DNA from: a virus | IMG/VR virus record: IMGVR_UViG_3300044639_000205 | Location: 1-35,705 of that record | DNA: 35,705 nucleotides | Direction: 5' to 3' (one strand) | Shown: positions 1-35,705 of the stretch, piece after piece | Layout of the letters: each line of letters begins with the position of its first letter | How positions within the stretch are numbered: the stretch's first letter is position 1 | Program-made: the position numbers and the translations under genes | Notes under the pieces: generated by a model | The model's database searches: none | What the model was told of the DNA's origin: nothing | What the model saw: only the letters and a program-made list of their open reading frames with translations

Positions 1-197
1 CTGCTGTAAAGATGAGTCTGATTTATCGCAGACATTGTACCGAGCGCCTTCAATTTCAGCCAATGAGTCTTCTAGGAACTCAATGACGTTGCTGGTCTTC
101 TTTGCCGAATGCAAAGTGATCGGGCCGATCAAGCCGTGACGGCCTTGGTAGGCTTCGGCAAAATCATCAGCCGCACCAACGATGCGGTTATAAAAAA
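1..197. repeat. Terminal direct repeat, left copy
   Basis: These 197 bases recur at the right end of the window. The only difference I find is G at 75 against A at 35583, a synonymous Leu codon change (CTA/TTA) in the gene lying across it. The repeat shows that the contig closes into a circle of about 35,508 bp, or represents a terminally redundant, permuted genome such as a headful packager makes. The sequence alone cannot separate a true terminal repeat from assembly overlap. Confidence 0.95.
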
Positions 198-300
198 TGT
201 TGAGCGCTTCGTGCTTGCTAAAGCTGCGGGTGTTCAAGTGAACGCTGTGCGTCACGTCACGGGCTAGAAATAAAATTCCTATGAAGTCAGCGGCTTTCAT
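1..300 (-). CDS. Junction-spanning 120-aa phage protein, DUF5856-like, N-terminal 100 codons
   Basis: Reading leftward from ATG at 300-298, the frame is open for exactly 100 codons to the window edge. It continues at 35508 for 20 more codons, giving a 120-residue protein that starts MKAADFIGILFLARDVTHS. A conserved-looking centre reads YQGRHGLIGPI. I associate this pattern with a small helical family of unknown function in aquatic phages (DUF5856), a memory-based assignment. The start overlaps the portal stop as ATGA and its own stop overlaps the tailspike start as ATGA, so it is translationally coupled between portal and tailspike. There is no signal peptide or membrane segment. Function is unknown; the position suggests a virion or assembly role. 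Confidence 0.8.
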   Translation of the reverse strand, partial: MKAADFIGILFLARDVTHSVHLNTRSFSKHEALNIFYNRIVGAADDFAEAYQGRHGLIGPITLHSAKKTSNVIEFLEDSLAEIEGARYNVCDKSDSSLQQ

Positions 301-2474
301 TGTGGCATTCCTTGTTCGGGTGGCGTCATCTCCATAGGCATGGATTCCTCACGCATCTCGGGCATCTGGTTCATCATGCTTTGCGACTCCATCGCCGCAG
401 CAACCACGCCCATCGCAATGTCCTGAATCTGCTGCTCAGTCATGCCAGCCTGCACTGCGCTAATCCGCTTGGTTTCGGCGTCATACACTTTGACTTGCGC
501 TTCAAGGTCTTTACGCTGCATGTCTTGCATCTCAATAGACTTGCCCACGTTCTGGATCATCTGGTGCATCTGCTCCATCTCTTGGCCCATCGCTTGCATC
601 TGCTGCTGCGCGGCTTGCAGTTCTGGATTGTCTTCGCCATCGCTCATCAGCTTCGGATCAATAGTCTTGGCAAAGCGTTTCGCCATCTCTTGAGCGCCAG
701 GCCAATCCATGTTTTTGACAAACAGATCGCCAGCCACTGCCCACAATTGCGGGTTGCCTTGCAACAGTTGGGCCATCGCCTCCAACGCCTCTTGGCGCTT
801 GGTCGCGTAGCCTGGGCCGGTGGTAGCCACCACATCGTATTTGCCCACGCCAGGGTTGTAGACTTTCTCCATCACAATGCCGCGCTCGTCAACAATCTTG
901 TTGACTGGCTGCTCTTGGTCAGGGTTGATCTTGACCATCTTTGTCTCGCCATCTTCACCGATGATGCGAGCAATGCGCTGGGTGTCGTAAATTTTTGGGA
1001 TCAAGTCCACAAGCTGACGGGCCACGTGCCGAACACCACGGGCTAAGTTGTCGCCATAGTGGTATGTGCCCACATCGCCTTCGCGCTGACGCGCAAGAAT
1101 CGCTTTTCCTGAGCGTTCGTTGCTGCCCATGCCCAAAGATGCGTTGTATTGGCCGGTCGTGGACTTGATGTCCTCAGATGCGCCAGCCTTGGCTTGCAGC
1201 AGGCCGCTGGAAGCCATCGGTGGCTGTGCCCTAGCTGGCAGTGGCAAAACAGCGCCTTGGCCGTCTGTGACGTCTGGGTTGACCTCCAGATACGGCCAGT
1301 TGGTCGTATTTGCGGTCTTCCACTTGTCTTCGTAGCCCTCAAACTGCCCGCCGTAGCCAATAAACGGCGCTTTGGGGGCCAAGGCCAGCATCTCGGCTTC
1401 TTGGCTGACCCAGTAGTTGTACATGCGCTGGGCATCCTTGGCGTTACGCACCAAGCCCGACACATACAACCGGCCATCAACTTCAAACTCGTTGCCCACG
1501 ATGCGGATCACGGGGATGTATTTGCCCGCCCAATCGCGTTTCTCAAGAATTTCGTAGCCGTTGATCTTGCAGTACTTGACCTTTTGGCGGTCGGCCTCGC
1601 GGCTTTTCTTGGGTTTGCCGTAGATGGCTTTTAGCTGCTTGTCCTCGGGTGTGCCCTCAAAGGCGGTCACGTTGCCTGGGTACAAGTTCAGCGTAGCGCG
1701 GTCAAAGTCGATGTAGTAGTAGTCAGCGACACGGATCGTGTCTTCGTTGAGCCAGTTGCTGATCGACTGATCGCCCACACCCAAAGATTGCAAAGTTGTA
1801 ATGGGCGCTGCATCTGGGTACTGACGCTCGTACTCTGCGCGGGTCAGGTCTTCGGTGATAAAGCAATACTTGGCGTCTGCGCCAGTTGGGTCTTGGATCA
1901 TCGGATCCATGTAAACCGAAAACGAATTGCGAACGCGGCCAATCTTGATGTCTTGGTCAAAGGTGTTGTCGTCGCAGTACTCTGTAAGCAAGCGCAAGTA
2001 GCCTTCGCCGTAGGACACTTGGTTTTCGCAGGCCGTGTCGTAGGCCACGTCAGCATCCGAGATGTACTCGATGTGCCGAATCATGCCGTTAAAAATATCG
2101 GCGACTTCCACATCAGCGTTGTCGTCCACGGGGATGACTTTAGCGCCTGGTCGATTCTGCCGCTGGTCGTTTGTCACCTGACGCACGTGCTGTGGCAGCT
2201 TGTTGATTGTCAGGCACGGGCGAGCGTTGATCGTCTGGCCCTGCACCGCACCGCGAGTCGCCAGCACATCGGCCGGCCACTGCCAGTGGTTGTCCGGTGA
2301 TCCAGCGTAAAACTTCAGGTCATCAATCTCATCTTCACGCGACTCAGACAGGGCCGACATCGCCATATCAAGCCGTGAGCGTGCGGTAGCCAACACGCTG
2401 GCGTCGGTTTTGTCTTTGGCCGAACCACCAACAGCAACGGCTGCGGCGGCGACTATGCCTGTTGGGTCTGCCAT
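297..2474 (-). CDS. P22-like portal protein
   Basis: This 725-residue protein is the dodecameric portal through which DNA enters and leaves the head and to which terminase and tail factors dock. Length equals that remembered for P22 gp1. Recognisable portal features are the N-terminal helix-rich region with KLPQHVRQVTNDQRQNRPG (about residues 90-110), the ENQVSYGEGYLRL stretch near 150, and a glutamine/methionine-rich helical C-terminus (about 615-725) resembling the barrel and coiled region of P22-type portals. It follows a 46-aa gene with a TAATG overlap and is coupled to the next gene by ATGA. Its place after the terminase large subunit and four small genes fits a packaging module. The family call is firm; the exact oligomer is inferred. 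Confidence 0.93.
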   Translation of the reverse strand: MADPTGIVAAAAVAVGGSAKDKTDASVLATARSRLDMAMSALSESREDEIDDLKFYAGSPDNHWQWPADVLATRGAVQGQTINARPCLTINKLPQHVRQVTNDQRQNRPGAKVIPVDDNADVEVADIFNGMIRHIEYISDADVAYDTACENQVSYGEGYLRLLTEYCDDNTFDQDIKIGRVRNSFSVYMDPMIQDPTGADAKYCFITEDLTRAEYERQYPDAAPITTLQSLGVGDQSISNWLNEDTIRVADYYYIDFDRATLNLYPGNVTAFEGTPEDKQLKAIYGKPKKSREADRQKVKYCKINGYEILEKRDWAGKYIPVIRIVGNEFEVDGRLYVSGLVRNAKDAQRMYNYWVSQEAEMLALAPKAPFIGYGGQFEGYEDKWKTANTTNWPYLEVNPDVTDGQGAVLPLPARAQPPMASSGLLQAKAGASEDIKSTTGQYNASLGMGSNERSGKAILARQREGDVGTYHYGDNLARGVRHVARQLVDLIPKIYDTQRIARIIGEDGETKMVKINPDQEQPVNKIVDERGIVMEKVYNPGVGKYDVVATTGPGYATKRQEALEAMAQLLQGNPQLWAVAGDLFVKNMDWPGAQEMAKRFAKTIDPKLMSDGEDNPELQAAQQQMQAMGQEMEQMHQMIQNVGKSIEMQDMQRKDLEAQVKVYDAETKRISAVQAGMTEQQIQDIAMGVVAAAMESQSMMNQMPEMREESMPMEMTPPEQGMPQ

Positions 2475-2614
2475 TATTTTTTCTTTTTCGCGGCTGCTTC
2501 GCGTTTAACAGCGTAAGCAATTGCTAGGGCCTGCTTCACAGGTTTGCCAGCGGCCACTTCGGCCTTGACATTCTTGCGAAAGGCTTCGGGTGTTTTTGAC
2601 TTAACAAGCGGCAT
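2474..2614 (-). CDS. 46-aa basic phage protein
   Basis: A short gene starting MPLVKSKTPEAFRKNVKAEV and ending in a run of four lysines. The stop shares one base with the portal ATG, and its ATG shares one base with the stop of the gene upstream (TAATG at both ends), strong evidence that it is translated. The motif KN(V/I)KAE(V/M).AGKP.KQA(L/V)AIA is one I recognise from tiny proteins next to packaging genes in many aquatic phages. Their function is unknown. The high lysine content suggests nucleic-acid or capsid-interior contact, which is only an inference. Confidence 0.82.
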   Translation of the reverse strand: MPLVKSKTPEAFRKNVKAEVAAGKPVKQALAIAYAVKREAAAKKKK

Positions 2615-3030
2615 TACTTAACCCCCATAAATTTACGCAATTGTTGCACATACTGCGTTTGTTCGGGCGTAGGTGCTAACGCCGAAGGATCGTTGGATAA
2701 AATCCTAGCCGCTATTGTAGATGCACGATCTACCGGATTTTGGCTGTATGTCGCAAAAGCGGCTTCTTGTTCTGGCGTCAGTGAAAATTGAGGTGCTGGC
2801 ATCAGCCCTTTACGCATGTGTACGCGGGCAGCTTCATTGAGCATGACAGCTTGCTTTTCTTGGTCTGTTAGCTTGCTGTACGGATTCATAATTATCCGGT
2901 CATCTTCAGCCGCCATGCCTGCTACATTGGGGTTTTTCTTAAAGTAGTCTTCTTCGCCAGGGTATAGGTCGGGCCGAGTGCCTATCCCGTAGACACCTTT
3001 AGGAAAACCGCTTGCTGCACCACCAGGCAT
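2614..3030 (-). CDS. 138-aa phage protein of unknown function
   Basis: A soluble-looking protein beginning MPGGAASGFPKGVYGIGTRP. The segments DLYPGEEDYFKKNPNVAGMA and DDRIIMNPYSKLT are typical of a conserved phage family found beside terminase and portal genes, whose role I do not know. An N-terminal glycine-rich segment is followed by acidic and helical parts, with PTPEQTQYVQQLR near the C-terminus. No membrane segment is visible. Stop and start overlap the neighbours or abut them, so it belongs to one translationally coupled run from terminase to portal. It might be a portal or terminase accessory protein; nothing in the sequence shows which. Confidence 0.8.
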   Translation of the reverse strand: MPGGAASGFPKGVYGIGTRPDLYPGEEDYFKKNPNVAGMAAEDDRIIMNPYSKLTDQEKQAVMLNEAARVHMRKGLMPAPQFSLTPEQEAAFATYSQNPVDRASTIAARILSNDPSALAPTPEQTQYVQQLRKFMGVK

Positions 3031-3183
3031 TTACTTCTTCTTTGCAGTTTTAGCCGACTTTATAAAGTCTTGCTTGGTCGGCGCAGCTTTGCTACCAACC
3101 TTGTTCATCTTTTCGCCAGAACCGGCTTTAATGCGTTCTTGCTTTGCGTGAATGTTTGCGTAGAGGCCAGGTTTTGTTGCCAT
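3031..3183 (-). CDS. 50-aa basic phage protein
   Basis: I choose the start MATKPGLYANIHAKQERIKA at 3183, two bases after the upstream stop, over a longer version that would overlap the preceding gene by 85 bp. Fifty residues, ten of them lysine, with a GSGEKMNKVGSKAAPTKQDF centre and KSAKTAKKK tail. I recognise this as a widespread mini-protein of phage packaging regions with no known function. Its lysine richness resembles the neighbouring 46-aa protein, so the two may work together on DNA or capsid. This is inference from composition and position. Confidence 0.82.
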   Translation of the reverse strand: MATKPGLYANIHAKQERIKAGSGEKMNKVGSKAAPTKQDFIKSAKTAKKK

Positions 3184-3185
3184 GA

Positions 3186-3449
3186 TTAGCACTTCCATCG
3201 TTTGAGTGATGCCTTGGCGCGTTCTGCATCGCCCTTGGCGTTCTTGACCACGCCTTCCATCCTCGCGCAAAACGATGCCTTGCGGCCCTCGTCTGCCTTG
3301 GTCTTGGGGTTTGGGGCTGGCGCTTTGAGGTTTGAGCCTGTAGCTGCGTTGTACTTGGCTCTACCCTTCTCGGTCAGGCCAGCGCCCTTGGATACGGGCA
3401 GTTTTTCGCCGCGTCCGACAGACAAGGAAACACTTTTTTTCGTTGCCAT
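3186..3449 (-). CDS. 87-aa basic protein, DUF6321-like
   Basis: The protein starts MATKKSVSLSVGRGEKLPVS and contains GLTEKGRAKYNAATGSNLKAP followed by KASFCARMEGVVKNAKGDA. The GL(T/S).KGRA.YN..TG..LK(A/P)P pattern with a later (A/G)SF.ARM resembles the DUF6321 family, an assignment made from memory. The ATG directly abuts the terminase large subunit stop, so the two are co-translated. Strongly basic and without membrane segments. Function is unknown. A role in DNA packaging or condensation fits its place but is not shown. Confidence 0.8.
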   Translation of the reverse strand: MATKKSVSLSVGRGEKLPVSKGAGLTEKGRAKYNAATGSNLKAPAPNPKTKADEGRKASFCARMEGVVKNAKGDAERAKASLKRWKC

Positions 3450-4979
3450 CTAGCTTCCCATCCAAGATGTGTTGGCCGAAGTGTCTGAATACGTCCGGCG
3501 GGTGGTTGTGCGCGCATTGTACTCGCCCCGATGGGCCACGGGAAACGCAAAAGTCACGCAAATAGCGTCCGCAGCATCCGGTGAGGCTAAACCACGCGCC
3601 TTCATGTCTTTTTTCGACTCCAAAAAGATCGTACCCCGTGAATCAGGCTTCATCATAGGCGAAATTAAGTCCGTCTTCAAGAACCGATCATTGGGAATAC
3701 TGGCCGACTTCAGCCACTCCCGCATATCACCCCACATTTGCGCCCGCATATTGCCATACATTATCGGGTTTTTGGCCTTGTTGCCAAAGTTAATGCCCTT
3801 GATCTTGTAGCGCTGCTCTTTGAGCCTATCAACAATCCCCGCCCCCAGCCCACCCTCGTCAATCACCACCATCGCAGGCTTGAACTCGTCAATCGCCTCA
3901 ATGATGTGGCCCACCACAGTCATGGTGTCGTCCCCCCGATGCCGGTCAATCCGCACAATGTCCCGCCCCTGCCGCACCGCAATCACCGTGGCGTCAGCAC
4001 CAAACCGCGCGGGGTCAACCCCGATAATAATCGGCGCAGACTGATCCTTGTACTTTTCACGCTTCATCGCACCATCTACCACATCCGCTGGTATGAACTG
4101 ATCATCCCCCTCAGACGGAAACATGCCGTACACCTCAACGTGCGACTGGCTTGACTCAGGCCCATACTCGTCAATGATGTTCTGGTAAACGGCCTTGTCG
4201 GTGCCCTCGACCGTGCGGGCGTCCACCACCTTATTCGTCCAGAAATCCCGTTTGGAATTAAAGCACTCGTAGAAGTACCCCGTGTTACGCCGTGGGTTAG
4301 AAAACGCCAGCCACAACCTGTTCGGGGTGTTCTCGGTAAAAAAGCCCGCCGTCACCGCCCAAATCGAGTCATCAATACCTGACGCTTCATCAAAAATCAC
4401 CATCACACCATCGTGATTGTGAACACCCGCATACGAGTCAGGATTCTCAGCAGACCACAGCCTGCCCTCCACCGCCCAGTACCGCGTGCCCTTACGCAAG
4501 TCCTTTTCCACCAACTCCGTCAACCAATTGGCCGGAGCCACCTTCGTAGCGCTCACCTCAAACCAGTGCGAATTGATACTCATCGCCAGCCACTTCGTGA
4601 TCTCAGCCCATGTCACCGCCCGCAACTGCGACTCACTGTTGGCCGAAATAATCGTGGTTGAGCCAATGCGCGTTGATAGCATCCAGATGGTAAGCCAAGA
4701 CACCAACGCCGACTTGCCAATCCCCCGCCCAGAACTCACCGCATGTCTGAGCGTCTCAAAATCCACCAGCCCCTTTTGACGCTTAATGTGCGCGGTGATC
4801 TCCCGCAGCACCTCCCGTTGCCACTTCCTCGGCCCCTTGAAATTCGCCAGCGGCGTGTTCTCTTTCCCCCAAGGAAACGCAAACAACACAAACGCCTCCG
4901 GATCATCAGCCAACGCTGGTGACCACAGCGTTGCCATTAGCTCTTGCTCGTCTTCGGGCTTGTAGATTGTGGTTTGCAT
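3450..4979 (-). CDS. terL: Terminase large subunit (packaging ATPase-nuclease)
   Basis: A 509-residue motor that pumps DNA through the portal and cuts it. The ATPase part has Walker A GRGIGKS (84-90) and Walker B VMVIFDEAS (192-200, with D197 and E198). The RNase-H-like nuclease part has GVDPARFGADATVI (D322), VVIDEGGLGAGIV (D374, E375) and SPDAADA near 467-472, the three expected acidic sites. Length is close to P22 gp2. It is followed without a gap by the 87-aa gene and lies four bases after the 775-aa gene, not directly after the small subunit as in most phages. All catalytic residues are present. Confidence 0.96.
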   Translation of the reverse strand: MQTTIYKPEDEQELMATLWSPALADDPEAFVLFAFPWGKENTPLANFKGPRKWQREVLREITAHIKRQKGLVDFETLRHAVSSGRGIGKSALVSWLTIWMLSTRIGSTTIISANSESQLRAVTWAEITKWLAMSINSHWFEVSATKVAPANWLTELVEKDLRKGTRYWAVEGRLWSAENPDSYAGVHNHDGVMVIFDEASGIDDSIWAVTAGFFTENTPNRLWLAFSNPRRNTGYFYECFNSKRDFWTNKVVDARTVEGTDKAVYQNIIDEYGPESSQSHVEVYGMFPSEGDDQFIPADVVDGAMKREKYKDQSAPIIIGVDPARFGADATVIAVRQGRDIVRIDRHRGDDTMTVVGHIIEAIDEFKPAMVVIDEGGLGAGIVDRLKEQRYKIKGINFGNKAKNPIMYGNMRAQMWGDMREWLKSASIPNDRFLKTDLISPMMKPDSRGTIFLESKKDMKARGLASPDAADAICVTFAFPVAHRGEYNARTTTRRTYSDTSANTSWMGS

Positions 4980-4983
4980 TTAT

Positions 4984-7311
4984 TTAGGCCATCGCATTTG
5001 CAAGGTGGTTTGTGATAGACGCAATTGGCTGGCCTTCTTTGATAGCTTTACGCATCTCCGGCGTAATGTCTAGGTAGCGCACTGTTTCTTTGTTTTGGTA
5101 CATTGACGGCATTCCATCAATGGTGCTTCGATCAGTAGGAACTTGTGTCTCACCTACCTTTGCACCGTACTTCTTGCCTTGCTTTTCAAGGAAAGCAGGG
5201 TAAATCTCATCGTAGTATTTTTTCATGCCCTCGCCGCCGACCTGCAAATCAACGCCCTCAAGTGCCTTAACGCCCATGCTGTTGCTCTCTGCATTAAGTA
5301 GCTTTTGAGCAACCTCTTTGCCGACAATGCCTGGAAGTTCTTCAGGGGTCACAGACTTGTTGATAATTTCATTGCCGCGACTGTCAAAAGCCTTAAAAAC
5401 AGTGCCGTATTTGTTTGCTTGTTTTGAATCGGGAGGGCTGTAATAAACCTTGCTGATCTGTTTGCTCAAGTCATAGCGCTCTGCTTGCTGCTTGCCCGTT
5501 GTGAGGCCAATCCTGTCATAGCCCTTGTCCACCGCCTCTTTTAGCGCCCTCTTTAGCGCCAGTTGATGCCATGTGTCTTTAAAAGGTGCGTCTGGGACGC
5601 TCTCACCACCCATTCCAGCACTTCTATTGCGCTCAACAACACTTCTTTGTTCGCTGTTTAAATCTGCAAAAGATGGGTCATTTTCAAGTTTGTTTTGGTT
5701 ATACCATTTCTCTAAATTTTCTTTAGTTGCATATCCCCTCTCCCTCCCAGCCTGATGCCAATCTGACTGCACTTCCTCAATCAGCAGCATTTTTTTGCCG
5801 TCAGCATCCACTCGATCATTGACCCGCATGTGGGCCAAGATGTTGGGTTCGTCAAAATGGGACGATCTGTATTCTGGTGCCGCTGAGGCGTTTCTAGCTT
5901 GCGCTGGCATTGCGTTTGTAATTTCTTGCTGTCGTGCAGGATTTAACTGCGCCCATTCTGGCTCACCACCACGCTTAACAAATTGCGTGTAGTAATTTTC
6001 CGCTGCCTTGCTTGCTTCCATTGGCTTGTTGGGCAAAGTCAGCAAAATTTCACGATAGTTCTCACCACCTGGCAGTTGGAACTTGTGGTACTTGCTTGGT
6101 ATCCTTTCAGGAACTACATACGCCGCATCTGCTTGTGCGTCCCTGACATTTTGCAATGTGTTTATTTTTTCTTGCAATTGCGTAGGATTGTTTACCGGCA
6201 TTATGGAATGCCTAAGCCGTTCTTCCTGATTCATGCCCAAATAGAATTTACGCGCTTCGTCTACATTTGCAAATTCTTTAACAGCAACACCACCAAATCT
6301 GTCCGTAATGCTGGTCAATTCAGCCTGTTCATGTGCGGTCAATGGCTCGTTTCTGTAAACCCTGTTTTGCAAAACTATGCCGCGCTGCTTTTCTTCTGGG
6401 CTAACTTGCCTGTTAACCAGCTTATAGCTAGGGCTGTCCATCTCTTTGTACATAGCCTGTATCTGCGGCTCGTACTGATCAAAAATTTCTTTGCGTTTAG
6501 CTATGCCTATTGGGTCTTCACTAACAGCCGCACCCAACTGCTTCTCTTGCACATTGATACGATTGCTAGCAATAAAGTCTTGCACCTCTTGACGGGTCAC
6601 GTTAGTCCTACCCCTCAAGAACGCATCCAACCCCATTGTCTCCATCTCATACTTCTTAACATCTTGGCCCTTCGCCAGATCGTTAAGGAACGATTCACCA
6701 GTGCCTTGTTTGCGGGGAATGTTCAAAGCCTGCTGCTCCACCGCGCTGTAAAAGCCCAATGGCGATACTTCTGCCCTTGGCTTTACGCTTTGAGCCAACT
6801 GATTTGCGTTAAATTTAGGAGCCTCAGCCGGTAGCACCCCAGGCATCAACCCTTGCCTCTGCAAGTACCCCTCAGACATCCTTGCTACTGTTGGCCCCAA
6901 CGTCCTACCCGTGGCAAACGCAGCCTGCCTAGCCGCCCTTGCAGCTTGCAATGCCTCCATTGGCGTCAATGGCACTACCGCACCAACATTGGCCGCTGCT
7001 GACTGTGCAGGGCCTTGTGGTGGAAAGGGCAAAGTCCTTAGCAACTCTTGCGAGCCATACGGCACTTGCGTCTGCGGGCCATAGTCCACATCACCGTACA
7101 TCTCCATTGGCATGGGGCTACGCACCAAGTTCGCCACGTCCGATGGCAAGCCTAGCGTAGCTGCCAACCTGCCCCTCAAAAACTGCAACGGCATCTCAGC
7201 GGCCAGTCTAGGGTCTTGGATAGTTCGATTGCGCCTTAACTGCGGGTAGTACCCAAACGCAGCACCTAGCGCGTTCTGGCCTTCAGGGGTGAGTGCGTTG
7301 TTTATCGGCAT
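4984..7311 (-). CDS. 775-aa polyvalent-type phage protein of unknown function
   Basis: A long soluble protein lying between the two terminase genes. The first 200 residues are alanine/proline-rich and low in complexity. The segment DFIASNRINVQEKQLGAAV follows near 240. The C-terminal half carries blocks I recognise from very large polyvalent proteins of phages and conjugative elements: HFDEPNILAHMRVNDRV (about 485-505), LLIEEVQSDWHQ (about 505-520), then TWHQLALKRALKEAV and GYDRIGLTTGKQQAERYDLS (about 575-615), and a KALEGVDLQVGGEGMKKYY segment near 680. The acidic, His and Arg residues of these blocks look catalytic, but no reaction is known to me. It is a candidate for a protein injected with the DNA. 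The start at 7311 has only a weak ribosome site. Confidence 0.75.
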   Translation of the reverse strand: MPINNALTPEGQNALGAAFGYYPQLRRNRTIQDPRLAAEMPLQFLRGRLAATLGLPSDVANLVRSPMPMEMYGDVDYGPQTQVPYGSQELLRTLPFPPQGPAQSAAANVGAVVPLTPMEALQAARAARQAAFATGRTLGPTVARMSEGYLQRQGLMPGVLPAEAPKFNANQLAQSVKPRAEVSPLGFYSAVEQQALNIPRKQGTGESFLNDLAKGQDVKKYEMETMGLDAFLRGRTNVTRQEVQDFIASNRINVQEKQLGAAVSEDPIGIAKRKEIFDQYEPQIQAMYKEMDSPSYKLVNRQVSPEEKQRGIVLQNRVYRNEPLTAHEQAELTSITDRFGGVAVKEFANVDEARKFYLGMNQEERLRHSIMPVNNPTQLQEKINTLQNVRDAQADAAYVVPERIPSKYHKFQLPGGENYREILLTLPNKPMEASKAAENYYTQFVKRGGEPEWAQLNPARQQEITNAMPAQARNASAAPEYRSSHFDEPNILAHMRVNDRVDADGKKMLLIEEVQSDWHQAGRERGYATKENLEKWYNQNKLENDPSFADLNSEQRSVVERNRSAGMGGESVPDAPFKDTWHQLALKRALKEAVDKGYDRIGLTTGKQQAERYDLSKQISKVYYSPPDSKQANKYGTVFKAFDSRGNEIINKSVTPEELPGIVGKEVAQKLLNAESNSMGVKALEGVDLQVGGEGMKKYYDEIYPAFLEKQGKKYGAKVGETQVPTDRSTIDGMPSMYQNKETVRYLDITPEMRKAIKEGQPIASITNHLANAMA

Positions 7312-7448
7312 AGCTCGATGGTAAATGATATTTCTAAAAAATAAAATAAAAATGTTCGTGGGGGCACCGTCACCGCGGCCCCTTGGCGCTCGGCCCTACC
7401 CCCCCCCTCTTTTTTGTGAGTGAGTGCTCACATAGCCCTTTTTCGGGG

Positions 7449-7457
7449 TTATGCACA
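7449..7457 (+). promoter_or_regulatory. DnaA-box-like site 1
   Basis: TTATGCACA matches the relaxed DnaA consensus TTATNCACA at every defined position. It lies 29 bp from a perfect box in the opposite orientation. Confidence 0.5.
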
Positions 7458-7486
7458 GGGTCATAGGCTAGTTATGCGCCTCGCCT

Positions 7487-7495
7487 TGTGGATAA
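7487..7495 (-). promoter_or_regulatory. DnaA-box-like site 2 (perfect consensus)
   Basis: TGTGGATAA is the exact reverse complement of TTATCCACA, the strongest DnaA-binding sequence of E. coli. A near match, TCTGTATAA, follows at 7517-7525 in the same orientation. Confidence 0.55.
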
Positions 7496-7662
7496 CTGGC
7501 ATTGCGGCGACTCAGCTCTGTATAACCTGTGAGCAACTGCGCTCCGACTTAACATAATGGACACTGTAGAACACTGCATGGGGCTTTTGCTAGGGTTAAC
7601 CCTGACTGCGCCGCGTGTGCGCGTAGTTGGTAGCAATCTATGCGTAAAGCGCATAACCTTGC

Positions 7663-8184
7663 CTATTTATCGCCCACCATCTCTTTGACCGCCACATCAA
7701 CGATATTGCTCTCATCCGTCAGAACGCGTTGTTTGGCCTCTTTAAGCGCATCAGAGACGCTGATGCGGGTATCGGTCACCGAGACATCAATTCGATCCCC
7801 ATAAACCTTTGGCTTGAGCTTGGCAGCCACCCACTTCCTCGTATCGACTTGCAAGCGCTTTTGCTGAACCCAAGCGCTCTTTGAAGGCCCATCAAGATTT
7901 GCTGGGATGGCCTCATCAGCCAGCTCCAGTATTTCCTCAGCAAGACGATCAGCCCGATCCTCGATGGCCTTTTCGTACATTGCCCTGAAATCCAGATTGT
8001 TCCGCAGCATCATCATCGCCGTGTAGTAGGACGGCATCCCATCTGACTTTAACGCCGTACTCAAACTCCGTCCTTCAGAAATCTGCCTGCACATCTCAAG
8101 CCAGCACGGATGCTCAATCCCAAAAATCGTTGGCCTGCCGCCAGCATGTTTGGTCACCACTTCGTTTGTCATGTTAGCGTCCAC
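7663..8184 (-). CDS. terS: Terminase small subunit
   Basis: A 173-residue DNA-recognition subunit that selects viral DNA and regulates the large subunit. The N-terminus is helix-turn-helix-like (about residues 10-60: HAGGRPTIFG, then SLSTALKSDGMPSYYTAMMM). A long helical middle contains DRADRLAEEILELADEA and a conserved DTRKWVAAKLKPKVYGDR near 120, a signature I associate with phage small terminases of the terminase_5/DUF1441-like type. I prefer GTG at 8184, six bases after GGAGAAG, over ATG four codons later, where the spacing is too long. It is the first gene after the hairpin repeats and is separated from the large subunit by the candidate origin and the 775-aa gene. Confidence 0.85.
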   Translation of the reverse strand: MDANMTNEVVTKHAGGRPTIFGIEHPCWLEMCRQISEGRSLSTALKSDGMPSYYTAMMMLRNNLDFRAMYEKAIEDRADRLAEEILELADEAIPANLDGPSKSAWVQQKRLQVDTRKWVAAKLKPKVYGDRIDVSVTDTRISVSDALKEAKQRVLTDESNIVDVAVKEMVGDK

Positions 8185-8230
8185 TTACTTCTCCAATTTA
8201 TAAATCACCCCAAATCCTCGCCGCATCGAT

Positions 8231-8342
8231 GCCCCCTAACCCCCTCACCCTAAAGGGTGTGAGGGGAGGGGAGGGGGCTTTTCGAGCGTTTTGCCCCCTA
8301 ACCCTCAATCCCCCTAAAGGGGACTTCAGGGGGCTAGGGGGC
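8231..8342. repeat. Two tandem G/C-rich hairpin repeats (REP-like)
   Basis: Between primase and terminase small subunit lie two imperfect copies of one hairpin unit. Copy one spans 8231-8278, copy two 8293-8342. Each begins GCCCCCTAACCC, has a centre CCCTAAAGGG and ends AGGGGGC. Arms 8293-8300 and 8335-8342 pair perfectly. On the plus strand copy one is followed by CTTTT; on the minus strand, the direction of transcription here, no U-tract follows, so these are not typical terminators. Such units resemble REP/REPIN elements of bacterial chromosomes. They could block or stabilise the leftward message between replication and packaging genes. Confidence 0.75.
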
Positions 8343-8348
8343 TTCAAA

Positions 8349-10358
8349 TCACCCACCTTTTCGCACCAGCATGGCGCTCGATTGCACCTCATCCACCACA
8401 ATCCAGCCATGTTCCAGCGGGCTAATGATCTCAGAAACGATGAGCGCACCGATCAATTTATCTGGATATGCTGCGCTCAGATCGTTCTCAATGGTGCGTG
8501 GTTTGCGCCCATCTGAGGCCAGTTTGTCCTTCAATGCTGACCGGCTGATGTAGGGTAAACCATCACGAATTTCAGCGCCAGTACCCCACCAAGCGTTCTC
8601 AAAGGCTTTGCGGTGGCTATCGATCTTGCTGTCTTTTTTGGTGGCGATGGGGGTCTGAGCTTGCACAATGACTGCGCTGGTGACGGGTTGGTTGTCCTCG
8701 TCATACCACGCGGGGATGGTCACTTGCTGGAGTTCTACGAACACGGTTTCGGCCAATTCAGCGTCTTTGGACTTGCGTTGAACGATTTGCATGGGCTGGT
8801 CATCCTTGCTTGGCACTATGCTGATCTCTATGTCCAAAGCGCCCCGCCACGCGCTTGAGCCTCGGGCACGGTGTTGGGCCTCGTCTGACACGCCTGTGTG
8901 GTGGACAAGAATCACTGAGCAGTCAAACTCCGTCATCAGGCTGGAGCAAGCGTCTAGCATGGTCTTGGCGTCTTGGGCGCTGTTCTCGTCTCCGGCCAAG
9001 AAGCGGTGCAGGGTATCAACCACTATCACGCTTGGCCTATCCTTGAGCATCCTGACCTGCTCTACCACCTTGAGGTAGCCGATGGGGGTGTTCAAGTCGC
9101 AACCGTCCTTGGAGAGCCACATATTGAGCTTTCCGGCTTGGTTATGGTGTTTCCACGCTGCTACCCTGCCGCGCAGGCCGTGGTGGCCTTCACCGGCCAG
9201 ATAAACCACATTGCCTTGGCGTACCTTGTGGCCTGCCCAGATTTCAATGCCGCTTGCCATGCGTAGGCACCAATCCAGCACCACAAAGGTCTTGCCACCG
9301 CCTGACGGGCCGTGAACCATGACTAAGGCTTGGGACTGAATCCAACGCTTGACCAGCCATGAAATGGGGCTGGGTTGGGCTGAAAACTCGTCTGCGGGGA
9401 TGAGCCAGTCATTTGCTGGTGGCATGAGCAGTGCGGCCAAATTGTGCCCCGCTTGGGCATAATCGTTGGCATCACCGAGAATCGGGGGCATCACCATGCG
9501 TGCGCCGTACTTGGCTGATGCTTGTTCTGCATAACGTTGACCAACGCCCGATTGGTCATGGTCAGCCACAATCACAATATCTTGCATAATGCCGTGCTTT
9601 TCTCGCAAACTGCCGGTCACAGGCACCAAGTTGCTGGCGCTGTAGGCCACTACGCAGGGGCGGTTGGTGGCCTCAAAAATGGTGGCAGCGGTGGCAAAGC
9701 CTTCGGCCACGTACAGCGTGCCAGGCTCATCTGATGAGCCTACCACCCAGAACTTGCCGCCGGTCTGCCCACCAGCGTGGTACAGCTTGCCGCCTTCGTG
9801 GTCAATGTATTGCAAGCTAGACAATGTGCCGTCTGCATCGTACAGCGGAACTACCAAGCGGCCGTCACCTGTGGCTCGGGCACCATGCACGCCAATGCCC
9901 TTTTTGGCTAGGTAGGGGTGATCGGGGAGCGCTGCCTGTGCGCCTGTCCATATCTTTTCAACTGTCTCGCTAGCGACCTGATGTTGGCGCTCAATGGCTG
10001 CGTCCCGCAGGGCTTTGGCCTCAGCCAAACGCTTGGCGTTGGACATTTCCTCAGTCTGGCTTAGTTTTCGGCCAATGTCAGCCCGAAAAGTAAATTCAAG
10101 ACCTGCACGCCAACACCCAAACCGGCCAGCGGGGATGCCATCACCAAAGACCAAGTACCAGCCAGGCTTGTCACCGTGGCCTGGTGAGCCTTTTGTCCCT
10201 GAGCGAAAACGGTGAATCTTGCCATCAAAGTGAATTTCCTCCGGCGGCTCCAGCCCCGCAGCTCGCATGGCGTCTATAAGTTGCGCTTCAGGGGGAGCGA
10301 CTAGCTTTTCTGGGGACGGTGACCACGGGCCACCGAGGACATTTTCTAGACTAGCCAT
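8349..10358 (-). CDS. Toprim primase with RepA-type helicase domain
   Basis: A 669-residue bifunctional replication protein. Order: an N-terminal region with DGKIHRFRSGTKGSPGHG (about 45-60) and no CxxC zinc ribbon; a DUF7146-like segment DHPYLAKKGIGVHGARATG (146-164) leading to RLVVPLYDADG; a Toprim domain with YVAEGFATA (E219) and IVIVADHDQSG (D266, D268); then a RecA-fold AAA_25 helicase with Walker A GPSGGGKT (350-357), Walker B VIVVD (444-448) and LVHHTG (485-490). A winged-helix-like tail follows. It should make primers and unwind DNA for host polymerase, as no phage polymerase is seen. Its ATG overlaps the last 8 bases of the repressor-like gene, so both come from the leftward promoter. 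Confidence 0.9.
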   Translation of the reverse strand: MASLENVLGGPWSPSPEKLVAPPEAQLIDAMRAAGLEPPEEIHFDGKIHRFRSGTKGSPGHGDKPGWYLVFGDGIPAGRFGCWRAGLEFTFRADIGRKLSQTEEMSNAKRLAEAKALRDAAIERQHQVASETVEKIWTGAQAALPDHPYLAKKGIGVHGARATGDGRLVVPLYDADGTLSSLQYIDHEGGKLYHAGGQTGGKFWVVGSSDEPGTLYVAEGFATAATIFEATNRPCVVAYSASNLVPVTGSLREKHGIMQDIVIVADHDQSGVGQRYAEQASAKYGARMVMPPILGDANDYAQAGHNLAALLMPPANDWLIPADEFSAQPSPISWLVKRWIQSQALVMVHGPSGGGKTFVVLDWCLRMASGIEIWAGHKVRQGNVVYLAGEGHHGLRGRVAAWKHHNQAGKLNMWLSKDGCDLNTPIGYLKVVEQVRMLKDRPSVIVVDTLHRFLAGDENSAQDAKTMLDACSSLMTEFDCSVILVHHTGVSDEAQHRARGSSAWRGALDIEISIVPSKDDQPMQIVQRKSKDAELAETVFVELQQVTIPAWYDEDNQPVTSAVIVQAQTPIATKKDSKIDSHRKAFENAWWGTGAEIRDGLPYISRSALKDKLASDGRKPRTIENDLSAAYPDKLIGALIVSEIISPLEHGWIVVDEVQSSAMLVRKGG

Positions 10359-10533
10359 GCGTCACCGCCTGCTTTGTCAGGTAATCGCTTAAAGCCTTGA
10401 CCGTTTCGTACAAAGGCTTGGACTCCTCTTGCATGAAGCGATAAACCGTGGCCGGATGCACGCCTGCATTCTCTGCCACCCTCTTGAGATTGGCATCTTC
10501 AAGCCGTTGTTTAATCTGCTCAACAGTCATCAT
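10351..10533 (-). CDS. 60-aa helix-turn-helix regulator (Cro/Arc-sized)
   Basis: A compact DNA-binding protein starting MMTVEQIKQRLEDANLKRVA. Helix-turn-helix spans about residues 16-37, with VAENAGVHPATVYRFMQEE matching the xxxAxxxGVxxxTVxRxxx pattern. I use the ATG at 10533 because an AGGTG ribosome site precedes it and because longer versions would run through the promoter palindrome. It is the first gene leftward of the symmetric operator at 10566-10605, so it most likely binds there and balances leftward and rightward transcription. No large CI-type repressor or protease domain is present. Autoregulation is inference from position. Confidence 0.85.
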   Translation of the reverse strand: MMTVEQIKQRLEDANLKRVAENAGVHPATVYRFMQEESKPLYETVKALSDYLTKQAVTHG

Positions 10534-10568
10534 AATTTGCACCTGTGAAAATAATTTTGCGGGAACGC

Positions 10569-10598
10569 TTGCATCATAGCCTGTTTTATGTTTATGAT
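10569..10598 (+). promoter_or_regulatory. Candidate rightward early promoter
   Basis: TTGCAT (10569-10574), an 18-base spacer and TATGAT (10593-10598) resemble sigma70 -35 and -10 boxes, the -10 matching five of six. The predicted leader to the ATG at 10653 is about 48 bases and contains AAGGAG. The -35 lies in the left palindrome arm and the -10 in the right. Confidence 0.6.
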
Positions 10599-10602
10599 GC
10601 AA
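10573..10602 (-). promoter_or_regulatory. Candidate leftward promoter, mirror image of the rightward one
   Basis: By the symmetry of the palindrome the minus strand has the same TTGCAT, 18-base spacer, TATGAT arrangement. Each promoter's -35 overlaps the other's -10, so RNA polymerase cannot occupy both at once. The leader to the regulator ATG at 10533 is about 33 bases. Confidence 0.6.
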
Positions 10603-10652
10603 GCGCACCCAGAACAGATTTCCTGAAGTGGGTGAAATTAAGGAGAGCCAAG

Positions 10653-11330
10653 ATGGCTATCAATCTGAAGTCAACAGGTGGTCTAACCGCCAATGGAGTG
10701 AAGTTGTTGGTGTACGGCGCAGCAGGGTCAGGCAAGACCACGCTGATCAAAACGCTGCCCAATGTGATCGTGCTGAGTGCCGAAGGCGGCTTGCTGTCCA
10801 TTCAAGACGCTGATCTGCCCTACATTGAGATTGCGTCAATGGAGGACTTGCGCGAGGCGTTCACATGGTGCAAGGACAGCAAGGAGGCATCGGGCTTTCA
10901 ATCGGTGGCGCTGGACTCAATCAGCGAAGTGGCTGAGGTGGTGCTGGCCTTTGAGATGAAAAAGTCCAAAGATGGCCGCGCAGCCTACGGTGAGATGAAC
11001 ACCACCATGCAAGAGTTAATCCGCGCCTTTCGTGATTTGCCAGGCAAGCATGTTTACATGAGCGCCAAGCTAGAGAAGTCTACGGACGAGATGGGCAAGA
11101 TGCTTTACAACCCTGGCATGCCGGGCAAGAGCTTGACGCAGGGTCTGCCTTATTTCTTTGACGAAGTGTTGGCACTGCGTGTAGAGCGCGATGGCGAGGG
11201 CGTGACGCAGCGTGCGCTGATGTGCGATAGCGATGGCCTGTGGTTGGCAAAGGACAGGTCGGGCAAGCTGGAGGCATGGGAAGCACCAGACCTTGGTGCC
11301 ATCATTGAAAAGATCGGGGGCAAGGCATGA
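10653..11330 (+). CDS. Sak4-like RecA-fold ATPase (AAA_24)
   Basis: A 225-residue phage nucleotide-binding protein. Walker A is YGAAGSGKTTLIKTL (21-35), followed by VIVLSAEGGLLSI (38-50). Walker B is FQSVALDSIS with D88, and a conserved MNTTMQELIRAF helix comes later. Such AAA_24 proteins include Sak4 single-strand-annealing recombinases, which pair DNA with help from an SSB. The DUF669 SSB-like gene four genes downstream supports that call. The start at 10653 has AAGGAG at 10641-10645 and conserved MAINLKSTGG; an in-frame ATG at 10545 would cross the promoter and is rejected. Its stop overlaps the next start as ATGA. First gene of the rightward unit, so expressed early. Confidence 0.9.
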   Translation: MAINLKSTGGLTANGVKLLVYGAAGSGKTTLIKTLPNVIVLSAEGGLLSIQDADLPYIEIASMEDLREAFTWCKDSKEASGFQSVALDSISEVAEVVLAFEMKKSKDGRAAYGEMNTTMQELIRAFRDLPGKHVYMSAKLEKSTDEMGKMLYNPGMPGKSLTQGLPYFFDEVLALRVERDGEGVTQRALMCDSDGLWLAKDRSGKLEAWEAPDLGAIIEKIGGKA

Positions 11331-11518
11331 ACGATCAAGCATTCCCAGTTAGCTACAACGGCCACGAGGGCATGACCTTGCGGGACTACTTTGCTGCTAA
11401 GGCCATGCAAGTGTTGATTGCAAAAATGATCAGTGAAGATTTTGATTTCATTCAAGAAGATGTTGCTATGGGGTCTTACCACATGGCTGACGCAATGTTG
11501 AAGGAGCGTAACGAATGA
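11327..11518 (+). CDS. 63-aa phage protein, unknown function
   Basis: Begins MNDQAFPVSYNGHEGMTLRD and continues YFAAKAMQVLIAKM. I recognise the (M/L)(N/T)(D/Q)..FP......GMTLRDYFAAKAM pattern as a very common small early protein of phages and prophages whose role is undefined. It is coupled to the Sak4-like gene and to the next gene by ATGA overlaps. Soluble, with a helical second half. Its constant association with recombination genes suggests an accessory role, which is inference. Confidence 0.85.
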   Translation: MNDQAFPVSYNGHEGMTLRDYFAAKAMQVLIAKMISEDFDFIQEDVAMGSYHMADAMLKERNE

Positions 11519-11715
11519 GCGATGACGAAATCATTACTAAATTTATTGATGCTCACCATTTGGTGATTACAACAAAAAACAAAGTTATTGAAGCAAGAAA
11601 AATGCTTCGCATTGCAATCCAAGATGCAGACGCTGCGATTGAAGATACAGCGGATGCAGATTTTTGTTATCGAGAATTAATTAAGAAACGAGAGGCGGCT
11701 AAAAATGCAACTTGA
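11515..11715 (+). CDS. 66-aa helical protein, unknown function
   Basis: Starts MSDDEIITKFIDAHHLVITT and is predicted almost wholly helical, with heptad-like hydrophobics from KNKVIEARKMLRIAIQDADA to the end, so a coiled coil is likely. ATGA overlaps the gene upstream and it overlaps the next start by 11 bases. It is visibly more A/T-rich than its neighbours. No family recognised. Confidence 0.75.
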   Translation: MSDDEIITKFIDAHHLVITTKNKVIEARKMLRIAIQDADAAIEDTADADFCYRELIKKREAAKNAT

Positions 11716-12088
11716 AACCCTAAGCGCAGATTGGTTGCGCTACAAAACCCTTGAGGAGCGCACGGTAGTCGAGCGCCGCAAGATTGAAGACCAGATTGTC
11801 AAAGCCCTGCGCTTGCCTGATGCCTTTGAGTCCACTGAGACAGCAGAGCCAGATGGCTATGTGGTCAAAATCTCAGGCCGCATTGACCGCAAGGTTGATT
11901 CGGAGAAGTTGCAGATGCTGGCTACCGAGTCAGGACTCACCGAGCATTTGGCGACATTGTTTCGCTGGAAACCAGAGCTAAACCTCACGCTCTGGAAATC
12001 AGCAGACGAATCCATCACCAAGCATCTCGCTGGTGCAATCACGGCCAAGCCTGGCCGCCCCTCTTTCAAAATCACCATCAAGGAATAA
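11705..12088 (+). CDS. 127-aa protein of the Sak4/DUF669 module
   Basis: Starts MQLETLSADWLRYKTLEERT. An N-terminal helical part (VERRKIEDQIVKALRL, about 24-39) is followed by a beta-rich part, GYVVKISGRIDRKVDSEKLQ, and a C-terminal GRPSFKITIKE. Genes of this look often sit directly before DUF669 proteins in phage recombination operons, but I know no biochemical role. The first domain resembles small nucleic-acid-binding helices; it could be an accessory or loading factor for the SSB-like protein six bases downstream. Confidence 0.78.
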   Translation: MQLETLSADWLRYKTLEERTVVERRKIEDQIVKALRLPDAFESTETAEPDGYVVKISGRIDRKVDSEKLQMLATESGLTEHLATLFRWKPELNLTLWKSADESITKHLAGAITAKPGRPSFKITIKE

Positions 12089-12093
12089 ATATC

Positions 12094-12582
12094 ATGGCTT
12101 TTCTCACCGAGACTTTTGACGTTAACGAGTTGCCACAAGGCAAGGCTAACAACTTTGAGCCGTTGCCTGCTGGCTGGTACACGGCTACTATCTCGCAGGC
12201 TGAACTTAAAGCTACTAAGGCCAACAACGGCCAGTACATCAAACTGCGCTTTGACATCACCGGCCCGAGCCACCAAGGTCGTGTCGTGTTTGGCAACTTG
12301 AACATCAAGAACGCCAACCCAAAGGCCGAGGAGATCGGACGCCAACAGTTGGGCGAGATTATGCGTGCGATTGGCTTGGCAAAGGTGGCTGACACTGATC
12401 AATTAATTGGCGGTCAGATCAGCATCAAGTTGACTGTCAAAGATGACGCGCAATATGGTGCTAGCAACGAAATCAAGGGATTTAATTCTTTGACTGGTAG
12501 CGTAGCGCCTATCGTTACAGCAGCACCAGCTTCTGCGCCAGCAGCCACTGCCAAGGCTGCACCACCTTGGGCTAAAAAGTAA
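12094..12582 (+). CDS. DUF669 single-strand-binding-like protein
   Basis: A 162-residue protein with the DUF669 pattern: FEPLPAGWYTATISQAELKA (27-46), NGQYIKLRFDITG, VVFGNLNIKNANPKAEEIGR, and a QLGEIMRAIGL helix. The family is considered a phage SSB functioning with annealing recombinases. The core looks like an OB-type beta barrel. The last 25 residues are alanine/proline-rich and end PPWAKK, like the flexible acidic-tipped tails of SSBs though lacking the acidic tip. AAGGA precedes the ATG. A hairpin follows directly after the stop. Confidence 0.88.
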   Translation: MAFLTETFDVNELPQGKANNFEPLPAGWYTATISQAELKATKANNGQYIKLRFDITGPSHQGRVVFGNLNIKNANPKAEEIGRQQLGEIMRAIGLAKVADTDQLIGGQISIKLTVKDDAQYGASNEIKGFNSLTGSVAPIVTAAPASAPAATAKAAPPWAKK

Positions 12583-12584
12583 GC

Positions 12585-12616
12585 AAAAAAAAGCCCCGAC
12601 TGGTTAAGGTCGGGGC
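12585..12616 (-). terminator. Intrinsic terminator facing leftward inside the rightward unit
   Basis: GCCCCGAC (12593-12600) and GTCGGGGC (12609-12616) form a perfect 8-bp stem with an 8-base loop. The eight A at 12585-12592 become a U-tract only on the minus strand. On the plus strand the stem is followed by AAATATC, which is not a terminator tail. It would stop antisense RNA entering from the convergent late unit. On the plus-strand message it could act as a 3' stabiliser between DUF669 and the nuclease gene. Confidence 0.8.
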
Positions 12617-12640
12617 AAATATCAATCAAGGAGAGAACAA

Positions 12641-13666
12641 GTGATTATTCCCCAACCAGATAATACCATTGCCGCCCTAGTTGACAAGCACCACGAGTCA
12701 AAGTCAGAAAAGCCAAGGCCGCACCTTGGGGCTAGCACGCTAGGCCATGTCTGTGACCGCTGGCTGTGGTTGTCGTTCCGGTGGGCGGTGCAGCCTGAGT
12801 TCTCTGGCCGCATCTTGCGCTTGTTCCGTAGGGGGCAGAACGAGGAGGCCACCATCATCAGCGACTTGCGTGCGATTGGGCTGGATGTACGCAAGGTGTC
12901 TGCACAGCATCGGGTTGATTTTGGAGGCCATGTCTCTGGCAGCTTGGACGCCATCATTGACAAGGGCGTTCCTGAAGCCCCGAAGGCCAAGCATGTGGCC
13001 GAGTTCAAGACGCACAGCAAGAAGTCATTTGATGCGCTGGTCAAGGATGGCGTGGAGAAGGCCAAGCCTGAGCACTTCACCCAGATGCAGGTGTACATGC
13101 AAGGCACTGGCATTGACCGTGCGCTGTATGTCGCCATCTGCAAGGACGATGACCGCATCCACACCGAGCGCGTGAAGTTTGACAAGGAGGTTTCAGAAAA
13201 AGCGGTGCGCCGAGGTCACTATATTGCACTGGCCGAGCGTATGCCTGAGCCAATTAGTTCAGACCCAAGCTGGTATCAGTGCAAGTTCTGCGATGCGTAC
13301 AAGTTCTGCCACGAAACGAAGACCACCAAGCATGTCAATTGCCGTACCTGTGCCAACGCCACGCCAATGCCTGACTCGACTTGGCACTGCGCTAAGTGGA
13401 ACGATGTGATCCCAGTGGATGCACAGCACAAGGGTTGCGAGTCGCATGTCCTACACCCAGACTTAGTGCCGTGGCAACGCAAGGACGGGCCGGACGAGTG
13501 GACTGCCGTGTACGAGATCAATGGCGTGAACATGGCAAACGGTGACCCAGCGCAAGAGGGCGTCTGGGGTAGCACGGAACTGCTGGCCAATGCCGAGGCT
13601 TGTGCTAGTGGTGATCCTTTGATTGCTGAGATGCGTCAGGTTTGGGATGCAAGGATAGTTGGCTGA
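12641..13666 (+). CDS. Cas4/RecB-like PDDEXK nuclease with cysteine cluster
   Basis: A 341-residue nuclease, started by GTG at 12641 behind AAGGAGAG. The PDDEXK core shows VSGSLDAIID (D103), HVAEFKTHS (E121, K123) and HFTQMQVYMQ (Q148, Q150). C38 before the core and C214, C217 and C223 after it (C-x2-C-x5-C) copy the Fe-S layout of Cas4 and AddB-type nucleases. A second cysteine set follows from C234 (NCRTCANA) to HCAKW and GCESH, a possible zinc ribbon. It probably resects DNA ends to give the Sak4-like protein its single strands. The stop overlaps the helicase start as TGATG. Confidence 0.88.
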   Translation: MIIPQPDNTIAALVDKHHESKSEKPRPHLGASTLGHVCDRWLWLSFRWAVQPEFSGRILRLFRRGQNEEATIISDLRAIGLDVRKVSAQHRVDFGGHVSGSLDAIIDKGVPEAPKAKHVAEFKTHSKKSFDALVKDGVEKAKPEHFTQMQVYMQGTGIDRALYVAICKDDDRIHTERVKFDKEVSEKAVRRGHYIALAERMPEPISSDPSWYQCKFCDAYKFCHETKTTKHVNCRTCANATPMPDSTWHCAKWNDVIPVDAQHKGCESHVLHPDLVPWQRKDGPDEWTAVYEINGVNMANGDPAQEGVWGSTELLANAEACASGDPLIAEMRQVWDARIVG

Positions 13667-15264
13667 TGCTCCGTGACTACCAACAACGCACCATAGACCA
13701 GCTCTACGCATGGTTTGAGGAGGGCGGCAAGGGCAACCCTTGCCTAGTGCTGCCAACGGGATCGGGCAAGAGCCACATTGTGGCGGCGCTGTGCAAGGAC
13801 GCTTTGCAGAACTGGCCTGAGACTCGGGTGCTGATGCTTACCCATGTCAAGGAATTGATTGAGCAGAACGCTGAGAAGATGCGCCAGCACTGGCCTGGCG
13901 CTCCGATGGGCATTTACAGCGCCAGCATTGGCCGCAAGGATTTGGGTGAGCCGATCACCTTTGCTGGCATCCAGTCTGTACGGACGAAAGCCAAGCAGCT
14001 AGGCCACACCGATCTGGTGATTATTGACGAGTGCCACTTGGTCAACCACAAAGACGAGGGCGGCTACCGCACGTTGCTGGAGCAGCTTAAGGCCATCAAC
14101 CCTGAGTTGCGGGTGGTGGGCTTGACGGCCACGCCTTACCGTCTGGGGCATGGCCTGATCACTGACAAGCCAGCGCTGTTTGATGCGCTGATTAATCCTA
14201 TCAGCATCGAGGAGTTGATTTACAAAGGCTATCTGTCAACCCTGCGTTCCAAAACCACCAAGGCCAAACTGGATGTGACTGGCGTGCATAAGCGTGGCGG
14301 CGAGTTCATTGAGTCTGAGTTGCAAGCTGCGGTGGACACCGACGATCAGAACCAGAAGGTGGTGCGCGAGGTGGTTGGCTTGGCTGGTGACCGCAAGGCG
14401 TGGCTAGTGTTTTGCGCTGGTGTAAAACATGCACAGCACATTGCAGAAGTCTTGCGCCAGCATGGCGTGGCTGCTGAGTGCGTGACGGGTGAGACGCCAA
14501 AGAAGGAGCGCGAGAAAATGCTAGCCGACTTCAAGGCTGGCCGCTTGCGTGCGCTTACCAACGCCAATGTGCTGACCACCGGCTTTGACTACCCCGACAT
14601 TGACCTGATCGCCATGCTGCGCCCGACCATGAGCGCTAGTTTGTATGTCCAGATGGCTGGCCGCGGGATGCGGGTCAAGAGCCACACCGATCACTGCTTG
14701 GTGCTGGACTTTGCTGGCGTGGTGTCTACGCACGGCCCGATTACTGCTGTCCAGCCCCCAAAAAAGGGCGGCGATGGTAATGGCGAAGCACCAGTCAAGG
14801 TCTGCGACGAATGCGGTGAGCTGTGCGCCATATCAACGTCTGTTTGCCCTGCTTGCGGGAATGCATTTCCAGCCCCAGAGCCAAAGAAACTCAAACTGCA
14901 TGACGATGACATCATGGGGCTTGATGGCACCGATCTGGATGTGACAAGCTGGACATGGCGCAAGCACATCAGCAAGGCATCAGGCAAAGAAATGCTGGCG
15001 GTGACTTACTACGGGGGCTTGAGTGACCCAGCCATTACAGAGTACCTAGCCGTTACGCATGACGGGTACGCTGGTCAGATGGCTTTGCAAAAGCTCGTAG
15101 ATATAGCAGAACAAGCTCAGATCGAGCGTGGTGGCCTTAACGTGAAGTCGTTGGAGGAGATGGCCCAGAACATGAACCAAGCGCAGCCACCAATTCATAT
15201 TGAGTTCAAGCGCGATGGCAAATTTTTTAGAGTAATGAGAAGGAGATGGTATGAGACACCCTGA
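13666..15264 (+). CDS. SF2 DNA helicase with zinc ribbon
   Basis: A 532-residue helicase starting MLRDYQQRTIDQLYAWFEEG at the TGATG overlap. Motifs: LPTGSGKS (29-36), MLTHVKEL (57-64), DECH (121-124), GLTATPYR (152-159), VFCAGVKHA (248-256), TTGFDYPDIDLI (304-315) and QMAGRGMR (329-336). This is the RadD/YejH-like branch of DEAD/DEAH helicases. C380-x2-C383 and C394-x2-C397 form a zinc ribbon, followed by a roughly 130-residue domain seen in phage homologues. It follows the nuclease directly, so a helicase-nuclease pair in end processing or fork repair is likely, by analogy with RecBCD/AddAB. Confidence 0.92.
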   Translation: MLRDYQQRTIDQLYAWFEEGGKGNPCLVLPTGSGKSHIVAALCKDALQNWPETRVLMLTHVKELIEQNAEKMRQHWPGAPMGIYSASIGRKDLGEPITFAGIQSVRTKAKQLGHTDLVIIDECHLVNHKDEGGYRTLLEQLKAINPELRVVGLTATPYRLGHGLITDKPALFDALINPISIEELIYKGYLSTLRSKTTKAKLDVTGVHKRGGEFIESELQAAVDTDDQNQKVVREVVGLAGDRKAWLVFCAGVKHAQHIAEVLRQHGVAAECVTGETPKKEREKMLADFKAGRLRALTNANVLTTGFDYPDIDLIAMLRPTMSASLYVQMAGRGMRVKSHTDHCLVLDFAGVVSTHGPITAVQPPKKGGDGNGEAPVKVCDECGELCAISTSVCPACGNAFPAPEPKKLKLHDDDIMGLDGTDLDVTSWTWRKHISKASGKEMLAVTYYGGLSDPAITEYLAVTHDGYAGQMALQKLVDIAEQAQIERGGLNVKSLEEMAQNMNQAQPPIHIEFKRDGKFFRVMRRRWYETP

Positions 15265-15442
15265 ACCGGATTTGGTAACTGACTACAAGCGCTGGTTTGC
15301 CGCTGGCCCACCGAGGTGCTGCCACACCTGTGAGCATTACGGCGTGGATGGCCTGTGCGTTGAGTTTTTTATGCAGCCGCCAGCAGAGTTCGCCAGCACG
15401 GTGGGCGAGTGCGCCAAGTGGGAGGCCGAATGCCCGTTCTAG
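15251..15442 (+). CDS. 63-aa Cys-rich mini-protein
   Basis: AAGGAG at 15240-15245 precedes this ATG, which overlaps the helicase end by 14 bases. The order CCHTCEHYGVDGLC then GECAKWEAEC gives seven cysteines and a likely zinc site. The spacing C-x2-C, about ten residues, C, about fifteen residues, C-A-K-W is similar to the C-terminal cysteine module of the Cas4-like nuclease encoded upstream (CRTCANA to HCAKW). It may be a stand-alone version of that module. No family name recognised. Confidence 0.82.
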   Translation: MRHPEPDLVTDYKRWFAAGPPRCCHTCEHYGVDGLCVEFFMQPPAEFASTVGECAKWEAECPF

Positions 15443-15780
15443 GCCGCATACCCACCGAGCATGAAGAACAACGCGAGTTCGTGCGCTGGTTTCGCCAAGG
15501 CTACAAGGGCGTGCGTATTTTTGCTGTGCCAAATGGCGGGGCCAGAAGCATGGCGACAGCAGGGCGCTTGAAGGTCGAGGGCGTATCGCCTGGCGTGCCT
15601 GACCTGTTCATTCCAGACTGGCGCTTGTGGGTGGAGATGAAACGAGTCAAGGGCGGCAGTCTCAGCGCCGAGCAGAAGGACTGGATTGCCTATCTGGAGG
15701 GCTGTGGCTACACCTGTTTTGTGGCAAAGGGGGCTGATCAGGCTAAAAAGATGGTGTTAGGGTTTGTCCTGATTAAATAG
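15430..15780 (+). CDS. VRR-NUC domain nuclease
   Basis: A 116-residue minimal VRR-NUC protein, the virus-type replication-repair nuclease of the PD-(D/E)XK fold related to FAN1 and known in phages as a structure-specific resolvase-like enzyme. Visible: EEQREFVRWFRQ helix, AVPNGGARS (32-40), GVSPGVPDLFI with D58, VEMKR with E69 and K71, and EQKDWIAYLEGCGY with Q82. I start at ATG 15430, which overlaps the Cys-rich gene by 13 bases; seven further upstream codons are dispensable. A role resolving branched recombination intermediates fits its place. Confidence 0.93.
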   Translation: MPVLGRIPTEHEEQREFVRWFRQGYKGVRIFAVPNGGARSMATAGRLKVEGVSPGVPDLFIPDWRLWVEMKRVKGGSLSAEQKDWIAYLEGCGYTCFVAKGADQAKKMVLGFVLIK

Positions 15781-15810
15781 TTGTTGCGTTACCGGAAACA
15801 GTGTTATAGT
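15781..15810 (+). promoter_or_regulatory. Possible internal promoter for the small-gene run
   Basis: TTGTTG (15781-15786) and TATAGT (15805-15810) are 18 bases apart in the only rightward gap of more than 50 bp besides the one at 12.6 kb. The next gene has AGGAG six bases before its ATG. The -35 is poor, so this is a weak call. Confidence 0.35.
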
Positions 15811-15836
15811 AGAGACATCAACAACAGGAGAGCAAC

Positions 15837-16055
15837 ATGACAACAACAGACATCACTTGGTTTGAATATGAATTAGTTGGCCCAATCGAGACTTTTAAAT
15901 ATCGGACTAATGCTGATACAAGCATTGTTCAGTATTGGTCTGACAAAAAAGTGCCAGGCTTTTCAAAGATTGGCTGGAACAGAACTAAACATATTCACGC
16001 TGAAATTTGTGCGGCTAACGCATTAAAGGCAGCCAAAGCTGCCGGAAAAATATGA
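15837..16055 (+). CDS. 72-aa protein, unknown
   Basis: Starts MTTTDITWFEYELVGPIETF with AGGAG upstream. Beta-type first half with several aromatics, then IGWNRTKHIHAEICAANALK and an alanine/lysine tail. Slightly A/T-richer than the enzymes before it. No family recognised. Its stop overlaps the next start as ATGA, marking the start of a chain of small coupled genes. Confidence 0.72.
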   Translation: MTTTDITWFEYELVGPIETFKYRTNADTSIVQYWSDKKVPGFSKIGWNRTKHIHAEICAANALKAAKAAGKI

Positions 16056-16195
16056 CCCCCACCCAACGAGTCCAAGCCCTACGCCAACGCCGAAAGGCGC
16101 TTGGCCTAACCAGAGTTGAGTTCTATCTCACCCAAGAACACGCCGCCAAAGTGCGTGGATATGTCAGTAAATTAACCAAGGAAAAAACAAAATGA
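16052..16195 (+). CDS. 47-aa basic protein, ribbon-helix-helix-like
   Basis: ATGA overlaps at both ends support translation. It reads MTPTQRVQALRQRRKALGLT, then RVEFYLTQEHAAKVRGYVSK and a lysine-rich end. The (K/R)ALGL.R.E.Y(L/V)...H...(V/I)..Y pattern looks like the short DNA-binding ribbon-helix-helix proteins that phages and plasmids use as repressors; the RVEFYL strand would contact the major groove. A regulatory role is inference from this resemblance. Confidence 0.75.
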   Translation: MTPTQRVQALRQRRKALGLTRVEFYLTQEHAAKVRGYVSKLTKEKTK

Positions 16196-16326
16196 AACAG
16201 ACCTACTTTACTCAGCAGAACATGGATCAGGCCCGATGCTCATTGATGAGCGTGATTGGCGCAGTCGTTCTTGTCGGCTCAGGCGTTGTCCTGATGCTGG
16301 CTTACTTTGATGTCCTTGTGAAGTAA
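16192..16326 (+). CDS. 44-aa single-pass membrane protein
   Basis: After a polar N-terminus MKQTYFTQQNMDQARCSLMS comes one hydrophobic helix of about 20 residues (VIGAVVLVGSGVVLMLAYF, 21-39) and a short VLVK end. ATGA-coupled to the 47-aa gene. Early expression of a tiny inner-membrane protein suggests interference with host envelope or superinfection exclusion, but nothing specific is visible. Confidence 0.75.
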   Translation: MKQTYFTQQNMDQARCSLMSVIGAVVLVGSGVVLMLAYFDVLVK

Positions 16327-16334
16327 GGCACACC

Positions 16335-16526
16335 ATGAACATACGAGACATCTTCAAAGTGATCACGCCAGCCCAAGCCATTGCCGCCGAACTGGCCGAA
16401 GCCGAACACGCTTTGCTGCGGGCTGAGACTGGCGTGGAGTACGCGCAGGCACTGGTGACCTACAACAAGAACCGCGTCAAGCGCCTCAAGGCGTACCAGA
16501 CGCCAGTTGAGGAGAAGACAGCATGA
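16335..16526 (+). CDS. 63-aa helical protein, unknown
   Basis: Starts MNIRDIFKVITPAQAIAAEL behind TAAGG. A continuous amphipathic helix (AEAEHALLRAETGVEYAQAL, about 21-40) with heptad spacing suggests a coiled-coil dimer, ending in a basic NKNRVKRLKAY stretch. I associate this with small DUF-type phage proteins of unknown role. ATGA overlap with the next gene. Confidence 0.78.
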   Translation: MNIRDIFKVITPAQAIAAELAEAEHALLRAETGVEYAQALVTYNKNRVKRLKAYQTPVEEKTA

Positions 16527-16777
16527 CGCGCCGCTATTGCGATACAGGCAGGGTTGACTGCCCACATCTGCCTGAGTGTGTATGGGAATGTCACTATGAC
16601 AACGCTGAAGTCCGTAAGATCAAGCCCTACCCTGCGATATTTGTTGACATTGAGCCTGTGCCGGACACATGGCACACGGTTGGGACGGTGATGCTGACCG
16701 CCATCTTTGCAGCATTGGCCGTGGTCTGCATCCTAATCTTCTTCACCGGCGTCTGGGTTTGGAGCTTACTGATATGA
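16523..16777 (+). CDS. 84-aa Cys-containing membrane protein
   Basis: N-terminal cysteine-rich soluble part (CDTGRVDCPHLPECVWECH, 6-24) and one C-terminal membrane helix (GTVMLTAIFAALAVVCILIF, about 54-73). Four cysteines in 18 residues could hold a metal or, if periplasmic, disulfides. No signal peptide precedes them, so a cytoplasmic N-terminus with a tail anchor is likelier. Coupled by ATGA to genes on both sides. Function unknown. Confidence 0.75.
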   Translation: MTRRYCDTGRVDCPHLPECVWECHYDNAEVRKIKPYPAIFVDIEPVPDTWHTVGTVMLTAIFAALAVVCILIFFTGVWVWSLLI

Positions 16778-17406
16778 GCTACATCATTGCATCACTGCCG
16801 CCAATCAAGTGCTTTGTCAAGCGCGAGTTCTTGTACAACTTCACCAAGGGCCACAACGAGTTAGAGCCTGCCATTTGGGTCAGCCTAAAAGCGCTGCGCG
16901 GTCAAGTGTTCCGGATAGAGTCGCTGTTGCCGGCCTACGGTGCGCTTTACGACAAGCTGCCCATCCATGCGTATGTTTGGCGCCCAGAGGCTGGAGATTT
17001 GCCCGTTGACACGCTTCAGCTATGGGACTGCATGGGCTATCGGTTCACCATCGTAGAAAAGATCGGCCTACGCAACCTTGGCGTGAAGTTTTTGGGTAAG
17101 GACAAGCAGTGGCACTTTGGGCGCTACATGTTTACCGTAGACTTCTGCGCTGATGAGATGGCGCTAGACACCGGCTTCACAGAGCAGGCAGAGGAACACA
17201 AGTCTTTTAACTGGATCATGTTGGATAACGGCCAGTTTGCTTGCCAGCCCAACAACCGCTGCTTGTGGTACGACCAGAGCCTGATCCCCGCCGAGACAAA
17301 GTTCCCCGACTTCCAAGCGTCTAGATTTTTTTACACCGTTGACGGTACGCGCAAGTGGAGCGCTGGCGATGATTGGTTCTACGACATTCAAGAGAAGAAC
17401 GCATGA
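16774..17406 (+). CDS. 210-aa conserved phage protein, unknown
   Basis: I start at MSYIIASLPPIKCFVKREFL, at the ATGA overlap. Continuing blocks are WVSLKALRGQVFRIESLLP, GALYDKLPIHAYVWRP, VDTLQLWDCMGYRFTIVEK, VKFLGKDKQWHFGRYMFTVD and QFACQPNNRCLWYDQSL. The blocks are familiar from a family of about 200 residues in many temperate and lytic phages, never assigned a function to my knowledge. It is rich in Trp, Tyr and Phe with mixed beta structure. No catalytic motif is evident and no membrane segment. It is the largest gene of the distal early region. Confidence 0.85.
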   Translation: MSYIIASLPPIKCFVKREFLYNFTKGHNELEPAIWVSLKALRGQVFRIESLLPAYGALYDKLPIHAYVWRPEAGDLPVDTLQLWDCMGYRFTIVEKIGLRNLGVKFLGKDKQWHFGRYMFTVDFCADEMALDTGFTEQAEEHKSFNWIMLDNGQFACQPNNRCLWYDQSLIPAETKFPDFQASRFFYTVDGTRKWSAGDDWFYDIQEKNA

Positions 17407-17576
17407 CCCACGGCGGCAAGAGAGCCGGTGCTGGCAGACCACCGAAAGATATTTCGGTTAGCCGAGTCTATTCTTTGTACGATTCCGGCGTAGACATGAA
17501 AGAGATTGCGCGGCGATTTAATGTCAGCGCACCTGTAATTAGCAGACTAATCAAGAAACGAAATGCCAAACTTTAA
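17403..17576 (+). CDS. 57-aa homeodomain-like HTH protein
   Basis: Starts MTHGGKRAGAGRPPKDISVS at the ATGA overlap. The GGKRAGAGRPPK arm is an AT-hook-like minor-groove binder, as seen in front of phage HTH domains. Residues 31-51 (DMKEIARRFNVSAPVISRLI) form a resolvase/homeodomain-type helix-turn-helix. Being at the far end of the early unit, it is a candidate activator of late transcription or a small terminase-like DNA binder. Neither role is shown. Confidence 0.85.
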   Translation: MTHGGKRAGAGRPPKDISVSRVYSLYDSGVDMKEIARRFNVSAPVISRLIKKRNAKL

Positions 17577-17736
17577 AACTTGGACGCAAGAAAACTTAGC
17601 ACAGTTTGCCGAGGAAGCGAACGCAAAGATGATCCAACAAGACGACCGGATTCAGCAGCTTCAATGCGACCTCAAAGACGCCATTGAAGCGTACCGAGCG
17701 CTTATGCGAAAGGCCGAGTTCCCTGCCGGTCGATGA
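17563..17736 (+). CDS. 57-aa helical protein at the convergent junction
   Basis: Overlaps the HTH gene by 14 bases and runs 35 bases into the 3' end of the endolysin gene on the other strand. It reads MPNFKTWTQENLAQFAEEAN followed by KMIQQDDRIQQLQCDLKDAI, a likely coiled coil. I recall similar small proteins in related phages. The last gene of the rightward unit. Confidence 0.75.
   Translation: MPNFKTWTQENLAQFAEEANAKMIQQDDRIQQLQCDLKDAIEAYRALMRKAEFPAGR
17658..17690. repeat. Inverted repeat near the convergent gene ends
   Basis: GCTTCAATG (17658-17666) and CATTGAAGC (17682-17690) pair perfectly over 9 bp with a 15-base loop, 12 bases past the endolysin stop in the leftward direction. It lies inside the 57-aa gene, and neither strand has a U-tract. 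It could slow RNA polymerase from both sides or protect a 3' end. Confidence 0.5.
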
Positions 17737-18112
17737 TCAGCGCCTGACGACGCGGTGAGGGGCTGATGCTGACATGCGTCCAAGCGTCAAACTCACGGAT
17801 AACCTGGTCAAATGGTAGGTCAGACGCCACCAAAGCCCGTACAACTTGATCTGGCGTCATGCCTGGCACTCGGATGTCAGCCGCGTAGCCCAAGCGGTGC
17901 TGGCTGGTATCCTTGCTGCCTACGCTGTCGTTGACTTGCTTGGATCGGAATGCTGAGTTAATCATAATTGGCTTGCCGTCCAGCAGCGTCTTGACTTGCT
18001 CCAAGAACTCAGCCAGCTTTTGCAAGTTGGCGAGTTCTTTCTCGTTGGGCGTGTTGTCGAACTGGCGGTGGCTGGTGGCGGTCAGTTCCGCAAGGGTGAA
18101 GTGTGGTGTCAT
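17702..18112 (-). CDS. M15-family peptidase endolysin
   Basis: A 136-residue peptidoglycan-cutting enzyme of the peptidase M15_3 type (D-Ala-D-Ala carboxypeptidase/L-alanoyl-D-glutamate peptidase fold). N-terminal HFTLAELTATSHRQFDNTP is typical. Zinc ligands are H72 and D79 in SQHRLGYAADIRV and H113 in WTHVSIS, with SAFRSKQVN before them. No signal peptide, so release needs the holin encoded just upstream; the ATG overlaps the holin stop as ATGA. The last gene of the leftward unit, with its end overlapping the convergent early gene. Confidence 0.94.
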   Translation of the reverse strand: MTPHFTLAELTATSHRQFDNTPNEKELANLQKLAEFLEQVKTLLDGKPIMINSAFRSKQVNDSVGSKDTSQHRLGYAADIRVPGMTPDQVVRALVASDLPFDQVIREFDAWTHVSISPSPRRQALIIDRQGTRPFA

Positions 18113-18519
18113 TTCTTAGCTTTCATATCCATAATTTTTTCCAGCGTGCGGCCACCAAAGTAGAAACTCATCACCAGCATGCCCCACTGGCCCAGCAGGG
18201 TGACGTAGACTTCGTTGGCGTCCAGTTTGAAGGCGCTCATCATGGCGAACACGAAGTAGCCAATAAAGATGGCGACCAGCGTCATGGGCCTGATGTTCTT
18301 GGACAGCCAAGAGTCGCTGCTCATGTCTGACTTCAGGCGGTCAGTCAGATTGTTCTGCTCGGTCTTGTACAAGTCCGTGTCGTTTGCCATCTTGGCTAAC
18401 TCACCGTCTTGCGCCATTTTGGTCAGTTCAAACTGCGCCCGAGCCTTGGCTTCTGGGTCAGGAATGAGTTTGTCGATGAGCTTACCGCCCACGTTTAGAA
18501 GTGCGTCTAGTCCAATCAT
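18109..18519 (-). CDS. Holin, GTA/3TM type
   Basis: 136 residues starting MIGLDALLNVGGKLIDKLIP, then DPEAKARAQFELTKMAQDGE and a helical SDSWLSKNIRPMTLVAIF. This is the layout of the 3TM holin family first named from gene transfer agents. Hydrophobic helices are at about 84-104 (PMTLVAIFIGYFVFAMMSAF) and 108-127 (YVTLLGQWGMLVMSFYFGG), with a weaker amphipathic one at the N-terminus. It makes the membrane lesion that lets the endolysin out. ATGA-coupled to both neighbours. Confidence 0.88.
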   Translation of the reverse strand: MIGLDALLNVGGKLIDKLIPDPEAKARAQFELTKMAQDGELAKMANDTDLYKTEQNNLTDRLKSDMSSDSWLSKNIRPMTLVAIFIGYFVFAMMSAFKLDANEVYVTLLGQWGMLVMSFYFGGRTLEKIMDMKAKK

Positions 18520-19124
18520 TGTTTACTCCTTGATAACATGGTTGCTGCAATTTGTAACATGGCGCGGGTGCTGTCCATGTCCTCTGGTTGGGTAGCCCAT
18601 CCGACCGTGATCTGGCCGACAAAGCGCCCAGGCTCCGGCGGCACGCTGATGCGGCAAGTGTAGGCCACGCCCTTGGCGATGTACCACAAGCCCATCTCCG
18701 ACTGTGCTGATTTGTATTCTCCGCAGGGAATTTCGCTTGCCATCAGCTTGACTACATCGGCGTTGTTGGCAGCGTTCTGGGTGAACAGGCCGACATCCAG
18801 CCCATCGTTTGTCTTGTCCCTGCCGTTTTTTCCGTAGGCGCGGTACAGAACCCGAGTGCCAAACATGCTATTGACTTTGAAGACCGCCACCACCAGCGCA
18901 CCAGACTGCTTGAACAGGTGGGCCGCCGCATCCTCTACGCGGTCTTCGGCGATGCTGGGAATCTTCTTGGACTCCTTGTAGGCGCCAATCAGCAACTCTT
19001 GGTTTGTGTATACAAAATAACCGGCGAAGGTCAGCACGGCCATCAGCACCATTGCAAACAGACGGAACGGACTGGACACATAGGCCAGCACTTTGTCAAT
19101 GATGTTTAAACGCTCGTCACTCAT
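18516..19124 (-). CDS. Membrane-anchored lysis-region protein, unknown
   Basis: About 202 residues from MSDERLNIIDKVLAYVSSPF; a GTG three codons upstream is an alternative start. One membrane helix (FRLFAMVLMAVLTFAGYFVY, about 20-39) is followed by a roughly 160-residue outside domain with LVVAVFKVNSMFGTRVLYRA, IPCGEYKSAQSEMGLWYIAK and VAYTCRISVPPEPG, and two cysteines that could form a disulfide. N-in/C-out topology is likely. Lying immediately before the holin it may act in lysis control (antiholin or spanin-like function), yet no coiled coil of Rz type is present. Confidence 0.8.
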   Translation of the reverse strand: MSDERLNIIDKVLAYVSSPFRLFAMVLMAVLTFAGYFVYTNQELLIGAYKESKKIPSIAEDRVEDAAAHLFKQSGALVVAVFKVNSMFGTRVLYRAYGKNGRDKTNDGLDVGLFTQNAANNADVVKLMASEIPCGEYKSAQSEMGLWYIAKGVAYTCRISVPPEPGRFVGQITVGWATQPEDMDSTRAMLQIAATMLSRSKQ

Positions 19125-19126
19125 GG

Positions 19127-19606
19127 TCAGCACTTACCGCCGCACTCTTGCACAGCTTTGTAGACGATCCAGCCAACACCGCCACAGACCAGCAAGAAAA
19201 TCAGGAGCATCAGGACAATGGTGATGACCTCATCCATTTCTTTTTTGTGCTTGGCTGCGGCTTCTTTTTCTCTGCGGGCATCATGGGCAGACTCAACATC
19301 CATCGCCGCTGCTCTTGACTTGATCTTGTTCCAGACGTCAATCTTGCCGGACTGCATGAACAGCAGTTGCAACTCGTCCTCAAAGCGCTTGGCCTGATCC
19401 AGTGCCATCTCGATCTGGATGGCCGTGCCCATCGAAGACTTGGACTTCTTGGCCTGAACGACAGCTTTGGTGGCTGTGGACTTGGCGTCAAAGTACTTGC
19501 CCAGCACCGGCCCAAGAGACGAAACGTCATCAACGGTCTTGCTGACCTTCTTGATCAGCGCGACTGCTGCCTGTATGCCTGCTAAAGCACTTATGGGGTC
19601 GATCAT
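19127..19606 (-). CDS. Helical protein with C-terminal membrane anchor
   Basis: 159 residues starting MIDPISALAGIQAAVALIKK. Residues 1-115 are helical and charged (SAHDARREKEAAAKHKKEM), then one membrane helix (VITIVLMLLIFLLVCGGVGW, about 127-146) and a short Cys-containing end VQECGGKC. This tail-anchored arrangement is the reverse of an Rz spanin. I know similar proteins from lysis regions of marine and freshwater podoviruses, role unknown. Overlaps the upstream gene by ATGA. Confidence 0.8.
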   Translation of the reverse strand: MIDPISALAGIQAAVALIKKVSKTVDDVSSLGPVLGKYFDAKSTATKAVVQAKKSKSSMGTAIQIEMALDQAKRFEDELQLLFMQSGKIDVWNKIKSRAAAMDVESAHDARREKEAAAKHKKEMDEVITIVLMLLIFLLVCGGVGWIVYKAVQECGGKC

Positions 19607-19824
19607 TTGTCAACTTTATTTTCCAGCTTATCAAAGATTTTGTTGAGCATGTCTTTGATCTCGCGGGCGTCTTCGCGGTAGTCGTTGCGGGCCACATAGC
19701 TGGTGGGCAACGCCCGCACATCGGCGTCTAGGCGCTCCAGCGATTTGGTGATGGTGTTGAGCGTCCACCCGCCAAAGAAAGACGCCAGAACAACCGCGCC
19801 GTTGAACAAGACTTGGTAGTCCAT
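19603..19824 (-). CDS. 73-aa membrane protein with coiled coil
   Basis: N-terminal membrane helix (VLFNGAVVLASFFGGWTLN, 5-23), then a charged helix ITKSLERLDADVRALPTS and REIKDMLNKIFDKLENKVDK predicted to be a coiled coil. Topology and size resemble a small i-spanin or holin-accessory (XhlA-like) protein. Its ATG abuts the stop of the upstream ejection gene. The exact role is unknown, but it starts the four-gene membrane and lysis cluster. Confidence 0.8.
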   Translation of the reverse strand: MDYQVLFNGAVVLASFFGGWTLNTITKSLERLDADVRALPTSYVARNDYREDAREIKDMLNKIFDKLENKVDK

Positions 19825-21693
19825 TTAGCGCCTCATTGCGTTTTGATTTTGTTGCGTTGGCGCTAACTGGTTAGGCTGCTCCAAGGCTTTTTCAACCTGT
19901 TTTTTGACTTGGCGTGTACGGGCAAATTCCGCTGCTGTTTGAGTCAAAGGTATTTTAATTGGCGATTTTTGCAAAATTTCCAAGCCCCGAAGCACAACAC
20001 CTGCGGTGTTTGGATAATTTACAGCGCCAGGTTCTTTGACCACCACATCCTTGATGGCATCCCGCAAATCAGTAATTTGATTGCGACCAGTTTTGCCAAA
20101 CATATAGTCTAGCTTGCCCTCATTGTCCAACTGATTGATGAATGTGTTCAGGTTCTTGAAAGACATCTGATCACCCTTGGTGAGCATTTCTTTCATCTGC
20201 TGAATGGTTTGACCTTGCAGTTCTGTATAGGCTTTACGACCTTCTGGGCCAGCTTTTTTCAGCAAGGTGGTGACCGTTCGCATTTCCTCTAGCGAGCCGT
20301 CAAGCACCACATGCTTAAACACATCATCAAGCGCAACCCTGCGGTCAGCGTAACCGGCCTTGGTGCCAAGCAACTTGTCAACCCGAGACACATCCTCAAA
20401 CTCTTTAGCCAGTTGCTTGCGTGATGCTCTGGCCGCTTGGTACAACTCACCGCCAGCACCCTCACCCATCTGGGTGATTATTTGCTTCATCTCTGGTGCG
20501 CTTGGCGAACCTTTAACTTTGCCGATCTGCTGATAAATGTCCTCAAGCGCCCGCACGGTGATGCTGCCAGTTTTGTTAGGGTCATTCATCGCCAACGATT
20601 CAGCCACTGAATCTAAAATTGGGTCAAGTTTGCCTCGGGCCGTAGGCGTCTTGGTGTTGATGTAGTCCAACAAACTTTGATACGATACCGGCTGCAAAGT
20701 TTCACCAGCGTTATCCGCCTTGGCATACAGTGCCTTGTAAGCATCAAACTTTTTGGTGTACTCGTCATTTAAGGCTTTGTCAACAATCTTGCCAACAGCA
20801 CGCAATTGGGTTGGATCAGCAACTTCAGCGCCAGTCTCAGCCGTCATGCGCTCAAAATTGCGAACAATGTCTTGTTTCTTACCAGCCTCAAATCTTCGCA
20901 TTTGCTCAGACAACTGAGTCTTTGCATCCTCTGAAATGCCAGTAACCGCACCACGCTGAACATCAGACTCAAACTGCTGCTTTTGCAAGTTGCGCTCACG
21001 CTCACCAGCCGTGGCACGGATGCCAAACTGCTCTAAGCGCTGCTGGCGCATCAAATCTTCTGCCGTGCTAGCTGCGCCCATGCCCACCATATCTGGTTGC
21101 TTGCGAGTCATCACATTGGCTAAAACATTTTGCACTGGTGCGACAGCCTGAGAAACTACTGGCCGCACAGCCGCCGCAGTTTGCCGCACGGCTGGTACAG
21201 CCAAAGCGTTCAACGATGTGCCAAGACTGCCCCCCAACACGGGAGGCAGATTCTCTGTCACTTTACCAACAGCGCCAAGAATGTCTCTAGCAGTTTCGGT
21301 GCGGGGCTGGTAGAACTGAGCGCGAGTCTTTGCCGCCATTGCCTCACCCGCAGCCCTAGCTTCTGGCGATCCTTGTGGCGCAGGGCTAGTCAGTTGGCCG
21401 TATATTCCAGCAATTGGTGCAGCTATGCCACCAGCAAGGCCACCAACAAGTGCCGCAGGCGTTTCAATCACGCCCATGATGCGGTCACGCATGGAGACTT
21501 CTGGTTGAGGGATGCCAGTTATGCGGCCTTCGCCGCCTGGTATTAGCGCTTCAGCACCAATTCCAATGGTCTTGTAAAAGTCCATTTTTGGAATGGACGA
21601 ATAAAATTTTTGGTGCAACGAGTCAGCCAACTTGACATCTGGCACCTCGTTGTACTGAGGGTACTGTGCGCGGAATTCAGCAAGCGTTGCCAT
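19825..21693 (-). CDS. Ejection protein, gp16-like position
   Basis: 622 residues, close to the 609 of P22 gp16. Starts MATLAEFRAQYPQYNEVPDV, a motif often seen at the start of phage internal virion proteins. A Gly/Ala-rich hydrophobic stretch at about 75-100 (IETPAALVGGLAGGIAAPIA) could insert in membranes. The rest is long charged helices (RRFEAGKKQDIVRNFERMTA). It is the third of three consecutive virion genes placed as 7-20-16 in P22, whose products are ejected to build a channel for DNA. Sequence homology to gp16 itself is not clear; the call is from position and architecture. Confidence 0.78.
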   Translation of the reverse strand: MATLAEFRAQYPQYNEVPDVKLADSLHQKFYSSIPKMDFYKTIGIGAEALIPGGEGRITGIPQPEVSMRDRIMGVIETPAALVGGLAGGIAAPIAGIYGQLTSPAPQGSPEARAAGEAMAAKTRAQFYQPRTETARDILGAVGKVTENLPPVLGGSLGTSLNALAVPAVRQTAAAVRPVVSQAVAPVQNVLANVMTRKQPDMVGMGAASTAEDLMRQQRLEQFGIRATAGERERNLQKQQFESDVQRGAVTGISEDAKTQLSEQMRRFEAGKKQDIVRNFERMTAETGAEVADPTQLRAVGKIVDKALNDEYTKKFDAYKALYAKADNAGETLQPVSYQSLLDYINTKTPTARGKLDPILDSVAESLAMNDPNKTGSITVRALEDIYQQIGKVKGSPSAPEMKQIITQMGEGAGGELYQAARASRKQLAKEFEDVSRVDKLLGTKAGYADRRVALDDVFKHVVLDGSLEEMRTVTTLLKKAGPEGRKAYTELQGQTIQQMKEMLTKGDQMSFKNLNTFINQLDNEGKLDYMFGKTGRNQITDLRDAIKDVVVKEPGAVNYPNTAGVVLRGLEILQKSPIKIPLTQTAAEFARTRQVKKQVEKALEQPNQLAPTQQNQNAMRR

Positions 21694-23154
21694 TTATTTG
21701 CCTCCAAGGAGTCCCAATGGATCGTTTGCGTTTGCGCCTGATGATGCGTCTGGAACTAATTTTGCTCCTTTTCCAGCAGCAATTTTTGCAGCAGAAATTA
21801 CGTTTTGCAAACGTGCTTTTTTATCTTTTACTTGTGTTGGCCCATCACCAATTGCAGGGAAATAAGAACTGCGATAGCCTTCAAGTTGTTCTTTTGTATA
21901 TGCTGCACCAGTTCCCAAAGTCAATGCAGCATCAAGAATGTCTAATTGTGCAGACTGAACACGTTGCCGCGCTTCGGGTGTTAATGTATTTGCCAAAGGC
22001 GTAGACAGCACATCTAATGCTGATGTAAATACGCCAGGTTTTGCCGCATCAGGATCATCTACCAAGGCTTTAGTCAATTGGCCTTCAGAAAATTGCAAAC
22101 GCTGTAACAGTGTTGAGGCTTTACGCTCACCCTCAGTCATTCCTTGACCCTTGCCACGAAATTGTTTAGCTGCGGTAGGCGTTGCGCCAGCCAGAGGCGC
22201 TTGAGGCGCAGGCACCCGAGCGCCTGGCATGCCAGCACCGCCCGCTGCCGGAGCAGCCGCTGGAGCAGCACCACCCATGTTGACGGGAACCACTTGCAGC
22301 GTGCGCTTGTTAATGCCATAAAGATCGCCGTTTTCGTCTTCTTTAAGTTCCATGCCTGGGTTAGCTTTTTCCCAGTTAAATTTGTTTTGGTCAAACGCCA
22401 AACGCTTACGCGCATTTTCAGCAACAGCACCACGGTCTGCAATCTCTCGGTCATACAACGCTCGATCAGGGCTACCTTTTGGCAACGCATCACGATCTCT
22501 TATCAATTTTGCAATATCTGACGGCGGTGGCGGTGCAAGTTGAGCAGCCCTAAATTTGGCATAACCTTCTGGCGTTGGTGCAAATCCCAACGCTTGCATA
22601 GAAGACACATCTGTTGTTGGCTTTAATCGTTCTTCGCCCGCCTTGGCAAATGCCAATGCTTCTGGTGTGCCAATTTTATAGGCTTCATTAATTCTTCTAC
22701 GCATGTCATCCATTGCATTGACCGGCGCGGCAGGCGCTGGCGCAAGGGCGTTGGTCATGCCGATAGACTCGTTGTAGCCTGGATAGGCTTCGCTTGCGGG
22801 TGCGGCAGGCGCAGCGCCACCAGTAGGCCCAAGCAATTTGGCAAACCGGCGTTGCTTGTCAAGCGTCTGCTTGATAACCAAGCCTTGTTTAAAGTACTCA
22901 GGGATGTTTGACTTAATCATTTCATCCGCAGCTACGTCCAAATCGGCAGGGCCACCTTTAGCAGCAATGGCTTCTTGCATCTTAGCCAGCGCAGCCTGAT
23001 CGCGGCGCATGGACTCAAGCTGCATCTGCGAGACTTCAGCTTGACGTTGACCGCTTTGAATTTGTTGGATGGCGGCGTAGTCGGCTAGGGCGTTTTGCTG
23101 CGGCATTTCTACGCCGCGAAAACTCATCGCAATGTTAGGGTTTACAAGTGCCAT
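21694..23154 (-). CDS. Ejection protein, gp20-like position
   Basis: 486 residues (P22 gp20 about 471). Starts MALVNPNIAMSFRGVEMPQQ; the SFRGVEMPQQNALADYA opening is common in podovirus internal proteins. A helical N-terminus (QIQSGQRQAEVSQMQLESMR) is followed by Ala/Pro-rich linkers around 125-150 and 295-330, then a helical C-terminal domain (SEGQLTKALVDDPDAAKPGV). Adjacent without gap to the next ejection gene. Probably packaged in the head and ejected with the DNA. Confidence 0.8.
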   Translation of the reverse strand: MALVNPNIAMSFRGVEMPQQNALADYAAIQQIQSGQRQAEVSQMQLESMRRDQAALAKMQEAIAAKGGPADLDVAADEMIKSNIPEYFKQGLVIKQTLDKQRRFAKLLGPTGGAAPAAPASEAYPGYNESIGMTNALAPAPAAPVNAMDDMRRRINEAYKIGTPEALAFAKAGEERLKPTTDVSSMQALGFAPTPEGYAKFRAAQLAPPPPSDIAKLIRDRDALPKGSPDRALYDREIADRGAVAENARKRLAFDQNKFNWEKANPGMELKEDENGDLYGINKRTLQVVPVNMGGAAPAAAPAAGGAGMPGARVPAPQAPLAGATPTAAKQFRGKGQGMTEGERKASTLLQRLQFSEGQLTKALVDDPDAAKPGVFTSALDVLSTPLANTLTPEARQRVQSAQLDILDAALTLGTGAAYTKEQLEGYRSSYFPAIGDGPTQVKDKKARLQNVISAAKIAAGKGAKLVPDASSGANANDPLGLLGGK

Positions 23155-23163
23155 GATTAGTCC

Positions 23164-23904
23164 TTAAGCGTCTGACCCGTAAGAAAATCTTGCGTATGGG
23201 TTTGAATATCCAACCGCAGCGCCCCCACCACCGCCATAATTACTGTAAGGTTTTTGGGTATCAATTTGCCGCTGTATCAAAGCATTGCGGTCTTGACCTT
23301 GACTGTAACCCATGTAGTTGCTCAAGCCCTGTGACAGAGCGTTAGCCCCGCCCATGTAGCCAGAGGCGCGGGCCTGTGCGGCTTGACCCATCGCTTCACC
23401 AGCACCAGAAGCATATGCCTGACCCGCAGCGCCCAGTTGGCCCGTAGAGGTTTGAGCCACACCGGCTAAAGATTGCAGCGGGTTAAGCCGCGCCATATTT
23501 TCAGCCTGATATCGATTAAAAGCGTTCAGGTACTCTGCGCTGCCCATCTCTTGGCCGTAACGCGCCGCCGCTTTTAACGCGCCGCCAGACATCAACCCAC
23601 CACGTGCGGCAGATTGACGTTCAAGTGCCTTTTGGCCTTCAGACAAACGAAAACCGTAGCCTGGGTCTGCTCGAAACTGTTTCATGCTAAACGGCGTGTA
23701 CCTAGACGCCGCTTCCAATTCTGGCAACGCACGAACACCGGCCTCGCGGAACGGCTTTTGCAATTCAACCTGACGCTCAAATTGTTCGCGTTGCAATTCA
23801 GCCGCACGGTCAGCCGCACCGGCTTGCACGTTTGCGGCGCTTTTAGCTGAACTGCCACCAATTAAAGAACTGCCGATAACTGCGGCGGCCATCATCCAAG
23901 GCAT
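23164..23904 (-). CDS. DNA-transfer protein, gp7-like
   Basis: 246 residues (P22 gp7 about 229). N-terminal hydrophobic AAAVIGSSLIGGSSAKSAAN, a glutamate/glutamine-rich helix (QREQFERQVELQKPFREAG), and then Gly/Ala-rich segments (GGLMSGGALKAAARYGQEMG) that look membrane-active. This pattern is shared by the p32/gp7-type DNA transfer proteins. Ribosome site GGAGAA lies in the end of the cupin gene. Likely cleaved and ejected first, as in P22; the cleavage site is not identifiable here. Confidence 0.82.
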   Translation of the reverse strand: MPWMMAAAVIGSSLIGGSSAKSAANVQAGAADRAAELQREQFERQVELQKPFREAGVRALPELEAASRYTPFSMKQFRADPGYGFRLSEGQKALERQSAARGGLMSGGALKAAARYGQEMGSAEYLNAFNRYQAENMARLNPLQSLAGVAQTSTGQLGAAGQAYASGAGEAMGQAAQARASGYMGGANALSQGLSNYMGYSQGQDRNALIQRQIDTQKPYSNYGGGGGAAVGYSNPYARFSYGSDA

Positions 23905-23905
23905 A

Positions 23906-24247
23906 TTAATTCTCCCCTAGGCATTGCGCCAATTTTTGAGCTTCTTTAACGTCGCCGTCAACAATTAAAATTTCATCTACGTCATCAACGTCTGTGCATT
24001 CAGTAGCGTGAATGCAATACCAAACCACGTCTGTGAGCGATTTTACGCCGTGATGCTTACCCGCCGCAATAGTCAGGCAAGCAGGGGCGTCAACGACCGA
24101 TTTAACCCCATCCACAAGCAATTCTACAGACCCGCTAGCCAAGATGGACAGATGGTCGTGCTTGTGGGCGTGTTGCACCAAGACATACCCTGCTGGAATG
24201 TGCGTTTCTTTAGCGTAGACGCCTGCGCTGAAATGGTGCTGAATCAT
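23906..24247 (-). CDS. Cupin-fold protein within the tail/ejection cluster
   Basis: 113 residues. Cupin motif 1 is present as VQHAHKHDHLSILASGSVEL (H-x-H-x-H metal-type site) and motif 2 as IAAGKHHGVKSLTDVVWYC with its histidine. A one-domain metal-binding jelly roll is predicted. Coupled by ATGA to the needle-like gene, and lying where P22 has gene 14. A structural rather than enzymatic use of the fold is possible. No substrate can be inferred. Confidence 0.82.
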   Translation of the reverse strand: MIQHHFSAGVYAKETHIPAGYVLVQHAHKHDHLSILASGSVELLVDGVKSVVDAPACLTIAAGKHHGVKSLTDVVWYCIHATECTDVDDVDEILIVDGDVKEAQKLAQCLGEN

Positions 24248-25308
24248 GCTTTTATGTTATCCGAAACAGTCAAAATGATTGACGGGGACAAAGGATACGA
24301 TGGCGTAACACTGGCGGGAAGCGTTTCCAACGATGCGTTGCCGTCCGTGTTCATCCAATACAGTTGAAAATATTGGCCTGCGGTAAACTCATAAAACAAG
24401 TTCAACGACATCATCGCTTGGCCATCTCCACCGGCGTGCTTGCCTGGCACGGTGACCCAGCTTGCCGAAGCTGCAACATTTGACCCGTTTACCACCAGCC
24501 AGACCACAGTATTGTCAGCCGCCGCATCTGTGTTGTAAAACTGGATGCTGAACTGGATGTTGTACAGCCCAGCCGTATCAACCGTGATTCTGGATGTAGG
24601 GCTACCAATTGCAATCCCAGATGAAACTTGAGTGCTGTTAAACGTAATTGCGGTAGGCGTTAAGGCAGCAGCAGACTGATTGGTCGTGTCATAAAACGCG
24701 CCATACCGAGGGATTTTCCAAGCCGGAACGCCAGAACTGTCCATCGTGTAAATGGCAACCGCTGTTGGCTTGGTAAACTTGGCCAAGGTGTTTACTGCTG
24801 AAGCATAAAGGGTGTCGCCGACAGCGTAGGAAGTTATATTCGTTCCACCGCTGGTAGTCGCCAAGGTGCCTGCAAGCGTCACAGCGCCCGTGGCGGCCGC
24901 TGCGGGGGTTAGGCCCGTAGTGCCGCCTGCAAACGACAGCACGCCCGTGTTGGCGATTGTGACGTTGCCCGTGGCGCTAGACACCGATATGCCGGTGCCC
25001 GCGATGTTGGACAGCACGCCCGTGTTGGCTACCGTAACGGTGCCTAAACCGTTGGTGACTGATATGCCTGCACCAAAACCAAGCGTGTTAAGGGTATATC
25101 CTGTGCCATTGCCAATCAGCAGTTGGCCGTTTGTAGGGATAGTAGCTAGACCCGTGCCACCGTTGATAACTGGCGTGATGCCAAGCGCCCCGCCCGTAAT
25201 GTTGTAAATGTTGTAAAGCCACCGATACCACTCACGCGACACTGCCCCCGTGCGCTCGTCAGTAAGCGGCACGCGAGGCGGCGTGATCTGGGTATTAAGG
25301 TTAGGCAT
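24244..25308 (-). CDS. Tail needle or fibre with C1q/TNF-like C-terminal knob
   Basis: 354 residues. N-terminus QITPPRVPLTDERTGAVSREW then helical WYRWLYNIYNITGG. Residues about 75-130 hold two near repeats (GISVTNGLGTVTVANTGVLS and GISVSSATGNVTIANTGVLS), typical of trimeric beta-shafts. The last 150 residues (YGAFYDTTNQSAAALTPTAI, SRITVDTAGLYNIQFSIQFY, FTAGQYFQLYWMNTDG) match the C1q/TNF jelly-roll pattern. It follows the gp10-like gene, as gene 26 (tail needle) does in P22; the Sf6 needle also ends in a TNF-like knob. Needle is the best guess, side fibre the alternative. Confidence 0.8.
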   Translation of the reverse strand: MPNLNTQITPPRVPLTDERTGAVSREWYRWLYNIYNITGGALGITPVINGGTGLATIPTNGQLLIGNGTGYTLNTLGFGAGISVTNGLGTVTVANTGVLSNIAGTGISVSSATGNVTIANTGVLSFAGGTTGLTPAAAATGAVTLAGTLATTSGGTNITSYAVGDTLYASAVNTLAKFTKPTAVAIYTMDSSGVPAWKIPRYGAFYDTTNQSAAALTPTAITFNSTQVSSGIAIGSPTSRITVDTAGLYNIQFSIQFYNTDAAADNTVVWLVVNGSNVAASASWVTVPGKHAGGDGQAMMSLNLFYEFTAGQYFQLYWMNTDGNASLETLPASVTPSYPLSPSIILTVSDNIKA

Positions 25309-26944
25309 TCGTCGGGCTTATGATCAATTCCGCGCCCACGATGGCAATTTTTACCGGATCAGTGCCAGAAAGTTCATAGACCCTATCGCGCAGCTTTAGG
25401 GTCATGCCCAAGCGCCGCCAAAAGGTCCTGTGCCCATACGCGCCAAGTTTGCCAATTGATGACCAGTGTTCGTTTGAATATGTGTGGCCGCCGTCATCTG
25501 ACCAGCGCAGCATGACTTCGGGGTTGTAGCCTGGTGCGGCAAGATAAGAATTGGTCACCAAGTTGTAGCCGCTAATGTCTTGATCTGACAGCTCGTACTG
25601 CCCAAGTGGCTCAAAACCATCGCCCGCTTCGGTGGTCAATGTGTCGCCCGATTGCGTGGCTAAAAAAGTCTGCACGTATTCGGCTATGAGGTCTAGCCCC
25701 GCCTCAGTGTCAATATTTTCACTGTCATAGGCAGGGTACAAATTCAAGCCAACGCCAGTTTCGCAGTCCAATTGCAAGCTGTGCTGCGCGGTGCGCTTGA
25801 GGTTGTTTTGGCCAGTAGGCAGTGCCCGCCATGACCGCAACCATTTTTGGATGCCGCCGTTGTCAGCGTACACATCCAAATCAAGCGTGTAGATGTTGCC
25901 GTTTTGAAAGTCGCCAACAATGATGTTGCCGCCAAAGTTGCACTGGCAGTTGCTGCGGTGCCGCATAAATTCGCCGCTATCAAAGCCAGCGCGTTCGTGC
26001 CAGGCTTGCGTGGCTACGTCATACACCCACGTGGCGTTGCCGGAAGGGAAGGTCAGCACATAAAAAGCGTGGCCTTCTTGCTGGTAGGTGTAGGCAATAG
26101 CGTCCGAGATGTTGCCGTATTGGGCAATGGCGTACTCTATTGCATGGGTGGAAATGCGAACGCCAGTGTAGCCATTGGCACGATAGACGATGCCCTGCCC
26201 ACGGGCGTCTGTGCCCAGCCAAAACAAGCCGTTGTCCATCTTGGCAATCGTGTACGCCGACACGCAGCCAATTTCGTTAAACGCGCCTTGGATGCGCTGC
26301 AAAGGAAAATCAGCAGCGCCAGAGTTGTACCAGACCTCAACAGAATCAGTGCCAAACACCCACAGTTCGCGGTGGTCAGCAATAAGGCCCACCACGCCGT
26401 CTGGAGAGCCTTCAGCGCTTGCAAAGTCTAGCGGGTCAACGGATGAACCATTCAACAGTTGCGACACCCAGATGATCTGGCTATTGGGTTGGTTGAAGAC
26501 AAAGTAACCGTCCAAATAAGCCACTGTCTTTGCACCGGCAAAGTCGGGGTCGTTAATTGCGGCAAATACGTTGGTGACTTCGTTGTATATGTAACTTGGC
26601 CCGTTGGCCGCGATAAACAGTTGCGTGCCGTTGTCTGCAATGGATACTGGGCCAGCGCCAATTACGGTGCCTAACAATATAGGCGTTGCATTTAAGCCGC
26701 TTAGCTTATAAAACTCATTGCCTGACACAACATAAAAGTCGCTGCCGTTGGTCTGGTGCGCCCACAAGCCACGGATTGGGCCGGTGCCTACAGTCTGAAG
26801 AAAGTTCAGGCCAGGGGCGCGGTTAAGAAACGCCGCCTCTTTGCCGCCCTCTGGAATGACTTCTGGGAACAGATTGACCATGCGGTTATCCGCAGCGTTG
26901 ATACTGCGGGCGACATAGGCTGATCCAAGAATCGGTGTTTTCAT
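25301..26944 (-). CDS. gp10-like packaged DNA stabilisation protein (tail hub)
   Basis: 547 residues with the characteristic start MKTPILGSAYVARSINAADN, followed by MVNLFPEVIPEGGKEAAFLN and RAPGLNFLQTVGTGPIRGLW. Repeated beta-blades (FYVVSGNEFYKLSG, LFIAANGPSYIYNEVT, WVFGTDSVEVWYNSG) show the beta-propeller-like fold of the P22 gp10 family. In P22 this hexameric hub closes the portal after packaging and carries the needle and spikes. Longer than P22 gp10 (about 472). Overlaps the needle-like gene by 8 bases. Confidence 0.92.
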   Translation of the reverse strand: MKTPILGSAYVARSINAADNRMVNLFPEVIPEGGKEAAFLNRAPGLNFLQTVGTGPIRGLWAHQTNGSDFYVVSGNEFYKLSGLNATPILLGTVIGAGPVSIADNGTQLFIAANGPSYIYNEVTNVFAAINDPDFAGAKTVAYLDGYFVFNQPNSQIIWVSQLLNGSSVDPLDFASAEGSPDGVVGLIADHRELWVFGTDSVEVWYNSGAADFPLQRIQGAFNEIGCVSAYTIAKMDNGLFWLGTDARGQGIVYRANGYTGVRISTHAIEYAIAQYGNISDAIAYTYQQEGHAFYVLTFPSGNATWVYDVATQAWHERAGFDSGEFMRHRSNCQCNFGGNIIVGDFQNGNIYTLDLDVYADNGGIQKWLRSWRALPTGQNNLKRTAQHSLQLDCETGVGLNLYPAYDSENIDTEAGLDLIAEYVQTFLATQSGDTLTTEAGDGFEPLGQYELSDQDISGYNLVTNSYLAAPGYNPEVMLRWSDDGGHTYSNEHWSSIGKLGAYGHRTFWRRLGMTLKLRDRVYELSGTDPVKIAIVGAELIISPTNA

Positions 26945-26945
26945 G

Positions 26946-27599
26946 TTAGACGTAGCTTGGATACCACTTGGTTGTCGTTACATCGTAGGTCATTGTGAGC
27001 GCCCGACTCACGACTGCTGTACCAGCCACAGCAATGTTTCCTGCTGTTGTCCAAGTGAAAGCGCCAGTGGGGATCAATGTAATCGTGCCGCCGCCAGCAG
27101 ATATTGGTGCTGCTGCCGTAATGGTCACAACAGCCGTTGTTCCAGAAACAAAAGCAATCGGGGTTGTTGGGGCAATGGTGGTTGCGCTTGCAATAGTGGG
27201 CGCGGCAGCACTCACTGCGCTAAAGCTACTTAGGGTAAGGCTTGTGCCTGTAGCTACGCCAAGGATAGGCGTAACCAAAGTTGGCGTAGTCGCAAATACG
27301 GCAAAACCTGTGCCGGTTTCGTCAGTCAAGGCGGTTTGCAAATTGGCGCTGGTTGGTGTAGCCAAGAATGTGGCTACGTTTGCTCCAAAACCGTTTATGC
27401 CAGTTGCAACCGGCAAGCCCGTGCAGTTGGCTAAAACGCCGCTTGCTGGCGTTCCAAGCGCGGGGTTGACCATTGTTGAATTGGTGAACAGCAGCGCATT
27501 AGTGACTTGTTTTGTCGTGCCCCCTTGGACGATTGGCAAAACGTCTGTTGTAGCCGCAGCCGTAGCTACAGGAAGGGCTGAAATTGCAATGGTGGCCAT
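26946..27599 (-). CDS. Beta-rich tail or fibre protein
   Basis: 217 residues, very rich in Ala, Thr, Val and Gly. Starts MATIAISALPVATAAATTDV, with PIVQGGTTKQVTNALLF and MVNPALGTPASGVLANCTG, phrases widespread in phage fibre and appendage proteins. The second half is short beta repeats (TSLTLSSFSAVSAAAPTIAS). It sits between the gp4-like and gp10-like genes where P22 has nothing, so is an added appendage or adaptor. No receptor-binding domain can be named. Confidence 0.72.
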   Translation of the reverse strand: MATIAISALPVATAAATTDVLPIVQGGTTKQVTNALLFTNSTMVNPALGTPASGVLANCTGLPVATGINGFGANVATFLATPTSANLQTALTDETGTGFAVFATTPTLVTPILGVATGTSLTLSSFSAVSAAAPTIASATTIAPTTPIAFVSGTTAVVTITAAAPISAGGGTITLIPTGAFTWTTAGNIAVAGTAVVSRALTMTYDVTTTKWYPSYV

Positions 27600-27600
27600 A

Positions 27601-28317
27601 TTAGTAGTTTCCTGCGTAAATGTTAAAGCGTTGACGAGTCGCCACGATGGCGTAAGGCATAGACATCACATCATCTGGGTTGTTGATGCGTTTCAAGTTG
27701 CGCTTGCTGGTCATGGCAATACGCTGCACTTGGGGGCTTGGTTCAACACCAAACTCAGGTGCGATTTCCATCGCCAGATTGTAGGTAAACGCCCGCAGGT
27801 AACCTGGCGGGAAGAACAAGTCAGTCCCCAAGGTGGCAGGGTTGTTTAACTCTTGCACCGAGACAAAGTGCCACTCCAAGTCGCGTGTTGGGCGCGGGTA
27901 GATGGACATCGTAACGTCTGGGTAAGTCATGTTTACAAAAATGACTTGTGGGTACGTTGACGTTACGGTCTTGACCGCAATGCCGTTGTACTGCTGCTGG
28001 TTGATAAACTTGATGCCGAACGACACGTTGGTGCCAGGGTCGCGGAAGTAAGTCGCCTCATCCAGCAGCACGGGCCGCAAGCCAATAAAGTCGCCCGAGG
28101 GGCCAAGCGTGCGCGTAATTTGCCCTGCGGGCCAAGTAAAGATTTGATCTTGAGTGCTAAACACTGAAAGACGTTCGGTGTTCCACGAATCAATCATCTG
28201 ATTCATCGCCATCAGACTGTCTTGCGAAACCGAGGCTGACGTTGTTTCGCCTTCGGCCAACACGCCAATCAGACGAAGCGCCCGATTGATTTGATCGCCA
28301 GCCGTGTAAACTGCCAT
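27601..28317 (-). CDS. gp4-like tail accessory factor
   Basis: 238 residues. MAVYTAGDQINRALRLIGVL followed by SQDSLMAMNQMIDSWNTERL matches the helical core of P22 gp4-type head-completion proteins, which bind under the portal after packaging to make the tail platform. The family's short loop part (PQVIFVNMTYPDVTMSIYPR) comes next. The C-terminal region is longer than in P22 gp4 (about 166). Directly adjacent to the 63-aa gene upstream and the beta-rich gene downstream. Confidence 0.88.
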   Translation of the reverse strand: MAVYTAGDQINRALRLIGVLAEGETTSASVSQDSLMAMNQMIDSWNTERLSVFSTQDQIFTWPAGQITRTLGPSGDFIGLRPVLLDEATYFRDPGTNVSFGIKFINQQQYNGIAVKTVTSTYPQVIFVNMTYPDVTMSIYPRPTRDLEWHFVSVQELNNPATLGTDLFFPPGYLRAFTYNLAMEIAPEFGVEPSPQVQRIAMTSKRNLKRINNPDDVMSMPYAIVATRQRFNIYAGNY

Positions 28318-28318
28318 G

Positions 28319-28510
28319 TCAGACTCCTTCGGCTACAGCCTTGCGTGTGTATTTGCGCTTGACTTCCAGCGCGTTGACTGCTTCTTCAGGTTCTGAAGGC
28401 ATGTCCGGATTGTAGCGTGTCCAGCCGTTTGTTTCATCAAACACGGCCTCAAGTTCCATCGTGGCAACTTTAGCCCCGTGGATTGGATGAAGCAGATAGA
28501 TCATTGCCAT
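28319..28510 (-). CDS. 63-aa small protein
   Basis: Starts MAMIYLLHPIHGAKVATMEL with AGGA eight bases upstream of ATG 28510. Continues VFDETNGWTRYNPDMPSEPE and a basic KRKYTRKAVAEGV end. The YLLHP.HG.KVA..E.EA..D...GW.RYNP pattern is a recurring small phage protein near head genes. The role is unknown. Confidence 0.78.
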   Translation of the reverse strand: MAMIYLLHPIHGAKVATMELEAVFDETNGWTRYNPDMPSEPEEAVNALEVKRKYTRKAVAEGV

Positions 28511-28652
28511 CAGTGTTTTCCTGTTTCAATTGCTCAAGCCAGTACCCGCAGTCTTGTAACGCACCGAGCGTTGCGTCCAAATCGGAACGCAAACGCTCGG
28601 CTTGTTTTTGCAGACTTTGCACCCGATCCATGATCACTTCACGGGTGATCAT
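28470..28652 (-). CDS. 60-aa coiled-coil protein
   Basis: Begins MITREVIMDRVQSLQKQAER and continues LRSDLDATLGALQDCGYWLE, a clear amphipathic helix. It overlaps the following gene by 41 bases, more than its neighbours, but the start is 3 bases past the upstream stop. An 8-bp inverted repeat (28630-28637, 28645-28652) covers both possible ATGs. Possibly a decoration or scaffold helper; no family named. Confidence 0.65.
   Translation of the reverse strand: MITREVIMDRVQSLQKQAERLRSDLDATLGALQDCGYWLEQLKQENTDGNDLSASSNPRG
28630..28652. repeat. Inverted repeat over a start site
   Basis: ATGATCAC (28630-28637) and GTGATCAT (28645-28652) pair over 8 bp with a 7-base loop. On the mRNA it would fold up the start of the 60-aa coiled-coil gene, so initiation there may need ribosomes coming from the gene upstream. 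Confidence 0.5.
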
Positions 28653-28654
28653 CT

Positions 28655-29290
28655 TTAAGCAGCAATGGCAGCAGTGACGTACAACGGCAGATAGCGGATG
28701 CCATCAGGCGTAACGACTTTAAGCGCTTGAACTGGACGGATTGTTGCACCGGATGTTGTGTCTTGCAGGAGCTTACCCGAACCCTTAGTCACACCAGCCA
28801 GATTGAACAAAGTGCCGCTTGTGTCGAATGTTGCTTTGTCAGCGCCATAAGAACTCAAGTAGAGGAACGATGTGTTCGTGCCAGTCACAGCGCCGCTAGG
28901 CATACCGACTTCAGCTTCAATCGCGGCGTAGGTTCCTTGTGTGCAACCAGCAGACAAAACAACTTCGCCGACAGTACCAGAAGCCAAACCAGTAACTCGG
29001 CCACTTGCGCCGAATTCTAGGTAGCCATACAGACCGTTAGCGTATGCGCCCAGTGCAACATTTGCTTCCAAGTCTGATTTGCTTGCCCAACCCACACCAC
29101 CCACACCCGTGAGGGTAAGCGTAGTGGTAGATGCAGCAGCATTGCTACTTCCGGTGGTGGCATTTGTTACGGCAATGTTAGACACCGCAGTAGACGTTAC
29201 CGTACCAGTAATAGTCGAGTTGTTAATGACCGCACCGTCTAGGTACGGGTCTTCGTAAGCAACACCAATAGGTTTTGTATTCGTAGCCAT
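28655..29290 (-). CDS. Capsid-associated or decoration-like protein
   Basis: 211 residues. Starts MATNTKPIGVAYEDPYLDGA, followed by Thr/Ala/Ser-rich beta repeats (STITGTVTSTAVSNIAVTN), then a domain with LGAYANGLYGYLEFGASGRV and a final VTPDGIRYLPLYVTAAIAA. Genes of this look lie after coat-protein genes and encode abundant virion surface proteins. AAAGGAAAATC precedes the ATG. A weak hairpin separates it from the gene upstream. Head fibre or decoration role is inferred from place and composition. Confidence 0.7.
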   Translation of the reverse strand: MATNTKPIGVAYEDPYLDGAVINNSTITGTVTSTAVSNIAVTNATTGSSNAAASTTTLTLTGVGGVGWASKSDLEANVALGAYANGLYGYLEFGASGRVTGLASGTVGEVVLSAGCTQGTYAAIEAEVGMPSGAVTGTNTSFLYLSSYGADKATFDTSGTLFNLAGVTKGSGKLLQDTTSGATIRPVQALKVVTPDGIRYLPLYVTAAIAA

Positions 29291-29305
29291 GATTTTCCTT
29301 TAGAA

Positions 29306-29325
29306 ACAGGGGCCAAAGCCCCCGT
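29306..29325 (-). terminator. Weak hairpin, possible attenuator after the 136-aa gene
   Basis: Arms at 29306-29313 and 29318-29325 pair over 8 bp with one G-U and a 4-base loop. On the minus strand only TTCT follows, so termination would be partial. It lies 6 bases past the stop of the 136-aa gene. Confidence 0.5.
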
Positions 29326-29330
29326 TAGGT

Positions 29331-29741
29331 TTAAGCAATACGATAGCAGGTGTAAGTGCCGTCGCCCGTTTTACGAGCGCGGAAAATAGCACCGAAGCCA
29401 GACGCAGTGGTCAGGCCAGAGCCAACCAAAGTCCAGCCGGTATTGACAGTCAGCGTGGCTACGCCAGTGCTGGTAGACATGACAACAAAGTCAAAAGTGC
29501 TGCCAACTTTAGCGCTGCTGATTTCTGCATCAACGCCGCCCACGCCAGCCACCAGCGGAAGCTGAAGGTTGTTGGCATTGGTTTGCGTGTACAGAATGAT
29601 GCCGCCTTCCAGATCAGCAACCGTCAAAGCGGCAGTTGCATTAGCTGTATAGGTTGCAGGGGCTGGGGCATAGCCCAGTACGATTTCGTTCAGGTTGCCG
29701 TCACCGAGTTGGTAACCGCCGCCGCCGTTTGGAAGTGCCAT
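29331..29741 (-). CDS. Small decoration-like virion protein
   Basis: 136 residues beginning MALPNGGGGYQLGDGNLNEI, then VLGYAPAPATYTANATAALT. Nearly all-beta with VGSTFDFVVMSTSTGVATLT and a CYRIA end, like small trimeric capsid-stabilising proteins. It is the first gene after the coat protein terminator, with AAGGAAATTATC as ribosome site. Probably decorates the head; the family is not identified with certainty. Confidence 0.72.
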   Translation of the reverse strand: MALPNGGGGYQLGDGNLNEIVLGYAPAPATYTANATAALTVADLEGGIILYTQTNANNLQLPLVAGVGGVDAEISSAKVGSTFDFVVMSTSTGVATLTVNTGWTLVGSGLTTASGFGAIFRARKTGDGTYTCYRIA

Positions 29742-29764
29742 GATAATTTCCTTAAAAAAGATTT

Positions 29765-29787
29765 AAAAAACGCCCCCGAAGGGGCAT
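29765..29787 (-). terminator. UUCG-loop terminator behind the coat gene
   Basis: On the minus strand GCCCC-TTCG-GGGGC (5 bp, extended by a G-U and an A-U pair) is followed by G and six T (29770-29765). It starts 6 bases after the coat stop codon. A partial terminator here would raise coat over downstream mRNA; the stable tetraloop also protects the 3' end. Confidence 0.85.
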
Positions 29788-29792
29788 TAGGT

Positions 29793-31004
29793 TTAGCCCC
29801 AGATGCGGCAAGCCATTTGTGGACGGATGGCGCTGTAGCCATACAGAACGTCAATACGGCAAGGCATACGGTCGTTGTTGATGTCGTACTGACGAACAAC
29901 ACGCAGGCTGATACCGTTGTGAACGGCACGAGCAGCCATGTCAACGCCTTGTGGCAGCAACAGGTCAGCAGTGGCGAACGTGATGGCATCCTTGTGGTAA
30001 ACCAAGTTCTGAGCGAACTGGCTGGAAGCAGCGCCAACGAAGGTCACAGTTGCGCCAGTTGCAGGCAGCACATCCATAGTAGCCAAGGCGTGGTTAGCCG
30101 AGTACATAGGATACACAGTCACAGTCCAAGTGCCAGACGATGCGGTGGCATCAGCCAAAGCAACGAACTGATACAGCGAACCAGTGGACTCACGGGTCTG
30201 TGGGTTGACTGCGTTGCAAGCACTGACAGTAAACACATCACCAGCTTTAATGGTCGTAGACACAGAGCCTTGTTCCAGCAGGATGGTCGAAGCGCCTTCA
30301 GCGGTAACGCCTGGGGTCTTAACCAAAGTGGAAGCAGAAGCGCTGCGCGAGCCAGTGGTGTGCTGCTTGATTGACTGAGACATATTGACTTCATCAAAGC
30401 CCAACACGCCGGTGCCCATCATGCCGTTGCGGAACTGCTTGGAGATAGTGTCGGTCGGATTGAACAGACCTTTCATACCTTCGACCAGACCGGCGTTGGC
30501 CGCTGGGTTAACAGTAGCGTAACGTGGCGACATCACAGCAGCGTTTTCGTTCAGCTTCTGTTGGGCTTGGAGCAGCACCAAAGAAGTTGAAGGAACGGTA
30601 CCAGGGGTGCCAACGGTGTTGCCGATGTATTTGTATGCATTGGCAACGTCAGCATCAATGCTGGAGGCCAATTGCGAAATACGCGGCTTAAGCACACGTT
30701 CTGCGAAGTCATCCAATTGCATGGTCAGTTCAGCAGATGTGAAGTTGACGCCGATATGCTTTTGGTTGGCGACCGACAGGGTGGTGAACTGCTCGTTGTC
30801 GTCCTGAACTTGCAGGGCGGCACCGTCAGTGACCAGAGCGCGGTCAGGCAGGCGGATACGCAGGGTGGAACCGATCTTGGCACCTTCAACAGCGAAGCTG
30901 TCGTCGTACTGACGGTTGACGTTGCGGGTAAGGACCAAGTTGTTTTCGAGAATCTCAAGCGCTTTGCGCGTGATCATGTCGATTGTAAGGATCGAGTTAG
31001 ACAT
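29793..31004 (-). CDS. Major coat protein, P22 gp5-like
   Basis: 403 residues (P22 gp5 is 430). Start MSNSILTIDMITRKALEILE and NNLVLTRNVNRQYDDSFAVE are the typical N-arm of P22-type coat proteins of the HK97 fold. Further markers are IGSTLRIRLPDRALVTDGAA, HIGVNFTSAELTMQLDDFAE and the end VRQYDINNDRMPCRIDVLYG. It builds the icosahedral head around the scaffold encoded just upstream. AGGAAATTTAA precedes the ATG, and a strong terminator-like hairpin follows, matching the need for high expression. Confidence 0.95.
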   Translation of the reverse strand: MSNSILTIDMITRKALEILENNLVLTRNVNRQYDDSFAVEGAKIGSTLRIRLPDRALVTDGAALQVQDDNEQFTTLSVANQKHIGVNFTSAELTMQLDDFAERVLKPRISQLASSIDADVANAYKYIGNTVGTPGTVPSTSLVLLQAQQKLNENAAVMSPRYATVNPAANAGLVEGMKGLFNPTDTISKQFRNGMMGTGVLGFDEVNMSQSIKQHTTGSRSASASTLVKTPGVTAEGASTILLEQGSVSTTIKAGDVFTVSACNAVNPQTRESTGSLYQFVALADATASSGTWTVTVYPMYSANHALATMDVLPATGATVTFVGAASSQFAQNLVYHKDAITFATADLLLPQGVDMAARAVHNGISLRVVRQYDINNDRMPCRIDVLYGYSAIRPQMACRIWG

Positions 31005-31023
31005 TTAAATTTCCTAAAAAAAG

Positions 31024-31797
31024 TTAGCGGATACGTTGCGATTCGAGCTTTTTCATCTGGCGTGCCCTATCAGCTTCAATCCACTGCGAAGCCGTCATGG
31101 TCTTGATAGACCGTGGGTCCGTAGTGTCATGTGCTGGCGAACCGGAAGTTCGGGCAGTAACAGGTGAAATCGGCGCTGGCGCTGACGTTGTTCGTTTGAC
31201 CGGAGGTTCTGCGGCCAATTTGGCCTCAATCTTTCCAATCTCTTTTGCCTGACCGAGTGGCGTCATGCGTGAGATGCGTTCCGCGTCTTTAGGGTTGGAA
31301 CCGAGATAGTAAGCTAGCTCAGGGCCAATGTCCGAAGACTGGATCGTTTCGGCCATCACATTTGTAATCGGCAGCTTGGGATTGTATGCAACTTGTTCAA
31401 AGTCATCATACTTAGCCCGCGCTTCTTCTTCCAAATCTTGATAGCTTTCGAGAATTTGCGATTGCTGCTTGGCTGCTTCACGCTTGGCGATTAGTTCTTC
31501 TGCCTTCTGGTAGGCCAATGCGTCTGCATAGGCTTCAGTAGACTCAAACTGATCAGCGGTGGCAGTTGGTGCGGCTCTCAGCGTCTGCTGTTCAGACTGG
31601 CGCTGCGCTTGCTCTCGTTCCCACTTACGTTGCTCTCTTGCGAGGCGTTTGCCGATTGCAGCATCAAGTTCCTCTTGCGAGAATGTCTTGGTTGGCTGTT
31701 CTTCGACGGTTTCCGGCGTTTGAACTTCAGTTTCAGGTGCAGCCGTTGCAACCTGTTCTGGCACGGGTAGTGACTCCGCTGGTACTTCTTCTAGCAT
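31024..31797 (-). CDS. Scaffold protein
   Basis: 257 residues, highly charged and helical. Acidic N-terminus MLEEVPAESLPVPEQVATAA, then FSQEELDAAIGKRLAREQRK and REQAQRQSEQQTLRAA, and a coiled-coil ELIAKREAAKQQSQILESYQ. The C-terminus is basic (RARQMKKLESQRIR), as needed to bind coat protein in P22 gp8. Its position just before the coat gene supports the call. Sequence identity to gp8 is not evident; the assignment is from composition and gene order. A 6-bp inverted repeat overlaps its AAGGA ribosome site. Confidence 0.85.
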   Translation of the reverse strand: MLEEVPAESLPVPEQVATAAPETEVQTPETVEEQPTKTFSQEELDAAIGKRLAREQRKWEREQAQRQSEQQTLRAAPTATADQFESTEAYADALAYQKAEELIAKREAAKQQSQILESYQDLEEEARAKYDDFEQVAYNPKLPITNVMAETIQSSDIGPELAYYLGSNPKDAERISRMTPLGQAKEIGKIEAKLAAEPPVKRTTSAPAPISPVTARTSGSPAHDTTDPRSIKTMTASQWIEADRARQMKKLESQRIR

Positions 31798-31801
31798 TTA
31801 T

Positions 31802-31815
31802 GAATCCTTGGATTC
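31802..31815. repeat. Short palindrome at the scaffold ribosome site
   Basis: GAATCC (31802-31807) and GGATTC (31810-31815) are inverted repeats separated by two bases. On the message the AAGGA ribosome site of the scaffold gene lies inside it. Pairing with so small a loop would be poor, so a protein site or chance is as likely. Confidence 0.35.
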
Positions 31816-31847
31816 CTCGGTCAACCTGGCCGATACGGTTTTGTGAA

Positions 31848-32087
31848 TTATGCCTTATTTAAATCTTGTGCAATGTAAGTTTTTGCCCATTTTAAATCAT
31901 TGTCGTACGCGCTTTTGCAGTGGTCAACTTGCCAAAAAAGAATGGCGTTAATTAACTTTTTAAGCCGCCAGTTTTCGCGGTGGCTGCGGCCACTGACCGA
32001 CTCATTAGGATGCCCGAGCAACAAAACAACATTAAACCATTGGCTTGTTGCAGACCAAATGCCCATAAGGTACTTACGCAATGTCAT
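31848..32087 (-). CDS. 79-aa conserved phage protein, unknown
   Basis: Starts MTLRKYLMGIWSATSQWFNV and has LLLGHPNESVSGRSHRENW, then LINAILFWQVDHCKSAYDND. The pattern G.P(N/D)E(S/T).S(G/S)R..R, later FW..(D/N)HC..SY, recurs in small proteins of many unrelated phages, for which I know no function. The N-terminal half is moderately hydrophobic but not a clear membrane helix. The conserved His-Cys and Arg residues hint at metal or nucleic-acid binding. 50 bp separate it from the scaffold gene. Confidence 0.85.
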   Translation of the reverse strand: MTLRKYLMGIWSATSQWFNVVLLLGHPNESVSGRSHRENWRLKKLINAILFWQVDHCKSAYDNDLKWAKTYIAQDLNKA

Positions 32088-32088
32088 G

Positions 32089-32394
32089 TTAGCTGTAATA
32101 CGAGATGTTCAAAATACCGCTTGCGGATTGTTGAATAAAGCGAATTTTTGTCAGGTCGCCATCGTATTGAAACGGGACACCGACCGCAATAGGCATTCCA
32201 ACGGTAGAACTTGGGGCTGTTCCGTCATCGCGCCAGCGCACGGGAGCGCCTTCGGCCACGATCAAAGCCAACACGGGCCTTGCGTTTAAACCTTCCGGCG
32301 ACTTGATCGGCACTGTCAGAGCAGTGGATGCGGTCAAGTCTGTGATCTGCTGGTAGCCAAAACAAGTCGTTACGGCTTTAAGGTTCATGGTCAT
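32089..32394 (-). CDS. 101-aa virion surface protein
   Basis: Starts MTMNLKAVTTCFGYQQITDL; the core RPVLALIVAEGAPVRWRDDG, then GMPIAVGVPFQYDGDLTKIR and FIQQSASGILNISYY. The AVRWRDDGT.P...GMP(I/L)..G..F.Y.GDL..IRFI pattern is one I know from small beta-sandwich proteins next to tail and capsid genes. They look like decoration or baseplate-attached proteins. No signal peptide. One base separates it from genes on both sides. Confidence 0.8.
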   Translation of the reverse strand: MTMNLKAVTTCFGYQQITDLTASTALTVPIKSPEGLNARPVLALIVAEGAPVRWRDDGTAPSSTVGMPIAVGVPFQYDGDLTKIRFIQQSASGILNISYYS

Positions 32395-32395
32395 G

Positions 32396-33544
32396 TCAAA
32401 ATCTCCGTGGTTGTGTAAACGATCTTATGATAATCGGTGGCTCATAAGACTCATAGGGTGGCGATAGGCCAAAGTTCCAGCCGTCATTATTACCCGCATC
32501 GGTATTTTCATAGTCGGCGTAAGCAGTCCAAGACGCGCCACCTATAGCATTTGAGTCTCGGATGGTCAGATCGGCTACGGTCACTGTGCCGCTGGCCTGC
32601 GATATTGTCGCTTGGCTGCCTGGCGTTGTTGACTCAAGGGACTTAGTGTTTGCGTTGTTTGCAACAAAAGACCCGACTGTGCTGGTCACGCCAGATTTAA
32701 GTTTTACTGTGCCGTTAACAATCGTAAACGTCCGCGTAGAACCTTGTGTAAGTGCGTCTTGGAAAGCAAACGTGCCGCCGATACCATTAAAACTAAGCCG
32801 AAAATCTAAAGTTACGCCGTTTAACGTAATGTTTTGATTTGTTGTTGATAAAAATTGAGTTAAGGCGGTTCCAGACGCAAAAGTCATATTAGGCGCTAAA
32901 GTTAAACTGCCATAAAATGATCTTGTTGCATTATTAACGGCTGATATTCCAGTGTAGCCTGTAAAATTTACCGAACCTAACGCGCTCATGTTGGCGATAT
33001 TAATAGTATCTGACCCAGCAGAAATGTTAAAATTAATTGCATGGGCTTCACCAGAACTAGCTGTAGAATTAATGGTTCTAGTTCCAGTTGAACCAGCGTA
33101 AACGCAATTTACTTTTGATGTTCCTGAAATAGTAAAGTTGGTTGATGTGGCGTTAGTCCAAACTGTAGCGTTATTTCCAGTAAGATTTATTGAGCCAGAG
33201 CCAAAAGTAATATTTCTAACATTAGCGTTTGAAGTACTAAAAATATTACAGGTTAAAACAAAATTACCTATTGTTAACGTGCCTGATGTCAAGGTAAATG
33301 TACCAGACATAGTGTGATTAGCACCTAAAGTTAATCCAAGCGTTGCGCTGTTTAACGATGCGGTAGCGCAAACCGAACCAGCCGCAGTTGTACAAGTTCC
33401 AGTTCCAGATGCAGAGTCAAATGTTACTGTGTCTGCGTTGGTGGGCGCAGCTATACCAGGCAAGCCGCCAGAAGTTAAAGCCCAGTTAGCAGTAGAGCTT
33501 GCATCCCAAGTTCCACTGCCGCCCACCCAGAAATATGTTGCCAT
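32396..33544 (-). CDS. Beta-solenoid surface protein, possible second adhesin
   Basis: 382 residues. MATYFWVGGSGTWDASSTAN then NADTVTFDSASGTGTCTT is the opening of a family of repeat proteins seen in phages. Rungs of Thr, Asn, Ser and Gly follow (FTLTSGTLTIGNFVLTCNIF, SINLTGNNATVWTNATSTN), predicting a right-handed beta-helix. The DNA of 32.8-33.5 kb is more A/T-rich than the coat and tail genes. It lies directly behind the tailspike, so it is likely exposed on the particle and may bind host polysaccharide or protect the head. Function unproven. Confidence 0.72.
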   Translation of the reverse strand: MATYFWVGGSGTWDASSTANWALTSGGLPGIAAPTNADTVTFDSASGTGTCTTAAGSVCATASLNSATLGLTLGANHTMSGTFTLTSGTLTIGNFVLTCNIFSTSNANVRNITFGSGSINLTGNNATVWTNATSTNFTISGTSKVNCVYAGSTGTRTINSTASSGEAHAINFNISAGSDTINIANMSALGSVNFTGYTGISAVNNATRSFYGSLTLAPNMTFASGTALTQFLSTTNQNITLNGVTLDFRLSFNGIGGTFAFQDALTQGSTRTFTIVNGTVKLKSGVTSTVGSFVANNANTKSLESTTPGSQATISQASGTVTVADLTIRDSNAIGGASWTAYADYENTDAGNNDGWNFGLSPPYESYEPPIIIRSFTQPRRF

Positions 33545-33568
33545 TTGTAGTTTTCCTTTTTACAAACG

Positions 33569-35449
33569 TCAGTCTGCCTGATACACACCAGAAATGTACA
33601 GCGTTGCAGCCGTATCAATTGGTACGCCTGAAAGTGCAGCTGCTGCCGATACTTGATAAAGCAACATACTTTTAGTACCAGACTCTGGAGCTGCCGCAAG
33701 ATAATTGCCTGCTGTATACGCCAAATTACTTGCTATGACGTTTAGCGTGGTAAGCCTATTAGCTGCGGTCAGAGCAGTAAATGGTAAACCCGTAATACGA
33801 ATATCCCCTGTTCCAGTATGCGCCGTCCAAATAATTGTTATTTGCACAAATACCATACGCCCAACTATGGTGTAGCTTCCAGTAGCCACGCTGTAAGTTC
33901 CAGTGCCCGCAGAAGTTGTACCTTCAATCTTTACAGTAAGATCGGCTAAGACACCCTGCTCATAAATCGCAAGTCTGCTGTATGCGACTGTTCTTGCGTC
34001 AGGAATGCTATCGCTAGTGTTATCAAAATTAAGCACGCCATTTGTAGGCATCACCAAATCCAAAGGCATATACGCTCTGGCGGTGTAGAAACAAGTCAGA
34101 GTCGCATCTTCTGAGCCGCCAGAACCAGATTGAATAGTAGGCGGTTCTCCTCCATTTGAAGTGTTATATCCGTAAATGTTGTTGCTGCGCGATGAGGCTG
34201 TACCATTAGTTGCGGCACGAGCAATAACGCCACCAGCAGGCTCACAACCAAATATATTGTTAAAACGAGCAGCTAAACTACCAGTTTGTTCTGAGCTTAA
34301 AAATTCTATCGCCCCAGTAGTTGTAGGTGATTCTCCACCGCCGCCATTTGCACGAAGTCCTACGAATGTATTGTTATCAGTGTCTCCAAGTTCAACAGCA
34401 GGCAGTGTCTCTATACTTTGCCAACGGGTATTTATAAATGTGTTAAAAGAAGTATTGCCATTATTTTGTATGCCGTTACCAAAGCCGCCCGTAAGCTGCA
34501 ATCCTCTAGCCGTTGTGTTAGCGGGGTCGAGTGTTGAGGTAACATTTTCAAACAAACAACCCTGAACAGCAAAACCAGTAGGAGAGCCCAACGGGCCCGA
34601 AAAACATTCAGTTTTAACCGCCGCCGCAGTTGCGTTAAAAATGGTGACATTACGTACCGTCAGATTGTCGCGTGATGTGACAAGAATGCCGTATGTCGCA
34701 AGACCAGTTCCACTACCACAATCAATTAAAATAGTTTCAACCCCGCCGCCCATTTTTTTGAATTCGTTTGCTGTGCAAGTGAAATGAATAGCGGCAGTAT
34801 TAAAACCCTCGTATTTAATAGTGGTTGCTGGCGTAGATAAAGTAACTGCTGACCGTGTGCCAAGATAAGTACCCTCGCCTTCGCCTTTTAACATTACGCC
34901 GTGGTTGTCGGATGTCAGCGTAGATGTAATGCGATATGTACCCTGCGGAAAATACAAAACCCCGCCGTTAAGACTTTCAAGATAATTAATACCGGCTTGA
35001 ATTGCAGCAGTGTCGTTTGCTACGCCATCACCTACAGCACCAAAATCAGTGACGCTAACAGTTTCACGTAGCTTAGCTTGAACATTGGTCGCAACAGCGC
35101 CCGTGCCTGCGGGGTCATATTCAACACTTGAAGCATTGGTGGTGATACCTGTGCCGTTGATGCCGGTAATATTGTCCCAAGTAGCAATTAAAACATCAGT
35201 GCTGGTGTACAAAACAAATTTATAGTTGCTACCCGCAGTCAACCAAATTTCGCCCGTAGCAATACGGCCCGCAGAATTAAGAATAATTGGGTTGGTGTGC
35301 GGAGTAGACCCCGATGCGCTGGTGTACGTGATTTGCGGTGTTGTAGTGCCTGCTGCGTATGAATACAGCTTACCGCCCGACAGAATATTGCCGCTATTGT
35401 CAAGAAATTGAGCGCCTGCGCCAGCAAGTGCGGAAAGATTTACAGTCAT
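33569..35449 (-). CDS. Tailspike with P22-type head-binding domain and pectate-lyase fold
   Basis: 626 residues. The N-terminal about 105 residues (GGKLYSYAAGTTTPQITYTS, GEIWLTAGSNYKFVLYTSTD) resemble the P22 tailspike head-binding domain. Then VSVTDFGAVGDGVANDTAAI and GGVLYFPQGTYRITSTL start a Pectate_lyase_3 beta-helix reaching about 450. The rest is a beta-rich trimerisation or receptor domain. Such spikes cut host O-antigen or capsule; candidate acidic residues lie in the helix rungs but the active site cannot be named. It sits between portal and scaffold, unlike P22, where gene 9 is distal. ATGA overlap with the upstream gene. Confidence 0.9.
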   Translation of the reverse strand: MTVNLSALAGAGAQFLDNSGNILSGGKLYSYAAGTTTPQITYTSASGSTPHTNPIILNSAGRIATGEIWLTAGSNYKFVLYTSTDVLIATWDNITGINGTGITTNASSVEYDPAGTGAVATNVQAKLRETVSVTDFGAVGDGVANDTAAIQAGINYLESLNGGVLYFPQGTYRITSTLTSDNHGVMLKGEGEGTYLGTRSAVTLSTPATTIKYEGFNTAAIHFTCTANEFKKMGGGVETILIDCGSGTGLATYGILVTSRDNLTVRNVTIFNATAAAVKTECFSGPLGSPTGFAVQGCLFENVTSTLDPANTTARGLQLTGGFGNGIQNNGNTSFNTFINTRWQSIETLPAVELGDTDNNTFVGLRANGGGGESPTTTGAIEFLSSEQTGSLAARFNNIFGCEPAGGVIARAATNGTASSRSNNIYGYNTSNGGEPPTIQSGSGGSEDATLTCFYTARAYMPLDLVMPTNGVLNFDNTSDSIPDARTVAYSRLAIYEQGVLADLTVKIEGTTSAGTGTYSVATGSYTIVGRMVFVQITIIWTAHTGTGDIRITGLPFTALTAANRLTTLNVIASNLAYTAGNYLAAAPESGTKSMLLYQVSAAAALSGVPIDTAATLYISGVYQAD

Positions 35450-35705
35450 GCTAAGAACCTTAGTTTGTACAGAGTGCGTAGATAAATCTCAACAATATTG
35501 TCAATCAACTGCTGTAAAGATGAGTCTGATTTATCGCAGACATTGTACCGAGCGCCTTCAATTTCAGCCAATGAGTCTTCTAAGAACTCAATGACGTTGC
35601 TGGTCTTCTTTGCCGAATGCAAAGTGATCGGGCCGATCAAGCCGTGACGGCCTTGGTAGGCTTCGGCAAAATCATCAGCCGCACCAACGATGCGGTTATA
35701 AAAAA
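35446..35705 (-). CDS. C-terminal part of the junction-spanning protein
   Basis: The right-hand copy of the gene at 1-300. It enters at the window edge, repeats the frame through the duplicated 197 bases, and adds the final 20 codons LIDNIVEIYLRTLYKLRFLA before TGA at 35448-35446, which overlaps the tailspike ATG as ATGA. The join therefore makes a complete 120-codon gene with no frame change, which confirms the circular reading. Confidence 0.85.
   Translation of the reverse strand, partial: FYNRIVGAADDFAEAYQGRHGLIGPITLHSAKKTSNVIEFLEDSLAEIEGARYNVCDKSDSSLQQLIDNIVEIYLRTLYKLRFLA
35509..35705. repeat. Terminal direct repeat, right copy
   Basis: Matches 1-197 except for A at 35583 where the left copy has G. 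Cutting one copy gives a unique genome of about 35,508 bp. Confidence 0.95.

Follow-up and report, generated by a model that had tools for sequence, protein, structure and literature searches.

Mirrored divergent promoters and a predicted 5'-terminal RNA hairpin at the early operon of a small phage and its relatives

The window (the whole stretch of DNA analysed, 35,705 bases) is a virus record that starts and ends with a near-exact terminal direct repeat (1-197 and 35509-35705, with one mismatch, G at 75 against A at 35583). Since this 197-base repeat is present at both ends the map closes (circular or complete), and the record is apparently a complete genome in which the repeat was left untrimmed. 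Its main genes form two units, which diverge at 10.53-10.65 kb and converge near 17.6-17.7 kb. The leftward unit runs from 10533 to 1 and then across the ends from 35705 to about 17700. Protein scans identify its first gene as a 60-aa HTH_3 protein (10351-10533, minus strand) and its second as a TOPRIM/AAA_25 primase-helicase (8349-10358, minus strand); it further encodes the terminase small subunit, portal, tail spike, scaffold, major head protein, head closure, holin and endolysin. The rightward unit (about 10653 to 17580) opens with a Sak4-like ssDNA annealing ATPase (AAA_24; 10653-11330, plus strand, likewise from protein scans) and contains a DUF669/SSB-like protein, a Cas4-domain exonuclease, a helicase and a resolvase-like protein. 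The first-pass annotation had placed every gene on one of these two units, which holds for the main genes, and had named an HTH protein of 60 residues as the first leftward gene, in agreement with the HTH_3 match. Compared with a temperate-phage switch of the cI/cro type, an HTH_3 gene is present here and no integrase was found among 30 proteins (a subset of the ORFs) scanned against PHROGs. A contig scan for the host matched seven MAG contigs and gave no clear host.

The last large gene of the early unit (16669-17406, plus strand) encodes a 245-aa protein that matches PHROG 3704, annotated as ferredoxin (auxiliary gene). On the minus strand a terminator-like stem, AATGCCCCTTCGGGGGCGTT followed by a T run (29769-29788), lies directly past the major head protein gene of the leftward unit. 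Within the rightward operon, the DUF669/SSB-like gene is separated from the exonuclease gene by a strong intrinsic terminator oriented for leftward transcription (GCCCCGACC...GGTCGGGGC followed by T8; 12585-12616, minus strand). Most of about 90 related loci have this terminator too, with stem letters that differ between loci in a compensating manner. It could keep antisense transcription from running through the early operon, or else form the 3' end of a short leftward RNA, for which a promoter-like TTGTCA-16-TATTAT at 12687-12660 is a possible source.

In the sole divergent gap of this 35.7-kb phage lies a perfect 13-bp inverted repeat, formed by CGCTTGCATCATA (10566-10578) and TATGATGCAAGCG (10593-10605) with 14 bp between the arms. 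Perfect inverted repeats of at least 13 bp with a gap of at most 60 occur once in the window (dinucleotide shuffles average 0.02), and exact occurrences of TTGCATCATA are confined to the two arms, near matches being at chance level. Both strands carry TTGCAT-18-TATGAT at mirror positions. On the plus strand the -35 (TTGCAT) is at 10569-10574 and the -10 (TATGAT, 18-bp spacer) at 10593-10598; on the minus strand the -35 (TTGCAT, which drifts in many relatives) is at 10597-10602 and the -10 (TATGAT, again with an 18-bp spacer) at 10573-10578. Each -10 starts 4 nt inside the -35 of the opposite strand, and the two overlap by 2 bp only. Counting 7 nt from each -10 puts the predicted +1 sites at 10605 (rightward, plus strand) and 10566 (leftward, minus strand), the outermost bases of the palindrome. 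In this arrangement the left arm holds the rightward -35 together with the leftward +1 to -10, and the right arm the rightward -10 to +1 together with the leftward -35. The arms with their coordinates and 14-bp gap, the identical promoter on both strands and the overlap of each -35 with the opposite -10 had all been claimed beforehand, and are confirmed exactly in the sequence.

Given that two copies of one core promoter, with arms reaching from -10 to +1, explain the whole extent of the symmetry, the palindrome is best read as two mirrored, predicted sigma70-type promoters. The -35 is weak; the pair scores below a strict consensus promoter scan, and is absent from its list, because TTGCAT matches the consensus at only 3/6 positions and the spacer is 18 bp. 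Promoter-like matches elsewhere in the window are at shuffle level. For the palindrome Rfam returned microRNA families, at E 0.0005 or worse and far short of the gathering score; these were set aside as symmetry artefacts.

The layout was compared over 144 distinct related loci that keep primase, HTH and Sak4 in place. For each locus the best rightward and the best leftward promoter were scored independently, with dinucleotide shuffles as control. The mirrored overlap is found in 109 of the 144 loci against 104 of 2880 shuffles (3.6%), counts that overstate independence as many loci are closely related, and the named phages span several host groups. The offset between -35 and -10 is 4 in the window and 4-6 in the 109 loci; the remaining 35 have their two best promoters in another arrangement or lack a good leftward one. 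The same mirrored layout recurs in different letters in phages of quite different hosts, namely 1N2-2 (TTGACA-17-TAGATT / TTGACT-17-TATGAT), PB15 (TTGACT-17-TATATT / TTGACT-17-TAGTAT), CGphi29, XX1924, RHEph05 and Erebus. Of these, PB15 and XX1924 are Alteromonas phages, CGphi29 is a Salicola phage and 1N2-2 an Idiomarinaceae phage. The layout was not seen in Stenotrophomonas and Moraxella phages whose divergent gap is likewise followed by a related Sak4 gene, and it is therefore not forced by gene order. The first-pass annotation had made conservation in related phages a check on its proposal. The palindrome as such does not pass, as it is exact in only 15 IMG/VR contigs and its arms drift; the promoter pair does, and this comparison across varied hosts makes it very probable that the mirrored divergent pair, predicted to be mutually exclusive, is real.

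Two further observations concern the relatives. In some of them, unrelated HTH/Cro-like genes stand where the window has its small HTH gene, between primase and promoter, and both neighbours are kept. In the rhizobial phages RHEph05 and Erebus the mirrored promoters (TTGACA...TGTCAA, at L391:390-423 and L396:1231-1264) occur without an HTH gene, and Erebus has only a simple short hairpin past the promoter.

It might be argued that the palindrome is primarily an operator, on whose arms HTH dimers silence or switch both promoters in a Cro-like manner. The window has its HTH_3 gene first on the leftward side, most relatives have an HTH gene at that place, and the symmetry is exact in close relatives. 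In a cross-dyad test, TTG/CAA is nearly fixed in both arms of the relatives, and most other mirror positions are complementary slightly above the prediction from column composition, a weak covariation. Some extra mirror complementarity just beyond the hexamers (positions -4 and -3) would suit an operator, but it is just here that the mirrored CA initiators and the first base of the hairpin lie. The arms drift even among loci that share an HTH type, and their centres are 27 bp apart, a poor fit to one small dimer. Moreover, the layout survives with unrelated HTH proteins (at least three unrelated types of HTH gene lie between primase and promoter across the relatives) and without any, as in RHEph05 and Erebus, where no such gene lies between primase and promoter. 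Neither the cross-dyad covariation nor the comparison of HTH types supports an operator as the main cause of the palindrome, so that we consider this reading unlikely; the rarity of the exact palindrome likewise speaks against the earlier suggestion that it serves the 60-aa protein. As judged from these comparisons, the symmetry is mainly promoter symmetry and not a demonstrated operator. The 60-aa HTH protein may repress or tune promoter choice, and would not be needed for the layout. That the palindrome arose by chance with promoter-like letters, as the weak -35 and the shuffle-level matches elsewhere could suggest, is scarcely conceivable with 0.02 such repeats expected per window and a layout kept across more than 100 loci.

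Overlapping divergent geometry is already known. In Pr/Pc of the Bacillus plasmid pLS20 each promoter has its -10 at the other's -35 and its -35 at the other's -10, one start lies 6 bp upstream of the other promoter's -35, and a regulator gene stands on one side (PMC4207663). The window is similar in that each -35 overlaps the opposite -10 (offset 4) and in the regulator gene on one side. It differs in that its two promoters mirror each other almost letter for letter and have similar predicted strength, located in a phage and with a layout known from sequence; looping, an activator and a repressor, the points of contrast with pLS20, are not among the features read from the window. In prokaryotic bidirectional promoters the two starts are separated by 7-25 bp and the -10 elements overlap reciprocally (PMC10268837, PMC12825309). 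As in those (Grainger-type) promoters, the symmetry would give divergent transcription from one site at which one polymerase excludes the other. In contrast, the predicted starts at 10566 and 10605 are 39 bp apart, outside the 7-25 bp range, and the -10 elements (10573-10578 and 10593-10598) do not overlap, each -35 overlapping a -10 instead.

Directly past the palindrome, folding and covariation predict a 5'-terminal two-tier RNA hairpin (10606-10634, plus strand) with outer stem CACCCA/TGGGTG, a 3x3 internal loop GAA/AAG, inner stem CAG/CTG and loop ATTTC (-12.6 kcal/mol for the window). RNAalifold finds the hairpin unaided on a MAFFT alignment of 60 leaders, with double changes at 7 of 8 pairs. 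Over these 60 sequences 93% of the cells of the nine-pair structure are paired, double changes occupy 136 cells against 45 in shuffles, and the covariation score reaches 0.636 (0.153 when shuffled, at most 0.117 for slid versions). G-U pairs are tolerated in the stems (for instance CGCCTC/GAGGTG and CTGCGC/GTGCAG), as expected for RNA. The stems vary freely and the loop letters are nearly constant. The internal loop could pair in one of 54 hairpins, which was itself a chance match, where about 31 would be expected if its letters were free; among the other 53 distinct hairpins it contains no Watson-Crick pair (the first mismatch is G.G in 40 and A.A in 7), and the apical loop begins with A (A(A)UU type). 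Neither the window nor 12 related loci matched an Rfam family at gathering score, and a literature search returned neither a described hairpin of this kind nor start-site, binding or decay data for these phages.

The position of the hairpin is equally regular: in 93 of 121 loci it begins at the predicted +2, exactly 7 nt past the -10. In the upstream profile of the hairpins in Sak4-linked relatives the -35 starts with T in 94%, the -10 has T in 88%, A in 97% and a final T in 99%, and a CA initiator stands at -2/-1: the base before the hairpin is A in about 92% (G in the window, at the predicted rightward +1) and the next base upstream is C in 85%. Given this spacing and the initiator, a single unpaired nucleotide is predicted to precede the hairpin in the transcript. 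The stem thereby lies within a few nt of the predicted +1, the position of a 5'-terminal stabilising stem-loop. On the evidence of pairing and position across these loci, we regard it as nearly certain that the predicted hairpin is real and 5'-terminal.

A covariance model search detects one copy in the window and none in the long leftward unit. Weak matches of the model in L286 and at L001:6415 (long loops, no promoter), and those of a loose scan in L054 and L322, were attributed to chance. At loci with other genes before Sak4 the hairpin stays at the operon start, and some phages have two or three copies, located before unrelated small early genes, where each extra copy follows its own TTGACA-like/TANNNT-like promoter. 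Leader control specific to Sak4 was rejected for these reasons. From this distribution, the predicted hairpin is a mark of early promoters, not of the Sak4 gene, and a standard 5' element of early transcripts in the phage group.

Taken together, these data suggest how the locus may work. The 40-bp palindrome would be two complete promoters for the host housekeeping RNA polymerase, facing opposite directions on shared DNA. As each 13-bp arm would serve one promoter from -10 to +1 and the other as -35, two polymerases could not occupy the site together. Each binding event would then pick either the rightward early operon (Sak4, SSB-like protein, exonuclease, helicase) or the leftward unit (HTH and primase, followed by terminase, portal and other virion genes). 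Polymerase competition for one site has been demonstrated at E. coli bidirectional promoters, where one direction was strongly activated (PMC12825309); in the phage we infer exclusion in vivo from the layout. The rightward transcript would start at about 10605 and enter the two-tier hairpin at +2. With its 5' end buried, leaving one unpaired nucleotide, the early mRNA would be shielded from RppH and then from RNase E decay, and the constant internal and apical loops may be read by a protein or by RNA polymerase. We consider this explanation as a whole, with competing mirrored promoters and a protective or recognised 5' hairpin of the early mRNA, to be likely.

For the hairpin, protection is the simplest role because 5'-terminal pairing hinders RppH and RNase E; both need single-stranded 5' ends, and 5'-terminal structure stabilises mRNA (PMC3997798). 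That end protection is a main role seems plausible, if somewhat short of probable. The ompA/papA-type 5'-terminal stabilising stem-loops of E. coli mRNAs (reviewed in PMC3997798) are likewise found at or near the 5' end, upstream of the ribosome-binding site; the phage hairpin resembles them in predicted position and stands apart in having loops that are conserved among many phages and promoters. Protection alone would need no more than a plain stable stem, and the conserved loops argue for recognition instead or besides. Tentatively, hairpins of this kind could form a family of 5'-terminal phage RNA elements, so far undescribed, that begin at +2 of early promoters, are recognised via the 3x3 and A(A)UU loops by RNA polymerase or a dedicated protein, and mark early transcripts for protection, antitermination or timed shut-off.

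Constant loops on freely varying stems, shared by several early genes of one phage, might also point to a binding site for a phage- or host-encoded protein that controls translation or timed decay of early mRNAs. This we find rather doubtful, as the Shine-Dalgarno AAGGAG of the Sak4 gene (10640-10645, plus strand, from sequence and fold) lies outside the hairpin and no candidate partner was identified. A CsrA/RsmA site was rejected: GGA occurs in some hairpin loops but is absent from that of the window. The nearest positional analogy is HK022 putL, a structured RNA with which an early transcript of that phage begins; put RNA measures about 70 nt and folds into two stem-loops (PMC9378689). A put-like antitermination or anti-pausing RNA, acting in cis on RNA polymerase, would be in keeping with the extreme 5' position, the presence at several early promoters within one genome and the conserved internal loops. 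It is nevertheless distinctly unlikely, since the window element is a single hairpin of 29-30 nt with a 3x3 internal loop and does not occur in the long leftward unit, the one with the greatest need for antitermination. Finally, stem complementarity equally gives a DNA dyad, and the gap lies between primase and recombination genes, but an operator or replication origin at the DNA level is very improbable in view of arms that differ widely among loci and tolerate G-U pairs, loops that are asymmetric and constant, and copies exactly 7-8 nt past the -10 elements of several promoters.

The significance of the mirrored promoters and the predicted 5' hairpin is twofold. On this reading a single symmetric site of 40 bp can carry the transcription programme of an entire phage, and its promoter layout persists when the regulator gene beside it is replaced, so that competition between polymerases becomes a candidate for the regulator itself. 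The predicted hairpin adds a strongly covarying RNA element common to a large group of small aquatic phages and present, in some genomes, at several early promoters (up to three copies). An unnamed mark of this kind, common to the start of early phage mRNAs, could reveal how phage transcripts are protected or tagged.
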